Shown one piece after another: positions 1 through 64,000 of a DNA stretch of 64,000 nucleotides; the first letter of the stretch is position 1, and each line of letters begins with the position of its first letter. The notes beneath the pieces are model-generated. The model searched no databases, was not told the DNA's origin, and worked only from the letters and a program-made list of their open reading frames with translations. The translations under genes were made by a program, and so were the position numbers. The stretch lies in assembly GCF_007753265.1 (NCBI RefSeq), contig NZ_CP036349.1:186001-250000 (forward strand), in the 5' to 3' direction. This DNA is from Botrimarina mediterranea. GTDB lineage: Bacteria; Planctomycetota; Planctomycetia; Pirellulales; Lacipirellulaceae.

Positions 1-474
1 TCGACTTGTGTCTCACTGACCTCCAGCTCGACCGAGAATGCGAAGCGCGCCGACGGGGCGATCGTGCCGGGAGATTTCGATCGCACCAATGGGAATTTCC
101 CTAGGACGATCGAACGCTATTGGTCGAGGACTTCACTCTCGAAGATCACCGACGGCACCTCTAAGACCTTCATGGTAGGGCACGGAAGCAAGGACGAGGC
201 CGAGTCGAAGCATGCGTTCGGCGGGGATGTCGAACCCGGTCTCCGATCGGGTGAGCTCGCCCCGTTCTCAAAGAGCCCCGACGAGGGAGGATTTGGAGGC
301 CCGCATCCCGGCGTCGTCTTGATGGGAATGGCGGACGGCCAAGTGCGTCCGGTGAGGCTGGATATTGATCCCGCGGTCGTCGATCGCATGGTGACACGTG
401 CCGGTGACGATCTCTATCAAGAGGATCAGCCGGCAAATGGTTCCTGCGCGCCGGTGATCTCCAATCCCTTCTGA
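1..474 (+). CDS. DUF1559 family prepilin-like protein, C-terminal part (5' end outside window)
   Basis: The frame is open from base 1 to the stop at 472-474, so only the last 157 residues are present. The visible part has the hallmark of the planctomycete DUF1559 (SBP_bac_10-like) family: an ITDGTSKT segment followed by an H-x9-DG motif (HPGVVLMGMADG) 56 residues from the end, then IDPAVVDRMVTRAGDD, which matches the usual family ending. Members normally begin with a type IV prepilin cleavage site and one hydrophobic helix, and are thought to be exported pseudopilin-like envelope proteins; their exact role is unknown. The next gene encodes a small lipoprotein only 28 bases downstream, a frequent pairing. 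Family assignment is fairly sure; function is not. Confidence 0.78.
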   Translation, partial: STCVSLTSSSTENAKRADGAIVPGDFDRTNGNFPRTIERYWSRTSLSKITDGTSKTFMVGHGSKDEAESKHAFGGDVEPGLRSGELAPFSKSPDEGGFGGPHPGVVLMGMADGQVRPVRLDIDPAVVDRMVTRAGDDLYQEDQPANGSCAPVISNPF

Positions 475-502
475 CCCCCGGATTAGCTCCGCAAACCCCA
501 TC

Positions 503-931
503 ATGCAATTGTTGAACGTCCGAAGCATCGTCTGGCTAGCCACGATCGTGGCGGTGGTCGCTGCTGGTTGCGGTGGCCCTGTCCGGATCAAGGTTGGCGG
601 ACGGGTGACTCGCGTCGATGGCACACCGGTGTCGGGGGCAAAAGTCCTCTTTCGATCTTCCGAGACGGGGGCGTCCGCCGACGGGATCACCGATGATGAC
701 GGCAACTACGAAGTTGGAGGAGTGGAAAGAGGAGACGGCGTGCCGCCCGGCAAGTACCAAGTGGCAGTGAGCGAGAAACGAGGCGGCTGGGATAACCCCA
801 AGGCACGCACCATCCATCCCGTGTATGAGAGCCCCAGCACGTCGGGGTTGGAGTGCGAGGTGACGACATCGAGTTCTTCGATGAACTACGACATGGAACT
901 CGAACTGCCAAGTACGTCAGGAAAGAGTTGA
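503..931 (+). CDS. Small lipoprotein with carboxypeptidase-regulatory-like fold
   Basis: This 142-residue protein starts with a type II signal peptide and a lipobox ending at Cys23 (VAAGC), so it should be lipid-anchored. The mature part reads as one beta-sandwich of the carboxypeptidase regulatory-like/transthyretin-like type: GGRVTRVDGTPVSGAKVLF near residues 33-50, a DGITDDDGNYEV turn near 65-75 and a PPGKYQVAV strand near 85-93. Such proteins commonly lie directly after DUF1559 genes in planctomycetes, and the 28-base gap suggests co-transcription here. The domain may bind partners in the envelope, but no catalytic residue is evident. Confidence 0.75.
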   Translation: MQLLNVRSIVWLATIVAVVAAGCGGPVRIKVGGRVTRVDGTPVSGAKVLFRSSETGASADGITDDDGNYEVGGVERGDGVPPGKYQVAVSEKRGGWDNPKARTIHPVYESPSTSGLECEVTTSSSSMNYDMELELPSTSGKS

Positions 932-968
932 CACAATCTCTCCTTGTTGCAACCGCGGAGTCTCTGCA

Positions 969-2711
969 ATGTTCTATTCTCGTCTCGTTTCCATCGCCTT
1001 CACCGCGTCAGCGGCGCTTCTCTGTCCCTCGAGCGTCATCGCGGCGGTCAACTTCGTCGGAGAGCCAGCGCCGGCCGCCCTCGGCGACTTCAATAGCGAT
1101 GGCGCCGTGAACGCCGCGGATTACACGGTCTACCGAGATAACGACGGAAGTGGGGCCGCGTTGCCCAACGACAACGGCCTCGGAACCCCCATTGGCGCTG
1201 CCCATTACACGTTGTGGAGCACGAACTACGGGGCGACGGGTGGATCGGGGGCAACGTTCGCATTTGAGGACCCCGCGAACTGGGACGTTAGTGACTTTAA
1301 CCCCATACCGTCAGCGGGTCTCGAATCGACCCCTCCAGGCCGCGACAGTATCTGGTTTGTCGATAACAATGCGGAAGACATCACGATCGTTCTCACCGAT
1401 GAGCGGAGCGGCGAGAACGGGACCGAGCAAATGGGCACGTTTGCTTATGGCGGAGAGTCTGGCGCCAATGACTTCAACGCGAAGACAACGTTCGTCATCA
1501 ACAATAGCGTTACTTTGACTGCCATCGAGCGCAACTCAAGCGGTGAACCGACCGGCACGACGAACGGGACCCGGGCCATGCGACTCGGCCGAGAGAATAT
1601 CAACCCGCTAAGCACTCTCGCCGGCGGAACCACCGAGACGGCCCCTTGGGCGATCCTGAAACATACGCATGGTACGCTCCAGTACGTGCCCGAGGTTCCG
1701 GCTAATAACGCAACGATCGATTTCTCTCGCGACAAACCTAACTCCGCCGGCGCATTATACGAGATCTGTGGCGACGCGGTTTTGAATCTTCACGGTGCGA
1801 TTCGCCTGGGAGATCGTGACAATGGCGGCTCACGAACCACGCCGGGCGCGATCTTCCGTGTACGCGGGTCGGGGGTCCAGGCTAACGTTGAGGATTACTG
1901 GAACGAAAGCCGACTCGGCCTCTGGGACCACGACAACGATGTCACAACCGACAACCCGAATGGCGTCACGAACATGAAGCTCGGCAAGTTTGTCACAGAG
2001 TTTGTTCTCGACGCTGGCGGCGCCTCGCCGGTTGTCGTGAACGACGAACTCCGTCTCGGTCGCACCGAGGACCTCGAAGGGAATCGTGAGATCGGTTACG
2101 CCTTTCTGCGGATCAAGCTCTCGGAGCCGACCACTGCGGGTTCAGGCAGTGTCGGGTCAGGTGACGAGATCGTGCTGTTCCAGGCTGATCGCATCTCATC
2201 GCAAGTTGACCTCGACAACGACCCCGGCGTGGAATCGGGCGAGATCGAAATGGGACGGTTCTTTGACCCTGACCGGGCTGGCCTTAACACGGCTGGCACG
2301 TCGATGCTCCCGCACGCGGGATTATGGGAAGGCACAAAAGTGCGTGCCGACTACGCCGGCGCCGCGTACGAGTGGACGATCAACTACTTCGACTCTGCAG
2401 ATGATGGTGTGGTGGTGGACGCGGTGACGCTTAGTGATCTGCTAGTCACGGGCACGCCCGGCGACTTGAGCGGGAATGGCGTCTTGGGCCCCGAAGATCG
2501 GACAGCGCTCTTGAATGCGATCGCGTCTCCTCCTGAGATCGCGATTGCGACGGCACAAAATCTGTTCGACCTCAACGCCGACGACCTCGTCGACAGCCTC
2601 GATCTGGCGGTTTTTGACACGCACTTCGGAAGCGCCGCTCTAGCCATCCCCGAGCCCACGGCCGCGATGCTCGCCTTGGTTGGGTTAGGACTGGCCGCGC
2701 GGCGGCGTTAG
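969..2711 (+). CDS. PEP-CTERM protein with two dockerin-like segments
   Basis: A 580-residue exported protein. It has an N-terminal signal peptide (residues 1-26, ending near VIAA), a dockerin type I-like calcium-loop segment at about 36-55 (GDFNSDGAVNAADYTVYRDN), a long Asn/Gly/Thr-rich beta-type middle, and a second dockerin-like segment near 497-550 (GDLSGNGVLGPEDR, then DLNADDLVDSLDL). It ends with a PEP-CTERM sorting signal: IPEP, a hydrophobic helix and a final Arg cluster. Such proteins are processed by exosortase; no exosortase gene lies in this window. The middle has no recognisable catalytic motif and is likely beta-helical or lectin-like. A strong terminator follows. Confidence 0.82.
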   Translation: MFYSRLVSIAFTASAALLCPSSVIAAVNFVGEPAPAALGDFNSDGAVNAADYTVYRDNDGSGAALPNDNGLGTPIGAAHYTLWSTNYGATGGSGATFAFEDPANWDVSDFNPIPSAGLESTPPGRDSIWFVDNNAEDITIVLTDERSGENGTEQMGTFAYGGESGANDFNAKTTFVINNSVTLTAIERNSSGEPTGTTNGTRAMRLGRENINPLSTLAGGTTETAPWAILKHTHGTLQYVPEVPANNATIDFSRDKPNSAGALYEICGDAVLNLHGAIRLGDRDNGGSRTTPGAIFRVRGSGVQANVEDYWNESRLGLWDHDNDVTTDNPNGVTNMKLGKFVTEFVLDAGGASPVVVNDELRLGRTEDLEGNREIGYAFLRIKLSEPTTAGSGSVGSGDEIVLFQADRISSQVDLDNDPGVESGEIEMGRFFDPDRAGLNTAGTSMLPHAGLWEGTKVRADYAGAAYEWTINYFDSADDGVVVDAVTLSDLLVTGTPGDLSGNGVLGPEDRTALLNAIASPPEIAIATAQNLFDLNADDLVDSLDLAVFDTHFGSAALAIPEPTAAMLALVGLGLAARRR

Positions 2712-2746
2712 CCGACGCACACTGCCGACCTCTTCTGGTAGGCAGT

Positions 2747-2790
2747 CCGGCGGCAGCCCTCGGGGTGGGGGCTGCCGCCGGTTTTTGTTT
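2747..2790 (+). terminator. Rho-independent terminator after the dockerin-like PEP-CTERM gene
   Basis: A 13-bp perfect stem (2747-2759 with 2769-2781, sequence ccggcggcagccc and its complement) has a 9-base loop and is followed by TTTTTGTTT. It lies 36 bases after the stop codon at 2711. Confidence 0.9.
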
Positions 2791-2820
2791 CGTCTTGGTT
2801 CGTAAGGTTAAGGTTGATGA

Positions 2821-2891
2821 CTCACGCAAAGGCGCGAAGACGCAAAGGCTCTTGGCTTCATCTTCTTTGCGTCTTCGCGACTTTGTGTGAG
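2821..2891. repeat. Palindromic intergenic repeat, 27-bp arms
   Basis: Arms 2821-2847 and 2865-2891 are inverted copies matching at 25 of 27 positions (core cgcgaagacgcaaag), separated by 17 bases. It lies between the terminator at 2747 and the GH28 start at 2926 and looks like a REP/MITE-type element. Confidence 0.75.
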
Positions 2892-2925
2892 ACCTAGTCG
2901 TTCACCGTGGAGATCGAGCTTCCTA

Positions 2926-4266
2926 ATGAGAAAGCTAGTAGGGTGTGTCGCGATTGCCGTTTTTCTCAGCGCGTCGGATTTGCGAGCTGAGGAGTCGCCG
3001 GGGTGGGACGACGTTCCCACGATCGTCGCCGCGATCGAGGCGCCGCTGATTCCGGACGGTGACTTCCCTGTCACCGATCATGGCGCGAAGCCCGATGGCA
3101 AGACCGATTGCCGGCAGGCGATCGCCGACGCCATCCGCGCTTGCCATGAGGCGGGTGGCGGGCGCGTCGTCGTTCCGGAGGGCGAGTGGTACTGCAAAGG
3201 ACCGATTCATCTGTTGTCGAGGGTCAACCTACATTTGAACAAGGGGGCGACGCTCCAGTTCAGCAACGACCCCGACGACTTCTTGCCGGAAGTCCACACT
3301 CGCTTCGAGGGGACCGAGGTGATGATGTGGTCGCCGCCGATCTACGCGTTCGAGCAGCACGACATAGCGATCACCGGCGAAGGGGTCATCGACGGCGGCG
3401 CCGACGACGAGCACTGGTGGGTCTGGAAGCGGAGCGGCGCGACGGACATCAAGCGACTCGGCGAGATGGGCGAGAAGGGCGTGCCGGTGAGCGAACGCCG
3501 CTTCGGCGGCTCGCAGCTGCGCGTCAACTTCGTGCAGCCCTACCGCTGCGAGCGTGTGCTGATCGAGGGGATCACCGTTCACCGCTCGCCCATGTGGTGC
3601 CTCAATCCGGTGCTCTGCAAGAACGTCACGGTGCGCGGCGTGACGGTCGATAGCCACGGCCCGAACAACGACGGATGCAACCCCGAGTCGTGCTCGGGCG
3701 TGTTGATCGAAGGCTGCTTCTTCGACACGGGCGACGACTGCATCGCGATCAAGAGCGGCCGCAACGCCGACGGCCGGCGCGTAGGAGCGCCGAGCGAGAA
3801 TATCGTCGTCCGCAACTGCACGATGCGCGACGGCCACGGCGGCGTGGTGCTCGGCAGCGAGATGTCGGGCGGCATCCGCAACGTGTTCGTTGAGGACTGC
3901 GAGATGGACTCCCCGAATCTCGAACGCGCGATCCGTCTGAAGAGCAATTCGATGCGTGGCGGTTACTTGCGCAACATGCAGGTCCGCAACATCCGCGTCG
4001 GCGAGGTGAGCGACGCCGTCTTCCGGATCAACCTCGTCTACAGCGAACCCGAGTCGGGCCCCTACCCGCCGGCGGTGAGCGATGTCGTGCTAGAGAACGT
4101 CACCGCGGAGAAGTGCAAACGTCCGATGCACCTGGTGGGATTGGCCGAGTCGCCGATCCAGGGGCTGACGATCAAGAACTGCCGGTTCGGTGGCGCGAAG
4201 CAGGCGAGCTTGATCGAGCACGTGGCGGATTTGAAGCTGGAGTACTACTCACAGCCGGAAAAGTGA
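2926..4266 (+). CDS. Glycoside hydrolase family 28 (polygalacturonase-like), secreted
   Basis: A 446-residue secreted enzyme. The ATG at 2926 (MRKLVGCVAIAVFLSAS) gives a clean signal peptide; an in-frame GTG 39 bases upstream would add a charged, unlikely extension. After an N-terminal DHGAKPDGKTDCRQAIADAI segment typical of the family, the right-handed beta-helix carries the four GH28 catalytic blocks: NNDG near residue 249 (usually NTDG), GDDC near 270, GHGG near 304 and RLK near 337. GH28 enzymes hydrolyse pectic or related uronic/rhamnose-containing glycans with inversion. The substrate cannot be read from sequence. Its presence next to dockerin-like and PEP-CTERM genes fits a polysaccharide-degrading, surface-active lifestyle. 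Confidence 0.9.
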   Translation: MRKLVGCVAIAVFLSASDLRAEESPGWDDVPTIVAAIEAPLIPDGDFPVTDHGAKPDGKTDCRQAIADAIRACHEAGGGRVVVPEGEWYCKGPIHLLSRVNLHLNKGATLQFSNDPDDFLPEVHTRFEGTEVMMWSPPIYAFEQHDIAITGEGVIDGGADDEHWWVWKRSGATDIKRLGEMGEKGVPVSERRFGGSQLRVNFVQPYRCERVLIEGITVHRSPMWCLNPVLCKNVTVRGVTVDSHGPNNDGCNPESCSGVLIEGCFFDTGDDCIAIKSGRNADGRRVGAPSENIVVRNCTMRDGHGGVVLGSEMSGGIRNVFVEDCEMDSPNLERAIRLKSNSMRGGYLRNMQVRNIRVGEVSDAVFRINLVYSEPESGPYPPAVSDVVLENVTAEKCKRPMHLVGLAESPIQGLTIKNCRFGGAKQASLIEHVADLKLEYYSQPEK

Positions 4267-4300
4267 GACGCGAGAACTGATCGCGAGCGAAGCAAGCGCT

Positions 4301-4376
4301 AAGGCGAGCCCCCAGACGTCAGTCGGGGGAGGAACCACGTACCCGCTGCACTCCCACGACTGGCGTCGTGGGCTCT
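4301..4376. repeat. Double-hairpin intergenic repeat (GCGAGCCCCC family), copy 1
   Basis: Two related arms, GCGAGCCCCCAGACGTCAGT at the left and the inverted CCCACGACTGGCGTCGTGGG at the right, face each other around a short centre containing ACGTACCCGCT. Each arm is itself a hairpin. Related copies lie at 41073-41147 and 61049-61123. Confidence 0.75.
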
Positions 4377-4452
4377 CGTTCGAAACGATGAACACCGTGT
4401 GCCGGGGTCACCCGCGGCTAGCGCCGACGGCTCACATTTAGCAACCCATCGC

Positions 4453-6651
<2,199 letters not shown>

Positions 6652-7056
6652 TCGAAGATCGCGGCAGGGAAGAGAAAGGTAGACTTATCATCCAAACGCA
6701 AACAGGGCGCCGACGGTTCACCAAAGGCTAGAATCGACTTGCTGAGGGCGGCAATCGGCCTGTCCGTGGCGGTCGTCGGCTCAGCCGGCTCGCCTTGTGG
6801 GTCGATGACGGTCGCCGATAGAATCGCCGGACTCGCTGCAAAGGCAATCCTACCAAGATTTTAGCGAAGCAAAGGCCGCTGCGGCGCGATCTCCGGGGGG
6901 CTGACGCGACGAACCAACGGAACGGCCGCCCGTGCAACCCGCCCGGCCGGCGCTGACCCCCCCAAACGGACCACCAAACCGGCGCAAGCCCGACTGCTCC
7001 GTAACGAACTACCCGTCGCGTCCCGCCCCAATTGTCCCCACCGGCGCCGCCGAGTC
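6652..7056. other. 405-base intergenic region between divergent ftsH and dxr
   Basis: It should hold both promoters. I could not identify convincing -35/-10 pairs, a riboswitch or a repeat here. The 150 bases before dxr are very C-rich on the plus strand. Small frames in it lack start signals and are not called. Confidence 0.5.
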
Positions 7057-8277
7057 ATGGCTGACCGTTCGAAGACCCCCGCCCCCTCCGCCGATGGCGA
7101 GCCGCCCCGCCGCGTCGCCGTCCTCGGCTCTTCCGGCAGTATCGGCCGGAACACGATCGAGGTAATCCGCGCCAGCGGCGGCCGGCTGAAGGCGACGGTG
7201 CTTTCGGCTCACTCGCGGCTCGACCAGCTGATCGAGCAGGCCGAGCTGCTGAAGCCAAAGTTCGTCGTCGCTTCGGATGAACAAGCCGCCGCCGAGCAGT
7301 CTTGGAAGAAGCTCCCCAAGGGGACCGAGCTGCTGGTGGGGCCGAAGGGGCTCGAGCAGGCCGCTAGCTGCGACGAAGTCGACGTCGTGCTAGCAGCGAT
7401 CGTCGGCGCCGCGGGCGTCCGCAGCACGCTCGCCGCGCTCAAAGCGGGCAAGACGGTCGCCTTGGCGAACAAAGAGACGCTTGTCACCGCAGGACCGCTC
7501 GTGCGCAAGATGCTCGACGCCGAGCGGAAGAAAAACCCCGCCGCGCCGGAGCGTCTGCTGCCGGTCGACAGCGAGCACAGCGCGGTGTTCCAGTCGATGG
7601 CGTGCGGCCGGCGTGACGAGGTGGAGAAGATCTTCCTCACCGCCAGCGGCGGGCCGTTCCGCACGTGGGCCCGTGAGCACCTGGCCCAAGTGACCGTTGA
7701 TGAGGCGCTCGCCCACCCGACCTGGGACATGGGCCCGAAGATCACGATCGATTCGGCCACGATGATGAACAAGGCGCTGGAGGTGATCGAAGCGCGGTGG
7801 TTGTTCGACACGCCCGCCGAACGCATCCAGGTGCTGATCCATCCGCAGTCGATCATCCATTCGATGGTTGAGTTTGTGGACGGCTCGGTCGTGGCCCAAC
7901 TCGGACGCCCCGACATGAAGCTGCCGATCCAGTACGCACTGGATTATCCGCGACGGCTCGCCGGCCCTGCCGAGCGGCTCGACTGGACGCGGATGCACGA
8001 GCTGCGTTTCGAGCCGGCCGACTTCGACCGCTTCCCGGCGTTGGCGCTGGGGTTCGAGGTCGCTCGGCAAGGCGGCACCAGCGGCGCGGTGCTCAACGCG
8101 GCCAACGAGGCGGCGGTGCAGTCGTTCCTCGAAGGGGACCTGCACTTCACGGAGATCGTCCCGGCCTGCCGCAGCATCCTGGAAGCCCACGACTACGAAG
8201 CCAACCCAACGCTCCAGCGGCTCGAGGAACTCGATCTCTGGGCGCGAGAAGAAATCCACAGCTGGGTCTGTGCCTAA
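7057..8277 (+). CDS. dxr: 1-deoxy-D-xylulose 5-phosphate reductoisomerase
   Basis: This 406-residue enzyme converts DXP to 2-C-methyl-D-erythritol 4-phosphate with NADPH, the first committed step of the MEP isoprenoid pathway. Seen: the Rossmann motif LGSSGSIG near residues 23-30, ALANKETLV, the metal-binding PVDSEHSA block, LTASGGPF, HPTWDMGPKITIDSATMMNK and the IHPQSIIHSMVEF segment near the active-site lid. Length is normal for the family. The first 19 residues form a Pro/Ala-rich extension. It lies just upstream of the rseP homologue, an order conserved in many bacteria. The isoprenoid branch continues in this window with uppS, about 50 kb away. Confidence 0.97.
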   Translation: MADRSKTPAPSADGEPPRRVAVLGSSGSIGRNTIEVIRASGGRLKATVLSAHSRLDQLIEQAELLKPKFVVASDEQAAAEQSWKKLPKGTELLVGPKGLEQAASCDEVDVVLAAIVGAAGVRSTLAALKAGKTVALANKETLVTAGPLVRKMLDAERKKNPAAPERLLPVDSEHSAVFQSMACGRRDEVEKIFLTASGGPFRTWAREHLAQVTVDEALAHPTWDMGPKITIDSATMMNKALEVIEARWLFDTPAERIQVLIHPQSIIHSMVEFVDGSVVAQLGRPDMKLPIQYALDYPRRLAGPAERLDWTRMHELRFEPADFDRFPALALGFEVARQGGTSGAVLNAANEAAVQSFLEGDLHFTEIVPACRSILEAHDYEANPTLQRLEELDLWAREEIHSWVCA

Positions 8278-8279
8278 GG

Positions 8280-8370
8280 AGGGACGAGGGGTCAGGGACG
8301 GGGGACGAGGGAATCGTCGCCGTCGCTTGCGCTTCTTTCCCTCGCCCTCCGTCCCCCGTCCCTAATCCCT
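8280..8370. repeat. GGGACGAGGG-type inverted repeat between dxr and rseP
   Basis: A G-rich plus-strand arm (GAGGGACGAGGGGTCAGGGA onward) is followed by a C-rich inverted arm (TCCCTCGCCCTCCGTCCCCC), around a centre of about 25 bases. Related G/C-skewed sequences lie at 11487, 25768, 27371 and 40908. Confidence 0.65.
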
Positions 8371-8376
8371 CCCCCG

Positions 8377-10449
8377 ATGCAAACCCTCTTCGCCATTCTT
8401 CAAGTCGCGCTCGGCCTGGGCTTCGTGATCTTTGTTCACGAGCTGGGTCACTTCCTCGTCGCCAAGGCGTGCGGGGTGCGCTGCGACAAGTTCATGATCG
8501 GCTTCGACATCGGCGGGCTCAAGCTGAGCCGCAAGTGGGGCGAGACCGAGTACGGCATCGGCATCCTGCCGCTGGGCGGTTACGTGAAGATGTTCGGCCA
8601 GGAGGACAACGCCGGCGCCATTGCCGAAGAGATCGAGGCGTCGAAGGCGATGGAGGGTTCGCCCGACGCCAAAGAGGTGATGGGCCCCGATGGCAAGAAG
8701 GTCTGGGTCCACAAACGCAGCTACATGGCCAAGAGCGTGCCGCAACGCATGGCGATCATCTCGGCGGGCGTGATCATGAACGTGATCTTTGCTGTGGTGA
8801 TGGCGTTCATCGCGTTTGGCGTCGGCGTGCCGGAAACGCCGGCGACGGTCGGCGCGACGATCGCCGGCAGCCCGGCGTGGCAGGTTGGCCTGCGGACGGG
8901 CGACCGCCTAACGAGGATCGGCGACATCCAGAACCCCACTCACAAGCAACTCGTTGGGTCGGTCGTCCTCGGGGACCTCGAAAAAGGGCTCGACACCGAG
9001 GTGCTCCGCACGGACGGATCAACCGAGCAGATCACCCTGCGACCCAAGCTGACGGGCATGGCGCCGCAGGTCGGCGTGCTGATGGCGAATCGCTTGCGGC
9101 TCTCAGCGACCGAGCCCGTCGCGCCGCACTCACCGGCGGCTTCGCTAGGCGACGAGGGCTTCGAAGCGGGTGACCAGATCGTTGCCGTTGATGGCGAAGA
9201 GGTGGACACCTATGCCGGCCTGTTTGCGACGTTCGCCGCCAAACGCGATCAACCGCTCACACTCACCGTGATCCGCGACGGCAAAGCGCCGGCGGGCGAT
9301 CCCTTCGGCGTCGTCGAAGGGGGCGAGCGCGTCGACGTCACGCTGCCGCCCGACCCGATGGAGCGGTTGGGCATCGTGCCGACGCTCGGTCCTGTGGTCG
9401 TGGTTGAGCAGGGCTCTCCCGCCGATGAGGCCGGCATTAAGGTCGGCGATGTGATCACCGCCGTCGATGGCGAGGCGATCGGCGCCGCGCCCGAAGGCGA
9501 ACCCGCCCTCGACCCGGTGACGCTCGACGCGAAGCTCGGCGCCATCGCCGCGCGACGCGAGGATGTCGTGTTGACGGTCGATCGCAACGGCGAGGCCGTC
9601 GAGCTCTCGATGGCGCCGCGCGTTGTCACTTGGCAGTCGATGGCGATCACCGAGAACAGCCCCCAGACGTTCGACGCCATCGGCGCCGCTTGCGAACTGC
9701 GCGCCGAGGTGGCGTCGCTCATCGGCGGCAGCCCCGCGGCGGCGTCGGACCTGCGCCCGGGCGACCGGGTCTCGAAGGCGACCCTCTCTTGGACCGATGC
9801 GAAGGGCGTTTCGCAGACCGACTCCATGGAGTTCGGCGAAGGACAACAGAACTGGCCCGTATTCATCCTGGCCCTGCAGAACCCGGGCGATGACTTCACG
9901 GTCGAGCTGTCGATCGCGAGCGATTCATCCGCTGAGCAGCAGCCGTCGCGAAGCGTGAAACTCAAGCCCGTTTCGGTTTCCGATTCGTACATGGTCAACA
10001 ACCGCGGCCTCGTGCTGTCGCCACTCCGAGTGATGCACGTCGCCAAGAACTTCCAAGAGCAGGCCGAGCTCGCCTTCCGTGAGACGGGTAGCGCGCTGAT
10101 GAGCGTCGTGCGGTTCTTGCAGAAGATCGGCGGGCAGGTCTCGGTGAAGGCGCTCGGCGGGCCGCTGACGATCGCGCAGGTGGCGGGAGAGGCGGCGTTC
10201 GAGGGTGTTGGCGCCCTGCTCATGTCGCTGGTGATGCTCAGCGCGAACCTGGCGGTGCTCAACTTCCTGCCAATCCCCGTGCTCGACGGCGGGCACATGG
10301 TGTTCTTGCTCTACGAGGGGATCACCGGGCGGCCCGTCAACGAGAAGGTGGCGATCGCCCTGCAGACGGTCGGCCTGCTCTTGTTGCTCAGCCTGATGCT
10401 GTTCGTCACTTCGATGGACATCTCCCGGCTGGTGACGAGTCTGTTCTAA
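8377..10449 (+). CDS. rseP: RseP-family site-2 intramembrane metalloprotease with extra PDZ modules
   Basis: A 690-residue membrane zinc protease, well above the roughly 450 residues usual for RseP. The first helix carries HELGH at residues 21-25; the second metal-site motif is LDGGH near residue 636 in the last helices. Between them are a PDZ-like block near 160-230 (GSPAWQVGLRTGDRL), a second near 255-310 (GFEAGDQIVAVDG), a third near 335-410 (GSPADEAGIKVGDVITAVDG) and perhaps a fourth near 445-470 (GGSPAAASDLRPGDRV). RseP cleaves membrane-embedded anti-sigma factors and signal-peptide remnants. It follows dxr by 99 bases holding a repeat. The additional PDZ domains are the main oddity and may sort substrates by periplasmic size or C-terminus. 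Confidence 0.93.
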   Translation: MQTLFAILQVALGLGFVIFVHELGHFLVAKACGVRCDKFMIGFDIGGLKLSRKWGETEYGIGILPLGGYVKMFGQEDNAGAIAEEIEASKAMEGSPDAKEVMGPDGKKVWVHKRSYMAKSVPQRMAIISAGVIMNVIFAVVMAFIAFGVGVPETPATVGATIAGSPAWQVGLRTGDRLTRIGDIQNPTHKQLVGSVVLGDLEKGLDTEVLRTDGSTEQITLRPKLTGMAPQVGVLMANRLRLSATEPVAPHSPAASLGDEGFEAGDQIVAVDGEEVDTYAGLFATFAAKRDQPLTLTVIRDGKAPAGDPFGVVEGGERVDVTLPPDPMERLGIVPTLGPVVVVEQGSPADEAGIKVGDVITAVDGEAIGAAPEGEPALDPVTLDAKLGAIAARREDVVLTVDRNGEAVELSMAPRVVTWQSMAITENSPQTFDAIGAACELRAEVASLIGGSPAAASDLRPGDRVSKATLSWTDAKGVSQTDSMEFGEGQQNWPVFILALQNPGDDFTVELSIASDSSAEQQPSRSVKLKPVSVSDSYMVNNRGLVLSPLRVMHVAKNFQEQAELAFRETGSALMSVVRFLQKIGGQVSVKALGGPLTIAQVAGEAAFEGVGALLMSLVMLSANLAVLNFLPIPVLDGGHMVFLLYEGITGRPVNEKVAIALQTVGLLLLLSLMLFVTSMDISRLVTSLF

Positions 10450-10547
10450 GGCGCCGGCGCCGCTAGCACGGCGGCGATCCGCCTTGCCTCCGCTCGGGGG
10501 ATGCCGCTAAACGTTGCGTCGAATTGACCGGCTACCGGTATCGACGC

Positions 10548-11483
10548 ATGCAAAGGCTACGGCTCCTGATCATCCTTGCGCTGGCGCTCGCCCTCCGGGC
10601 GTCGTCGGCCGCTGCGCAGGGCGCAGGCGAGACGCTGCCGGCGCCGCAACTGATCCCGACCTACGCGGACCTCGTCCCGCCGAACCCGGCGCCTCCGGCA
10701 GAAGAAGAAGTCGCGGGCGAGCCCGTCGAGTCGGGCGAGGTGACGCCGGTGATCGAAGAGAACTTCGGCGCGTTGTTGCCGGGGCACGAGCCCGTTGTGC
10801 CCTGGTACGAGCCGGCGTACTGGTTCGGCCCGGCGCCGTGGGACTCGGGGATCGAGTTTGGCCTCAACGGCACGAGCGGCACCAGCGAGTCGGTGAGCTT
10901 CCGCGTCGGCGGCTTCATCAAACGCAGCGCGAAGGACTACAAGCTCGACGCGTCGCTGTACCACAACCGCACCCAGTCCAACGGCGTCGAGGTGCAGAGC
11001 AACGCGCTGCTGGACGCGCGCTACGACTGGTTGTTCGGTGAGTCGCCGTGGACGGTCTACGTGATGACCCAGACCTTCTACGACGAGTTCCAGGCGTTCG
11101 ACCTCAACGTCAACGCCAACGCCGGTTTTGGTTACCAGTGGTTCCAAGAGGACTGGACGAAACTCACGACGAGCATCGGTACGGGCGCCTCGCGCGAGTT
11201 CGGCGGGCCCGACAGCGAGTGGGTCCCCGAAGCGCAGTTCGGCGTGAACTACGAGCTACAGATCGACGCCGACAAAAAGCTATTCGCCAAGGCCGACTGG
11301 TTCCCCGAGTGGGAAGACTTCAACGACTACCGCGTGCTGGCGGACGTCGGCATGCAGATCCAACTCCATCAGCCGTCGAACATGAGCCTCAAGCTCTCGG
11401 CGACCGATCGCTACGACTCGGACCCGCAGGGCGTTTCGCCGCACAACCTGAACTACTCGGCGATGCTGATCTGGAAGTTGTAA
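10548..11483 (+). CDS. DUF481-like outer-membrane beta-barrel protein
   Basis: A 311-residue exported protein. The ATG at 10548 gives a signal peptide (MQRLRLLIILALALALRASS, cleavage near AAAQG); the longer frame from 10524 would put basic residues before it. A Pro/Glu-rich linker (residues 25-75) precedes about 230 residues of alternating polar and aromatic strands (IEFGLNGTSGTSESVSFRVG, YDWLFGESPWTVYVM, FGYQWFQEDWTKLTT) ending in a Trp-Lys-Leu C-terminus, which resembles the DUF481 family of salt-induced outer-membrane proteins. Function is unknown. The gene follows rseP by 98 bases and may be in the same transcript. Confidence 0.65.
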   Translation: MQRLRLLIILALALALRASSAAAQGAGETLPAPQLIPTYADLVPPNPAPPAEEEVAGEPVESGEVTPVIEENFGALLPGHEPVVPWYEPAYWFGPAPWDSGIEFGLNGTSGTSESVSFRVGGFIKRSAKDYKLDASLYHNRTQSNGVEVQSNALLDARYDWLFGESPWTVYVMTQTFYDEFQAFDLNVNANAGFGYQWFQEDWTKLTTSIGTGASREFGGPDSEWVPEAQFGVNYELQIDADKKLFAKADWFPEWEDFNDYRVLADVGMQIQLHQPSNMSLKLSATDRYDSDPQGVSPHNLNYSAMLIWKL

Positions 11484-11486
11484 GCG

Positions 11487-11525
11487 AGGGACGAGGGATT
11501 AGGGGCGAGGGGCTGAGGGAAAGCA
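11487..11525. repeat. GAGGGACGAGGG-type repeat fragment
   Basis: A single G-rich arm directly after the stop at 11483, similar to the left arms at 8280 and 27371. No inverted partner is present. Confidence 0.5.
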
Positions 11526-11617
11526 GCCTCCGGTTTGTGCGAGGAATTGGCCACTCGATTGGTTATAATGTTGGACTCTCGACGTCTGACATTTCGCCAC
11601 CGAATTTGCCCGCCGCC

Positions 11618-12349
11618 ATGTCCACGCTTCGTCTTGCCGCGCTGCTCGTTTTTGCCCTGGTCGCTGTGTCTAGCGCCGTTGCGGAGGAGGGTTTTACGCC
11701 GCTGTTTAATGGCGAGAACCTCGACGGCTGGGTGCAGCGTGGCGGCGAAGCGACCTACGAGGTCGACGCCGACGCCGACGGCGGGCCGCAGATCGTCGGC
11801 ACGAGCGTCGCGAGCACGCCCAACTCGTTTCTTTGCACCGATCGCGATTACGGCGACTTCGTCTTGGAGTTCGAGGTGCTGGTGGATTCGTCGCTCAATT
11901 CGGGCGTGCAGTTCCGCAGCCAGTGCTTCGACGAGCCGCAGACCGTCAAGCTCGAAGTCGATGGCCCTGATGGGGAAAGCAAAGAGCAGACTTACAAGAT
12001 CCCCGCCGGCCGCGTGCATGGCTACCAGTGCGAGATCGACCCCTCGGACCGGGCCTGGTCGGGAGGCGTCTATGACGAAGCCCGTCGCGGCTGGTTGTAC
12101 GACCTGAAGGCCGACAACCGCGCCGAGGCGCGTTCGGCGTTCAAGGTCGGCGAGTGGAACCACTACCGCATCGAGTGTGTCGGCGACCACATCGAGACCA
12201 CCGTCAACGGCGTCCCCGTCGCCCACCTGCACGACGATGTGACGCCGGAGGGCTTCATCGCACTACAGGTCCACTCGGTCGGCAGCCCCGAGCAAGTCGG
12301 CAAGCAGATCCGCTGGCGAAACATCCGCATTCAAGAAATCGAAGAGTGA
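11618..12349 (+). CDS. DUF1080 (3-keto-disaccharide hydrolase-type) secreted protein
   Basis: A 243-residue exported protein. The ATG at 11618 starts a signal peptide (residues 1-22, ending SSAVAEE); the longer open frame upstream only reads through the previous gene. The mature protein has the DUF1080 signature: FTPLFNGENLDGW at the N-terminus, GDFVLEFEVLVDSSLNSGVQFRS in the middle, GEWNHYRIECVGDHIETTVNGV and a final IRWRNIRIQEI. This concanavalin-like fold family includes 3-keto-glycoside hydrolases and is greatly expanded in planctomycetes. The substrate here is not known. Confidence 0.88.
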   Translation: MSTLRLAALLVFALVAVSSAVAEEGFTPLFNGENLDGWVQRGGEATYEVDADADGGPQIVGTSVASTPNSFLCTDRDYGDFVLEFEVLVDSSLNSGVQFRSQCFDEPQTVKLEVDGPDGESKEQTYKIPAGRVHGYQCEIDPSDRAWSGGVYDEARRGWLYDLKADNRAEARSAFKVGEWNHYRIECVGDHIETTVNGVPVAHLHDDVTPEGFIALQVHSVGSPEQVGKQIRWRNIRIQEIEE

Positions 12350-12453
12350 TCGAGCAGGGACTCGAAGCAAGGAAGTAGGGTGGGTCGTTCGGTTGACCGA
12401 TGAAGTCGGTGGCGAGCGTTATTCCAACCGGTGTGCCGGATCAACCCCGCCTG

Positions 12454-13554
12454 CTATGCCGCGTGAGAGTGACGACCGACAGCCGCGAGTCGTTCGAACA
12501 GCGCGAGGTAGTCGCGGGTCATCCGCTCGATCGTGAAGTGCTCATCGGCCCATGCCCTCGCCGTGGCGATGCGACGCGAGTTCTCGTCGGTGGGCTGGAG
12601 AGCGGCTTCGATCGCGGCGGCCATCGCTGCCGGATCGTCCGGCAGAACCGCGCGGGCGACGGGAGAAGCGCCGGGCTCGTTGATCTGCAGCGCTTCGCCG
12701 TTGCCGCCGACGGGAGTCGCGACGACGGGCGTGCCGGACATCATCGCCTCGACGAGCACTAGCGACAGGCCCTCGCGGTGCGACGCCGACGCAAAGACGT
12801 CGGCCGCTGCGAGCAGCGCGCCGATGTCGCTACGGAAGCCGAGCAGCGTGACACGGTCGGCGACGCCAAGCCTCGCGATCTGAGCTTCGAGCGCATCGCG
12901 CTGCGGGCCTTCGCCGGCGATCCAGAGGTTCCAGCCGCTCGAACGAGCAGCGGATTCGATGAGCGAGTCAAAGCCCTTCACCGGCAGCAAGCTGCCGATC
13001 GCAAGGACATGCTTCGCGCCCCCGCCTTTGGTTGCCAGGAGCGACTTCGCGGCTGCGAACTCTGCGTTGGTAGGCGCTAGTCGGTCGAGTCCCGCATGGA
13101 TCACTTCGAGCTTGGCTGCTTGAACGCCAGCCGCGAGGCATTCACGCCGGGCGGCCTCGGCGACGCAGACGACGCGTTCCAGCAGGTGGTTGTGTTTCCA
13201 TGCCGAGCGGACGGGGAAGCAGGTGTGCTTGACGCCGACGCGGGGGACGCCAAGCCCCGCGAGCGCGACGCCGCCGTAGGTGATGGCGTGGGGGTCGTTG
13301 AGGACGACAACACCGGGCGCCGTGCGGGTGATCCAGTTCCGCAGCCGCCACATCGCCGCCGGGCCTCGGCCGCGGCCGGGGAGTTCGAGCCGCTCGATCC
13401 CCAGTTGCTTGCTGGCCCAATCGGCCGTCGCGCTAGCAGCGGGCGCCGCGACGCCAATGGTGTGCCCCGCGCGTCGGCAGCCGAGCGCGAGTTGAGCCAG
13501 CACGTTTTCGCCGCCGCCCCAGGTGCGTTGTGTGCTGACGAGGGCGATCTTCAT
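12454..13554 (-). CDS. Glycosyltransferase family 4-type protein
   Basis: A 366-residue GT-B enzyme. The N-terminal Rossmann half begins KIALVSTQRTWGGGENVLAQLA with the Gly-rich loop near residues 13-16. The C-terminal donor-binding half has LAIGSLLPVKGFDSLIESA, LWIAGEGPQ and the EX7E-type motif within SHREGLSLVLVEAMMSGTPV near residues 260-280. Such retaining transferases build exopolysaccharide, O-antigen or glycolipid glycans from sugar nucleotides. It lies 33 bases after the FkbM methyltransferase gene and is probably co-transcribed with it, suggesting synthesis and methylation of one surface glycan. Confidence 0.9.
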   Translation of the reverse strand: MKIALVSTQRTWGGGENVLAQLALGCRRAGHTIGVAAPAASATADWASKQLGIERLELPGRGRGPAAMWRLRNWITRTAPGVVVLNDPHAITYGGVALAGLGVPRVGVKHTCFPVRSAWKHNHLLERVVCVAEAARRECLAAGVQAAKLEVIHAGLDRLAPTNAEFAAAKSLLATKGGGAKHVLAIGSLLPVKGFDSLIESAARSSGWNLWIAGEGPQRDALEAQIARLGVADRVTLLGFRSDIGALLAAADVFASASHREGLSLVLVEAMMSGTPVVATPVGGNGEALQINEPGASPVARAVLPDDPAAMAAAIEAALQPTDENSRRIATARAWADEHFTIERMTRDYLALFERLAAVGRHSHAA

Positions 13555-13587
13555 TCGGCGAGGGTTTCCAGCGAGGGGCGGGGTCGA

Positions 13588-14391
13588 TCAGGCGGCGTGA
13601 CGTTGCGACGCCTTCGACTTACCGGCCGCGGCCCAGTCGCGACGGGCGACGATCGTGCTCTCGCCGTGCGTCCATTCAACGGGGAAGCCGGGCGTGCCGT
13701 TGTAGAAGTTCCGCAGACAGCCGGTGCGGTAACGCTCGTGCAGTTCGGCGACGACCACGTTCACCCGATCGATCCACGCCGACGTGTCGGCGAACACCTC
13801 GACCTCGGCTCCTTCGATGTCCACTTTCAGGAGATCGACGTGATCGAAATCATGCTCGTCGAGCAGTTCGTCGAGCGTCGCCGCGCGGACGGAGTTGGCG
13901 GCCATCGCGTCGGTCAAGGCTTCCGTACGGAAGCCCCAAGCGCCGGTTCCGGAGTCCACCACGCCGATCACGCCGGACTCGCTCCATAGCGCGGCGCGGA
14001 CGGCCTGGATGTTCGGGTAGGGCGCCGTGTTCTTCAGCAGGAGGTCGTAGTTCTGCGCCTCGGGCTCGATCGCAAGAATCCGCGCGTCGGGGTAACGGCT
14101 GGCAAAGTAAGCGGAGGCGAGGCCGATATTGGCGCCGGCGTCAACGATGGTGACGGGCCGCTTCGCGAGCTCGACGGCGTACTCTTGGCGCGTGACGACC
14201 TGCTTGTAGGTCGAGACATCCGTCGAAGGGACCCGCAGCGTCACGGGGTGTTCGAGCAGCGGCGCATGCACATTGAACGTCACCGGCGTATCGGCGACCC
14301 GTCCGGCGACGGCCGCGCTAAAGCCGTGCAACCCGCCGTGGCGTAGGCACCACTGGGCGTCGCGGAACGCTTGTTTGAAGGGACCAGCCAT
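13588..14391 (-). CDS. FkbM family methyltransferase
   Basis: A 267-residue S-adenosylmethionine-dependent methyltransferase, class I fold. I chose the ATG at 14391; an in-frame TTG at 14412 would add seven residues. Motif I is VDAGANIGLASAYFA near residue 90, followed by ILAIEPEAQNYDLLLKN (motif II, acidic residue binding the ribose) and the FkbM-typical LLKVDIEGAEVEVF near 200-215. FkbM homologues O-methylate sugars or macrolides. Being directly upstream of a glycosyltransferase points to sugar methylation. The N-terminal 60 residues are an additional beta-rich part. Confidence 0.88.
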   Translation of the reverse strand: MAGPFKQAFRDAQWCLRHGGLHGFSAAVAGRVADTPVTFNVHAPLLEHPVTLRVPSTDVSTYKQVVTRQEYAVELAKRPVTIVDAGANIGLASAYFASRYPDARILAIEPEAQNYDLLLKNTAPYPNIQAVRAALWSESGVIGVVDSGTGAWGFRTEALTDAMAANSVRAATLDELLDEHDFDHVDLLKVDIEGAEVEVFADTSAWIDRVNVVVAELHERYRTGCLRNFYNGTPGFPVEWTHGESTIVARRDWAAAGKSKASQRHAA

Positions 14392-14598
14392 CGGCACAGC
14401 AAAGGGGGTCAATTGACTCCGACACTAGAGCCAATGATCGGTCGTAGTAGCTCAATTCCCTACGGCGGGCAACACGGAACGTCAGAGTCGACGCCAGCAT
14501 GTGGTGAACGCCCGCGCTTCGCTAGCGTTGCTAGTGTTGTCGTTCCGGTCGGGATCCGCGTTGATGAAAGCGATCCGTTGATCGCATGTCGCAACGGA

Positions 14599-14901
14599 TC
14601 ATTCCGATTCCCGCACAAACCCTATCCGAAACGCCCGGTAGCCCGCGGTGATTTGCTCGCCGTAGATGGCCCGCAGCTCGACACGCAGGGCGTCGGCGGT
14701 AGCAAAGCCATCGGGGACGGCGTCCTCGTCTGTCAGCGAGTCGATCTCGACCGGCTCAACCACGGTGATCCGGATGGCGCCGACGCCAGGGATGTAACTT
14801 CGCTGCCCCTGCCGCATCATCCGGTGCTTCCACAGTCGGATGGTCTGGGTTTTCTCACCGCAGCGGATAGCCGGAAGGAATTTGCGTTTGAACAGCAGCA
14901 T
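14599..14901 (-). CDS. ASCH domain protein
   Basis: A 100-residue protein beginning MLLFKRKFLPAIRCGEKTQTIRLW. The KFLPAIRCGEKTQTIR block with the basic GEKTQT turn and the following HRMMRQGQRSYIPGVGAIRI strand match the ASCH domain, a PUA-like fold usually linked to RNA binding or to N4-acetylcytidine amidohydrolase activity. It may overlap the start region of a doubtful small frame upstream. No partner gene indicates its target. Confidence 0.75.
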   Translation of the reverse strand: MLLFKRKFLPAIRCGEKTQTIRLWKHRMMRQGQRSYIPGVGAIRITVVEPVEIDSLTDEDAVPDGFATADALRVELRAIYGEQITAGYRAFRIGFVRESE

Positions 14902-15076
14902 GGCGGCGTACGACGGCGGTGACAGAGAAGACTCCGCCGATCGTAGCCCAAGCGATCCCGCCGATCGCCTCGAACCAGGGGTTGGCGGCGTTGCCGGCAG
15001 TGACAGCTAGAATGACACCGCCGTCTGGGGCAATCCCAAGGTGGGGGGCGACATAACTCCTCGCGGCGGAGGCCAT
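14855..15076 (-). CDS. Possible small hydrophobic protein
   Basis: A 73-codon frame with ATG at 15076. It encodes a Gly/Ala-rich hydrophobic stretch (VILAVTAGNAANPW, then IGGIAWATIGGVFSVTAVV) that could form one or two membrane helices. It would fill an otherwise empty gap between the CinA-like/NadD-like gene and the ASCH gene, overlapping the latter by 47 bases. No ribosome binding site is visible and third-position GC is lower than in neighbours, so it may be spurious. Confidence 0.28.
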   Translation of the reverse strand: MASAARSYVAPHLGIAPDGGVILAVTAGNAANPWFEAIGGIAWATIGGVFSVTAVVRRHAAVQTQIPSGYPLR

Positions 15077-15112
15077 CGAAGCGGGCCAGGCCGGGCCCGT
15101 GCGGGCTTGGGC

Positions 15113-16234
15113 CTACAGCCCGTCTCGCAAGTCGGTAGAGCTGATATCGCTGCGAAACTCGCTTTCGGTGACGCCGTCGCAAAGCTGTCGCAATTTCGGC
15201 GGCATTGAGAGGTCTTCGAGCCCCTCAAACCGGTCGTCCTTTCTCCTGCCGAAGACCAGGAAGCGGCAGCCCTGCGCGGCAAGTCGCTCGAAGGCGGCGT
15301 CGCGAGCCGTGTTGTTGGAGTAGTAGCGATCCTGGCCGATGCGGTGGATCGTGTCGGCGCCGACGGCGAATACGGCGCCGGGGGCAAGGCCGGCCTTTTC
15401 GATGAACGTGGGCGTGTTGGTGAGCCAAGCGGGCCGCTCTCCAATCGCCGCCAACCGCCGGCTGATCTCGACGAAATCGAGCGGCGGTTTATCGACGTTG
15501 GCGATCGACAGTTCTAGGACCACCGGCCTGCCGGTGCGTTCGGCGGCGATGCGGGCGATCTCGGCGTGCCCGGCGTGCGGTGGGTTGAACGAACCGGGGA
15601 ACAGACAGAGGCCCGCGGCGCCAACGGCTGGCGAGCCGTGCAGCGTGACGGCCGCCCATTCGTTGAGCAGCAGCCCGGTCCACTCGGCTGGCGCCAGGAC
15701 ATTCTCGATGGTCGCCTCGATGCCGCCGGGCGTCTTCGTCAGGTCGAGCGTATGAACGCCGGCCGTCTGAGCAAGCAACGCGACCGCTGCGTGGGCGGTC
15801 GCCTCTTCCTCCTCGATGCGGGTCCGCCGGCCCTTCTCGAAGTGAAGCGTCAGGACGCGGGTCTCCGTCGCCGTTTGCACGGCGACATGCGCGCGGTGCT
15901 CGCCGCGCTTGGGGCGCGTCGAGGCGAGGCTCGCCGTGCAGCCGAGGCCGAAGAGTTCACGCGGGTTGGCGTCGGTCGCCAACAGGCGCGCCCGCTCGAA
16001 TGCCCGCATCGCCATTTGGCGAGCCGTCTGTTCGTCGCACGCACGGGCGGGGGCGGCCCCGAGCCAGTCGGCAAGCGATGCTTTACAGTAGGGGACGGTC
16101 GCTTCGAGAACCGTGGCCGAGGCGCCGGGGACGGTTAGGAGTTTCGGGATCGCGCCGCTCCCGCCGCCGGTAATGGTGAGCACGCCCCGCCAGGGAGTCG
16201 CGTGGAGTCGCTCGATGAGGCCCGGTTGCATCAT
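15113..16234 (-). CDS. CinA C-terminal-like domain fused to NadD-like nucleotidyltransferase
   Basis: A 373-residue two-domain protein; two adjacent ATGs at 16234 and 16231 precede MQPGLIERLHATPWRG, while the longer frame adds an implausible basic extension. Residues 1-150 align with the CinA C-terminal domain (PncC, nicotinamide mononucleotide deamidase): VPGASATVLEATVPY and the following helices fit. However, the catalytic ESCTGG block reads TGGGSG (residues 22-27) and the expected Lys five residues after Tyr49 is Leu54. Residues about 210-373 are a NadD/cytidylyltransferase domain with intact FPGSFNPPHAGH and the C-terminal ISSTDLR motif. NadD adenylates nicotinate mononucleotide. The fusion suggests a pyridine-nucleotide role, but the first domain is probably not a working deamidase of the known type. 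Confidence 0.8.
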   Translation of the reverse strand: MMQPGLIERLHATPWRGVLTITGGGSGAIPKLLTVPGASATVLEATVPYCKASLADWLGAAPARACDEQTARQMAMRAFERARLLATDANPRELFGLGCTASLASTRPKRGEHRAHVAVQTATETRVLTLHFEKGRRTRIEEEEATAHAAVALLAQTAGVHTLDLTKTPGGIEATIENVLAPAEWTGLLLNEWAAVTLHGSPAVGAAGLCLFPGSFNPPHAGHAEIARIAAERTGRPVVLELSIANVDKPPLDFVEISRRLAAIGERPAWLTNTPTFIEKAGLAPGAVFAVGADTIHRIGQDRYYSNNTARDAAFERLAAQGCRFLVFGRRKDDRFEGLEDLSMPPKLRQLCDGVTESEFRSDISSTDLRDGL

Positions 16235-16479
16235 GCCCCCGATTGTAGGTGGCAAAGTCGCTTCGTCGATCGGGAAGCCACTGTTGCCTGCCGACGACAG
16301 GTTGCGTTGAGGCCACACGGAACCGGCGCCTTTGTGAGGGTTGTCCGGAGTCGGCGGCCGTTTGGGGCTTGTCTCTCGCGCCGTGGACGCCGCGGGCGGC
16401 CATTGGCGCCGGGCTTGCAACCCACTCCTCGTACGACGGGTGTGGGGACCCGTCACTCTTCTTCTCGGGGGCTTGTCCC

Positions 16480-17592
16480 ATGGCTGACGTCGTTGAGGTC
16501 AACAGCATCGCGTCGCTCCAGAGTTACCATCTGGCGTGGACCGCTCTGCACGCCGAGACGCCGCGGGCGTCGTACTTCCAAACGCTCGAGTGGCTCGAGA
16601 ATTACTGGAAGCATTGCGGCGAAGGGAAGCGGCTTCGAGTGTTGATCGTCCTTGTCGAAGGCCGACCGATCGGCATCTTGCCGCTGGTCGAGTTGACCGA
16701 GACGACCAAACTCGGCTCCGTGCGGGTGCTAACCTATCCGCTCGACAACTGGGGGCCTTGGTTCGGGCCGATCGGGCTCAACCAAACGGCGACGCTCGCC
16801 ATCGCGATGAAGCACTTGGCGCAATCACCACGGACGTGGGACGTGTTCGCTCCGCGTTGGACAGCGCACAACTCCACCGATCGGGGCCGTACGGAACACG
16901 CCATGCAGCTGGCCGGCTTGCCGGCGATCGTCGAAGACGACCAGACCACGTCGGTGATCGAACTTGATCGCTTTGCCGACTGGGAGGCGTACCTCGCTTC
17001 GCGGACAGCGAAGACGCGTCACGAGCTGCGGCGTCAACGGCGTCGGCTGTCGCGCAACCATCACGTCGAGTTTGTCCGTCACCGGCCCGAGCCGCTCCGC
17101 CATGGCGACGGCGATCCGCGTTGGGACCTGTATCACGACTGCATCGCGGTCGCGGAGAAGAGCTGGCAGGCCGTCTCTCGCACGGGCAACACGCTGTGTC
17201 ACGGGACGGTGTCCGAACAACTCGCCGACGCCCACGAGCAAGCGGCACGGCTGGGGATGCTCGACATGAGCGTGCTCTACCTCGACGGCAAGCCAGCGGC
17301 GTACTACTACGCCTACCGTTGCAATGGCGAGGTTCTTGGCCTGCGGACGGGCTACGACCCGAACCTAGCTGACGGGGCCGGCGCGGTGCTGTTGGGGATG
17401 GTGATTGAAGACAGCCTGAGTCGTGGCGACCGGCGGCTAGACCTCGGCGTGGGCGCCGAGGGCTATAAGGCCCGCCTGCGAACAACGGTGGAAAAGAGCA
17501 GCCGACTGACCCATATCGCCGCCTCGGCGTGGCGTCCCAGGGCTTTGCGGGCCGCCAAGTGGTGGACCAATCGGCTGCGTTGGGCGGGCTGA
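16480..17592 (+). CDS. CelD/BioF2-type GNAT acyltransferase
   Basis: A 370-residue protein starting at ATG 16480, preceded by CGGGGG about ten bases upstream; the longer frame from 16249 runs through non-coding DNA. It has the double-GNAT architecture of the Acetyltransf_6 (BioF2/CelD, FemAB-like) family: an N-terminal half with ASYFQTLEWLENYWKHCG near residues 28-45, then AKTRHELRRQRRRL near 180-193, and a C-terminal GNAT core with GKPAAYYYAYRCNGEVLGL, RTGYDPNLADGAGAVLL and LDLGVGAEGYKARL. Members are linked to exopolysaccharide or cellulose modification. It is divergent from the CinA-like/NadD-like fusion gene. Confidence 0.85.
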   Translation: MADVVEVNSIASLQSYHLAWTALHAETPRASYFQTLEWLENYWKHCGEGKRLRVLIVLVEGRPIGILPLVELTETTKLGSVRVLTYPLDNWGPWFGPIGLNQTATLAIAMKHLAQSPRTWDVFAPRWTAHNSTDRGRTEHAMQLAGLPAIVEDDQTTSVIELDRFADWEAYLASRTAKTRHELRRQRRRLSRNHHVEFVRHRPEPLRHGDGDPRWDLYHDCIAVAEKSWQAVSRTGNTLCHGTVSEQLADAHEQAARLGMLDMSVLYLDGKPAAYYYAYRCNGEVLGLRTGYDPNLADGAGAVLLGMVIEDSLSRGDRRLDLGVGAEGYKARLRTTVEKSSRLTHIAASAWRPRALRAAKWWTNRLRWAG

Positions 17593-17595
17593 TGG

Positions 17596-17638
17596 AGGTC
17601 TCCGGCGGAGGCTGGTCGGAGACCGACCAGACGATAGT
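17596..17638. repeat. Short inverted repeat GGTCTCCG / CGGAGACC
   Basis: Arms around GGTCTCCGGC and TCGGAGACC, followed by a further TCTCCGAG, lie directly after the stop at 17592. It could act as a weak transcription end but has no T-tract. Confidence 0.4.
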
Positions 17639-17684
17639 CTCCGAGGGCGCCTGAAAGCGATTTCGTTGCTTTGCGCACCGACTA

Positions 17685-17712
17685 TTGACAGGGGATGGGG
17701 GGCGACTAGGCT
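17685..17712 (+). promoter_or_regulatory. Sigma-70-type promoter of the first PEP-CTERM paralogue
   Basis: A perfect -35 TTGACA (17685-17690), 16-base spacer and -10-like TAGGCT (17707-17712). The second paralogue has TTGCAA-17-TAACCT at the equivalent place, so the arrangement is conserved between the two copies. Confidence 0.6.
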
Positions 17713-17718
17713 GCGGGG

Positions 17719-17732
17719 TGAAAGCGTTTTCA
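17719..17732. promoter_or_regulatory. LacI-type operator TGAAAGCGTTTTCA
   Basis: The 14-mer TGAAAGCGTTTTCA is a near-perfect palindrome with a central CG and matches the cre-type LacI/CcpA consensus TGWAANCGNTNWCA at every position. It starts 6 bases after the -10 box, so a bound repressor would cover the transcription start. The regulator is not in this window. Confidence 0.6.
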
Positions 17733-17872
17733 GTTAGCTGCGGTTGGCCTGCGGGCTCGCCGACCGCTGACGCTCTCACCTTGTCCTCGTGACTTTTCCT
17801 GGCGGGCGGCTCTCCCCCTGCGGTTAGCTGCCCCTCCGCATCTAGTGTCTTCAGCAAGAAAAGGTGTGTCTC

Positions 17873-18583
17873 ATGAAGCGATTCTTCTCGTTGGCCCTCG
17901 TTTTGGGCCTCGCTGCGGTTCAGTCGGCTTCCGCCGCGACCGTCTTCTATGACTTTGGCGACAGTAATCAGCAGACGCCGGTCAATTACAACAACGTCGT
18001 CGTTAATCCGCCCGGGCAGTTAAGCATTGCGGACTCGGTCGATTCGGATGGCTCGCTGACAGGAATCACCGCGAGCGCCTCGGGATTTTTTACCGGCTCG
18101 AATACGGGTGGGCCCCAGACGCCTACAGGTGACGCGGCCATATTCGCAGCGACCGCGACTCGCGACAACGCCTTTGGCCATGCCGGAGCGTTCGGGGCGA
18201 ATCCGCTGACCCCTCAGGGGACGGTAGTGTTTGGCGGACTGGATGGGTCGGGCGCAACGGCCTACGACATCACAATTTTTGCCGGCCGCAACTCGACGCC
18301 CAACCTGCGCGAGACGCAATACGACATCAGCGGTTTGGCGTCTACTTCTTTGTTGCTAGAGCCCGCCAATAATACGAGCAATGTGGTGACGGCTGCTGGC
18401 GTCATCCCGTCGCTTGCGGGCACGATCACGTTGATCGCCAAGCCTGGCCCCAATAACAACAGCCCTGAGCAGTTCTATTACCTCGGCGCTGTCCGTCTAG
18501 TTTCGGCCCCCGCGATCCCCGAGCCGGCGTCGCTCGCTATCGCCGGCCTTGCCAGCGCAGGTTTCCTTTTCCGTCGTCGTTGA
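17873..18583 (+). CDS. PEP-CTERM protein, paralogue A
   Basis: A 236-residue exported protein. The ATG at 17873 (MKRFFSLALVLGLAAV) is preceded by AAAAGG at 10-base spacing; an in-frame GTG nine bases upstream is also possible. After a signal peptide (residues 1-21) the mature part begins TVFYDFGDSNQQTP and continues as an all-beta domain with DNAFGHAGAF, AYDITIFAGRNS, ETQYDISG and EQFYYLGAVRL. It ends in a PEP-CTERM signal (IPEPASLAIAGLASAGFLFRRR region). The layout matches the third gene of this locus closely. The pattern resembles carbohydrate-binding beta-sandwiches found beside SGNH esterases, which is an inference. Confidence 0.8.
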   Translation: MKRFFSLALVLGLAAVQSASAATVFYDFGDSNQQTPVNYNNVVVNPPGQLSIADSVDSDGSLTGITASASGFFTGSNTGGPQTPTGDAAIFAATATRDNAFGHAGAFGANPLTPQGTVVFGGLDGSGATAYDITIFAGRNSTPNLRETQYDISGLASTSLLLEPANNTSNVVTAAGVIPSLAGTITLIAKPGPNNNSPEQFYYLGAVRLVSAPAIPEPASLAIAGLASAGFLFRRR

Positions 18584-18636
18584 GCCACCGCTCGCGTCGG
18601 TCTTTATATTGACGACTGAATAAGGAGATCCTTCAC

Positions 18637-19536
18637 GTGTTTCAATGCCTTCGACGGGCTTTGTCGCCGACGCTCGCGCTCGCCGCCCTCGTGGCGGCGG
18701 CGTCGAGCCAAGCGGCCGAACCCATCAATATCATTTGGTACGGCAATAGCTTCACTAACGCCACCTGCTGCGGCGGGACGGCCTCGGTGCCGGCCATCTT
18801 CAATGCGGTCGCAGTCGCCGCCGGTCAACCGGCGCCGAACAACGTCAATCGCTCGAGCAATGGCCAGTCGCTCCAGTGGCATCTGACCAATAACACCGCC
18901 GGGATCAACGGCGGCATCAGCGCCAGCGATGATTGGGACTACGTTGTGTTGCAGGATTTCTCGACAATGCCGACTCACATCGGCAACCTGTCGCAACATC
19001 TTTCGAGCACGCTGGGCATGTATAACGCGGTTGCGGCTCGCAGTCCCGATGTGACGCCCGTGCTGTACGAGACCTGGGCTCGCGGCCCTGGCCACTCGTT
19101 CTACACGGGTGGCGCGCCTTCGTTCCCGGGCGGCCCCGCGCAGATGCAGCAAGAGCTGCGTGACGGTTACCTTGCCGCGCAGGCGAACATCAACGCCAGC
19201 GCCGGCGCCGGGACGGCTTTGGTGGCGCCGGTGGGCGACGCGTTCGAGGAGATGGGCTTCCCACTGAGTCTCTACGCGGGCGACATCTACCACGCGCAGA
19301 ACCGGGGGTCGCTGCTGGCGACGCTCGTCCTCTACGGGACGATCTATGGCGACACGACCACTAGCGATATCCCGCTTGGGAGCATCCTCACGTCGCTCAA
19401 TATCAGCACCACGGACGCCGCCGCCATCGCCGCGGCGGCGGATGCGGTCTTGGCGCCGGTGATCCCCGAGCCCACGAGCGCCGCGATGGCGCTGGCGGTT
19501 GTCGGACTGTCGCTGGCCCGGCGTCGTCGCGGGTAG
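18637..19536 (+). CDS. PEP-CTERM SGNH/GDSL-like hydrolase
   Basis: A 299-residue exported protein starting at GTG 18637, chosen because AAGGAGA lies 8 bases upstream and a signal peptide follows (residues 1-26, ending SSQAAE). INIIWYGNSFTNATCC near 30-45 matches block I of SGNH/DUF4886-type hydrolases with the nucleophile Ser in GNSFT. WDYVVLQDFS near 105-114 is a further core strand, and GDIYHAQNRGSLLATL near 210-225 supplies the Asp-x-x-His pair. It ends with IPEP, a helix and RRRR. It is likely an anchored or exported carbohydrate esterase. The 53-base gap to paralogue A indicates one transcript. Confidence 0.72.
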   Translation: MFQCLRRALSPTLALAALVAAASSQAAEPINIIWYGNSFTNATCCGGTASVPAIFNAVAVAAGQPAPNNVNRSSNGQSLQWHLTNNTAGINGGISASDDWDYVVLQDFSTMPTHIGNLSQHLSSTLGMYNAVAARSPDVTPVLYETWARGPGHSFYTGGAPSFPGGPAQMQQELRDGYLAAQANINASAGAGTALVAPVGDAFEEMGFPLSLYAGDIYHAQNRGSLLATLVLYGTIYGDTTTSDIPLGSILTSLNISTTDAAAIAAAADAVLAPVIPEPTSAAMALAVVGLSLARRRRG

Positions 19537-19875
19537 CGGTTCGTTGCGAACTCTTTACGGCTTCTAGCCGCGGCGGGGAGCCTTCCCCCGTCGCGGCTAC
19601 GGCTGTTTCCAAGCGTCGCGCGCGGGCCTCGACGCCGCGGAGCCACCCCGGCCGTTCGCGGCTCTGGGCTCACGAGGTATCCGGCGGTTGCTTGTTGCAA
19701 TCGGGGTGTCGGACGACTAACCTTGCGTTGTAAAGCACTTGCACTCGCCGCCTGTCGCCGTTGGTGAAGGGGGGCGGCGTGCTGCTCTTTTCTTCGGTCT
19801 CTTCTCGGCGGGCGGCTCCTCCTCGGAGAAGCCGACTCGATTGCATCGTGGCTCTTCAACACGAAGGTTTGTCTC
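19537..19875 (+). promoter_or_regulatory. 339-base region: hairpin terminator, then promoter/operator of paralogue B
   Basis: The first part holds the hairpin at 19566-19598. The second part holds -35 TTGCAA (19695-19700), a 17-base spacer, -10-like TAACCT (19718-19723), and TGTAAAGCACTTGCA (19729-19743), an imperfect palindrome at the same position as the operator in front of paralogue A. The last bases before the start (GGTTTGTCTCATGAAG) nearly repeat those of paralogue A, as does GGCGGGCGGCTC further upstream. Confidence 0.55.
19566..19598 (+). terminator. Hairpin after the SGNH PEP-CTERM gene
   Basis: AGCCGCGGCGGGGA pairs with TTCCCCCGTCGCGGCT, giving a stem of about 14 bp with one mismatch. 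There is no clear T-tract. A near-identical hairpin follows paralogue B. Confidence 0.6.
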
Positions 19876-20583
19876 ATGAAGTGGATTGGCTCGACGGCCC
19901 TCATCTTGGGCGTCTCCCTAACGCAGCTTGCTGCCGGCGCGAATGTGTTCGTTGATTTCGGCGAGAGCTCTCAACTGACAGCCGGCAACTTCAACAACAT
20001 TGTCGTCAACTCGCCGGCGACCCTGAGCATCGCGGACATGGTCGACGAGGGCGGCGCGAACACCGGCGTCGGGATCTCGATCAGCGGGTTCTTCCCCGGC
20101 TCGAACTCGACGGGGCAAACCGCCCCGGCCGGCGACGCCGCGGCCCTATTCCCCGTGACGGCGACGCGCGACAACGCGTTCGGACACACCGGCCCGTTCA
20201 GTGGCAATCCGGACGCTTCGCTAGGCACGGTATCGCTTACCGGCTTGAACCCAGCGCTGACTTACGACTTCACGTTCTTCGCGTCGCGGACCGGGGTCTC
20301 TGACAATCGCGAGACCGCCTATGACATCAGCGGCGCCAACTCGGGCGTCGGCTACCTCAATGCCTCCGCCAACGTGGACACGGTCGTCACGGTCGCGGGG
20401 ATCCAACCAACGGGCTCGGGCGCTGTGTCGATCGATGTTTCGGCCGGCCCCAACAACGACAACGGCAGCCGGTTCTACTACTTGGGCGCCATGATGATCA
20501 CCACCGCGATCCCCGAGCCGACGAGCGCCCTGTTGGCGATGACGGCGGTTGGCTTTGTGCTGGCGCGGCGACGTCGCGCGTAG
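19876..20583 (+). CDS. PEP-CTERM protein, paralogue B
   Basis: A 235-residue exported protein, a clear paralogue of the gene at 17873. It has a signal peptide (residues 1-21), NVFVDFGESSQLTAGNFNN, DNAFGHTGPFSG, YDFTFFASRTG, ETAYDISGAN and RFYYLGAMMI, and a PEP-CTERM end (IPEPTSALLAMTAVGF then RRRR). The conserved segments are collinear with paralogue A, indicating duplication around the SGNH gene. The start ATG is preceded by CGAAGG at 10-base spacing. No catalytic residue is evident; a carbohydrate-binding role beside the SGNH hydrolase is an inference. Confidence 0.8.
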   Translation: MKWIGSTALILGVSLTQLAAGANVFVDFGESSQLTAGNFNNIVVNSPATLSIADMVDEGGANTGVGISISGFFPGSNSTGQTAPAGDAAALFPVTATRDNAFGHTGPFSGNPDASLGTVSLTGLNPALTYDFTFFASRTGVSDNRETAYDISGANSGVGYLNASANVDTVVTVAGIQPTGSGAVSIDVSAGPNNDNGSRFYYLGAMMITTAIPEPTSALLAMTAVGFVLARRRRA

Positions 20584-20615
20584 AACGCCTCTTAACATCC
20601 GACCGCAATGCAAGC

Positions 20616-20647
20616 AGCCGCGGCGGGGAAGTTTCCCCGTCGCGGCT
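20616..20647. terminator. Hairpin between convergent genes
   Basis: AGCCGCGGCGGGGAA and TTCCCCGTCGCGGCT form a 15-bp stem with one mismatch and a two-base loop, 33 bases after paralogue B. It also lies downstream of the convergent lipoprotein gene and may serve both. It resembles the hairpin at 19566. Confidence 0.65.
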
Positions 20648-20697
20648 GTGTCGTTTGTCTAGGCGTCGTTTGTCTTGGCGAACCAGGCGCGGCAGGC

Positions 20698-20940
20698 TTA
20701 CTTCTGCTGCTGGCTGATGCGGGCCTCTTTCTGAGCCTTCATCGCAGCCGCCTCGTTGGCGAGCTTGAACTCGGGGCCCTCCGCGTAGTACTGCACGTCG
20801 TCCGTCAGGTAGTACGGGCTCGGCAGCGTCTGGCCGGCGATGTCCATCGAGCAACCCGTCAGGGCCGGGCAGGCGGCCACGACGAGGGCGGCCACAAGGC
20901 CCGAAGCCCGCAGGCCAGTCTTTCGTGTGCCGTGATCCAT
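20698..20940 (-). CDS. Small lipoprotein of unknown function
   Basis: An 80-residue protein with a basic N-terminus, a hydrophobic stretch and a lipobox ending at Cys30 (ALTGC). The mature part contains LPSPYYLTDDVQYYAEGPEF and a short charged Lys/Ala/Glu helix. No catalytic motif is visible. It is convergent with paralogue B and divergent from the TPR/CHAT-like gene. I do not recognise a named family. Confidence 0.7.
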   Translation of the reverse strand: MDHGTRKTGLRASGLVAALVVAACPALTGCSMDIAGQTLPSPYYLTDDVQYYAEGPEFKLANEAAAMKAQKEARISQQQK

Positions 20941-21169
20941 GGCGATCTCTCCGAGGCGGCGGTCCGGGTAGCCGGCCGCGGCGGTTGGTACGGGTTCGGT
21001 GCGCCCACGCCGCAGCGCGAGCCGTCACAACCGTTATCGGCGGCAAAGCCCGCAAACTTTGACAGAAAGTGCGGCGGCCGCCGACGCGACGGAATAACGC
21101 CGGCGGGGTAGGGTGAAAGAAGGCGAATCGGCCGTTATTCGCCGCCGCTCCCCTTGCTAGCGTTCTCGG

Positions 21170-24097
21170 ATGATACGAGCCAACCGCCTCGCTTTCTTGA
21201 AGGCCGTCACGCTGGTCGTGGCGGCGCTGCTGGCGCCGCCGGTCTGGGCGCAGTTCAGCACTTACCCGGGGCAGACCTACTTCCGGGCGCTCGATGAGCT
21301 GCACTCGGGGGACTACAACCGCGCCGGGCGCGTCATGCAGACCGAGCTGCGCACCGCGGTGAAGACGATCGACTCACGGTGGCTCGACTCGATCTGCTTC
21401 CACGCCGGCCTCGGCGAGGCGCTCTACCAACAGGGCCGGCTCGGCGACGCGCTGACGCAGTTCGACGCGGCGATCGACCTTTTCCTCAGCCAAGCCACGT
21501 GGATGCGCCGCATCCAATGGCAGCAGTCGCCGCGCGAAGACGTCTCGCTGGCTAGGCGCATGCCGGCTTGGGCCGTGACGGGCTCCGCGGTCTATGCCGA
21601 CATGCCGCGGAGCTTTCTCTATCAGCAGGGGCAAGTCGATAACACACTCGCTCAGCAACAAGGCGGCGTCGTCCAACCCGCCCAGTTCTGGAAGCTCGAT
21701 TGCGAAGAGCTGTCGCGGGCGATCGCCTGGTCGCTCTACCGCCGCGGCGACATGCTCGGCCCGCTCGGCGCGTACGACGCCCGCACGCAAGCCGTCGCGT
21801 CGCGGCTCGCGGGCGGCGGACTGGGGCCCTCGGGACACTGGACCCGGGCATGGACCGAGTTGTGGTGGGGACTCGCCGAGGCCTCGGCGGGGGAGACGGT
21901 CAAGGCGCTGCCCCACCTGCGGGACGCGACGCTCCTCGGCGGGCGGATGCAGCACCGGCTGACGGGACTCTCGCTGCTCACCCAGGGGAAGCTCACCGCC
22001 GCCTCGGGCGACGGGCCGGCTGCCGGCAAGCTGCTGCAGCAGGCCATCTCGGCGGCGGTCGCCTACGAGGACTTCGACGTCCTTGCCGAAGCGACCCGAG
22101 CGCTGCACGAACTGTCGCTTGCCGACCCGACGGCGCCGAAGCCGCCGCTCGCGCAGGTCGTCGCCTGGACCGAGCAAGCGGGCCTGTGGCGGGTGTCGAT
22201 CGACGCCCGGCTCGCGCTGATCGAGAACTCGATCCTCGCCGGCGACTCCAGCGGCGCCAAAGCGGCGCTCGGCGCGCTGTTCCGCCGGGCGCGCGAAGTG
22301 TCGGGCGGTTGGATGGGGCGCGAGGCGGAACGGCTCGCCGCCCTCGTCGCCACCAGCGGGCCGTACGATGCGGCCCTAGCGCAGTCACGACGCGCGATCG
22401 CCAATCAACAGAAGGTCTCGCTGCGGCTCTTGCAGACGCAGGTCGCGGGCGCTTGGTACGACGACGGCCGACTCTCGAAGCGGCTCGCGCGGCAGGCGTA
22501 CGCCGGCGTGCTTGGCGACCCGTCCGTATTCGGGTGGCAGACCCAACCGCTCGACGCGGTCGCCGCCGGTTCACTACCTCTGCGGGACGCGTTCGACCGC
22601 TGGTTCGCGGCGGCGCTCGACAACCGGGACCCGCTGTTGTGCCTCCGGATCATCGATCAACAACGGCGTCGAGAGGTGTTCGTCGGCCAGCCGATGGCGG
22701 GGCGACTCGTGGCGGCGCAGTGGTTGCTGGAGGCGTCCGACGAGGCGTTACCGCCGGCCGCCCTGGCGTTGCGGGCGCAGGTCGAGGCGGCCGCGCCCGA
22801 GTACCGCAACCATCGCAGCGCAGGCGCCGCGGCTACAAGCGCCCTGCGCGCGGCGATCGCCGACTCGCCCGAATCGACGTCGCCCGCTGCGCGACGTGCG
22901 GCGGAGGACCTCCGAGAGTCCGTGGCCGCGCGAGAGAGCTTGGCGCTGCGCGTCGCGTTGTCGCGGACGCCGACACCGCTGGTCTTCCCGCCGCCGATCG
23001 ATACGGAAGCGGCCAAGCAGGAGCTCGTCGAGGGGGACGCCGTCGTTGTGTTTCATGAGTCGGCCGGCGAGACGTACGGCGTCGTGCTCACCTCGGCGGG
23101 CGAGCATCTGTGGCGCGTCGGTCCCACCGACGAACTCGCCAAGGACGTCGAACGCTTGTTGCGCGAGGTCGTCGGCTCGAGCGCGAAGGCGACGTGGACC
23201 GCGGACGACTTGACGAACGACAAGTGGCGCGAAGCGGCCGACGCGTTATCGACGCGGTTGTTCGCCGACTCGCGGCTCGACGCGGCGACGCTCCGGCGCT
23301 TGTGGGTCGTGCCAGATGGCCCGTTATGGAGGGCGCCGCTGGGCGTGCTGACGCTGCCCGGCGCGACGGAGGGGAAGACGCTCGCCGACGTGGCGATCAG
23401 CTACGCACCAACCCCGGGGTGGGCGACGCGGCCAAGGCCCGAAGAAGACGCGAATCAACAAGACACTCGGCCCACGTGGGTGATTGCAGCGGACCCGAAA
23501 TCGGCCGCCGCGGTAGACGGCATCGACGTGATCGCCGAGGTTGCGAAGGCGACGCCGCCGCCGCAGGGTCTCGATCCGACAGCGATCCACCTGAAGTCGG
23601 TCGCCGGTCAGATGGCGATCGACCTCGGCAATCAGCCGGCCGCAATGGACCCGTTGGGCCTGCCGCTGACGACCGCCGACCGCGGCCAGCGTGAGGTTGG
23701 CGCCTGGAGCGGCTTGCCGCTCAGCGACCCGATCGCCGTCGTGCTGCGATCGATGGGCGGCGGCGAAGCGGGGGGCGCCAAGGTCCGCCGCGCAAAGTCG
23801 GCGATCGACGTCGGCGCGCCGGAGTTGCACGTCGTCGCGTCGCTGCTTGCGGGGGGCGCCGAGCCAATCCTTCTAGAACGCTGGTCGAGTGGCGGCGCCC
23901 GTTCGCGCGACTATGTCGCCGAGTGGCTCAGCGGCCTATCGCGTCTGCCAGCCACCGAAGCGTGGGGCCGCGCCCGACGGTTGTGCGAGAGTCGAGCGAT
24001 CGACGTGGTGCATGAACCACGCCTCGCGCCCGACAGCCCAAAGGACATATCGCCGCAGCACCCGGTGTGGTGGGCGGGATTCATCGTGGTGGATTGA
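21170..24097 (+). CDS. Secreted TPR protein with a C-terminal CHAT-like domain
   Basis: A 975-residue protein. Residues 1-28 are a signal peptide (ending PPVWAQ). Residues 35-480 are helical repeats of TPR character (ALDELHSGDYNRAGRVMQTE, FHAGLGEALYQQGRLGDAL and others). From about 600 the sequence looks like a CHAT (caspase HetF-associated with TPRs) module: VEGDAVVVFHESAGETYGVV, LRRLWVVPDGPLWRAPLGVL near 705-724, and a C-terminal PQHPVWWAGFIVV that matches the usual CHAT ending. I do not see the catalytic His-Gly and Cys pair expected in active members: the ELHVVASLLAGGAEP region has no such residues. It may be an inactive, exported relative. Its start is divergent from the lipoprotein gene at 20698-20940. 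Confidence 0.65.
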   Translation: MIRANRLAFLKAVTLVVAALLAPPVWAQFSTYPGQTYFRALDELHSGDYNRAGRVMQTELRTAVKTIDSRWLDSICFHAGLGEALYQQGRLGDALTQFDAAIDLFLSQATWMRRIQWQQSPREDVSLARRMPAWAVTGSAVYADMPRSFLYQQGQVDNTLAQQQGGVVQPAQFWKLDCEELSRAIAWSLYRRGDMLGPLGAYDARTQAVASRLAGGGLGPSGHWTRAWTELWWGLAEASAGETVKALPHLRDATLLGGRMQHRLTGLSLLTQGKLTAASGDGPAAGKLLQQAISAAVAYEDFDVLAEATRALHELSLADPTAPKPPLAQVVAWTEQAGLWRVSIDARLALIENSILAGDSSGAKAALGALFRRAREVSGGWMGREAERLAALVATSGPYDAALAQSRRAIANQQKVSLRLLQTQVAGAWYDDGRLSKRLARQAYAGVLGDPSVFGWQTQPLDAVAAGSLPLRDAFDRWFAAALDNRDPLLCLRIIDQQRRREVFVGQPMAGRLVAAQWLLEASDEALPPAALALRAQVEAAAPEYRNHRSAGAAATSALRAAIADSPESTSPAARRAAEDLRESVAARESLALRVALSRTPTPLVFPPPIDTEAAKQELVEGDAVVVFHESAGETYGVVLTSAGEHLWRVGPTDELAKDVERLLREVVGSSAKATWTADDLTNDKWREAADALSTRLFADSRLDAATLRRLWVVPDGPLWRAPLGVLTLPGATEGKTLADVAISYAPTPGWATRPRPEEDANQQDTRPTWVIAADPKSAAAVDGIDVIAEVAKATPPPQGLDPTAIHLKSVAGQMAIDLGNQPAAMDPLGLPLTTADRGQREVGAWSGLPLSDPIAVVLRSMGGGEAGGAKVRRAKSAIDVGAPELHVVASLLAGGAEPILLERWSSGGARSRDYVAEWLSGLSRLPATEAWGRARRLCESRAIDVVHEPRLAPDSPKDISPQHPVWWAGFIVVD

Positions 24098-24103
24098 GCG
24101 CTT

Positions 24104-24254
24104 CGTAGGGTCCGCTGTGCGGACCGCGGAGTCGAATGACCCAGCGACTCGACCGCGGCTCAACTTCGGGCGCTGACGCGGCTCGCTGTCACTCGTCGAT
24201 ATTACCCTTTCGTTGCGCGGAATCCTTCGGGCGGTCCGCACAGTGGACCCTACG
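24104..24254. repeat. Inverted repeat GTAGGGTCCGCTGTGCGGACC
   Basis: Arms 24104-24126 and 24232-24254 are inverted copies matching at 22 of 23 positions, about 105 bases apart, filling the gap between the convergent CHAT-like and porin genes. The right arm abuts the porin stop codon. Confidence 0.75.
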
Positions 24255-25655
24255 TTAGAAGCCGATTTGGACCTGGGTGCGGAAGAGCACGCCGCGGTCG
24301 CCGGCGACCATGTCGTTCAGCGGGCTGGTGACGGGCGAGCCGTCGACATAGGTCACGTCGAAGGTCAGTTTGCTGATGCGGTCATTGAGCTTGCCGTCAG
24401 TCGTGCCCGAGCCCCAGTAGTAATTGCTTCCGGCGGCGTACTCGTAGGAGTCGCCGAAGGGGCCGGAAACGTGCGATACGCGGCCGATGACATCGAGCCG
24501 CTTTGGCACGATGAAGACCCCGGTGTCGAGGCGGTAGCCGTGGTCGTCGATCTGCGAGACGAAGATCGGCGCGGTGGCGGAGATGTCTTGGATCGAGCGG
24601 AAGAACCACTCGCTGGACATAAACCAGCCGCGGTACTTCATGCCGAAATCGAGGCTCGCTTTCATGATGCGGTCGCTGACGACCCGGGCTCCGGGTCCGA
24701 GGGCGCCGACCTCGGACAATTGCGTCCCGTCGGAGATCGTCACGAAGTTATTGTCGCCAAGCGGGAAGCCCGCGTCGCTGCGGTCGTCGGTCTTGTCGAA
24801 CGCCGCGCTGGCGCCGTAGCGCACCAGGGGCGCCGGGCTGCAGGCGTAGTCGATCAGGTCGGGGCCGAAGTCGCCGAGCGGGTCGTGATAGATTGTCGCC
24901 GCGACGCCGAGGTTGTCGTCGTACTCGAAGCCGCGGCGGGTGCTGCTGCGGAGGCCGTTGCTGAGCGAGGCCTCGTAACGCCAGCCGTCGCCCAGATCGC
25001 CGAGCAACCAAAGGCCGTCCGTGATGCCCGAACGGAAGTACTCGGTCGCCATCGAGCGATCGGCGAGCGTCAAGAACCGCGAAGAGACGAGCCACTCCCG
25101 GTCGCTCGCCGCCTTCCAACGCCCGACGCGCAGCTGTAGCGCGTCGTCGAACTTGTACGTGAAGGCGTAGAACAGCATGTCGACGTTCGACTGCCCGTCG
25201 GAGTCGCCGTCGAGGATGAAGTAGTACGAGAGGTTTGGATCGACCGCCGTCCCTTGGAAGTTGATCCGCACGCGCTCGGCGTCGAAGTTGTTGCGGTTGC
25301 GGACCTCGCGCGTATTGCCGGCCGAGTCGGTCCACTCGTCGGCGGTGCGGGTGAACCCCGTGTGCCGCAATTGCAGACGCGCGCCGACATACAACGAATA
25401 CGGGTCGCGCTGCGGATCAACGCCGCGGATGAAGACTCCCTTGTCGAAGACAGCGCCGACTTCGTAACGCGGCGTCAGCGGATCATCGCCGGGCTCGCAG
25501 GCGACGCCAAAGAGTGGTTGGTAGACGGTGGGCGTCACCGCGTCGTCAACGACGCTAGCTTTGTTAGGCGGCGGCAAACGGCGCGGCTCTTCGGCGACTG
25601 CCAGCGACGCCAGCAGTAGTAGTGCAAGCGCGGCGGATGCGAGTCGATGGACCAT
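24255..25655 (-). CDS. Porin of the phosphate-selective OprO/OprP type
   Basis: A 466-residue outer-membrane protein. The ATG at 25655 starts the signal peptide (MVHRLASAALALLLLASLAVA); the longer frame adds a basic 30-residue leader. A Pro-rich linker is followed by GVFIRGVDPQRDPYSLYVGARLQLRHTGF, FDAERVRINFQG, SYYFILDGDS and LQLRVGRWK, which is the Porin_O_P pattern (the DAERVRI and GR-K strands). It ends in Phe (RTQVQIGF), typical of barrel proteins. Phosphate or anion specificity cannot be concluded. It is downstream of the polyprenyl glycosylphosphotransferase gene on the same strand. Confidence 0.85.
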   Translation of the reverse strand: MVHRLASAALALLLLASLAVAEEPRRLPPPNKASVVDDAVTPTVYQPLFGVACEPGDDPLTPRYEVGAVFDKGVFIRGVDPQRDPYSLYVGARLQLRHTGFTRTADEWTDSAGNTREVRNRNNFDAERVRINFQGTAVDPNLSYYFILDGDSDGQSNVDMLFYAFTYKFDDALQLRVGRWKAASDREWLVSSRFLTLADRSMATEYFRSGITDGLWLLGDLGDGWRYEASLSNGLRSSTRRGFEYDDNLGVAATIYHDPLGDFGPDLIDYACSPAPLVRYGASAAFDKTDDRSDAGFPLGDNNFVTISDGTQLSEVGALGPGARVVSDRIMKASLDFGMKYRGWFMSSEWFFRSIQDISATAPIFVSQIDDHGYRLDTGVFIVPKRLDVIGRVSHVSGPFGDSYEYAAGSNYYWGSGTTDGKLNDRISKLTFDVTYVDGSPVTSPLNDMVAGDRGVLFRTQVQIGF

Positions 25656-25767
25656 CGCCACTGGTATCGGCGTCGGCGGCCCGCTAAGCCGCCAGCGGCG
25701 GGTTTGCCCAACCGCTCCGCGCTGCCTACCCAGACTAACTGACAAAGAGGTTAGCGATGTGCGGCAG

Positions 25768-25806
25768 TCCCCCTCATCCCCTGGCCCTAACCCCTAGCCC
25801 CTCCCT
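25768..25806. repeat. C-rich arm of the GGGGCTAGGGG repeat family
   Basis: CCCCTGGCCCTAACCCCTAG is one C-rich arm right after the stop of the glycosylphosphotransferase gene; a full inverted pair of the same family flanks its 5' end at 27371-27479. Confidence 0.55.
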
Positions 25807-27368
25807 CAATACGCATTCTTCTGCCCCAGCACGACCCACAGCGTCCGGAACAGGATCTCCACGTCCATCGTGAAGCTCCACGTGCGGATGTATTCGTGGT
25901 CGTAGTGGATGCGGCCTTCCATCTTGTCGAGCGTGTCGGTCTCGCCGCGGAAGCCCATCACCTGCGCGAGGCCGGTGATGCCGGGCTTCACTTTGTGGCG
26001 GAGCATGTAGCCGTCGATCAGGGTGCGGTACTGCTCGTTGTGAGCGGTGGCGTGGGGGCGCGGGCCGACGAGGCTCATCGAACCGCCGACGACGTTGAAC
26101 AGCTGCGGCAGCTCGTCGAGGCTCGTCTTGCGGATGAATGCGCCGACGGGCGTGATCCGGGCGTCGCCCTTGGTGGCTTGCTGGACGGTCGTGCCGGCGT
26201 CGCCGACCTGGCACGTCTCGACGCGCATGCTGCGGAACTTCCAGACGCGGATCTCACGGCCGTCGAGGCCGTAGCGCTTCTGGCGGAAGAAGACCGGCCC
26301 GCGGCTGGTGAGTTTCACCGCCAGCGCCACGGCGATCATCACGGGGCTGAACAGCACCAGCAGCGCGAGCCCCGCGACCAGGTCGAACGCACGCTTGAGC
26401 AGGCCGTCGACGCCGTACAGCGGGTTCTCGTGGATGCTCACCGCCGGCAGGCCGCCGACGTTGGTGAGGCGGGCGTGCAGCAACTCGAAGACGAAGAAGT
26501 CGGGAACGAGGTACACGTCGGCCGTCGTGTCGGCGAGCTTGTTGAGCACGTCGCGCAGACGATTCTCGGCGCGCATCGGAAACGTCAGGTAGACGGTGTC
26601 GATCTCGCCCGCCCGGCAAGCGGCCACGAGGTCCGTAACGCCGCCGACGACGCCACCGAGTTCCGTGGGGATGTTCGCCTTGCGGGCGGCGGAGGCGATG
26701 TCGTTTTGGCGGCGGTCGGACGTCTCGGCTTCGCGGCGTTCGTCGGTGGTCGTGCTATCGCCCCGTGCGGGTTGGTCGGCGCGGCGGTTGGCCCGTTGCC
26801 GGCGTTCCACGTAACGGTCGTCGTAGAAGCCGACGGTCTTGAGGCCCAGCTCGGGCATGCCGGCGAGGTTGCGGGCGAGTTGCACGCCGAGTTCGTTGGC
26901 TCCGCAGATGGCGACGCGTTTGGTGTTCCAGCCCTCGGCTTGCAGGCGCCGCTGCACGAGGCGCAGCAGTGAGCGCAGCGTCACCATCACCAGCGGCGTG
27001 GCGACGATCCAGGCGACCTTGGACTCGTAGCTGAAGCGGGCGTTGTAGGCGGTCACCAAGCCGATGCCGAGCATCAAAGCGACCGTGTACGCCCAGGTCA
27101 TCGCCAGACAGCCGAGCTCGCCGCGGAGCCGGGCGCCGCGCCAGCTGCGGTAGACGCCGGTCAGCTCGCTGACGGCGTGGAACGCCACCACGGCGGCGGC
27201 GGTGACGCCGAGCCATTCGTTGACCAGCGAGAGCCCGGCCTGACCGCCGGCGGGCGTGAGCTTGGCGGCGGCGTACGAGACAGCGGCGATCGCCGCGGCG
27301 TCGATAACGCGGTGCAGGCTGGTGAGCAGGCTGGGGGCGGAGGCGATGCCGCGGTGGATCGTGGACAT
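25806..27368 (-). CDS. Polyprenyl-phosphate glycosylphosphotransferase (WcaJ/WbaP-type)
   Basis: A 520-residue membrane enzyme that transfers a sugar-1-phosphate to undecaprenyl phosphate to start exopolysaccharide or O-antigen synthesis. It has about four N-terminal helices, a nucleotide-binding-like CoA_binding_3 region (RVAICGANELGVQLARNLAG near 150-170), a fifth helix (FDLVAGLALLVLFSPVMIAV) and the catalytic bacterial sugar transferase domain: GPVFFRQKRYGLDGREIRVW, KFRSM, TSLDELPQLFNVVGGSMSLV, GPRPH and KPGITGLAQVMGFRGE. Between residues about 185 and 235 it carries a highly charged Arg/Asp/Thr insert not typical of the family. It is divergent from the alpha-2-macroglobulin gene. Confidence 0.92.
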   Translation of the reverse strand: MSTIHRGIASAPSLLTSLHRVIDAAAIAAVSYAAAKLTPAGGQAGLSLVNEWLGVTAAAVVAFHAVSELTGVYRSWRGARLRGELGCLAMTWAYTVALMLGIGLVTAYNARFSYESKVAWIVATPLVMVTLRSLLRLVQRRLQAEGWNTKRVAICGANELGVQLARNLAGMPELGLKTVGFYDDRYVERRQRANRRADQPARGDSTTTDERREAETSDRRQNDIASAARKANIPTELGGVVGGVTDLVAACRAGEIDTVYLTFPMRAENRLRDVLNKLADTTADVYLVPDFFVFELLHARLTNVGGLPAVSIHENPLYGVDGLLKRAFDLVAGLALLVLFSPVMIAVALAVKLTSRGPVFFRQKRYGLDGREIRVWKFRSMRVETCQVGDAGTTVQQATKGDARITPVGAFIRKTSLDELPQLFNVVGGSMSLVGPRPHATAHNEQYRTLIDGYMLRHKVKPGITGLAQVMGFRGETDTLDKMEGRIHYDHEYIRTWSFTMDVEILFRTLWVVLGQKNAY

Positions 27369-27774
27369 GGTTGGGGAGGGGCTAGGGGCTGAGGGGCTGA
27401 GGGGCTAAGGGAATGACGAGGGACCGCTTGCGCGTCCCTTAACCCTTTAGCCCCTAGCTCCTCAGCCCCTCGCCCCTTTCAGGAAGGTCAGACCGGTGGG
27501 AAAAGCGTAGGTCGCCGTCCGTGACGTTGGGCGGTTTATCCGGCCTTCGATGGCTTGGGCGGGCCGAATCCCTTAGCTTGGGAGGGCGGCCGGCGTGGGG
27601 TTTGGGGGAAGCGGACGGATTACGAGGATTTCGCCGTTTTTCTGAACCCTTTTCGCTGCCCAGCCGCACTATGGCATCAGTAGACGGGGGCATCCGTGGG
27701 AACGGGGGCATCCGAAGGTGCGGGTTGGTTGGGCGCCCGCGCACCAAGGGCTGTGACTCAAGGAACGGGGCGGA
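27369..27774. other. 406-base region between divergent glycosylphosphotransferase and alpha-2-macroglobulin genes
   Basis: Contains the inverted repeat at 27371-27479 and a 13-base direct repeat ACGGGGGCATCCG at 27684-27696 and 27702-27714 (18-base period) about 70 bases before the macroglobulin start. The rest, including a G-rich stretch at 27580-27620, has no recognisable feature; no convincing promoter was found. Confidence 0.5.
27371..27479. repeat. Large inverted repeat of the GAGGGGCTAGGGG family
   Basis: Left arm with repeated GGGGCTGAGG units and right arm with CCCCTAGCTCCTCAGCCCCT are inverted copies around the centre ATGACGAGGGACCGCTTGCG. Arms are about 44 bases each with several mismatches. 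Confidence 0.7.
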
Positions 27775-30700
27775 ATGATGACGCGACCTTTTTGGTTAAT
27801 GATCGGCGAACTGCTACTCGGTGCGCTGCTAGTCGGCGGCGTGCTGCTCGCTTGTGTGGGAAGTACTTACGCCGAGGAGGCGTCGCGCCGGGCCGTGGAG
27901 GACGCGATGAAGGCGGGCCACTGGGACGAGGCGCTACAGTTGGCGCAGCTGCGGCTCGATTCGGGGGAGGGCCAGCGCGCCGATCTCCAGGCGGCCGCCG
28001 TCTGCCTGCAGCGGCTCAACCGGGCCGTGGAGCTGGACGACCTCGTCGAGAAGACGGTCGCCCGCTACGAGAAGTCGGCGTCGATGCTGCTCGGCGCGAT
28101 GGAAGCGTACGCCAACGCCCCGCACTTTGGCGTCGAGGTCGCCGGCGAGTTCCGGCGCGGCCCGCAGCGTGACGGCGGGGCGATGCTGTCGGTTGAAGAA
28201 GCCGACCGGGTTCGGGTGCTGCGGCTGGGTGAGCGGGCGCTGGCGGTGGTCGGCGACGACGATGCGTTGGCGTACGACATCCTGCATGCGATGCAATCGC
28301 AGTTGATGGCGAGCCGCATGGGCCGCTTCGCGTGGCGGTTGCAACTGCTGACGGACCTCGACGCCGACCTGCCGGACCCGACCGACCGCTGGAACGGCAA
28401 CGTCTCGCAGAGCGACCCGCCGGTCACCGCCGATGGCGACATGCCGCTGCTCTACGAGGTCCCCGACGATTGGCAGGCCGCGAAGAACGACGGCGAGCGG
28501 ATGCGTTGGCTGCTGGCGGAGTCGGCCCGTCGTCGGCCCGACAAGGCGGCAGAAATGGAGCTGGCCTACGCCGACTTCTTGCACGACCAGTTCGGCGTGC
28601 AGTCGCTCGCCCAGCAGGGCTGGTTCCGCCCGGCGGAGGAGAGCGACGGCCCGCTGCCAGAGACCTCGGCTCTGGCGGTCGAAACCCTCGGCGATGAGGA
28701 GACCATCGCGCGGCTCGCCACCGGCGTGCGGCGGTTCACGCTCCCCGAGGGGCATCGCTTCATCGAGGTCTATCGCAAGCACAACCGGCACACGACGCTC
28801 GCCGACATCTACCTCAACCGCAATCAGCGTCCCAAGGCGGCCGAGGCGACGCGAGCCGCGATCAAAGCCGAATCGAATCGCGACCTGCGCGATGGCATCC
28901 AGCAGCGGCTCGACCAACTTATCGACCCGTGGGTTCGCTTCGAGCCGACCGTTACTCACGCGGCGGGCGACAAGACGACGCTCCGTGTGACGCATCGCAA
29001 CGCCGCCAAGGTGCAGTTGCTCGCGCGGCGGATCGACGTGGCGCAGTTGCTCACCGATGTGAAGGCGCTGCTCGGCAAGCCGCCGATCGACAACCCGTGG
29101 CGGTCGCTGCAAGTCGAGAACCTCGGTTGGCGGCTCGTCCAAGAGGACCAGAAGAAGTACCTCGGCGAAGAAGCGGCGTCGTGGACTGCCGACATCCCGA
29201 CCCCCGCCGACCACCGCGACGGCGAAGCGCCGATCGACGCGCCGCTGACCGAGCCGGGCGCGTACCTCGTCACCGCGACACCGATCGCGTCGGATGGTTC
29301 GAGCGGCGCGCCATCGATGGTCGTCGTCTGGGTCGCCGACACGACGCTCGTGCGGAAGACGACCGCCGGCGGCGCGCTGTACCAAGTGCTCGACGCCCGC
29401 GACGGCCAGCCGATCGCCGAGGCCTCGATCGACCTGTTCGGTTACCGCCAGGTTCAGGAGCCGCAGGAGCAGGGCCAGCCCTTCCGCAAACCGCGGATCG
29501 AGACCACCGAGGTTACGCAGAAGACCGACGCTAACGGGCTCGCGACGTTCGACGTCGCGCCGCCGGAGGGCGAGCAGGGTTACGAATGGCTGGCCGTCGC
29601 GACCACGGCCGACGGCCGCATGGCGTATCTGGGATTTGCCGGCGTGTGGCGGAGCTACGTGGACGCCGACCCGCCGGAGCACGCGCGGACGTTCTTCGTG
29701 ACCGACCGTCCCGTCTATCGCCCGGGCGACGCGGTGCAGTTCAAGGCGTGGATCGGCAAGCCCGACTACCTCGCCGCCGCCGCGGAGGGGGAAGCGGCCG
29801 ATCCCTCGCCCTTCGCCCACAAGGAGTTCCAGGTCGATCTCTTCGACGCCCGTGGCGAGAAGATCGAGACGCAACGCCTGACGGCCGACGCCTTCGGCGG
29901 CGTCGTCGGACAACACCTGACGACCGACGCGTCGTCGCTCGGCGTGTACCGCATCGAGGTCGCCGGCTTCGGCAGCGGAAACTTCCGGGTCGAGGAGTAC
30001 CGCAAGCCCGAGTTCGAAGTCATCGTTGACGCGCCCGAGGAGCCGACGAAGCTCGGCGACGAGTTCGAGGCCGTCATCTGCGCCGACTACTACGCCGGCA
30101 CGCCGGTGCGTGGCGGCACGGTGAAGTACAAGGTGGTGCGCACCAAGCGGACCGAGCACTGGCTGCCGCCGATGCCGTGGGACTGGCTGTACGGCCCCGG
30201 ATACGGCTGGCTCGGCCAGGACGCGACGTGGCGGAGCGACTGGTCGCGGTGGGGCTGCTTCGGCCCCGCGCCGCCGTGGCTGCCGCGCGTGACGGGGCCG
30301 CCCGAAGTGGTCGCCGAAGGCGAGGCGACGCTCGACGCGGAGGGCGTCTTCCGGCTGCCGATCGAGACAAAGCTTGCCGCCGAGCGTTACCCCAACAGCG
30401 ACCACGAGTACCAGATCACCGCGGAGGTGACCGACGCGGGCCGTCGCACGATCGTCGGCGCCGGCGAGGTGCTCGCCGCGCGGAAGCCCGTGAACGTCAC
30501 GGTGTGGCTGGGCGGCGGTTACTACAACGTTGGCGACACGGTCGAGGCGAACGTCTCGGTCCGCCGGCCCGACGGCAAGCCGATCGCCGGCGAAGGCGAG
30601 CTGCGGCTGATGAAGATCGCCCCGCCGGTGGACCAGCCGCAGGGCGAAGACGGCGAGCCGACGGAGCTGGTCGATCCGAACGAAACGCTCGTGCAGTCGT

Positions 30701-33700
30701 GGCGGTTGGAGACGACCGACGAGGGCCGGGCCGAGATGCGTCTCAAGGCGTCCGAGCCGGGGCAGTACCGCCTCGTCTATCGCAGCGACGCGATCACCCG
30801 TCCCGATGAGCCGGCGGTCGAAGGGGGCGTCGTGTTCACGATCCGCGGCCCGGGCTTCGACGGCGCCGCGTTCCGCTTCGGCGACCTGGAGCTCGTGCCC
30901 GACAAGTCGGACTACCAGCCCGGCGAGACGCTGCGGCTGATGGTGAACACGGACCGGCTCGGCTCGGTAGTGACGCTGTTCGTGCGACCGGTGGGCGGCG
31001 TTTATGCGGCGCCGCAGGTGCTCGTGCTCGACGGCAAGAGCACCGTCGTTGAAGTCCCGATCGAGCGCGCCGACATGCCGAACTTCTACGTCGAGGCGCA
31101 CACGGTCTCCAGCGGCGAGTTGCACACCGTGACGCGGAACATCGCCGTGCCGCCGGAGTCGCGGGTGATCCACGTCGAGGCGGCGCCGTCGGCGACGACG
31201 TACCTGCCCGGCGAAGAGGGGACGCTGCGCGTCAAGCTCACGGTTGAAAACGACAAGCCCGTCACCGGCGCGGCGACGATCGCGGTGTACGACCGCAGCG
31301 TCGAGGCGATCGCCGGCGGCCCGTCGGGCGGCGACATCCGCGCGGCGTTCTGGGACTGGACCCGCCAGCACTGGCCGGGGACGACGCACAACCTGTCGCG
31401 CAGCGAGAGCCCCGTGACGCCCAACGACGTGCCGACGATGCAGGACCTGGGCGTCTTCGGCGGCGTTGTGCCGCGGCGTCGGGGAGGAATGCTTGGCCGC
31501 GGCGGCTTCGGCGGGGGCGGGTTAGCGTGGCAGGAACGGTACGAGGAGGGGGTCGTCGTTGGCGCTCCGATGGCGATGGCCGCTGAAACCGCCGACGCCG
31601 CCGGAGGAGAGTTCGGTAGCGCCAAGATGCAGCGATCGGCGTCATCGACGACCGACAGCGACGCGGCGCCGGTTGCGGTGCGTCAGAACTTCGCCGACAC
31701 GGCCGTGTGGATCGGCTCCGTAAGCGCTGACGCCGAGGGCTTCGCCATTGTGCCAATGCCGCTCCCCGAGAGCCTCACGTCGTGGAAGATCCGCGTCTGG
31801 GCCGTCGGTGACGGGCTACGCGTCGGGCAAGGGGACGCGCAGGTTGTCACGCGCAAGGACCTGATGGTCCGCCTCCGCGCGCCGCGGTTCTTGGTGGAGC
31901 GCGACGAGGCGACCCTCTCGGCCCTCGTTCAGAACGAGTCGCCCGAGGAGTTGACGGTGCGTGTGAAGCTTGAAGAAGAGGGGGGCGTGCTGACGATCCC
32001 CTCGGTCAATGAGCAGACCGTCACGATCGCCGCCGGCGCCGAGAAGCTCGTCGATTGGCGCGTCACTGCCGCGGCGGCGGGCGACGCGACGCTCCGCGTC
32101 ATCGCCACTTCGGACGGCACGCTCTCCGACGCGATGCAGGTGACGCTGCCGGTGCTCATTCACGGCGCCGAGATCGTCGAGTCGTTCAGCGGCGTGATCG
32201 GCCCGAAGGAACGCCTTGCGACGTTCCAACTCGTTGTGCCACAAGAGCGCCGGCCCGAATCGACGCGGCTCGAGGTGCGTTTCGCCCCGACGCTCGTCGG
32301 CGCAATGCTCGACACGCTCCCTTACCTGATCGAGTACCCGCACGGCTGCACCGAGCAGACGCTCAACCGTTTCCTCCCCGCGGTAATCGTCAGGCAAACG
32401 GTGAAAGACCTCGGCGTCGATCTGGCGACGCTCAAGCCGGCCGAGCCCGTCGATGGCCCGACGGAGCGGCCCGATCCGGTCTTCGATCCGGCGGAGCTCG
32501 ACAAGATCGTCCGCGCCGGCGTGCAGCGACTCACCGAGATGCAGCTCAGCGACGGCGGTTGGGGCTGGTTCAGCGGCCTCGGCGAGCACAGCTCGCCACA
32601 CACGACGGCGGTCGTCGCGCGGGGCCTGGGGATCGCGAAGCGGAGCGGCGTCAGCGTTTCAGACGACGTCCTCAACCGCGGCCTCGACTGGCTCGAACGC
32701 TACCGTGCGATGGAGCTCGAGGCGCTGGCGAACGTCGACGAGGACGGCAAGCCGATCAACGACCAGCGGCGCCACAAGCTCGCGGCCGACAACCTCGACG
32801 CGTTGGTGGAGCTGGTGCTCGGCGAAGCGGGCCGGCCGAACGACGCGATGCTCGGGCGGCTGTTCGACGATCGGTTGAAGTTGGCGCCGTACAACCTGGC
32901 GACGCTCGGCCTCGCGTTGCATCTCGTCGCGGAAGGGGGTGACGACGCCGCTAAGCCGCAAGCGGCAGAGCGGCGCGATGTCGTGATCCGCAACCTGCGG
33001 CAGTTTGTGCAGGAGGACGAGGAGAATCAGACCGCGTACCTGAACCTGCCGGACGGTTACTGGTGGCGTTGGTACGGCAGTGAGTACGAGGCCCACGCCT
33101 ACTTCCTCAAGCTGCTGGCGGCCACCGAGCCGAAGGGCGAGCTGGCGCCGAAGCTCGTGAAGTACCTGCTCGCCAACCGACGGCACGCCACGCGTTGGAA
33201 CAGCACGCGCGATACGGCGCTGGTCGTCGAAGCGATGGCCGACTACGTCCGCCAGAGCGGCGAGGCGGCGGTCGATGGAACGGTCGAGGTCTGGCTCGAC
33301 GGTAAGAAGCGCGACCTCCGTGAATTCACCGCCAAGGACGCGCTGCGTTTCGACGGGCGGTTCGTGCTGGCGGGCGAAGAACTCGACGCCGGGCGGCACA
33401 CGCTCGAAGTCCGTAAGTCGGGCGAGGGCCGGCTGTACGTCGGCGCCGCGCTGACGAACTTCAGCCTCGAGGACGACCTCCGCGCCGCCGGCCTCGAGGT
33501 GCGGGTGAAACGGCGGGTTCAGAAGCTCGTACCGATCGAGGCGACCGCCGCCGACGTGGACGCCCGTGGCGGCGTGCTCACGCCGACGGTCGAGGAGTTC
33601 CGCCGCGTCGACGTGCCGAACCTCGGCGCCGTGAAGACGGGCGAGTTGGTGGAGGTCGAGCTGACGATCACCAGCAAGAACGACTACGAGTACCTCGTGA

Positions 33701-33975
33701 TCGAAGACGCCAAGCCGGCGGGCTTCGAGCCGGTCGAGTCGCAGAGCGGCTACAACGGCAACGCCCTGGGCGCGTACGTGGAGTTCCGCGACGAGACGGT
33801 GCGGTTCTACGCCCGGACCCTCGCCCGCGGCGAGCGGACCGTGCGTTACCGCCTGCGGGCCGAGACGCCCGGCAAGTTCGCGGCGCTGCCGGCGCAAATC
33901 TCGGCGATGTACGCGCCGGAGCTGCGTGGGAATAGCGACGAGATCCGTGTGGTGGTGGAGGACAGCGAACGCTAG
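27775..33975 (+). CDS. Bacterial alpha-2-macroglobulin with thioester motif
   Basis: A 2066-residue exported giant protease trap. Residues 9-30 form a signal/anchor helix. Residues 40-330 are a helical, planctomycete-style N-terminal part. MG-type domains follow: the A2M_N block near 610-680 (PPEHARTFFVTDRPVYRPGD, VQFKAWIG), then LVPDKSDYQPGETLRLMV near 1040. A Gly/Ala-rich segment at about 1233-1285 probably corresponds to the bait region. NFADTAVWIGSVSADAEGF and PLPESLTSWKIRVWAVGDG mark the A2M core. YPHGCTEQTLNRF carries Cys1525-x-Glu-Gln1528, the reactive thioester, followed by the alpha/alpha toroid (DGGWGWFSG) and receptor-like C-terminus (YEYLVIEDAKPAGFEP). It traps proteases in the periplasm or on the surface. 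No penicillin-binding protein 1C partner is adjacent. Confidence 0.93.
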   Translation: MMTRPFWLMIGELLLGALLVGGVLLACVGSTYAEEASRRAVEDAMKAGHWDEALQLAQLRLDSGEGQRADLQAAAVCLQRLNRAVELDDLVEKTVARYEKSASMLLGAMEAYANAPHFGVEVAGEFRRGPQRDGGAMLSVEEADRVRVLRLGERALAVVGDDDALAYDILHAMQSQLMASRMGRFAWRLQLLTDLDADLPDPTDRWNGNVSQSDPPVTADGDMPLLYEVPDDWQAAKNDGERMRWLLAESARRRPDKAAEMELAYADFLHDQFGVQSLAQQGWFRPAEESDGPLPETSALAVETLGDEETIARLATGVRRFTLPEGHRFIEVYRKHNRHTTLADIYLNRNQRPKAAEATRAAIKAESNRDLRDGIQQRLDQLIDPWVRFEPTVTHAAGDKTTLRVTHRNAAKVQLLARRIDVAQLLTDVKALLGKPPIDNPWRSLQVENLGWRLVQEDQKKYLGEEAASWTADIPTPADHRDGEAPIDAPLTEPGAYLVTATPIASDGSSGAPSMVVVWVADTTLVRKTTAGGALYQVLDARDGQPIAEASIDLFGYRQVQEPQEQGQPFRKPRIETTEVTQKTDANGLATFDVAPPEGEQGYEWLAVATTADGRMAYLGFAGVWRSYVDADPPEHARTFFVTDRPVYRPGDAVQFKAWIGKPDYLAAAAEGEAADPSPFAHKEFQVDLFDARGEKIETQRLTADAFGGVVGQHLTTDASSLGVYRIEVAGFGSGNFRVEEYRKPEFEVIVDAPEEPTKLGDEFEAVICADYYAGTPVRGGTVKYKVVRTKRTEHWLPPMPWDWLYGPGYGWLGQDATWRSDWSRWGCFGPAPPWLPRVTGPPEVVAEGEATLDAEGVFRLPIETKLAAERYPNSDHEYQITAEVTDAGRRTIVGAGEVLAARKPVNVTVWLGGGYYNVGDTVEANVSVRRPDGKPIAGEGELRLMKIAPPVDQPQGEDGEPTELVDPNETLVQSWRLETTDEGRAEMRLKASEPGQYRLVYRSDAITRPDEPAVEGGVVFTIRGPGFDGAAFRFGDLELVPDKSDYQPGETLRLMVNTDRLGSVVTLFVRPVGGVYAAPQVLVLDGKSTVVEVPIERADMPNFYVEAHTVSSGELHTVTRNIAVPPESRVIHVEAAPSATTYLPGEEGTLRVKLTVENDKPVTGAATIAVYDRSVEAIAGGPSGGDIRAAFWDWTRQHWPGTTHNLSRSESPVTPNDVPTMQDLGVFGGVVPRRRGGMLGRGGFGGGGLAWQERYEEGVVVGAPMAMAAETADAAGGEFGSAKMQRSASSTTDSDAAPVAVRQNFADTAVWIGSVSADAEGFAIVPMPLPESLTSWKIRVWAVGDGLRVGQGDAQVVTRKDLMVRLRAPRFLVERDEATLSALVQNESPEELTVRVKLEEEGGVLTIPSVNEQTVTIAAGAEKLVDWRVTAAAAGDATLRVIATSDGTLSDAMQVTLPVLIHGAEIVESFSGVIGPKERLATFQLVVPQERRPESTRLEVRFAPTLVGAMLDTLPYLIEYPHGCTEQTLNRFLPAVIVRQTVKDLGVDLATLKPAEPVDGPTERPDPVFDPAELDKIVRAGVQRLTEMQLSDGGWGWFSGLGEHSSPHTTAVVARGLGIAKRSGVSVSDDVLNRGLDWLERYRAMELEALANVDEDGKPINDQRRHKLAADNLDALVELVLGEAGRPNDAMLGRLFDDRLKLAPYNLATLGLALHLVAEGGDDAAKPQAAERRDVVIRNLRQFVQEDEENQTAYLNLPDGYWWRWYGSEYEAHAYFLKLLAATEPKGELAPKLVKYLLANRRHATRWNSTRDTALVVEAMADYVRQSGEAAVDGTVEVWLDGKKRDLREFTAKDALRFDGRFVLAGEELDAGRHTLEVRKSGEGRLYVGAALTNFSLEDDLRAAGLEVRVKRRVQKLVPIEATAADVDARGGVLTPTVEEFRRVDVPNLGAVKTGELVEVELTITSKNDYEYLVIEDAKPAGFEPVESQSGYNGNALGAYVEFRDETVRFYARTLARGERTVRYRLRAETPGKFAALPAQISAMYAPELRGNSDEIRVVVEDSER

Positions 33976-34012
33976 CGTTGCTGGTGTTGGTCGGTGGTGG
34001 GCGTCTCGTGGC

Positions 34013-34086
34013 GCGCCGTGGGCTTCCGCCCTCGGCTGAGGCCGACATGAGTAAAAACCTCAGCCGAGGGCGGAAGCCCACGGCGC
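34013..34086. repeat. Perfect 29-bp inverted repeat (CCTCAGCCG/GGGCGGAAGCCC family), copy 1
   Basis: Arms 34013-34041 and 34058-34086 are perfect inverted copies, with a 16-base loop (CCGACATGAGTAAAAA). It lies 38 bases after the macroglobulin stop. Related copies at 42809-42889 and 50621-50690. Confidence 0.9.
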
Positions 34087-34243
34087 ACGACAAAAACGCA
34101 CACCCTCCACGGCCCCAAAGAATCGGCGTTGCCCGTTTCCCCCGACTTGGAGCATCATTCTCCTTCCGTACAACTCGCCGCGGCCGACCCAACGAGCGCC
34201 GCGCGACCATTTCTCCCGCTCCGAGTGCAAAGGAAGGCGCCCG

Positions 34244-34948
34244 ATGAAACGCGATCTGGACCTCTGCCGGCAGTTGCTGGCCGATATTGAAGGCCACGGC
34301 CCCGACTGTGCAGTGACCGCCCTGCGGCCCGGCGTCACCGGCGAAGCGGACGAGACGCTCCGTTACCACGTGCGGCTATTGATCGATGCGGGCCTCGTTA
34401 AAGAAGTCGATCGTCCCGCGGGCGGCGTGCCGTGCGTGCGGCTCACCAACGCCGGCCACGAGCTGCTGGAGCTGGCCCACAGCGAGGCGCGTTGGCGCGA
34501 AGCGAAGTGGGTCGTCGCCGAACGCACCGGCACGCAGTCGCTGACGGTGATCCGCTCGGTGCTCGCGCAATGGGCCCACGAGGCGGCTGTCTACGGCGAG
34601 TCATGGCGCCCGCGCCGCGGCTATCGCCCGCAGGCGCCCTACCGCCCCGCCTTTCACCGTGTGCAGCCGCGTTACCGCTTCGAGCGCGACGTCGAGCCCC
34701 ATCTCGCAGATCCCCGCCTGGCAGAGCCGCGTTACGTCGAGCCCCGCTTCACAACGACGACCGCCCGTTCGCCGTACAGCTACCTGGAGCGGTTCGACTG
34801 GCGTGACGGCGCCGAGCGCGAGGCTTTCTACCGCGACAACCTGTACCGCGAGCCGCTGAGCCGTGACGGCTTCTACCGCGATGCCGTTTATCGTGCGGGA
34901 GACGAGTTCGGCGCGGATGGCGTGACGCTGCCGACATACGTCGTTTGA
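34244..34948 (+). CDS. DUF2513-like winged-helix protein with Tyr/Arg-rich C-terminal tail
   Basis: A 234-residue protein with a good ribosome site (AAAGGAAGG, about 7 bases before ATG). Residues 1-105 resemble DUF2513: MKRDLDLCRQLLADIEG, RYHVRLLIDAGLVKEV and VRLTNAGHELLELA, a winged-helix-like layout often seen in mobile or phage-linked genes. Residues 120-234 are different: low-complexity, with repeated EPRY/EPRF units and FYRDNLYREPLSRDGFYRDA repeats rich in Tyr, Arg and Asp. The tail suggests binding to nucleic acid or to a structure such as a filament, but this is inference. A terminator follows 26 bases after the stop. Confidence 0.65.
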   Translation: MKRDLDLCRQLLADIEGHGPDCAVTALRPGVTGEADETLRYHVRLLIDAGLVKEVDRPAGGVPCVRLTNAGHELLELAHSEARWREAKWVVAERTGTQSLTVIRSVLAQWAHEAAVYGESWRPRRGYRPQAPYRPAFHRVQPRYRFERDVEPHLADPRLAEPRYVEPRFTTTTARSPYSYLERFDWRDGAEREAFYRDNLYREPLSRDGFYRDAVYRAGDEFGADGVTLPTYVV

Positions 34949-34974
34949 TGTCGGTTGAGTTGAGCAAGCCAAAC

Positions 34975-35012
34975 AAGGGCGCCCGTCGGCAACGGCGGGC
35001 GCCCTTCTTGTT
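34975..35012 (+). terminator. Rho-independent terminator after the DUF2513-like gene
   Basis: A perfect 11-bp stem (AAGGGCGCCCG 34975-34985 with 34996-35006) has a 10-base loop and is followed by CTTGTTG. The T-tract is short but the stem is very stable. Confidence 0.75.
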
Positions 35013-35125
35013 GCGCTGGTGGCGCCGAGTACCCAGTGGTCCGTGGGTGGACTACGATTGAGTGCGTTATCCGCTGCTACCGGCGGCTAGCGCCAAGAGC
35101 AACCACGCCTCACCGATTGGCCCCC

Positions 35126-36037
35126 ATGGCGGAACGACAGGCTTACCTCAACGGCCAGTGGATCGACGATCGCGCCTTGTCGATCCCCGTCGGTGATCCC
35201 GGCTTTGCGATGGGAATCACGATCACCGAGCGGCTGCGCACCTTCGGCGGTCGGGTGTGGCGCCAACCGGAGCACGTCCGTCGGCTGCGGCGTTCGGCGG
35301 AGATTGTTGGCATCGACGTTGCGGTCGCGGACGAAATCGACGCGGCGATCACCGAGTTCCTGCGCCGCCATGAGCCGCAGCGCGCCGCGGCGACGATCGA
35401 TGGCGTCGAAGACGATTGGGCGGTCGTCGCCTTCGCAACGCCGGGCGTTGGGGGCGAGCCGACGCGTTGCGTCCATGGTTTCCCGCTGGAGTTCCATCAC
35501 TGGGCCCACCAGTACGACGCGGGGGTCAGCCTGTGGACGAGCGCCCATCGGCAGACACCCGAGAACTGCTGGCCCGCCGAGTTGAAGTGCCGCAGCCGGA
35601 TGCACTACTACCTCGCCGACCAAGAAGCCCGCCGCCGCGAGCCGGGAGCGCGGGCGCTGCTGCTCGATCAAGACGGCTACGTCGGCGAAGCGTCCACGGC
35701 GAACGTGGTCATCTACAACGGGGGCGAAGGGATCGTCTCGCCACGGATGGACAAGGTCCTGCCGGGCGTGAGCGTCGCGGTGCTGCGTGAGTTGGCCGAA
35801 GCCGAGGGCGTGCCGTTCACGGAACGCGACCTGACGCCAGCAGAGTTCCGCGCGGCGGACGAGGCTTGGCTGTCGAGCACGTCGATCTGCTTGATGCCGG
35901 TCGTGCGTTGCGACGGCGCCTCGATCGGCGCAGGCAAGCCGGGGCCGATGTATGCGCGGATGCTTTCGGCTTGGGACCGGACGGTGGGGCTCGATGTGGC
36001 AGGGCAGGCGCGCGGGCGAGCGACGATATCTCGGTAG
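35126..36037 (+). CDS. Class IV aminotransferase (PabC/branched-chain-like)
   Basis: A 303-residue PLP enzyme, starting at ATG 35126 (MAERQAYLNGQWIDD). It has the fold-type IV layout: GDPGFAMGITITERLRTFGG near 26-45, and ELKCRSRMHYYLADQEARR near 150-170, whose Lys is the likely PLP-binding residue. GYVGEASTANVVIYNGG and PGVSVAVLRELAEAEGVPFTERDLTPAEFRAADEAWLSS follow in family order. Candidates are 4-amino-4-deoxychorismate lyase, branched-chain or D-amino-acid aminotransferase; I cannot choose from sequence alone. It stands alone, with no folate or branched-chain genes nearby. Confidence 0.85.
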   Translation: MAERQAYLNGQWIDDRALSIPVGDPGFAMGITITERLRTFGGRVWRQPEHVRRLRRSAEIVGIDVAVADEIDAAITEFLRRHEPQRAAATIDGVEDDWAVVAFATPGVGGEPTRCVHGFPLEFHHWAHQYDAGVSLWTSAHRQTPENCWPAELKCRSRMHYYLADQEARRREPGARALLLDQDGYVGEASTANVVIYNGGEGIVSPRMDKVLPGVSVAVLRELAEAEGVPFTERDLTPAEFRAADEAWLSSTSICLMPVVRCDGASIGAGKPGPMYARMLSAWDRTVGLDVAGQARGRATISR

Positions 36038-36109
36038 TATGTTGCCAATAACGACAGGTCTGGAGCGAATTAGCCGGCGTAACCCGCTTCTTCTGTATCG
36101 GAGCCGTTC

Positions 36110-37117
36110 ATGGCGACCCCGTTTTCATCCGTTCGCCGTTGGCATCGCTGGTGGTTCATCCCGTTGAACCTGCTGGCTCTCTTACTCGTTCTGGCGTTTT
36201 TGTGGTTCGCTTTGTTGCAATCCACCGTTTCGCAACTCCGCGACTCAGGGGCGCCGGTTGTGTATGCGGACCTCGTCGCGGACTCGATTCCGGACGCCGA
36301 GAACGTCGCCGCGGGGTTGCGTGACCTTGGCCCCACTCTCGAGCGAGGGGGTAACGCGGCCGCGGACGCCCTCGAGGCCTTGGGCGAAACGCCTTACGAC
36401 GATACCGGCATCGCAGAGGCGCGGCGGGTGTACGACGAGCAATCGACAACCATCGGCGAGCTCCATTCCATCTTGAGTCGACCCCAGTACGTCTCGCTGC
36501 TGAAGGCGGACGAGATGGCCAACCTCTTCGGACTGCCGACCATGTCAACAGCGAGGTCGGCGGCGAGGCTCTTGTTGTTGGAGGGGCGCCTTGCTCTGGT
36601 GAGCGGAGACCAGGACAAAGCCGTTGAAGCCGCCTTGGCGCTTGCCCGACTTGGCAAGCTTTATGAGAACGAGCCGATCATCGTGAATCGCTTGTTGTCG
36701 TGCGCGCTTCAGAACATGGCGATCAACCTGATGCAACAAACTACTCAGACCGGACCGCTGCCGGCTCACCTGTCTGCGCAGCTCGATGAGGCGCTGGCGA
36801 GCTTGGAAGATCGAAGCGGCTTTCAACAGGCGCTGGCGTCGGAACGGGCTCACTCTTTGGAAATATTCCAAACGATGTCCCCGATCGTGCGACTTTGGGA
36901 GCAGCCCGCTGTTCTCGAAGCGTATGAACAGACTATCTCCGCTGCCGAGAAGGAGTTCGCTAAGCCCGGGCCTGGAGGGCCGAGTCCAAAAATGACTTCT
37001 CAACAAGCGTTGGCGTCGCTCTTGCTACCGAGCTTCGAGTCGGCATGGGACGCTGAGAACCGCATCGCTGAGGATGCGAAAGAGTTACGAGAAAGGCTTG
37101 AGGCCGCCTCTCAATAA
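36110..37117 (+). CDS. Membrane-anchored protein of unknown function
   Basis: A 335-residue protein with one N-terminal helix (FIPLNLLALLLVLAFLWFAL, residues 17-36) after a short basic segment, followed by about 290 extracytoplasmic, largely helical residues rich in Ala, Leu and Glu (ARLLLLEGRLALVSGDQDKA, then ALALARLGKLYENEP). The helical hairpins resemble a solenoid, perhaps TPR-like, but no repeat motif is clear. The 3' end overlaps the convergent radical SAM gene by 7 bases (37111-37117). I do not recognise the family. Confidence 0.65.
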   Translation: MATPFSSVRRWHRWWFIPLNLLALLLVLAFLWFALLQSTVSQLRDSGAPVVYADLVADSIPDAENVAAGLRDLGPTLERGGNAAADALEALGETPYDDTGIAEARRVYDEQSTTIGELHSILSRPQYVSLLKADEMANLFGLPTMSTARSAARLLLLEGRLALVSGDQDKAVEAALALARLGKLYENEPIIVNRLLSCALQNMAINLMQQTTQTGPLPAHLSAQLDEALASLEDRSGFQQALASERAHSLEIFQTMSPIVRLWEQPAVLEAYEQTISAAEKEFAKPGPGGPSPKMTSQQALASLLLPSFESAWDAENRIAEDAKELRERLEAASQ

Positions 37118-37995
37118 CCGCTTGTCCCATAGAAACTCTCCGCGCGCAACCCCGTCCGCCGGCGCACCCGATCGCGGATCGCATCGACCTCTTCGTCCGT
37201 CAGCGCGCCGACGATCGACTCGGCCGGCTTCCGCGCGACGGTGTAGACCTGGACGAGCTTGATCGCTCCGCCGGTGGCCGTGGTCTCGTTGAGGCGGTCG
37301 CAATAGGCGTCGATTTCCTCGGTTGTGGGTGGGTCGCCCGCTAGTCGCATGAAGAGCGACTGGATTACTAGCGGCCGCACTCTCGACGCCGACGCCACAT
37401 TGTCGAGGACCTGCTGGAACGGGATCTTCGTGCGGTCGATTGTGTGGTAGTACGCCTCGGTGCCGGCGTCGAGCTTGGCCCACACCTCGCCGTTGTTCGC
37501 GTCGAGGATCGCCAGGCCGCTCTGGACGTGCGTGCGGTGGAACATCGACGCGTTGGTGATCAGCACCATCTTGGCGTCGCGGGCCGCGGCGAACTCGGCG
37601 CCGACCTCACGCTTCACGTCGGCGGCGAGCTGCATCAGCTCGTCGAAGTTCTTGTAAGTGGTCGGCTCGCCGTCGCCGCTGAAGGCGATGTCGTTGAGCC
37701 GGCGGAGCGGCTCGGGCGTGTTCGCGAATTTGGGCGTCTTGTAGAGATCGCCCGACGCGACGATCCGCAGCACGTCGCTCAGCTCGGTGAGGAGTTGGTC
37801 GGTCTCGACGAAACGGGTCTCGCTACGGCTGGTGCGATCGACCTGGCAGTAGACGCAGTCGAAGTTGCAGACCTTGTCGGGATTCAGGTTGACGCCCACC
37901 GACACCCCGCCCGACCGCCGGCTGAGGACGGGGTAAACGAAGCGGTTCGCCGAAAAGCGGCGCTCGTGCTGCGTGTGGAGGGGGAGGGTTTGCAT
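37111..37995 (-). CDS. Radical SAM protein
   Basis: A 294-residue protein; the ATG at 37995 is preferred over a longer frame starting at 38043. The [4Fe-4S] cluster motif CNFDCVYC (Cys43, Cys47, Cys50) is followed by FSGDGEPTTYKNFDEL near 100-115 and VLITNASMFH. The order and the GDGEPT motif are typical of small AdoMet radical enzymes without a SPASM domain, a type also used for tRNA or cofactor chemistry. It is 44 bases downstream of the ABC exporter gene and should share its transcript. Substrate unknown. Confidence 0.85.
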   Translation of the reverse strand: MQTLPLHTQHERRFSANRFVYPVLSRRSGGVSVGVNLNPDKVCNFDCVYCQVDRTSRSETRFVETDQLLTELSDVLRIVASGDLYKTPKFANTPEPLRRLNDIAFSGDGEPTTYKNFDELMQLAADVKREVGAEFAAARDAKMVLITNASMFHRTHVQSGLAILDANNGEVWAKLDAGTEAYYHTIDRTKIPFQQVLDNVASASRVRPLVIQSLFMRLAGDPPTTEEIDAYCDRLNETTATGGAIKLVQVYTVARKPAESIVGALTDEEVDAIRDRVRRRTGLRAESFYGTSGY

Positions 37996-38039
37996 GCCCC
38001 TATCGTACGCGCTGGGGCCGCGGCTGTCGAAACGGGCGG

Positions 38040-40037
38040 TCACGCACTCTCAAGCAGCGGCGAGCAGCATAACCGTCGGAACATGTCGCAGCGGCCTTCC
38101 AACTCGTCCGCGGTGCCGACGTCGATGATGCGGCCGTGGTCCATAACGACGATCCGGTCGGCGAGCGTCAGCGTACTCGGGCGGTGCGTGATGAGCAGGG
38201 TCGTCCGGTCGCGGGTGAACTCGGCGAGCGTCTTCTGGATGAGCTGCTCGCTCTCCATGTCGATCTGGCTGGTGGCCTCGTCGAGGATCAGGATCTCGGG
38301 GTCGCGGAGGATCGCCCGCGCTAAGGCAATCCGCTGCCGTTGTCCGCCCGACAGGCGACCGCCGCCGGGACCAACGTGCGTGTTGTAGCCGTCGGCGAGT
38401 CGCTGGGTGATGAACGTGTGGGCGTGGGCGCGCTTAGCGGCTTCGACGATCTCTTCGTGCGACGCCCCCGGTTTGCCGTAGGCGATGTTCTCGGCGATGG
38501 TGTCCGAAAGCAGCAGCGCCTGTTGCGAGACGATGCCGATGCGTTTGCGGATGTCGCGGAGGCGGGCGTCGCGGAGGTCCACCTCGCCCAGGTAGACGGC
38601 GCCCTCGCACGGGTCGTAGAGCCGCGGCGGCAATGAGAGCAGCGTGCTCTTTCCGCAGCCGTTGGGCCCGACGATCGCGATGGTCTCGCCGCGGCGGACC
38701 TCGAGGTTGACGCCTTCGAGCGTCAGGGCCTCGCTGTTGTATTGGAACGAGAGGTTCTCAAACCGCAGCGTCCGCCACGTTTCGGGGATCGCTTGCGGCG
38801 ACTCGGGGTCGGTGATCGAGGGCTGGCGATCGAGCACCTCGAAGACGCGTTCGCTCGACGCCACGGCGCTCTGGATGATGTTGAAGACGCCCGACAGCCG
38901 CCGCGCGGGGTCGCCCATGCCGGCGAGCATCGCGAAGAACGCGGTCATCTGGCCGTGCGTGAGCGGCGTGTCGCTGATCGGGATGCCGAACAGGCTGGTC
39001 TGCTCGTTGAGCACCAGGTACCCGCCGGAGATGGCCCCGAGGATCACCATCGCGACGCCGACGTTCTCGGTAAGCGGGCTGGTGAGCGAGTCGTAGGTGG
39101 CGATCCGCATCTGCCGGTTGTAGTAATGCTTGAGCCCTTTGTTGAAGCGCGAACGCTCCGACGGTTCGCGGCCGAACGAGCGGATCAGCCGCACGGCGCT
39201 GAGGGTCTCGGTGAGCGACTCGTAGACGCCCGACAACTCTTCCATGGCGCGGCGGTTGGCGCGTTTGAGCGACTTGCCGAGCCAGCGGATCATCAGCACC
39301 GCTAGCGGCGCGACGACCATCACCAGCAGCAGCAGGCGCCAGCTGAACCATGCGGCGCCGATGGTGCAGGCGATCATCTTCAGCGGCTCGCAGATCGCCT
39401 GACCAAAGACCGTCTGGACGCCGTAGCCCGTGTTGTGGATGTCGGTGGTGCAGCGCGTCATGTGGTCGCCACGGCCGCGGTCGGTGAACTCACCGAGGTC
39501 GAGCCGCAGCAGGTGGCGGAAGTACTCCTTGCGGATGTCGAAGGCGATGAGGAACCCCAGTCGCGACACCAGCAGTTGATTGAAGATCCGGAAGACGTTC
39601 TTCACGAGCGTCCCGACCATCAAGAACGCGCAGACGCACGCCAGCGTTTCGAAAGGCGTGTCGGGGAGCCAACGGTCGGCGAACGGCTGGATCGACCGCC
39701 AGCGCTGGTTCTCGGCGGTGGTGAGCCCTTCGCGCGTGCGGAGATTGGTGATCTCCCGCGCCAGCTGCGCGGCGGTCTCGGGGCCGGAGATCGACATCCG
39801 CCGGGCGGCGGCGAGCCGTTGCGACCTGAGGTCGGCGAGGGCTTGATCGCCTTGCTCGATCTCTCGCACGAGCCAGCTGGGGATCGACTCCCCCTGCATG
39901 ACGGCGTCAACCACCGGCCACACGGCGGCGAGGTTGGCCGCCCAGAGCACAGCGACCAGCACCGATGTCGCCCAGACGGCGGCAACGGTCCCGGGGTAGC
40001 GGGCCGCCAGGCGCATTGCGCGGCCAAACTGTTTCAT
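38040..40037 (-). CDS. ABC exporter, fused permease and ATPase (MsbA-like)
   Basis: A 665-residue half-transporter starting at ATG 40037 (MKQFGRAMRLAARYPG). The N-terminal half has six expected helices with a long extra loop between helices 1 and 2 (residues 45-110, Gln/Arg-rich). The ATPase domain shows Walker A GPNGCGKST, Q-loop GIVSQQALLLSDTIAENIAYG, signature LSGGQRQRIALARAI, Walker B ILILDEATS and the switch His in LLITHRPST. It fits type IV exporters for lipids, lipopolysaccharide or peptides; no peptidase domain is present. It lies upstream of the radical SAM gene and divergent from a Cys/Gly-rich lipoprotein gene. Confidence 0.92.
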   Translation of the reverse strand: MKQFGRAMRLAARYPGTVAAVWATSVLVAVLWAANLAAVWPVVDAVMQGESIPSWLVREIEQGDQALADLRSQRLAAARRMSISGPETAAQLAREITNLRTREGLTTAENQRWRSIQPFADRWLPDTPFETLACVCAFLMVGTLVKNVFRIFNQLLVSRLGFLIAFDIRKEYFRHLLRLDLGEFTDRGRGDHMTRCTTDIHNTGYGVQTVFGQAICEPLKMIACTIGAAWFSWRLLLLVMVVAPLAVLMIRWLGKSLKRANRRAMEELSGVYESLTETLSAVRLIRSFGREPSERSRFNKGLKHYYNRQMRIATYDSLTSPLTENVGVAMVILGAISGGYLVLNEQTSLFGIPISDTPLTHGQMTAFFAMLAGMGDPARRLSGVFNIIQSAVASSERVFEVLDRQPSITDPESPQAIPETWRTLRFENLSFQYNSEALTLEGVNLEVRRGETIAIVGPNGCGKSTLLSLPPRLYDPCEGAVYLGEVDLRDARLRDIRKRIGIVSQQALLLSDTIAENIAYGKPGASHEEIVEAAKRAHAHTFITQRLADGYNTHVGPGGGRLSGGQRQRIALARAILRDPEILILDEATSQIDMESEQLIQKTLAEFTRDRTTLLITHRPSTLTLADRIVVMDHGRIIDVGTADELEGRCDMFRRLCCSPLLESA

Positions 40038-40359
40038 GGGTCGTCCGTGACGGGGCATGACGCCGGGCGCCAGCGGGGCGATCCGTCGCCGCCGCTGTGG
40101 GTTCAGGGTTGTATCAGACACCCGCGTCCCGACCAACGGCATCGGCCGCAGCGGCGCTGCTAGCACGAATGGGACTCACCGAGTCCCGATCGCGACGGCG
40201 CCAACGATGACAACGGCGGCGCCGAAAGAGTGGATTGTGCCGGCCGTGCCGCCGATACCGTACCCAGCAGGCGCCCCGCGGCGCGCGGAGGCCGATCGGT
40301 CGGCCCTACCGTGATCAACCGGCGCGGCGAAAGGCGGGGGCCTTTAGGGGGGGAATCCT
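40038..40359. other. 322-base region between divergent ABC exporter and Cys/Gly-rich lipoprotein genes
   Basis: It should hold two promoters. A compact hairpin GGGACTC-ACC-GAGTCCC is at 40171-40187. The final bases before the plus-strand gene are TTTAGGGGGGGAATCCTATG, giving a G-rich ribosome site. I found no convincing -35/-10 pair. Confidence 0.5.
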
Positions 40360-40908
40360 ATGAAACTGCGCTTTGCCGCGCTAGCGGCGGCGCTCGTTGT
40401 ATCGAGCGTCGGTTGTACGGCGATCCAATCACGCGGACTTGGCTGCGGCGAGCCGTGCCATGTCGCGACCTCGCAGCACGCGCCTCGCGCCACGCTGCTC
40501 TCGGGCCGTTGCCCGACGTCACTCGGCCTCTTCGATCGCCTCGGCTGGACCCAGAAGGGTTGCGGCGAGTGTGTCGGCGATGGCTGTGGGGCGGGTTGCG
40601 GCTTGTTCGGCGCCGGTGGCGGCGGCTGTGGCGACGCCTGCGGCTGCGGAAACTGCGACAACTGCTTGCAGAATGGGCTGAGCTGCCTGCTCGACTGCCC
40701 GGGTCACAACAACTGCCGCAGCGCCTGCGGGCCTTACGGCTGTGGTCCCGGCGGTCCCGGTGGTTGCGGCCCCGGTGGCGGCTGTGGCGACCAGAACTAC
40801 AACTTCAACCCGGGCCCGCCCGTGGGGCAGACCGCTTACCCGTACTACACGACGCGGGGACCGCGCGACTTCCTGATGTGCAACCCGCCGTCGATCGGGC
40901 CTCGCTGA
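40360..40908 (+). CDS. Cys/Gly-rich putative lipoprotein
   Basis: A 182-residue exported protein. The signal peptide ends in a lipobox-like VSSVGC with Cys19, suggesting lipid anchoring. In total 21 Cys are present from Cys19 on, most in the central Gly-rich part with CGDACGCGNCDNC near 91-103 and several GCG/GGC repeats, then a Tyr/Pro-rich end (QTAYPYYTTRGPRDF). Many Cys could form disulfides or bind metal. No known fold is recognisable. It has a strong terminator of its own and is divergent from an ABC exporter. Confidence 0.72.
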   Translation: MKLRFAALAAALVVSSVGCTAIQSRGLGCGEPCHVATSQHAPRATLLSGRCPTSLGLFDRLGWTQKGCGECVGDGCGAGCGLFGAGGGGCGDACGCGNCDNCLQNGLSCLLDCPGHNNCRSACGPYGCGPGGPGGCGPGGGCGDQNYNFNPGPPVGQTAYPYYTTRGPRDFLMCNPPSIGPR

Positions 40909-40990
40909 CGCGAGGTGAGACTTGAGGTGTGAGACCTGAGGGTTGGGCTGCATGCCTTTCTCCTCAGGCCTGTTCCCTCGAGCCTCAGGA
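40908..40990. repeat. GAGGTGAGACTTGAGG-type inverted repeat
   Basis: G-rich left part (GACTTGAGGTGTGAGACCTG) and C-rich right part (CTCCTCAGGCC..., CCTCGAGCCTCAGG) directly after the Cys/Gly-rich gene. It resembles the skewed repeats at 8280 and 27371. Confidence 0.55.
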
Positions 40991-41017
40991 CTATCCAAGC
41001 GTGAACGGACTCACGCC

Positions 41018-41069
41018 GCCAGCCGCGTAGGGCGCACGGAAGCGCCCACCGCGGCTGGCTTTTTTGTTT
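41018..41069 (+). terminator. Rho-independent terminator after the Cys/Gly-rich lipoprotein gene
   Basis: An 18-bp stem with two mismatches (GCCAGCCGCG... with CGCGGCTGGC) is followed by TTTTTTGTTT. It is the strongest intrinsic terminator in this part. Confidence 0.88.
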
Positions 41070-41072
41070 GAT

Positions 41073-41147
41073 GGCGAGCCCCCGAGGTTAATCGGGGGAA
41101 TGAAGTGGGTACTCGACATCCACCCCCGGTTAACATCGGGGGCTCGC
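41073..41147. repeat. Double-hairpin intergenic repeat (GGCGAGCCCCC family), copy 2
   Basis: GGCGAGCCCCCGAGGTTAAT at the left and CCCCGGTTAACATCGGGGGC at the right, with the family-typical centre GAAGTGGGTACTCG. Other copies at 4301 and 61049. Confidence 0.8.
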
Positions 41148-41166
41148 GTCAAATCTGAAATGGAAG

Positions 41167-42798
41167 CTACCTGTCCCGCAAAATCTCCTGCGCCGCGTTC
41201 TTGCCGCACGCGCCCATCACGCCGCCGCCGGGGTGGCTGGCGGCGCCGCAGAGGTAGAGGCCCTTCAGCGGGGTGCGGTGATCGGCCCACCCGGCGATTG
41301 GACGGAAGCAGAACAGCTGGTTGGCGTTCATCGCCCCTTGCATGATGTTGCCGCCGGTGAGGCCGTAGACACGTTCGATGTCGAGCGGTGAGAGCACCTG
41401 GCGGTGCTCGATCGCCGCCGGGACGTTCGGGGCGTACTCGGCGATCTTGGCGACGACTTTGTCGGCGAAGGCGTCCTTGATGTCGTCCCAGTTGCCGTCC
41501 CTGAGCTTGTACGGCGCGTACTGGACGAAGCACGACAAGAGGTGCTTGCCGGGGGGCGCGATCGAGTTATCGACGCTGGTCGCCATCGTCGCCTCAACGA
41601 TCGGCTCCTCGGCCGGCTTGCCGAGCCGTGCGTCGTGGTACGCCTGCTCGAGGTAGTCGAGCGTCGGCGAGATGTGCATCGTGCCGTGGTGGTGCGGCGC
41701 GACCTCGCCCGGCGCACTGGGACGGGCCGTGAAGTTCGGCGGCTCGCTCAACGCGAGGTTCACCTTCATCGATGCCGACGCGTAGTCGATGTTCGCCACC
41801 GCCTCGCGGAAGTCGGCCGGCAGGCTCGATGGCTGGAGAAACTTCTCGAACGTCAGGTGCGCGTCCACGCTTGAGGCGACGATTGGCGCCGAGATGGTCG
41901 AGCCGTCTTCGAGCGTTACGCCCGTGACTTTGCCGTTCGCTTCATTGATCGACGCGACAGACGCTTCGCGGCGGACGGTGACGCCGAGCTGTTCGCCGAC
42001 TTTCGCCAGGGCGTTCGACAGGCTCCCCATGCCCCCTTGGACATAGCCCCAAACGCCCCGCGCGCCGCCCGCCTCGCCCATCACGTGGTGCAGAAGGACG
42101 TAGGCGCTGCCGGGTGAGCTGATCGACGTGAAGGCGCCGATGATCGCGTCGGTGGCGAGCGTCGTCTTGAGGACTTCCGATTCGAACCACCGTTCGAGGA
42201 TCGGTCGAGCGGCGCCGGTCAGCAGTTCAACCGCGGCGGGCTGGTCTTTGCCGAGATGTTTGAGCGTCTGGTGCATCCGCCACATCTTGGCGCCGTCGCG
42301 GAGCCGCTTCGCGAAGCCGATCTTCCGCCAACTGCGCGGGAGTGGCAGCGGGTCGGGCGCCGCCTGGCTGAGGGTCGGCTCGAGCACCGCCGCGACGCGC
42401 TCGAGCAGTGACTCGTAGCGCGGGTACGCCTCGGCGTCCTTGGTGCTGAACTGGCCGATCTCGCGGCGGCACAGCTCGGCGTCGGGGCCCATCAGCAGGC
42501 TGCGGCCATCAGGCAGCGGCGTGAAGCTCGACGGCGTCCGCGGCAACACGGCGAAGCCGTTCTCCTTCAGCTTCAGGTCGCGGATGATCTCCGGCAGAAA
42601 CAGGCTGATGACGTACGCGGCCGTCGAGACCTTGTAGCCCGGCCACAGCTCTTCGGTCGTGGCGGCGCCGCCGAGGACGTGGCGGCGTTCGAGCACGACG
42701 ACGCGCTTGCCCGCTTTGGCGAGGTAGCATGCGCAGACGAGTCCGTTGTGGCCGCCGCCGATGACGATCGCGTCATAGGAGTTGCTAGATGCCGCCAT
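41167..42798 (-). CDS. Phytoene-desaturase-like FAD oxidoreductase (PYROXD2-type)
   Basis: A 543-residue flavoprotein of the amine-oxidase/CrtI fold. It opens with the dinucleotide-binding motif VIGGGHNGLVCACYLAKAGK (residues 12-31) and VVVLERRHVLGGAATTEE; FAD contact near the end is GLYLCGAASHPGGGVMGACG. The substrate-binding half in between (GGMGSLSNALAKVGEQLGV, ISPTLDYLEQAY) fits the PYROXD2-like branch rather than true carotenoid desaturases. No carotenoid genes are nearby, so carotenoid desaturation should not be assumed. Confidence 0.85.
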   Translation of the reverse strand: MAASSNSYDAIVIGGGHNGLVCACYLAKAGKRVVVLERRHVLGGAATTEELWPGYKVSTAAYVISLFLPEIIRDLKLKENGFAVLPRTPSSFTPLPDGRSLLMGPDAELCRREIGQFSTKDAEAYPRYESLLERVAAVLEPTLSQAAPDPLPLPRSWRKIGFAKRLRDGAKMWRMHQTLKHLGKDQPAAVELLTGAARPILERWFESEVLKTTLATDAIIGAFTSISSPGSAYVLLHHVMGEAGGARGVWGYVQGGMGSLSNALAKVGEQLGVTVRREASVASINEANGKVTGVTLEDGSTISAPIVASSVDAHLTFEKFLQPSSLPADFREAVANIDYASASMKVNLALSEPPNFTARPSAPGEVAPHHHGTMHISPTLDYLEQAYHDARLGKPAEEPIVEATMATSVDNSIAPPGKHLLSCFVQYAPYKLRDGNWDDIKDAFADKVVAKIAEYAPNVPAAIEHRQVLSPLDIERVYGLTGGNIMQGAMNANQLFCFRPIAGWADHRTPLKGLYLCGAASHPGGGVMGACGKNAAQEILRDR

Positions 42799-42808
42799 CG
42801 GTGTAGGC

Positions 42809-42889
42809 CTTAGCCGGGGGCGGAAGCCCCCGGTGAAGTGTCGCAGGGAGGTAGGGTGGTTCGGCCGTGGGCTGCCGCCTACGGCTAAG
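42809..42889. repeat. CCTTAGCCG/GGGCGGAAGCCC family inverted repeat, copy 2
   Basis: Arms 42809-42833 and 42865-42889 match as inverted copies at 21 of 25 positions. It lies between the divergent oxidoreductase and prolyl oligopeptidase genes. Confidence 0.7.
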
Positions 42890-43024
42890 AGATAACTGTC
42901 GGAATGCTTTGCCGCCTTCTTTTTCCTAATCGGCAGACTCGCCGACCCTCGTTCCAGAACGCGCCACGTGGTTCAATTGGGCGGCTTACAACAGTCGCCA
43001 CGCCAGACCGTCGCCTTATCCGCC

Positions 43025-45199
43025 ATGCACCGAATCGGCCTCGCCCTCAGCTTGCTCTCCGCCATGCCAGCCGCTCACGCCGTCGAGTACCCCGTCACCG
43101 CGCGCGAAGAGGTTGTCGACAAGTACCAAGGCCCCGGCGGCAAGACGATCGAAGTGACCGACCCCTACCGCTGGTTGGAGGCGGACGTCCGCGAGTCGGA
43201 CCGCGTCGCCGCTTGGGTCGCCCAGCAGCAAGCCGTCACCGAGGCGTACCTCGGAGCGCTCACCGAGCGGGAGGCCTTCGAGAAGCGGCTCACCGAGTTG
43301 TGGAACTACGAGCGCCGCAGCGCGCCCAGCCGCTTCGGCAAGCCAGGCATGAGCCCGGACCGGTACGTCTATACGAAGAACGACGGCCTGCAGAACCAGA
43401 GCGTCCTCTACATCACCGACTCGGCCGACGCCGAGGGCCGCGTGCTGATCGACCCCAACCAGTGGAGCGAAGACGGCACGGTCGCTCTAGCGGGCACGTC
43501 GGCGAGCTACGACGGCAAGCTACTCGCTTATCAACGCAGCGAGGCCGGCAGCGACTGGCGGGTGATCCGCGTCATGGACGTCGAAACCGGCAAGGAACTC
43601 GACGACGAGCTGCGCTGGGTCAAATTCGGCGGCGTGCAGTGGGCGCCCGACGGCAAGGGCTTTTACTACAGCCGCTATCCCGAGCCCGAAGAGGGCGCCG
43701 CTTACCAGGCGTCGGCCCTCAATCGCAAGCTCTGTTACCACAAGCTGGGCGATCCGCAGGAAAAGGATGTCGTCATCTACGAGAACCCCGAGCACCCCGA
43801 TTGGTCGTCCGGCCTGTGGGTGAGCGAGGACGGTGAGTGGCTGGTGGTAGTGGAAAGTCGCGGCACCGACCACCAGAACCGGCTCTACGTCCGTCGCGCC
43901 GACGCCGAAGGCGGCGCGTGGACGCCGCTCGTGCAGGACTTCGACAACGAGTTCAACCCGATCGCCAGCGAAGGGAGCCGGCTGTATCTCGTCACCGACC
44001 ACAACGCCCCGCAGCGCCGTGTCGTGTCGTTCGACCTGCAGCGGGCCAGCGACGTGGTCTTTCGCGACACGCTCGTCGAAGTCGTTCCCGAGAGCGCCGC
44101 GACGCTCGAGTCGGCTTCGCTCGTGGGCGATGTCGTGTTCACGAGGTATCTCGAAGACGTCGCCGCCGTCGTGAAGCGCTACTCGCTGCGTGGCGAACCG
44201 CTCGGGCGAGTCGAGCTGCCGGGCGTCGGTTCCGTTTACGGTTTCGGTGGCTGGCAGGACGCGACCGAGACCTTTTACACCTACACCAGTTACGACGCCC
44301 CGCCGACGACCTACCGCTACGACATCCCCTCGGGCGAATCGGAGCTGCTCTTCCAGCCCGATGTCGGCGTGGACTTCTCGAAGTTCACCGTGCGACGGGA
44401 GTTCTACACGTCGAAGGACGGCACGCGCATCCCGATATTCCTCACTCACCGCAAGGACCTCGAACTCGACGGTACGAACCCGACGCTGCTCTACGCCTAC
44501 GGCGGGTTTACGATCTCGATGACGCCGGGCTACTCGGCGAGCCGGATGGCCTGGGTCGAGAAGGGGGGCGTCCTGGCGGTCGCCAACCTCCGCGGCGGCG
44601 GTGAGTACGGCGAGCCCTGGCACGAGGCGGGCAAGCTCAAGAACAAGCAGAACGTGTTCGACGACTTCATCGCCGCGGCCGAGTGGTTGATCGCGGAAAA
44701 GATCACCAGCCCCGAGCATCTGGCCATCCAAGGCGGCAGCAACGGTGGCCTGCTCGTCGGCGCGGTGATGACGCAGCGGCCCGACCTGTTCGGCGCGGCC
44801 CTGCCGGCGGTTGGCGTGATGGACATGCTCCGCTTCCACACCTTCACCGCGGGCCAGTTCTGGCGCGACGAGTACGGCTCGGCGGACGACCCCGAGATGG
44901 TCGAGTATCTGCGGGGCTATTCTCCTTACCACAACGTGAAGCCGGGCGTCGCCTACCCCGCCACCCTGGTGACGACGGCCGACACCGATGACCGCGTTGT
45001 CCCGATGCACAGCTTCAAGTTCGCCGCGGCATTACAGCACGCCCAGCAATCGAAGGGCGCCGGCGACAAGCCGCTGCTCATCCGCATCGAGTCCCGCGCG
45101 GGCCACGGCGCAGGGACGCCCACCAAGAAGCTGATCGAGCAAGCCGCTGACCTGTGGGCGTTCCTGTGGGAGCACGTCGGACCAAAATCGGGCTCGTGA
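43025..45199 (+). CDS. Prolyl oligopeptidase, family S9A
   Basis: A 724-residue exported serine peptidase; ATG 43025 starts a signal peptide (MHRIGLALSLLSAMPAAHA). The N-terminal DPYRWLE, a beta-propeller (residues 80-420) and the alpha/beta hydrolase domain are all present. The catalytic triad is visible: Ser572 in GGSNGG, Asp in TADTDDRVVP, and His in SRAGHGAG. It cleaves short proline-containing peptides after Pro, probably in the periplasm. The length is normal. It is followed by a 260-base stretch without genes. Confidence 0.94.
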   Translation: MHRIGLALSLLSAMPAAHAVEYPVTAREEVVDKYQGPGGKTIEVTDPYRWLEADVRESDRVAAWVAQQQAVTEAYLGALTEREAFEKRLTELWNYERRSAPSRFGKPGMSPDRYVYTKNDGLQNQSVLYITDSADAEGRVLIDPNQWSEDGTVALAGTSASYDGKLLAYQRSEAGSDWRVIRVMDVETGKELDDELRWVKFGGVQWAPDGKGFYYSRYPEPEEGAAYQASALNRKLCYHKLGDPQEKDVVIYENPEHPDWSSGLWVSEDGEWLVVVESRGTDHQNRLYVRRADAEGGAWTPLVQDFDNEFNPIASEGSRLYLVTDHNAPQRRVVSFDLQRASDVVFRDTLVEVVPESAATLESASLVGDVVFTRYLEDVAAVVKRYSLRGEPLGRVELPGVGSVYGFGGWQDATETFYTYTSYDAPPTTYRYDIPSGESELLFQPDVGVDFSKFTVRREFYTSKDGTRIPIFLTHRKDLELDGTNPTLLYAYGGFTISMTPGYSASRMAWVEKGGVLAVANLRGGGEYGEPWHEAGKLKNKQNVFDDFIAAAEWLIAEKITSPEHLAIQGGSNGGLLVGAVMTQRPDLFGAALPAVGVMDMLRFHTFTAGQFWRDEYGSADDPEMVEYLRGYSPYHNVKPGVAYPATLVTTADTDDRVVPMHSFKFAAALQHAQQSKGAGDKPLLIRIESRAGHGAGTPTKKLIEQAADLWAFLWEHVGPKSGS

Positions 45200-45459
45200 G
45201 AACAGGGTAAGTAGAACCCACCCGTTCGGGGGCCCTCCTCGAAGGCCCTAGGAGGCCCCCTCTGGCGTCCGACGTGGGGGACCCGACTAAACCCTTAGCG
45301 GCTCGTCAGGACGCGCCTAAGGGCCCTCTATGGGGATCTAAACGCATGTCCAGAGGAGGACCGGGTAGCCGGGACGGAGTCATGCGCAGATCATCACCTT
45401 CTCGTGGCTAACCGACTTCCCTACGGGGGCTTCCGGGGCGAGTCACGATCGGACCCTGC
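45200..45459. other. 260-base gene-free stretch with several small stems
   Basis: Between convergent prolyl oligopeptidase and RND genes. Visible stems include GGGGGCCCTCC with GGAGGCCCCC around 45228-45262 and CCCTTAG with CTAAGGG near 45292-45325. No open frame of note, no T-tract and no known RNA motif. Confidence 0.45.
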
Positions 45460-47709
45460 TTAGCCGACAACCTTCCGCTGTTGGGGATGGCTGCACGCCA
45501 GTAGCGCCGGCAGGGCGATCAGGTCGCCGATGACGGCGGCCGCGATGGTCGAGACCGCCATCGCGGCGAAGGTGCGGTGGCCGGGGAGCTCGCTCCAGAG
45601 CATCGTGCCAAATCCGGTGCAGAGGATGACAGTCGTCATCACCAGGGCGGCGCCGACGCCGATGAAGGACCGCCGGATCGCTGATTCGACATCGCCATCG
45701 ACGGCGAGCTCTTGCTTGAATCGCGATAGGAAGTGGATCGTGTCGTCGACCGCGATTCCCAAACACACGACGAACGCGCAAACGCTCGACATGTCGAGCG
45801 GGCTGCCGCTCCAAAGCAGGAAGGCCGCGGTCATGACCAGCGGGAAGAGATTGGGAACCACCGCCACCAAGCCAATCCTTACCGAGCGATAGGCCAACGA
45901 CAGCACCACGAGGATGATGGCGGAGGCGGCGCCGAGGCTCGATCGCAAGTCCGTGACAATCTGGTAGAGGTCGCGCGATATGAGGACCGGCTGGCCGTCG
46001 AGTTTGAAGCGAAAGCCCGGGTAGCTCGACGCCAACTCGGCGAAGCCCGCCTCGAGCCGGTCGAACACCGGCGTGTAGACCGCGATCCCGCGGTCTTGCA
46101 TCCGCACGGAGACCACCGCCCGGCGCTGGCTCGCGTCGTGAAAGAAGGATCGCAATTCGACAGGCATCAGCGAGAGGAAGGTCGCCTGAGTGACGAAGTC
46201 TTGCGGATCGCCAGGGAACGATGCGAGCATCGACCGAATCGACAAGGGGCGACTCAAGAGCGGCTCTTTGGCCACCAAGGCTTCAACGTCGCGGACCGCG
46301 GCGAGAAGGCTCGGGTCGTCGCTCGCCACCCCCTCGGGCCAGTCGATCTCGACCCGAAAGAACTCGACGCCGCCGAAGTGCTCGTCCGCATACTCCAGCG
46401 CCGAGTAAGACTGGCTCGACGCGGGCATCGCGGACTTCATGCGGTTGTCGGGCGTCAGGCGGAGCGACACGATTCCCAAAGCGATCGTGACCGCTACCGA
46501 GATGGCGCTGACTTTCCGGCGGTGACGCATCATCCGATCGATCAATGCCCGCAACCATTCCACGCCAACGCCGACGACGTCGTGTTCGTGGCCCCGGTCG
46601 ACATAGCGCCCCATCCAGGTGCTGCAGACCCAAGGGACGAACGTCACCACCGCGACGAAGGCGATGAACACACCGATCATGCAGACCCGGCCGAAGTCTT
46701 GCACGTAGTCGCTCTTGGCGAGCAGCAGCGACCCGAAGCCGATTGCGGTGGTGAGCGAGGTCAGCCAGCAAGCCATGCCGACTTTGGCGATGGAGTCACG
46801 GGCGGCTTCGATCGGACCGTCGCCGGCTGCGCGGCGGCGTCGGATTTGCACCAATAGATGGACGCCGTCCGTCAAGCCGACCATCGCCAGCATGACGGGC
46901 ATGACGATCTCCGCCAGCGGGTTGGCGGGGACGCCGAGCAACTTCACCAGACCGAGCGTCCAGAAGACGCCCAAGCAGGGCGCCGCGGCAACGACGAACA
47001 CGGCGGCCACGCCGCGAAACATGATCGCTGAAAGAACGAGCGCCAGGGTGTAGCCGATCGCCTGGAAGACGATTTGATTGCGTTGAAACGCCGCTTGTTG
47101 GTCCGCGAACAGCGGGGCGCGCCCGGTCAGCCGAACGGAGACAATCTCCGGCCCGGCGGCTTCGCGGGCCGTCGTGAGGACGGCCTCGGTCGCCACCGCG
47201 GGGTCGTCAAGACGTAGCCAATCGTAGACCACGGGCATCAGCAGCGACCGGCCGTCGTCCGAGATCAGCTGGCCGGCGAGAGGGTGCGCTCGCAACCGTT
47301 CTTCGGCCCGGCGAAACGCTTGAGCGGAGGCGTCTGCCGGCGGGACCAGCGGGTCGGCCAGACCGAACACGTTGAGGATCGGCACGCGGTCGATCCAGAA
47401 GACGCTCTGAACGAAGTCGATCGCTTCGACCGCTTCGACTAGGCGTCGCGTCGCGGCGATCGACTCGGGAGTGAACAGGTCCTCCGATTCAACGATCAGA
47501 AACGCGTCGCTTGAAGCGAGGTTGAATCGCGACTGGACCTTCTCGGTCGTTGTCAGCGGGGCGATTTCGGGCCTGTCCTCGTAACGCTCCAGCGGGTGCC
47601 GCGTTTGGGCGGGGAGCAGATGGCCGACCGACGCGGTCAGGGTCACCGCCAGGAGCATCCAGCCGACGAGGTTCCGATGCCTCACGAACAGGTCGGCGAT
47701 AGTCTCCAT
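45460..47709 (-). CDS. RND-superfamily (MMPL) membrane transporter
   Basis: A 749-residue protein with the classic two-fold RND layout: one helix, a periplasmic domain of about 180 residues, five helices (IGYTLALVLSAIMFRGVAAV, LAEIVMPVMLAMVGLTDGVH near 265-285), then a second helix-domain-helices repeat ending with LDMSSVCAFVVCLGIAVDDT. The two GxxxDD-like segments (VGLTDGVH and GIAVDDTIHF) are the expected membrane motifs. Such MMPL/hopanoid-type RND pumps move lipids or hydrophobic substrates by proton flow. It is 59 bases downstream of the redoxin/cytochrome gene and very likely in the same operon. Confidence 0.9.
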   Translation of the reverse strand: METIADLFVRHRNLVGWMLLAVTLTASVGHLLPAQTRHPLERYEDRPEIAPLTTTEKVQSRFNLASSDAFLIVESEDLFTPESIAATRRLVEAVEAIDFVQSVFWIDRVPILNVFGLADPLVPPADASAQAFRRAEERLRAHPLAGQLISDDGRSLLMPVVYDWLRLDDPAVATEAVLTTAREAAGPEIVSVRLTGRAPLFADQQAAFQRNQIVFQAIGYTLALVLSAIMFRGVAAVFVVAAAPCLGVFWTLGLVKLLGVPANPLAEIVMPVMLAMVGLTDGVHLLVQIRRRRAAGDGPIEAARDSIAKVGMACWLTSLTTAIGFGSLLLAKSDYVQDFGRVCMIGVFIAFVAVVTFVPWVCSTWMGRYVDRGHEHDVVGVGVEWLRALIDRMMRHRRKVSAISVAVTIALGIVSLRLTPDNRMKSAMPASSQSYSALEYADEHFGGVEFFRVEIDWPEGVASDDPSLLAAVRDVEALVAKEPLLSRPLSIRSMLASFPGDPQDFVTQATFLSLMPVELRSFFHDASQRRAVVSVRMQDRGIAVYTPVFDRLEAGFAELASSYPGFRFKLDGQPVLISRDLYQIVTDLRSSLGAASAIILVVLSLAYRSVRIGLVAVVPNLFPLVMTAAFLLWSGSPLDMSSVCAFVVCLGIAVDDTIHFLSRFKQELAVDGDVESAIRRSFIGVGAALVMTTVILCTGFGTMLWSELPGHRTFAAMAVSTIAAAVIGDLIALPALLACSHPQQRKVVG

Positions 47710-47768
47710 GCAGGGCGATGCCGCGTTGAACTCGGGGGGGGAAGATCCGCCGCAGGGGCGAGTCTCGA

Positions 47769-49727
47769 CTAGAAAGGTCGAGCGCTGTCCGCCAGGGCCG
47801 ACTCGAAGACCTCGTCTTCGGTGAGCGACTGGTCGTTGTTGCGGTCGTAGCGGTCAAATGCGAACAGGGCGAAGGCGTGGGGCAGCTCGCGCCGCAACAG
47901 CTTGCCGTCGCCGTCGTCGTGCTTCTCGAACAACCGCTGCGCCAGCGCGCGGGCCTCGAGGCGGGCGCTGTCGGGCGCCGCTTCGGTAACGTCCTCCGTG
48001 CGGAGGGCGCCGACCGGGGCCGCCACCTCGAAGAAGGCGACCATCATCTCTTCGAACGATTGGTCCCCCCAACGGACGGTTGCGGTCGGATCGGGGTTCG
48101 CAGGATTGGCGGCGGAGTTGTCGAACGACGCCTCGCAGTCGACGCGGAAAGATTCGGGAAGGGTTATTGGGTTCGCCAAGCGGTAGTTCGTTTGCCAGTT
48201 GAAATCGTAGTGAGGGACATCAAGCAAGACCCGCTCCTTCCCGTCCGGCCCAACCCCGGTCATGCGGAACGACTTGCCGCGGAAGTGCATGTGCGGGGCG
48301 AGCCCGATCAGCTCGGCGCCGGCGGGGAAGCCGCCCCGTGACGCGGTGACGCGGTAGTCGGGATCGCCCGGCGGGATCTCAAACTTGGGGTTCACCGCCT
48401 CGATCGTAACGACCTCTTCCTTGACCGAAGCGGGGTCGGCGAACACGAGCTCCATCCGTGTGAGGTCCTCGCTCTCGGCGCCGTTGGGGGTGTAGTGCAT
48501 CTGGAAGACCAGCTTCGACCCCGCCGGCACGAAGCGCGCGCGACCCTCGGGGAGCGACATCGAGCTCTGTCCTGGCACATACGCGCCCAGCCAGCCAAGC
48601 CCCTGCCGGGGCCGATCGATCGGCGGGCTCACGAAGACAATCACGTGATGGACAACCGAGCGGTCTCCCGGAACGATGTCGGCCGCTTGCACCCATTTAT
48701 CTTCGGTGAAGCCCGGATCGACGGCGAAGTACTGATAGTCGATCACCCCTTCCGCCGCGACGCGGTAGGGCTCTTCGCGCATCGCAACGACCAAGTCAGG
48801 GTCGCGTGGCAGTCGCCAGCCCGCGACGAACTCACGTTGCGGAGGGAGCTTCTCTATGTCGCCCGCGGGCGCCCCCGCTTCGGCCCAGTCGTAGAGCGTT
48901 TGCTTCTCGCTCTCGCTCAAAAGCCGCGCGTTGGAGAACTCGCCGTGGGCCGGGTTAGCGTGCCAAGGCGGCATCCGCTGATCGCGGACCACTTCCGCGA
49001 TCGTGTCGGCCCACCCGGCGACCTCGTCGTAGTCCCGCAGCGCAAACGGGGCGATTTCGCCGTCGCGGTGGCACTCGACGCAGTTCCTCTCAAGAATCGG
49101 CGCGACGTGTTCGGCGTAGGAGACCGTGGCGTCGTTGTCGGGGTCCCGCGGTCTGCCGATGACGCATCCCACCGCGCGGGTCTCGGTCGTCGTCGGCTCT
49201 TTGCCTGCGAGCACCGCCTCGAGCGCCTCGCGGATGAAGTGGCGTGTGGGCTCTTGGCGAACGGCGCCAACGTCGTATTGATCGTCGATCCGCCCCTGAT
49301 AGCGGACGACTCGTTGGTGATCGAGAACGAACGCCTCGGGCGTGCGGGTGGCGCCGAACGCCTCGGCGGCCTCGGCGTGGTTGTCCTTGAGGAGGGGGAA
49401 CGTGACGCCGTGGCGACGTCCGTAGGCGGCCAACTCGGTGAGCGAGTCTTGGCGGTTGGAGTTCACGCCGAGGACGATCACGTTTCGATCGCAGTAGTCC
49501 TCAGCGATCGCCTCCAGACGAGGGCCGTACAGCTTTGCAAGCGGGCACTCGACTCCGAGAAACACAACGACCACCGCGTCTGCGGCCGCATAGTCCCTTA
49601 GGGAACGTTGCTGGCCATACGAGTCCGGCAAGCGGATGTCGCCGACGACAACGCCTACACGGGCCGCCACAGGCACCGGAGTCGCGGCGGCGAATGACAG
49701 AATAAGTAGCGAGAGGACTCGGAGCAT
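47769..49727 (-). CDS. Redoxin / cytochrome c / copper monooxygenase fusion with C-terminal EF hands
   Basis: A 652-residue exported multi-domain redox protein. After a signal peptide (residues 1-22), residues 30-185 are an AhpC/TSA-like thioredoxin fold with a single Cys in VFLGVECPLAKLYGPRL. ILERNCVECHRDGEIAPF near 230-245 is a class I cytochrome c heme site. Residues 270-560 resemble copper type II, ascorbate-dependent monooxygenases (PHM-like), with His-rich sites VVHHVIVFV, QMHYTPNG and PHMHFRGKSF. The C-terminus has two EF-hand-like loops (DDGDGKLLRREL, DRNNDQSLTEDE). The substrate is unknown. This fusion recurs in planctomycetes. The RND pump gene follows at 59 bases. Confidence 0.82.
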   Translation of the reverse strand: MLRVLSLLILSFAAATPVPVAARVGVVVGDIRLPDSYGQQRSLRDYAAADAVVVVFLGVECPLAKLYGPRLEAIAEDYCDRNVIVLGVNSNRQDSLTELAAYGRRHGVTFPLLKDNHAEAAEAFGATRTPEAFVLDHQRVVRYQGRIDDQYDVGAVRQEPTRHFIREALEAVLAGKEPTTTETRAVGCVIGRPRDPDNDATVSYAEHVAPILERNCVECHRDGEIAPFALRDYDEVAGWADTIAEVVRDQRMPPWHANPAHGEFSNARLLSESEKQTLYDWAEAGAPAGDIEKLPPQREFVAGWRLPRDPDLVVAMREEPYRVAAEGVIDYQYFAVDPGFTEDKWVQAADIVPGDRSVVHHVIVFVSPPIDRPRQGLGWLGAYVPGQSSMSLPEGRARFVPAGSKLVFQMHYTPNGAESEDLTRMELVFADPASVKEEVVTIEAVNPKFEIPPGDPDYRVTASRGGFPAGAELIGLAPHMHFRGKSFRMTGVGPDGKERVLLDVPHYDFNWQTNYRLANPITLPESFRVDCEASFDNSAANPANPDPTATVRWGDQSFEEMMVAFFEVAAPVGALRTEDVTEAAPDSARLEARALAQRLFEKHDDGDGKLLRRELPHAFALFAFDRYDRNNDQSLTEDEVFESALADSARPF

Positions 49728-50031
49728 ATCGACCCATAGGAGGGATTACCGCTCAGCCAGAACCGCAAGAGCCGGGGGCTTCTTCACCAATTCTTTAGGG
49801 CGGTTCTCCGCAGGAGACAAGCTCCGACCCCTCGGGAGGGCTGTCGGAAACCGCGGGATCGCTTAGGCAGAGCCGGCCGGGATGGCGAAACCGAGAGTCG
49901 CCGAGAGATCGGCACGACCTCCGGAGAAAGCCACCGGACTACCAAGCCGCCGCCTTTCCCGCTGCGGCCAACCCTTTTTTTGCGGCGGCCAACTCAGTCC
50001 GGCGGTACGACTGCCCGCCGGGGGGGAGCCT
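49728..50031. other. 304-base gene-free region between lptE and the redoxin fusion
   Basis: It holds the promoter region of the minus-strand redoxin gene and the end of lptE. A purine-rich tract (AGGAGGGATT) at 49738-49747, a small AGCCGGGGGCT hairpin near 49773 and a CCTTTTTTTGCGGCGG stretch near 49974 are visible; none could be assigned a function. Confidence 0.4.
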
Positions 50032-50616
50032 CTACCAAGGCTCTTCCATCACCCCAACGATCTGCTCCGCCAAGCGGGCGATCTCCAACTGCTGCTGCGA
50101 GGCGAGCGTTTGGCCCGACTCGGGGATCAGCGGGTTGGTTTGGGTGACGCCGATCGTGGGCTGCGCCGCACTGGCGGCGAGTCCGCCAGAAAGCGGCACG
50201 CTGTGCATCGGACCCAGCGGCAGGCGGCGCCGATTGAGCCACGACACCTCGGCCCAGATACTCGTCGCGAACACCCGCGGGTTGTCGAACTGGTCTTCGG
50301 CCTGCACGTTGCGGCGGTCGCCGCGTAGCCGGACTTCGAGGACGCTATCGGCGTTCGGCGAGTTGACGACCTTGTAGGGCGTCTTCAGTTCGATCTCTTT
50401 CACCAGCGCTTCGGTGAGCCGTTCACCAAGATCACGGCGGAAGCTGTCTGACTCGACCATCGGCACGTATACCGTCGCCACGTCGGGGGCGTAGAGCGAC
50501 CGCGACCCGGCGCGATAGCCCGCACACCCCGCGGTGAGGCTCGCTGTCACTAGCAGCACGACGATAACGCTACAACGGTTCAAGTGATTTGTTTTCGAGC
50601 AAGTGAACTCTCGCAT
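50032..50616 (-). CDS. lptE: LptE-like LPS-assembly lipoprotein
   Basis: A 194-residue lipoprotein with signal peptide and lipobox LTAGC (Cys31). The mature part VYVPMVESDSFRRDLGERLTEALVKEIELKTPYKVV is the typical LptE/RlpB opening, where an amphipathic helix precedes a beta-sheet; VLEVRLRGDRRNVQ and FATSIWAEVSW follow. LptE plugs the LptD barrel and helps place lipopolysaccharide in the outer leaflet. The next gene upstream on the same strand is a BamD-like protein, in line with an outer-membrane assembly role. A palindromic repeat sits between them. LptE proteins are poorly conserved, so the symbol is likely but not certain. Confidence 0.75.
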   Translation of the reverse strand: MREFTCSKTNHLNRCSVIVVLLVTASLTAGCAGYRAGSRSLYAPDVATVYVPMVESDSFRRDLGERLTEALVKEIELKTPYKVVNSPNADSVLEVRLRGDRRNVQAEDQFDNPRVFATSIWAEVSWLNRRRLPLGPMHSVPLSGGLAASAAQPTIGVTQTNPLIPESGQTLASQQQLEIARLAEQIVGVMEEPW

Positions 50617-50620
50617 TGGG

Positions 50621-50690
50621 CCTCAGCCGTGGGCGGAAGCCGGCGGTCGAACCACCGAGACGCTCCGCGGGCTGCCGCCCACGGCTGAGG
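50621..50690. repeat. CCTCAGCCG/GGGCGGAAGCC family inverted repeat, copy 3
   Basis: CCTCAGCCGTGGGCGGAAGC and its inverted partner GCTGCCGCCCACGGCTGAGG, arms about 27-30 bases with few mismatches, fill the gap between bamD-like and lptE, right before the lptE start codon. Confidence 0.8.
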
Positions 50691-50714
50691 CCTCTCGAGG
50701 TGGTGATTGGATGC

Positions 50715-52109
50715 TTAACGCGTTGTCGTTTTCCCTTCGGGGTTCGGTCCCTCGGCGACCATCGTTTGGCCGCTTCCCGGTGGCGCCGTCGCCTCGGGCG
50801 CGATGGTCTCGACCGAGTTGATCGATTCGAACCTCTTGTTCTCGGGGAACATATTAACGAGCCACTCCATCGGCACCTCGGGTGACTCGGGGAGCCCCTC
50901 AAGCTCGGCGAGCTTCTCGCGTGCTTGCTCGGCGGCGGGGCTGTCGGGGCGCTCTTCGATGACTCTCCGCAGATAGTACTTCGCGGCGCCGTGGTGCTCG
51001 GTCCCTTCGTAGTACGACGCCATTTGCAGGTCGCGTTCCTCGATCGCCCGGGCGATCTGGGCGCGCATCTCAGTCAGTCTTTCACGCTCTTCATCGGAGA
51101 GCCGGCCCGAGAAGTTGATGCGCGTCAGCTCCTCCAGCCGCTCCGCTTCACGGAGCGCTGTGCCGTCGTACTGAGGGCCGCGGTAGCGGAGCATCTTCGC
51201 TTTCAGACCAAGAAGATGCGCCTCGAACTGGTGATCGCTACGCGGGTATTCTTGGCGAAGCAGCGTGTAGTGGTAGTCGGCGTCGGCGTAACGCAGGCGA
51301 CGGAAGTGGATGCCGGCCGTCGCCATGATCGCGTCGTCGGCCCGCGGGCCGGTCGGGTCGTTCAGCCGGATCGCGTCGTACATCCGCACGGCGTGGCCGA
51401 TCGTGTCGAGCTTCGGCACCGTCGTCGCCAGGGGGCGGTAGTCGAGCGGAGCGTGCCACGACTCGCCGAAGTAGTTTTGCTCCCAGTACTGGGCGATGCT
51501 CCACAGCCGCTCGATCGTGGCGTCGAGCTTTGGCGTGTTCGGGTGCTTGTCGAGCAACGAGACGTAAGCGTCGGAGGCCTCTTTGTACTTGTCCTGGAAG
51601 TAATAGCACTCGCCGAGATTGAACAACGATTTGGCGGCAAGGTCGGTGTCGGGCCAGCGGTTGGCGGCCGCCTCGAACTTCACCGCGGCCGTCTCGTAGT
51701 TCTTCGCCTCGACGAGAGCGACGCCCTCGTTGAACAGCCCTTCGGCGACTTCGCGGTCGGGGCCGTAGCCGGTCGCTTCGCGGAGATTGGCGTAGGCCTT
51801 CTTCGGGTCGAGGCCCGGCAACAGGCCGCCGTCGATATCGGCGGGGCGGTCGAGTTGGATCGTCCGCTCATCGACGGCCGCATCGATCGGCGAGCCATCG
51901 CCGCCGAAGTAACCCTCAACGCCCGGCACCTGATAGCCCTTGCCGGGGACAAACTCGGCCTTCTTCTTGTTCTTCTTCCACCACTCGCGCCCGCCGACCT
52001 TCTCGGTCTGGCTCTCGTTGGTCGAGGCGCCGAACGATGGCCACTCCCACGCCGCCGCGGGCGACGCAAGGCAGAGGGCGAAGAGTGCTAGCAGCGTGTT
52101 CTTAAGCAT
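50715..52109 (-). CDS. TPR protein of BamD/YfiO type
   Basis: A 464-residue exported protein; ATG 52109 opens the signal peptide (MLKNTLLALFALCLASPAAA), whereas the longer frame to 52190 lies in GC-rich leader. There is no lipobox. From about residue 115 helical repeats appear: VAEGLFNEGVALVEAKNYETAAVKFEAA, AAKSLFNLGECYYFQDKYKEASDAYVSL and later SPAAEQAREKLAELEG, which match BamD-like TPRs in the outer-membrane-assembly family. BamD delivers outer-membrane proteins to BamA. The family match is good; because it is long, starts without a Cys anchor and carries an extra domain, its precise role may differ. Confidence 0.75.
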   Translation of the reverse strand: MLKNTLLALFALCLASPAAAWEWPSFGASTNESQTEKVGGREWWKKNKKKAEFVPGKGYQVPGVEGYFGGDGSPIDAAVDERTIQLDRPADIDGGLLPGLDPKKAYANLREATGYGPDREVAEGLFNEGVALVEAKNYETAAVKFEAAANRWPDTDLAAKSLFNLGECYYFQDKYKEASDAYVSLLDKHPNTPKLDATIERLWSIAQYWEQNYFGESWHAPLDYRPLATTVPKLDTIGHAVRMYDAIRLNDPTGPRADDAIMATAGIHFRRLRYADADYHYTLLRQEYPRSDHQFEAHLLGLKAKMLRYRGPQYDGTALREAERLEELTRINFSGRLSDEERERLTEMRAQIARAIEERDLQMASYYEGTEHHGAAKYYLRRVIEERPDSPAAEQAREKLAELEGLPESPEVPMEWLVNMFPENKRFESINSVETIAPEATAPPGSGQTMVAEGPNPEGKTTTR

Positions 52110-52198
52110 GGCGTACGGTCGGCCTGGGGGCGATCGGGCGCAGCGGGGGCGCGGGTCGCGGACCGTAGGACGCGCGGCGAGTCGCGTCAAGAGAAGAC

Positions 52199-52356
52199 GG
52201 AACCGCCAAGACGCCAGGAGCGCCTAGATCGCCAGGACAAAGAAGTTTGACGGGACGCACAGGATCAACAGGATTGATTCCTAATCCAGTCGATCCTGTT
52301 GATCCTGTCGGAAAATTCTTGGCGATCCATGGCGCTCCTGGCGTCTTGGCGGTTCC
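52199..52356. repeat. Nested palindromic element with 26-bp perfect outer arms
   Basis: Outer arms 52199-52224 and 52331-52356 are perfect inverted copies (core AACCGCCAAGACGCCAGGAG). Inner arms 52259-52274 and 52293-52308 are a second perfect 16-bp inverted repeat (ACAGGATCAACAGGAT). A single left arm with the same sequence recurs at 60977-61017. It abuts the stop of the CorC gene. Confidence 0.9.
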
Positions 52357-52359
52357 CCG

Positions 52360-53643
52360 TCAAGCGCTCTCGGCAGCCGCCGCCTCGATCCGCTCGACCA
52401 AGACGCGTTCGATCCGCCGGTCGGTCACTTCCAGCACCGTAATGCGGACCGCGCCGTTGTGGACGACTTCCTCGCCTTGCAACGGGACGTGTCCCAGTTC
52501 GCTGAAGACAAAGCCGGCGATCGTGTCGAAGTCTTCGTCTTCGGGGAGGTCGGTCCCCAGTCGCTCGTTGACCTCATCGACATGCGTGCGGCCTAGCGCC
52601 TCGCAGACGCCCTCGCTGATGTCGCGGATGTCATCGACGACCTCGTCGTCGTATTCATCGACAATCTCGCCGACGATCTCTTCGAGGACGTCCTCGATCG
52701 TCACCAAGCCGGCGACGCCGCCGTATTCGTCGAGCACCAGGGCGATGTGCGTGCGTTCCTGTTGGAACATCGCCAGCAAGTCGTCCACGGCCTTCGTCTC
52801 GGGGACGAAGATCGGCTTGCGGACCATTTCGCGGACGCTGCGGCGTTTGGCGGGGTCGTTCTTCGCCAGCTCGGGGATCAAGTCCTTCACATAGAGGACG
52901 CCGACGATGTCGTCGCGCGTCGTCTCGTACATGGGCAGCCGGGTGTGGCCCATCCGGATGATGCTGTTGATCAGGTCATCCCACGGCTCGTCCACTTGCA
53001 GCATGTGCATCTCGGTCCGCGGGGTCATCACTTGAGAGACCTCGGCGTGACTCAGCTCGATGACGCCCTCGATCATTTCACGGGCGTCCTCTTCGAGCAG
53101 GCCTTCGCGGTGGCCCTCGGTGACAATCGTGCGGATCTCTTCGCCGATGGTCTCCTCGTCGGCGACGCTCGGCACGCGGCCGGCGAGTCGGTGCAGGATG
53201 GTGTCGAGCAACCTAGCGCTCATCCGCAGCGGCGCCGCGAGCGTCCCGAGCGCGCGCCAGAGCGGCCAGGTGTGGAAGAGAAACGGCTCGGCGAAGACGC
53301 GGACAAACGCCCAGGTCGCCGCGACCCGCAAGAGCGCCAGCGTGACGCCGACTCCGCCGGCGACGCCGTACAGCGCCCATTCGTTCTCGTAGTGGCCGAC
53401 CGTCCAGGCGAACGTCGAGACGGCGAAGAAGGCGACCGCGAACGCGCCCAGCAGGTCGAGCCCCAGGGCGGTCGACTCATGCTGTCGGAGGATCTCCCCA
53501 AAGCGGTCGAGGTTGTCCCGCCGCCGACAGATGTCTTGCAGGTCGGTGCGTGAAAACTCACGCAGCGCGCGGGCGCTGACTGCCGTAAGAAGCGTCGCCA
53601 CGAGCGACGCGATCGCCATCCATAGTAACGCGGCTTGACTCAC
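52360..53643 (-). CDS. corC: CNNM/CorC-type transporter-associated protein (DUF21, CBS pair, CorC_HlyC)
   Basis: A 427-residue membrane protein of the HlyC/CorC (CNNM) family, linked to magnesium/cobalt transport. Residues 1-170 are a DUF21-like membrane region with about four helices. A CBS pair spans about 205-335, beginning VMTPRTEMHML and with LPMYETTRDDIVGVLYVKDL and IALVLDEYGGVAGLVTIEDV. The CorC_HlyC domain ends the protein (LPEDEDFDTIAGFVFSELG). The start is GTG and overlaps the YbeY stop codon (GTGA), so the genes are translationally coupled. The symbol covers the family, not a proven substrate. Confidence 0.9.
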   Translation of the reverse strand: MSQAALLWMAIASLVATLLTAVSARALREFSRTDLQDICRRRDNLDRFGEILRQHESTALGLDLLGAFAVAFFAVSTFAWTVGHYENEWALYGVAGGVGVTLALLRVAATWAFVRVFAEPFLFHTWPLWRALGTLAAPLRMSARLLDTILHRLAGRVPSVADEETIGEEIRTIVTEGHREGLLEEDAREMIEGVIELSHAEVSQVMTPRTEMHMLQVDEPWDDLINSIIRMGHTRLPMYETTRDDIVGVLYVKDLIPELAKNDPAKRRSVREMVRKPIFVPETKAVDDLLAMFQQERTHIALVLDEYGGVAGLVTIEDVLEEIVGEIVDEYDDEVVDDIRDISEGVCEALGRTHVDEVNERLGTDLPEDEDFDTIAGFVFSELGHVPLQGEEVVHNGAVRITVLEVTDRRIERVLVERIEAAAAESA

Positions 53644-54113
53644 TGTGGCTGCGTCCCCTCCGCCGCCAACTCCGAGGGAGCGAGCGCGGGCGGCTCGACG
53701 TCCGCCAGACGCAAGTACCGGCGCTCGGCGGCCCGCATCGCGGCGACCTCGTCGTCGGCCTTGTCGCGGTGGCCCGCCAGATGGAGGGTCCCGTGGATGA
53801 CGTACAGCAGCAACTCGTCCTCCGCGGGCCAGCCGTACTCCGCCGCGTTCTCGACCGCCGTGTCGGCGCTGACGATCACCTCGCCTTCGAGTCGCGGCGG
53901 CTCGTCCAGCAGCGCAAAGCTCAGCACGTCGGTCGGGTAATCGTGCTGCAAGTGGCGGACGTTCAGCTCATGAATCGTGGGATCGTCAACCACCGCGACG
54001 CTCAGTTCCCCCTCGCCATACCCCGCGTCCGCCAAGATTGCGGCCGCGACCCGGCGTATTCGATCCTCATCGATCGAGAGCGTCGATTGTTGATTGGCGA
54101 TTTCGATATTCAT
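53640..54113 (-). CDS. ybeY: rRNA maturation endoribonuclease YbeY
   Basis: A 157-residue protein starting at ATG 54113 (MNIEIANQQSTL). It shows the YbeY pattern: ELSVAVVDDPTIHELNVRHL near residues 37-56, YPTDVLSFALLDE, GEVIVSADTAVENAAEYGW and the zinc site HGTLHLAGHRDKADD near 116-130. The canonical site has a third His two residues further (GYDH); here that position is Asp and a His lies two residues earlier. YbeY takes part in 16S rRNA 3' maturation and ribosome quality control. Its stop codon overlaps the CorC start. Confidence 0.93.
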   Translation of the reverse strand: MNIEIANQQSTLSIDEDRIRRVAAAILADAGYGEGELSVAVVDDPTIHELNVRHLQHDYPTDVLSFALLDEPPRLEGEVIVSADTAVENAAEYGWPAEDELLLYVIHGTLHLAGHRDKADDEVAAMRAAERRYLRLADVEPPALAPSELAAEGTQPQ

Positions 54114-54175
54114 CACAGCGAGCGAACGATGGCTAAGCGTGAACAACCCGGACTTCCGACTCCCGACCCCTGCCC

Positions 54176-56440
54176 TCACGCCGTCACCTGGTCCGGGTAC
54201 TTCACCCGCCCGTGGTACACGGCGGTGAGTGACTTGATCAGGCTCTCGCCGATTGTGTGCAGCTCTTGGAGCGTGACGCCACACTCGTCGAACTGGCCGT
54301 CGTCGAGCCGCTTGCGTGTCAGCTCTTCGACGAGGCTCTCGATCCGCGCGGGGGTCGGCTCGACCAGCGAGCGGCTCGCGCTCTCGACGGCGTCGGCGAG
54401 CATCAGCACGGCGGCCTCTTTCGTCTGGGGCTTCGGGCCCGGGTAGCGGAAGCGGCTCTCATCGACCTTCGAGTCGTCGGCTTGGTCGAGGCTCTTCTTC
54501 TGCGCTTGGCGGTAGAAGTACTCGACGAGCGTTGTGCCGTGGTGCTGCTCGATGAAGTCGACGATGCACTGCGGGAGCCGGTTCTGCCGCGCGAGGTCGG
54601 CGCCGTCCTTGACGTGGGCGATGATCACCAGCGTGCTCATCGCGGGCACCAGCGCGTCGTGCGAGTTGACGCCCTTCCCCTGGTTCTCGATGAAGTAGCC
54701 CGGCTTGAGCATCTTGCCGATGTCGTGGTAGTAGGCGCCCACGCGCACCAGCAGGCTGCGGGCGCCGATCGCTTCGGCGGCCGCTTCGGCGATCGACGCG
54801 ACCGTGATCGAGTGGTTGTAGGTGCCCGGCGCGCGGCGGACGAGCTCTTGCAGCAACGGCTTGGCGGGGTCGCCCAACTCGATCAGCGAGAGGTCGGTCT
54901 GGATGTTGAACACCCGCTCGACCGCCGGCAGCGAGACCGTTAGCAACGACCCGGCGATCACCGGCCAGAGCCCCGTGGCGAGCGCGAGCTGCATCGTCGA
55001 CCACAATGGCTGCCCCTCGATGGCGCCAACGGAGAGCGTCGTGACGATCGCCACCAAGCCCGCCCAGAAGCCCACCAGCAGCAGCTTACTGCGGTGCCGC
55101 ACCGAGTCGAGCAGGATGATCGATGCGGCGCCCGGCGCCAAAGCGATGACCGACTCGCCAACGGACCAGCCAAAACCGATCGCGGCGATGAACCCGGTCG
55201 TTATCAGCACGAGGAGCGCCGATTGATGGCGGTACGCCACAGCGATCGTCATGCCGAGCCACAAGAGCGGGATCATCTCTAACCGCCACTGCGGCCCGGC
55301 GAAGTAGATCACGCCGAACATCGCCCCGCTGGCGAGCAGGAAAGCCGTCAGCAAAGTCGCGTAGCGACCCAGCTCCACCACCGACTCGCGGTCCGAGCGA
55401 TACAGCCCCAACCCGCAGAGGGCGAGCATCGATGCGTAGAGCCAATAGGTCGAGAGCGATCGGCCGACGATGTCCCCCACGGATTGCCGGGCGAGGAACT
55501 CCTTGTAGTCGAGCTCCAGCAGCGTCATCGCGGCGTCTTCCAGCGGCACGCCGGCCTCGGCCAAGCGGTCGCCCGGCTGGAAGACGCGGTAGACCGCTTC
55601 GACTTGCGCCGCCTGGTCGTCGGACTCTTTGCGAGTGTCGGCCTCGTTGAGCTTGAGCGTCACCGGCAGGTTGCCACGCAGCCGCGCGAAGACGTGCCGC
55701 GCCACTTCGAGATTGGGCATCAAGCGGCGCAGCGATTGGTCGAGGTCGTTGCGGACATTGTCGACCAGGGCGTCACGCACCGGCACGACGCTCGGGAAGG
55801 ACTCCTTGCCCGGACGCTGGACGCGGATCTGCTCGGCGTTGGCGTCGGTCGGGGCGCGGTCGAGGATGCCGCGGTCTTGCAGAGGCTGCACCGCCTTCTC
55901 GAGCGCCAGCCCAAAGCCCTCCCGCGCTTCCTCGGTAGCGAGGGCCGTGCGGAAACGCTCGAACTCGGTCCGCTTCTCTTCATCGGTCGGGGCGGGGGTC
56001 CCCTCGGCGAGCTGCGGGAGGTACTGCGACCACAGCGATTGATCCACTTTCTCCAGCGATTCCGCGCTGGCCAGTTGGAGCACCTCGTTACGGACCTGAG
56101 CCACCAGCTGCGCCAGCGGGGCCGGGTCGTTGTCGTACACCGCCTGGGCGAAGCGGCGGGCGCGGTTGCGCGCGTCCCGCGTCGCCCGGTCGTCGAGCTG
56201 CTTGAACTCGACGCGGGCCGTTAGGTCGCGCGACGGGATCTCCCCCAGCGCGAAGTCCCGCGGCGGCTCCCAGCCCCGCACCAGCACCACCAAGAGCGCG
56301 GCGGTCACCGCGGCGATCGCCAGGCGCAGCACGACCGCCCCACGACGCAGCTGACCGAGCAGCGTCGAGAACTTGCCCGGGGGCAGTTCGACCATCGCAA
56401 CGCGTTGGCTGCGCGTTCGTTTTGTATTGGGGTTGGGCAT
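54176..56440 (-). CDS. pgpH: 7TM-HD cyclic-di-AMP phosphodiesterase, PgpH-type
   Basis: A 754-residue membrane protein. An N-terminal helix is followed by an extracytoplasmic domain of about 300 residues, then seven helices (TYWLYASMLALCGLGLYRS, AFLLASGAMFGVIYFAG, and so on), and a cytoplasmic HD hydrolase domain: TYNHSITVASIAEAAAEAIG, YYHDIGKMLKPGYFIENQG near residue 570, and QHHGTTLVEYFYRQA. PgpH hydrolyses c-di-AMP to 5'-pApA. It lies between phoH and ybeY, the order seen in many bacteria. Confidence 0.93.
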   Translation of the reverse strand: MPNPNTKRTRSQRVAMVELPPGKFSTLLGQLRRGAVVLRLAIAAVTAALLVVLVRGWEPPRDFALGEIPSRDLTARVEFKQLDDRATRDARNRARRFAQAVYDNDPAPLAQLVAQVRNEVLQLASAESLEKVDQSLWSQYLPQLAEGTPAPTDEEKRTEFERFRTALATEEAREGFGLALEKAVQPLQDRGILDRAPTDANAEQIRVQRPGKESFPSVVPVRDALVDNVRNDLDQSLRRLMPNLEVARHVFARLRGNLPVTLKLNEADTRKESDDQAAQVEAVYRVFQPGDRLAEAGVPLEDAAMTLLELDYKEFLARQSVGDIVGRSLSTYWLYASMLALCGLGLYRSDRESVVELGRYATLLTAFLLASGAMFGVIYFAGPQWRLEMIPLLWLGMTIAVAYRHQSALLVLITTGFIAAIGFGWSVGESVIALAPGAASIILLDSVRHRSKLLLVGFWAGLVAIVTTLSVGAIEGQPLWSTMQLALATGLWPVIAGSLLTVSLPAVERVFNIQTDLSLIELGDPAKPLLQELVRRAPGTYNHSITVASIAEAAAEAIGARSLLVRVGAYYHDIGKMLKPGYFIENQGKGVNSHDALVPAMSTLVIIAHVKDGADLARQNRLPQCIVDFIEQHHGTTLVEYFYRQAQKKSLDQADDSKVDESRFRYPGPKPQTKEAAVLMLADAVESASRSLVEPTPARIESLVEELTRKRLDDGQFDECGVTLQELHTIGESLIKSLTAVYHGRVKYPDQVTA

Positions 56441-56509
56441 CTATCGGGTGAAAGCGGCGCGGGTTGCGACGGTCCCCCAGGGAACCGGGTTCGTCGACCT
56501 GCCGTTGTG

Positions 56510-57487
56510 TTACCGCTTCTCCCCTTTCTCGTAGGCGTTGACGATCAGGGACACCAGTCGGTGCCGGACAATGTCGGTGGTTTGCAAGCGGACGCAGGCG
56601 ATCCCCTCGATGCCGTCGAGTCGCTCGACCGCGTCGGCCAGTCCGCTACGGGTGTGCGGCGGCAGGTCGACCTGCGTGGCGTCGCCGGTGACGACGACTT
56701 TCGACTTCGCGCCCATGCGGGTGAGGAACATCTTCATCTGCGGGACGGTGGTGTTCTGCCCCTCGTCCATGATGATAAACGCGTTGTTGAGCGTCCGGCC
56801 GCGCATGTAAGCGAGCGGCGCCACCTCGATGATGTCCTCGCTCGTGTAGCGTTTCAGTTGGTCGTAGTCCATCATCTCGCCCAGCGCGTCGAGCAGCGGG
56901 CGGAGATAGGGGTGGATCTTCGCTTGCAGGTCGCCGGGCAAGTAACCGAGGCTCTCACCCGCTTCGACCGCCGGGCGCACCAGCACGATCTTACGGATCT
57001 GCTTGGCGCGGAGCGCTTCGACAGCCGCGGCAACAGCGAGGTACGTCTTGCCGGTGCCCGCGGGGCCGATGCAGAAGACGCAGTCGTGTTCGCGGATCGC
57101 CTTGAGGTAGGTGTTCTGGCCGTCGGTGCGCGGGCGGATCGTGATGCCCGGCTGCTGGATGACGACCTCGGCGCCGTTGATCGCGGGGCGTTCGCCGGTC
57201 ACCTGCGCGACGATCTCGTCGACGCGATCGCCCGTGAGGGCGCCCTCGCGGCTGACGGCTGCCTTGAGCTTCTCGAAGATCGCAGTCGCCTGCATCACCG
57301 CCTGCTCGTCACCGGACAGGTGGATGCGGCCGTTGCGCGTGGCGATCTTGGCAGGGGCGCGTTGACGCACCTTCTTGAGGTGCTCGTCGCCGACGCCAAA
57401 TAGGAGAACGGTCTCTTCCGGACCGCTGACGGGAATTGTCGCTTCGATCATCCGTTGGGAATCGGCCGTGGAGGGGCTCGTCGACAT
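56510..57487 (-). CDS. phoH: PhoH-like ATPase
   Basis: A 325-residue P-loop ATPase of the PhoH family. The ATG at 57487 is chosen; ATG 57451 (MIEATIPVSG) is also possible. The N-terminal KH-like part is followed by Walker A GPAGTGKT, IRKIVLVRPAVEAGESLGYL, PLAYMRGRTLNNAFIIMDEG (Walker B DEGQNT) and VVTGDATQVDLP. PhoH proteins are RNA-linked ATPases that often accompany YbeY. The gene is 70 bases upstream of pgpH. Confidence 0.94.
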   Translation of the reverse strand: MSTSPSTADSQRMIEATIPVSGPEETVLLFGVGDEHLKKVRQRAPAKIATRNGRIHLSGDEQAVMQATAIFEKLKAAVSREGALTGDRVDEIVAQVTGERPAINGAEVVIQQPGITIRPRTDGQNTYLKAIREHDCVFCIGPAGTGKTYLAVAAAVEALRAKQIRKIVLVRPAVEAGESLGYLPGDLQAKIHPYLRPLLDALGEMMDYDQLKRYTSEDIIEVAPLAYMRGRTLNNAFIIMDEGQNTTVPQMKMFLTRMGAKSKVVVTGDATQVDLPPHTRSGLADAVERLDGIEGIACVRLQTTDIVRHRLVSLIVNAYEKGEKR

Positions 57488-57659
57488 GCGTCGACGAGCG
57501 GCCTGCGGAGCCGCTGTAACTATACTCAACCCCCCGGCTAGCTGCCCAGCGCAAGGCGGCGAGAGAGGCGTAAAGCGTTGCGGGGGCGCCGGTTATGCCC
57601 AATCTGCCGAGCCTGCGGTCGCCCGAATCGGGGCCCGTATCACCCATTCAGGGGCCCAC

Positions 57660-58589
57660 TCAAGGCCCCACGCACCGCGTAATCCAAAGCAAAAACGCCA
57701 CCGGCGCCGCGAACAGGATCGAATCGAGCACGTCCAGCACGCCGCCGAACCCAGGCATCCAGGTGCTGGAGTTCTTCAAGTAAGCGTCGCGTTTGAGCAT
57801 CGAAACCGCCAAGTCGCCCGCCACGCCCGCGATCCCCACCAGCACGGCGTAAACGAGACACCCCGCGATCCAGCCGGGCAGCGTCCGCTGGCTGTCGCAG
57901 CCCATCGCCTGGGCGAGTGGGCCGAGTGTCGCCATTGTCGCCACGGTCGAGAGGGCGAACCCGCCGGCGAGGCCCTCCCAGGTCTTTCCGGGGCTGAGCA
58001 CCGGGGCCAACTTCGTCCGCCCAAAGAGCCGCCCGAAGCAGTAGGCGCCGATGTCGTTCGACTTCACGACGACGATCAGCGACAAAAGCGCCAGCATCCC
58101 CCAGCGTCCGTCGCTCCCCCACCTTCCCCCGGCAAGCAAACGCAGCTGGGCGACGAAGCCCATCAGGCCGCCGGCGTAAGCGATGCCGAAGATCGCCAGC
58201 GCCAGTCGCGTCGTCGCCGATCCGGGCTCGCGGTAGCGGAGCATCTCGGCGGCGAAGACGATCGAGCACGATCCCGCCAAGCCGATCGCCACCCAGCCGA
58301 CACGACCCATGAGCGTCGCGCCGGGCATCTCGCCGAACGGCCAGAACGAAGGCGCCAGGCTCACGAGCACCACCGCCACCGCGCCGGGGACGACGAGGTA
58401 GCGAGAGGGCGAAGGCGTCTGGTGGTTGTGCTCGAAGAGCCGCACCAGTTCACCGGCGGCGAGGAACGTCCCGACAATCGCCAGCGGGGCCATCACGAGG
58501 CCCGGCCGGGCCGCGTAATAGTCGAGCCACGCCAGACCCGCCACCATCGCGACCAAGAGCACGCCGAGGATCAGTCGCCAGATCAGCAC
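57660..58589 (-). CDS. cdsA: Phosphatidate cytidylyltransferase
   Basis: A 309-residue membrane enzyme starting at GTG 58589 with about eight helices. It forms CDP-diacylglycerol from phosphatidate and CTP for phospholipid synthesis. The C-terminal signature is recognisable: SMLKRDAYLKNSSTWMPGFG then GVLDVLDSILFAAP, where canonical CdsA has KD, PGHGG and DRxD; Asn, Phe and Val replace them. Upstream SNDIGAYCFGRLFGRTKLAP and SPGKTWEGLAGG are conserved. It follows uppS on the same strand by 67 bases, a conserved pair. Confidence 0.9.
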   Translation of the reverse strand: MLIWRLILGVLLVAMVAGLAWLDYYAARPGLVMAPLAIVGTFLAAGELVRLFEHNHQTPSPSRYLVVPGAVAVVLVSLAPSFWPFGEMPGATLMGRVGWVAIGLAGSCSIVFAAEMLRYREPGSATTRLALAIFGIAYAGGLMGFVAQLRLLAGGRWGSDGRWGMLALLSLIVVVKSNDIGAYCFGRLFGRTKLAPVLSPGKTWEGLAGGFALSTVATMATLGPLAQAMGCDSQRTLPGWIAGCLVYAVLVGIAGVAGDLAVSMLKRDAYLKNSSTWMPGFGGVLDVLDSILFAAPVAFLLWITRCVGP

Positions 58590-58656
58590 GGGGTGGGGTC
58601 TTGGGTGGGGGTAATTGATTGACGCCGCTAAGCCGCGAGCGGCCGCCGCTTGCGGC

Positions 58657-59418
58657 CTAACGCTTCAGCCCGCCGAACCGCCGCTCGCGACCAGCATAAT
58701 CACGGATCGCGGCGTGGAGGGTCGCCTCGTCGAACTCGGGCCACGCTTTATCAGTAACCCAGATCTCGGCGTAGCTGATCTGCCAGAGCAGGAAGTTGCT
58801 GACCCGCATCTCGCCCGCCGTGCGGATCAGCAGGTCGGGATCGGGACGGCCTGCGGTGTAAAGATGCTCGGCGATCGACCGCTCGTCGATGTCGCCGGGG
58901 CTGAGCTGCCCCGCCATCACTTGGTAGGCGAGCGACGTGGCCGCATCGACGATCTCGCCCCGGCCGCCGTAGTTGATCGCCAGGTTGAGTTGCAGGCCAT
59001 CGTTGGCGGCGCTGAGGTTGACCGTCTTGTCGAGTTCGTACAGCACCCGATCGGGGATCCCTTCGCGCCGACCGATCATGCGGACGCGGACGTTGTCCTC
59101 CATCATGATGGGTCGTTCATTGACCAGATACTGCTCCAAGAGGTGCATCAGGAACGCCAACTCCTCGGCGGGGCGTTTCCAATTCTCGCTCGAGAGGCAG
59201 TACAGCGTCAGCTGCTCGATCGGCGCCAACCGGGCGCACTCGCGCGTGATTGCCCGCACGACGTGGCCGCCACGGTCGTGACCGGCGACGCGTTCCAATC
59301 CCTGCCGCTGCGCCCAGCGGCCGTTGCCGTCCATGATGATGGCGATGTGCCGCGGCCAGCGCTCCGCCGGCAGGTCGGCGAGCGACGCAGGCAAAGCGGC
59401 GGGGGATTCGGCGGCCAT
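58657..59418 (-). CDS. uppS: Undecaprenyl (isoprenyl) pyrophosphate synthase
   Basis: A 253-residue cis-prenyltransferase that extends FPP to undecaprenyl diphosphate, the carrier of peptidoglycan and polysaccharide precursors. Motifs: MDGNGRWA at residues 29-36 (catalytic Asp30), GHDRGGHVVRAI, LTLYCLSSENWKRP, AINYGGRGEIVDA, GRPDPDLLIRTAGEMRVSNF, FLLWQISYAEIWVTDKAWPEF. Length is normal. The order uppS-cdsA fits the classic lipid cluster, while dxr and rseP lie about 50 kb away. Confidence 0.96.
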   Translation of the reverse strand: MAAESPAALPASLADLPAERWPRHIAIIMDGNGRWAQRQGLERVAGHDRGGHVVRAITRECARLAPIEQLTLYCLSSENWKRPAEELAFLMHLLEQYLVNERPIMMEDNVRVRMIGRREGIPDRVLYELDKTVNLSAANDGLQLNLAINYGGRGEIVDAATSLAYQVMAGQLSPGDIDERSIAEHLYTAGRPDPDLLIRTAGEMRVSNFLLWQISYAEIWVTDKAWPEFDEATLHAAIRDYAGRERRFGGLKR

Positions 59419-59439
59419 CGGACGGAGAAGCGATCGATT

Positions 59440-59524
59440 GTGAGAGGCGTCTCCAGACGCCGATTACGGTATCCATTCCGCTTGAGATTGCAGCGCGTAA
59501 TCGACGTCTGGAGACGCCTCCCAC
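59440..59524. repeat. Inverted repeat GAGGCGTCTCCAGACG
   Basis: Arms 59440-59468 and 59496-59524 match as inverted copies at 27 of 29 positions. It fills the gap between purA and uppS. Confidence 0.85.
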
Positions 59525-59553
59525 AGGTTTTTGGTTCCCAGGCGATTGGTTTC

Positions 59554-60870
59554 TCAGAAGCCCAGCGCCAACAGCTCCGGCTTCGCCGTAAAGATTGTCT
59601 GCTCGCGACCGGGACCGACCGAGACGATCGAAACAGGCCGGCCGACCAGCTCGCTGACGCGGTTGATATAGCCGATTGCGTTCGCCGGCAGATCGTCCAT
59701 CGACCGCACGCCGGTGAGGTCCTCGCTCCAGCCGGGAAGCGACTCGTAAACCGCCTTCACACGGCGGAGGTCATCGACGTGGCTCGGGAAGACGTTGGTC
59801 TTCTTGCCGTCGAGTTCGTAGGCGTTGCAGATTTTGATTTCGTCGAAACCGCTCAGTACATCGAGCAGCATCACGGCGATCGCATCGACGCCGCCCAAGC
59901 GAGCCGTGTATCGCAGCGCCACCGTGTCGAGCCAGCCGCAGCGCCGCGGGCGCTTGGTGACCGTGCCATACTCGTTGCCTTGGTCGCGGAGCTTTTGGCC
60001 GTCGGCGTTGTCTTGCTCAGTGGGGAACGGCCCGCCGCCGACACGCGTTGAGTACGCCTTCACGACGCCGAGCGTGTGGTTGATGTACCGCGCCGGAAGA
60101 CCCGAGCCGTTGGGGATGCCGACGCCGCTCGAGTTGCTGCTGGTGACGAACGGGTAGGTGCCGTGGTCCACGTCGAGCAGCGAGCCCTGCGCGCCCTCGA
60201 AGAGGATCCGCTTACCCGCTTCGGCGGCGGTGAGCAGCATCTCGGTCGTGTCGCAAACATGTGGCCGCAGACGCTCGGCGAAGGCGAGGTACTGGTCCGC
60301 AATCGCGGTGGCGTCCAGCTTAGGATCGACGCCGCCCGACATAGCGGCGATCACCGGCGTCTTCGCGGCGACGATCTTCTCGACCGTCGCGCGAAAGTCG
60401 TCGCGATAGAGGTCGCCCATCCGCACGGCGTGCGAGCGGCCGACCTTGTCTCGATAGCAGGGGCCGATGCCGCGCTGCGTGGTGCCGATGTTCTCGCCGT
60501 CGGACGTGTTGGAGTCGAGCGCGCGGTCCTCGGCGAAGTGCCACGGCATGATGACGTGCGCGCGGTCGCTGATCTTGAGGTTCTTTTCGAGGCCACGCAC
60601 ATCGCGGCTGGCGAGCTCGTCGAGCTCTTCAATCGCCTTGGCGGGATTAATGACGACGCCGCCGGTGATGACGCTCGTCACGCCTTCGGTGATCACGCCA
60701 CTGGGGAGGAGCGACAGCTTATAGACCTCGCCGCCCACCACGACGGTGTGGCCGGCGTTGGCGCCCCCTTGGTAGCGTACGACGAAGTCGTGCCGCGGGG
60801 TGAGCAGGTCCACCAGTTTCCCCTTGGCCTCGTCCCCCCACTGCAGACCGATAACGCAAACGCCAGGCAC
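59554..60870 (-). CDS. purA: Adenylosuccinate synthetase
   Basis: A 438-residue GTP-dependent ligase that makes adenylosuccinate from IMP and aspartate, first committed step to AMP. It starts at GTG 60870 (MPGVCVIGLQWGDEAKGKLV). Motifs: GDEAKGK (residues 12-18), VVRYQGGANAGHTVV, GTTQRGIGPCYRDK, LFEGAQGSLLDVDHGTYPFV and STRVGGGPFPTE. Length is typical. It is separated from uppS by a repeat and is on the same strand. Confidence 0.97.
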   Translation of the reverse strand: MPGVCVIGLQWGDEAKGKLVDLLTPRHDFVVRYQGGANAGHTVVVGGEVYKLSLLPSGVITEGVTSVITGGVVINPAKAIEELDELASRDVRGLEKNLKISDRAHVIMPWHFAEDRALDSNTSDGENIGTTQRGIGPCYRDKVGRSHAVRMGDLYRDDFRATVEKIVAAKTPVIAAMSGGVDPKLDATAIADQYLAFAERLRPHVCDTTEMLLTAAEAGKRILFEGAQGSLLDVDHGTYPFVTSSNSSGVGIPNGSGLPARYINHTLGVVKAYSTRVGGGPFPTEQDNADGQKLRDQGNEYGTVTKRPRRCGWLDTVALRYTARLGGVDAIAVMLLDVLSGFDEIKICNAYELDGKKTNVFPSHVDDLRRVKAVYESLPGWSEDLTGVRSMDDLPANAIGYINRVSELVGRPVSIVSVGPGREQTIFTAKPELLALGF

Positions 60871-60976
60871 GGGGGGATCTCACAGAAAGGACGCGGGGGA
60901 GGGCAAAAACCAGCCCGGCATTTTCCGCCCCCGCCCCCGAGCCGTCAACCAGCCGAAAAGCGTTCCCGAACAATGG

Positions 60977-61017
60977 GGAACCGCCAAGACGCCAGCAGCG
61001 CCAAGGCTCGCCAGGAC
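60977..61017. repeat. Solo left arm of the element at 52199-52356
   Basis: GGAACCGCCAAGACGCCAGC followed by AGCGCCAAGGCTCGCCAGGA matches the left 41 bases of the 52199 element with about four differences. No inverted partner is present here. Confidence 0.75.
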
Positions 61018-61048
61018 CCTAAATAGGTCGTACCTTCAACGAGTTGCT

Positions 61049-61123
61049 GCGAGCCCTCGACGCAAGTCGGGGGAGTGAAGCGGGTACCCGATTTCCTCCC
61101 CCAGCTCGCGTTGGGGGCTCGCC
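61049..61123. repeat. Double-hairpin intergenic repeat (GCGAGCCCTCG family), copy 3
   Basis: GCGAGCCCTCGACGCAAGTC at the left and CTCGCGTTGGGGGCTCGCC at the right around GAAGCGGGTACCCG. It ends one base before the stop codon of the small membrane protein gene. Other copies at 4301 and 41073. Confidence 0.8.
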
Positions 61124-61124
61124 A

Positions 61125-61376
61125 TCAATCCGTTGGATAATGCGAATGCGGACGGATGTAGTAAGGGTGGGACGGCCGGAAGACATACCAAATCAGTGCT
61201 CCAAGTGGCCACGGTGGGAGTAGCGCCACGAGCAGAGCGACGAGCACTGGCGGCTTCCCACGCCCCCGGGCGTCACGGTAAGCCCAGACAATGCTCCACA
61301 CATACGCGATTAGTAATGGAACGTAGAACAGCAGCATGAGTGCGAACCCAGCACATTGTTCGAGCGAGTCCGTCAT
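61125..61376 (-). CDS. Small two-helix membrane protein
   Basis: An 83-residue protein preceded by an excellent ribosome site (GGAGGAGA, about 5 bases before ATG), which supports it as a real gene. Two membrane helices: ALMLLFYVPLLIAYVWSIVW and VLVALLVALLPPWPLGALIW, joined by a short YRDARGRGK loop, then a His/Tyr/Pro-rich end (SHPYYIRPHSHYPTD). The layout resembles small superinfection-immunity or phospholipase-D N-terminal-type proteins; I do not recognise a named family. The His-rich tail could bind metal. Confidence 0.75.
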   Translation of the reverse strand: MTDSLEQCAGFALMLLFYVPLLIAYVWSIVWAYRDARGRGKPPVLVALLVALLPPWPLGALIWYVFRPSHPYYIRPHSHYPTD

Positions 61377-61484
61377 CTCGGTCTCCTCCGCATTTGGAGA
61401 AAGTAATAGGTTCGGAGATCAACTCCATCTATGACTGCCGATGGACGCGGATGCCTATCAGCGTTCATCTGCGGTTCCAAGCCC

Positions 61485-63461
61485 TTACTCAATCACCAAG
61501 TCGTAAGGCATCACGAGCCCCATCGGCTCTTTCGCAAAGAGCTGCCGCACCCAGCCCGCGCGCTGGATGGCTTGCTCGAGCTCGGGGAGCACGCCGCCCA
61601 GGTCGAGCCTCACACGCACCTCGCGCTGCTCGTCGTTGTCGCCGAAGAGGGACTCGAAGAAGTCCTCGGCTTCGGGGTACGCATCGATCGTGACGTCGGC
61701 GTCGGCTTCGAGGCCCGCCAGGGTCTTCGCCTTGGTGACTGCCGCGCGGAGATCGCCGAGTTCGTCGATGAGTTCGAGCCGTTCGGCTTGGCGACCCGTG
61801 TAGACGCGGCCGCCGCCGAGTTCCTTGATGCGGTCCTGCGTCAGCTCGCAGCCCGTCGCCGCCTTAGCGGTGAACTGCTCGTAGGTGTCGTCCATCAGCG
61901 ACTGCAGCACCTCGCGCTCGGCTTCGGTGAACTTTTCGGTGGTGCTGAACAGCCCGCTGTTCTTTCCGCGGGCGATGAGGTCGGTCGTCACGCCGAGCTT
62001 TTCGAGCAGGCCGCCGATCGCCATCTTGCCGCCCACCACGCCGATCGAACCGGTGACGGTTGTCGGCTCGGCGAAGACATGGTCGCAGCCCATCGAGATG
62101 TAGTAGCCGCCGCTCGCCGCGACGTTCCCCATGCTGGCGACGACTGGCTTCTCGATCGTCTGGATCTCGTTCCAGATCAGATCGCTGGCGACCGCCGACC
62201 CGCCGGGGCTATCGACGCGGAGCACGATCGCTTTGACTTGGTCGTCTTCTTCGGCGTCACGCAGCGCCTTGACGATGGTCGTCGAGCCGACCGAACTGGA
62301 CGCGCCGAAGGGGCTTGTCTCGCTCTCGCCCGTCATGATCGGGCCGACGGCATAGACGATGGCGATCTTGTCGCCGCGGCCGGACGATTCCTTGCCGCCC
62401 GACGCGATCATGCCCAGCAGCTTGAACATGCCGCCGGGGCCGCTGAAATCGGTGTCGACCTTCTTCTTGCCGTAGTTCTCGACGAAGACGACGTTGTCCG
62501 AGTCGTGCCGCTTCTCGAGCTCGTCACGCAGCGACGACTCGTAAGCCAGTCGGTCCACGAGGCCCGCCTCGAGAGCTTGCGACGCGGTCAGCAGGCCGCG
62601 GTCCACCGCTTCGATGACGGCGCCTCGCTTCATCGGGCGGTCCATCGCGATCGTGTCGATCATCTGCTCGTACATGTCGTCGATGAGCGACGTCATGTTT
62701 TCTTTGACCGCCTTGCTCCACTCGCGGCGTGTGTAGGGCTCAGCGGCGCCCTTCGCGTCGCCGACGTGAATGAAGTCCGCCTTTACGCCGACTTTCGCCA
62801 AGAGGCCCTTGTAGAACATCGGCTGCGCGCGGACGCCCGGCAGCACGAGGTAGCCCGACTCGGGCATCACCACCTCGTCGCACGCGCACGCCACGAGGTA
62901 GCTCGCGGCCTCGGCCGCTTCGAGCACCGCGACGGCATGCTTGCCCTTCGCGCGGAAGCGGGCGATCGCCTCGCGCAGCTCGTGCCGCTGTCCGGCGCCG
63001 TAGCTGGGGCTATCAAACAAGAGCACGAGTCCCTGGATCTTGTCGTCCTTCGCCGCCGCGTCGATTCGCGCGATCTGCTTCCGCAGGTCGATCGACAGAT
63101 CGCCGAACGGCCCCGACCCGCCGGGCGACTCGGGCAGCTCGTCGTCGAGCACGAACCAGGCGTAGCGGACCTTCTTCGACTCGGCTTCGGTCTTCTCTTC
63201 CTGACGCTTCTTGGCACGTTCACGGGCGCGCTTCTGGGCAGGGCTCAGTTCTTTCTCATCTTCCTCTGCTTCTTCCGCTGGCTTCTCCTCCGCTTCCGCC
63301 TCGTCGTTGTCTTCGGACTTCACTTCGGAAGCTACTGGTTTTGCTTCCGCCGTTGCGGGCTCGTCGGCGATGACGAGCGTGCCGGTAAAGGAGAGCGCGA
63401 GCGCCGCGGCGAGGCAGGCGGGCAGGAAGAGGCAATGTTTCATGGCGACTTGGCGTTTCAT
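61485..63461 (-). CDS. sppA: Signal peptide peptidase SppA, 67-kDa type
   Basis: A 658-residue membrane serine protease that digests cleaved signal peptides. The first ATG is at 63461, with a second at 63443. A hydrophobic segment (residues about 8-28) is followed by a long acidic then Lys/Arg-rich stretch (about 38-92). Two S49 repeats follow: an N-terminal one with the Lys in VGDAKGAAEPY near residue 236, and a C-terminal one with the Ser nucleophile in NVAASGGYYIS near residue 452, as in the Ser-Lys dyad of E. coli SppA. A hairpin repeat sits immediately upstream of the first start codon. Confidence 0.94.
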   Translation of the reverse strand: MKRQVAMKHCLFLPACLAAALALSFTGTLVIADEPATAEAKPVASEVKSEDNDEAEAEEKPAEEAEEDEKELSPAQKRARERAKKRQEEKTEAESKKVRYAWFVLDDELPESPGGSGPFGDLSIDLRKQIARIDAAAKDDKIQGLVLLFDSPSYGAGQRHELREAIARFRAKGKHAVAVLEAAEAASYLVACACDEVVMPESGYLVLPGVRAQPMFYKGLLAKVGVKADFIHVGDAKGAAEPYTRREWSKAVKENMTSLIDDMYEQMIDTIAMDRPMKRGAVIEAVDRGLLTASQALEAGLVDRLAYESSLRDELEKRHDSDNVVFVENYGKKKVDTDFSGPGGMFKLLGMIASGGKESSGRGDKIAIVYAVGPIMTGESETSPFGASSSVGSTTIVKALRDAEEDDQVKAIVLRVDSPGGSAVASDLIWNEIQTIEKPVVASMGNVAASGGYYISMGCDHVFAEPTTVTGSIGVVGGKMAIGGLLEKLGVTTDLIARGKNSGLFSTTEKFTEAEREVLQSLMDDTYEQFTAKAATGCELTQDRIKELGGGRVYTGRQAERLELIDELGDLRAAVTKAKTLAGLEADADVTIDAYPEAEDFFESLFGDNDEQREVRVRLDLGGVLPELEQAIQRAGWVRQLFAKEPMGLVMPYDLVIE

Positions 63462-63462
63462 T

Positions 63463-63488
63463 TAGCCCACGGTCAACGACCGGGGGCT
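63463..63488. repeat. AGCCCACGGTCAACGACCGGGGGCT hairpin before sppA
   Basis: A stem of AGCCC-CGGT paired with ACCG-GGGCT around AACG. It ends only two bases before the sppA start codon. Related short inverted repeats are common in such genomes. Confidence 0.6.
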
Positions 63489-63615
63489 GCGGAACTTGAA
63501 TTGACAAACAGCTTTCGCCGGGCCGGCGGCGATCTTGCCGCCCCCTCGCCCGGTCCCGCTATCTTACCCCACCAGCCGGCGCCGGGGCCTAATCGATTTT
63601 CTGCGACCCGGGCGG

Positions 63616-63664
63616 CGTCAGCCCCCGGAGGACCCCTAGTACCTGGCAACTCCGGGAGCTGACG
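63616..63664. repeat. Inverted repeat CGTCAGCCCCCGGAG
   Basis: CGTCAGCCCCCGGAG (63616-63630) and CTCCGGGAGCTGACG (63650-63664) match as inverted copies at 14 of 15 positions. Confidence 0.75.
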
Positions 63665-63790
63665 CTTCCCGGCTCGCACGGAGTCCACCGGTTGGCATCC
63701 GACTTTTTCTCTCTGGTTCGGCTCAAGTCCGGCTGCTACGGTCCGCGACGCTGTAATTTCCTGCTGCCCTTTCGCGGAACGGAGTCCGCC

Positions 63791-64000
63791 ATGGCCCTCG
63801 CCCGAATCACGCTTGCTATCGCCGCTGTCGCTATCGCCTCGCCGGCCAGCGCGCAGTTCTGGAACCTCTTCGGATCGAAGAAGGAGGAGCCCGCCAAGCA
63901 GGCCGCGCCCGCCGCTCCGGCGCACGCCGCCGGCTCGTTCCAGCTGACGCAGCAGTCGGGCCCGTGGCTGATCCTCGCAACGACCTTCTCCGGTGAAGGC
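63791..64000 (+). CDS. Exported protein, N-terminal part (runs off window)
   Basis: The frame is open from ATG 63791 to the window end; only 70 residues are seen. A signal peptide (MALARITLAIAAVAIASPAS, cleavage near AQF) is followed by an Ala/Lys/Pro-rich linker (KKEEPAKQAAPAAPAHAAG) and the start of a folded part, SGPWLILATTFSGEG. The latter recalls the opening of planctomycete SPOR-like envelope proteins, but too little is visible. It is divergent from sppA. Confidence 0.65.
   Translation, partial: MALARITLAIAAVAIASPASAQFWNLFGSKKEEPAKQAAPAAPAHAAGSFQLTQQSGPWLILATTFSGEG

Follow-up and report, generated by a model that had tools for sequence, protein, structure and literature searches.

A single gene of Botrimarina mediterranea (P0001; positions 15113..16234, minus strand, of the 64,000-nucleotide stretch of contig NZ_CP036349.1 analyzed here, referred to as the window) encodes a protein in which a CinA-C/PncC-like domain is joined to a NadD/NMNAT-like adenylyltransferase, and which probably converts NMN back to NAD without the usual deamidase. 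Both domain families are known; of their arrangement, no published description was found in the searchable literature.

The open reading frame comprises 373 amino acids and a TAG stop codon, and its GC content by codon position (0.68/0.53/0.83) identifies it as coding sequence of this G+C-rich genome. A GTG at 16456 lies further 5′ in the same open frame, but homologs begin near residue 5, which makes the ATG at 16234 a reasonable start. Pfam searches matched residues 211 to 371 to CTP_transf_like (PF01467; 1.3e-8, above the cut-off) and residues 22 to 156 to CinA (PF02464; 20.5 bits, under the gathering cut-off of 23.5), and profile-profile alignment with HHalign related the N-terminal half to CinA-C (probability 97.6, E = 3e-12) and the C-terminal half to NadD (probability 97.8). 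An AlphaFold2 model generated from a 44-sequence input had a pLDDT of 94.9 and a pTM of 0.92, compared with a pLDDT of 86.6 for an earlier model from six sequences. The modeled N-terminal domain (residues 1 to 160; 15755..16234, minus strand) superposed on the CinA/PncC domain structure 2a9s with a Z score of 16.7 and an rmsd of 2.6 over 149 aligned residues, and the modeled C-terminal domain (residues 206 to 373; 15116..15619, minus strand) on the NadD structure 5vir with a Z score of 12.1 and an rmsd of 3.4 over 150 residues; NadD structure 4rpi also gave a Z score of 12.1. At the level of predicted structure, these matches confirmed the proposal, made in an earlier sequence-only reading, that one chain carries both folds. 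Joining of two genes by a sequencing error, which that reading had named as a way to overturn it, or by faulty annotation, was excluded, as the full-length chain is present in approximately 96 of 117 sampled Pirellulales genomes as well as in other phyla. A search of PDB sequences returned a weak match to CoaD and no other, and PHROGs contains no family for the protein.

In the CinA protein of Thermus, phosphate is bound by Tyr296, Arg377, and the backbone at Gly284 and Ser286, while Lys301 with Thr340 is proposed to be catalytic, the Lys being described as absolutely conserved in active deamidases (PMC4246079). S31, G46, S48, Y58, and K63 (Agrobacterium numbering) have been stressed for the deamidase family (PMC3855486); the literature does not give the Ser of ESCTGG as the catalytic nucleophile. 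The corresponding residues of the fusion were counted in 93 aligned homologs, 80 bacterial and 13 from phages, which were chosen as best matches, so that conservation is somewhat overstated. As noted from the sequence, position 54, equivalent to Lys301 and K63, is Leu (Tyr49 + 5), and Lys occurs there in 0 of the 93 homologs, including 0 of the 13 phage proteins (L56, M20, V2, and I2 among the bacterial ones). Also as noted, AESCTGG with its Ser31 is replaced by ITGGGSG (ITGGGSGAI at residues 21 to 29). The Ser of ESCTGG aligns to T22 (a column of T57, S17, and A6 in bacteria) or falls in an HHalign gap.

By comparison, much of the phosphate site is kept. The equivalents of Tyr296/Tyr58 (Y49) and Ser286/Ser48 (S39) are unchanged in 93/93 homologs and that of Gly284/Gly46 (G37) in 92/93; at the Thr340 equivalent, T100, 77 of the 80 bacterial homologs have Thr and 3 have Ser. 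Conservation in the domain extends over GGG at 23 to 25, G37, S39, Y49, T100, and R139, of which G23, G25, S39, Y49, and R139 are, together with G96, invariant across bacteria and phages; K/R109, H113, and R114 are newly conserved positions in the bacterial homologs. The residue aligned with Arg377 is Glu143, and the ligand may be placed differently as a result. Judged from these alignments, the catalytic Lys is gone family-wide and strong constraint acts on the pocket. The sequence-only reading had offered a binding domain, a structural domain, or a new activity; the conserved pocket favors binding or a new activity and speaks against a purely structural role.

The C-terminal half retains, as initially proposed, the motifs of nucleotidyl transfer: GSFNPPHAGH, with HxGH at 220 to 223, and ISSTDLR, with SSTxxR at 365 to 370, the conserved residues being H220, H223, S365, S366, and R370. 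It shares with NadD (TIGR00482) the fold, GxFxPxHxGH, and SSTxxR, but has PTFxxKA, with an invariant Lys280, in place of SYTxDTL, and scores 21.9 bits against an equivalog cut-off of 112.45. The N-terminal half has in common with the PncC/CinA C-terminal NMN deamidases (PF02464; structures 2a9s and 4cta) the fold, the Tyr, Gly, and Ser of the phosphate site, and the Thr340 position, but lacks the catalytic Lys, the ESC of ESCTGG, and YxNxxK, and has Glu at the Arg377 position. As neither the catalytic Lys of PncC nor the equivalog score of NadD is present, we placed the fusion in neither family, though it resembles both.

The protein is not an oddity of one genome but one of a widespread family whose members occur in huge phages as well. 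The best 80 loci of a GTDB genome scan came from Planctomycetota, mostly Pirellulales, and Gammaproteobacteria (Pseudomonadales, Porticoccaceae, OM182, and SAR86), with one metagenome-assembled genome labelled Chloroflexi; the closest named relative among the matches listed was from Botrimarina colliarenosi, at 71% identity. Few genomes of Planctomycetota as a whole carry the fusion. Viral contigs provided 17 loci, two huge-phage records matched in INPHARED, and phage protein A0A6J5RR79 in BFVD matched the entire fusion model (E = 8.5e-27). The search for the same fusion in other phyla, which the sequence-only reading had called for, thus succeeded in Gammaproteobacteria and phage contigs, with the Lys lost in all aligned members. 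A search of plasmids found none. Plants may have proteins of the same CinA-C plus NadD architecture; papers on At3g27610 and At2g01220 assigned them no function.

The genome from which the window derives was searched in its entirety (5.87 Mb, one contig). It was suggested at the outset to look for separate nadD and pncC genes: a canonical NadD (L001) is encoded elsewhere, whereas PF02464 gave no match above its cut-off. The possibility that the fusion is the genome's own NadD was therefore rejected. CoaD (L002) is also encoded, a two-domain CinA (L161:223-1857) has a decayed C domain that reads EGMTGG, and no match to nicotinamide phosphoribosyltransferase (NAMPT) was found. The fusion gene is flanked by genes for ASCH, FkbM, glycosyltransferase, and GNAT proteins; no NAD genes lie near it in the window or beside its bacterial homologs, whose neighbors vary by lineage. 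Elsewhere in the window, two similar secreted proteins with PEP-CTERM-like sorting tails are encoded near each other (17864-18583 and 19876-20583, plus strand).

Within Pirellulales, the distribution of the fusion was compared with that of PncC in 117 genomes, with PncC judged intact by reading its motifs directly and two genomes with partial matches (G365 and G389) left out of the count. An intact single-domain PncC accompanied the full fusion in 1 of 96 genomes (G423) but was present in 15 of the 19 genomes without the full fusion, among them genomes that carry the C-terminal half only. Fisher's exact test gave 2.5e-14 (8.6e-12 for high-quality genomes), with the caveat that genomes of one order are non-independent samples; both states occur within at least four families (f2, f95, f101, and f103). 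Full fusion and intact PncC are therefore almost mutually exclusive in this order. The exclusion is not universal, as many Pseudomonadales genomes that carry the fusion also gave a strong match to PncC. In a neighboring family of the class, relatives with a decayed N-terminal half (L012-L015) are found with PncC elsewhere. Among the two-domain CinA proteins of Pirellulales that were read (L161 and L233-L246), the C-domain motifs have decayed (EWGTGG, EGMTGG), and judging by these motifs such proteins are unlikely to be NMN deamidases.

In phages, the fusion is linked to NAMPT, which was found in 12 of 17 fusion-bearing records and no more than about 4 kb from the fusion in 8 of 15 non-duplicate contigs (L107, L108, L109, L111, L112, L113, L117, and L120); for one such neighbor, a Pfam check returned NAMPT_N and NAPRTase. 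In L111, NAMPT lies 57 bp from the fusion and an NrtR-like regulator is also located upstream. The background frequency of NadV is 33% in jumbo phages and 22% in medium ones; the NMNATs known from phages are NadM and NadR (PMC9503650). In two independent phage lineages (L117/L118 and L120/L121), the halves are adjacent overlapping genes, which indicates that the N-terminal half is retained even when unfused. The overlapping halves lie in different frames (L117:4001-5030 and L120:3947-5138), and either separate genes or a programmed frameshift would account for this. Two further arrangements were observed: a NUDIX-domain gene overlaps the 3′ end of the fusion gene in L109 (5010-6125), with NAMPT 1.6 kb beyond, and adenylosuccinate synthetase and a kinase-like gene lie immediately upstream of the fusion in L108 (1522-3947).

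For SAR86, an abundant marine group, the fusion is the sole visible NMN/NaMN adenylyltransferase. PF01467 matches in 12/12 fusion-bearing genomes were accounted for by CoaD, the fusion, and proteins of TagD or RibF size, with no other NadD/NadM-like protein seen; none of eight genomes tested reached the NadD cut-off, and a NAPRTase match was absent from these. Pairwise searches over the full length of one single-cell genome (G315, 1.28 Mb), with queries from E. coli and other sources, detected none of NadA, NadC, NadD, NadE, NadR, and PncB, so that the NaMN/NaAD route looks closed there. By their sequences, the apparent NadB match looks to be a succinate dehydrogenase flavoprotein and the apparent NadE match a GMP synthase. 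The gene content of this one genome suggests that NMN rather than NaMN is the substrate of the fusion in SAR86, and SAR86 would possibly be an auxotroph for an NAD precursor (G315, loci L253-L320). A PnuC-like gene in SAR86 has genes for a TonB receptor and a kinase-like protein as neighbors; as this could be a thiamine system, it was left out of the evidence.

We favor, at an about even level of confidence, a reading in which the fusion is an adenylyltransferase that uses NMN and carries a PncC domain repurposed to handle NMN without deamidating it. The substrate adenylylated by the C-terminal NadD-fold domain would be a pyridine mononucleotide, most likely NMN, which would give NAD+ directly. 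As a descendant of the PncC/CinA-C NMN deamidase, the N-terminal domain would have lost the Lys of deamidation but retained the site for the NMN phosphate; its most likely role is to bind NMN, or an analogue close to it, and so to feed or regulate the adenylyltransferase. This NMN-salvage reading draws on the near-exclusion of PncC, the linkage to phage NAMPT, and the lack of another NadD/NadM-like protein in SAR86; the choice of NMN over NaMN, the absence of deamidation, and the NMN-binding role of the N domain are points that we infer. The presence of PncC in the C-half-only genomes counts against the C domain alone using NMN efficiently. That pattern, together with the near-exclusion itself, is explained most simply if the N domain does the job of PncC, in which case it would still be an NMN deamidase with a rewired site and the C domain would adenylylate the resulting NaMN, giving a two-step path from NMN to NaAD, the link of two consecutive steps raised in the sequence-only reading. 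T100 with, for example, K109, H113, R114, or R139 could substitute for the lost Lys; T100 and, in bacteria, K/R109, H113, and R114 are kept, and it is in class relatives with PncC that the N half has decayed. We nevertheless consider a rewired deamidase a clearly lesser possibility. The Lys that is absolutely conserved in active deamidases (PMC4246079) is missing in every homolog, and its loss, the NAMPT linkage, and SAR86 together argue against deamidation: phages that make NMN would have no gain from deamidating it, and G315 has no detected NadE to amidate NaAD. Pseudomonadales, moreover, retain both proteins.

The change of SYTxDTL to PTFxxKA with its invariant Lys, the Glu at the Arg377 position, and the lack of NAD genes near the bacterial fusion genes and in the window would also fit a pocket and a C domain that serve some other nucleotide or phosphorylated cofactor precursor. 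Such a non-pyridine ligand appears unlikely given the recurrent NAMPT and NrtR linkage in phages, the exclusion with PncC in Pirellulales, and the fact that the nearest folds of both halves are NMN/NaMN enzymes. Less probable still is that the fusion is simply a second NadD whose N domain persists as an inert structural remnant; loss of the canonical deamidase residues and decay of the N half in some relatives are in keeping with this, but the residues invariant across bacterial and phage proteins and the retention of the N half in two phage lineages, as a separate gene next to that of the C half, are not. Under the favored NMN-salvage reading, the fusion may supply the NMN-recycling step that lineages without intact PncC are missing. 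More tentatively, and in our view doubtfully, it may represent a PncC domain with lysine-free NMN processing that replaced the canonical deamidase across an order of bacteria, and a third NMN-to-NAD module of huge phages beside NadM and NadR. Phages counter NAD-depleting defences by NAD salvage, to which the fusion contributes a candidate NMNAT of a third type.

Among known systems, NadM (NMNAT plus Nudix) and NadR likewise combine an NMNAT with an NAD-recycling domain and in phages are paired with NadV/NAMPT (PMC9503650), but the partner domain of the fusion is CinA-like rather than Nudix or kinase. The two-domain COG1058-PncC form of CinA likewise joins a PncC-type domain to another NAD-recycling activity; it differs in partner and order, as the CinA-C-like domain of the fusion is N-terminal to an adenylyltransferase instead of having a COG1058 partner, and in Pirellulales its C domain has decayed. 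A 795-amino-acid open frame on the minus strand of another genome (G020, L016:184-2571) combines a nucleotidyltransferase similar to the C half of the fusion (NVDK, ISSTDAR) with following NUDIX and IF-2B-like domains, and by its motifs is another fusion of this type of adenylyltransferase.
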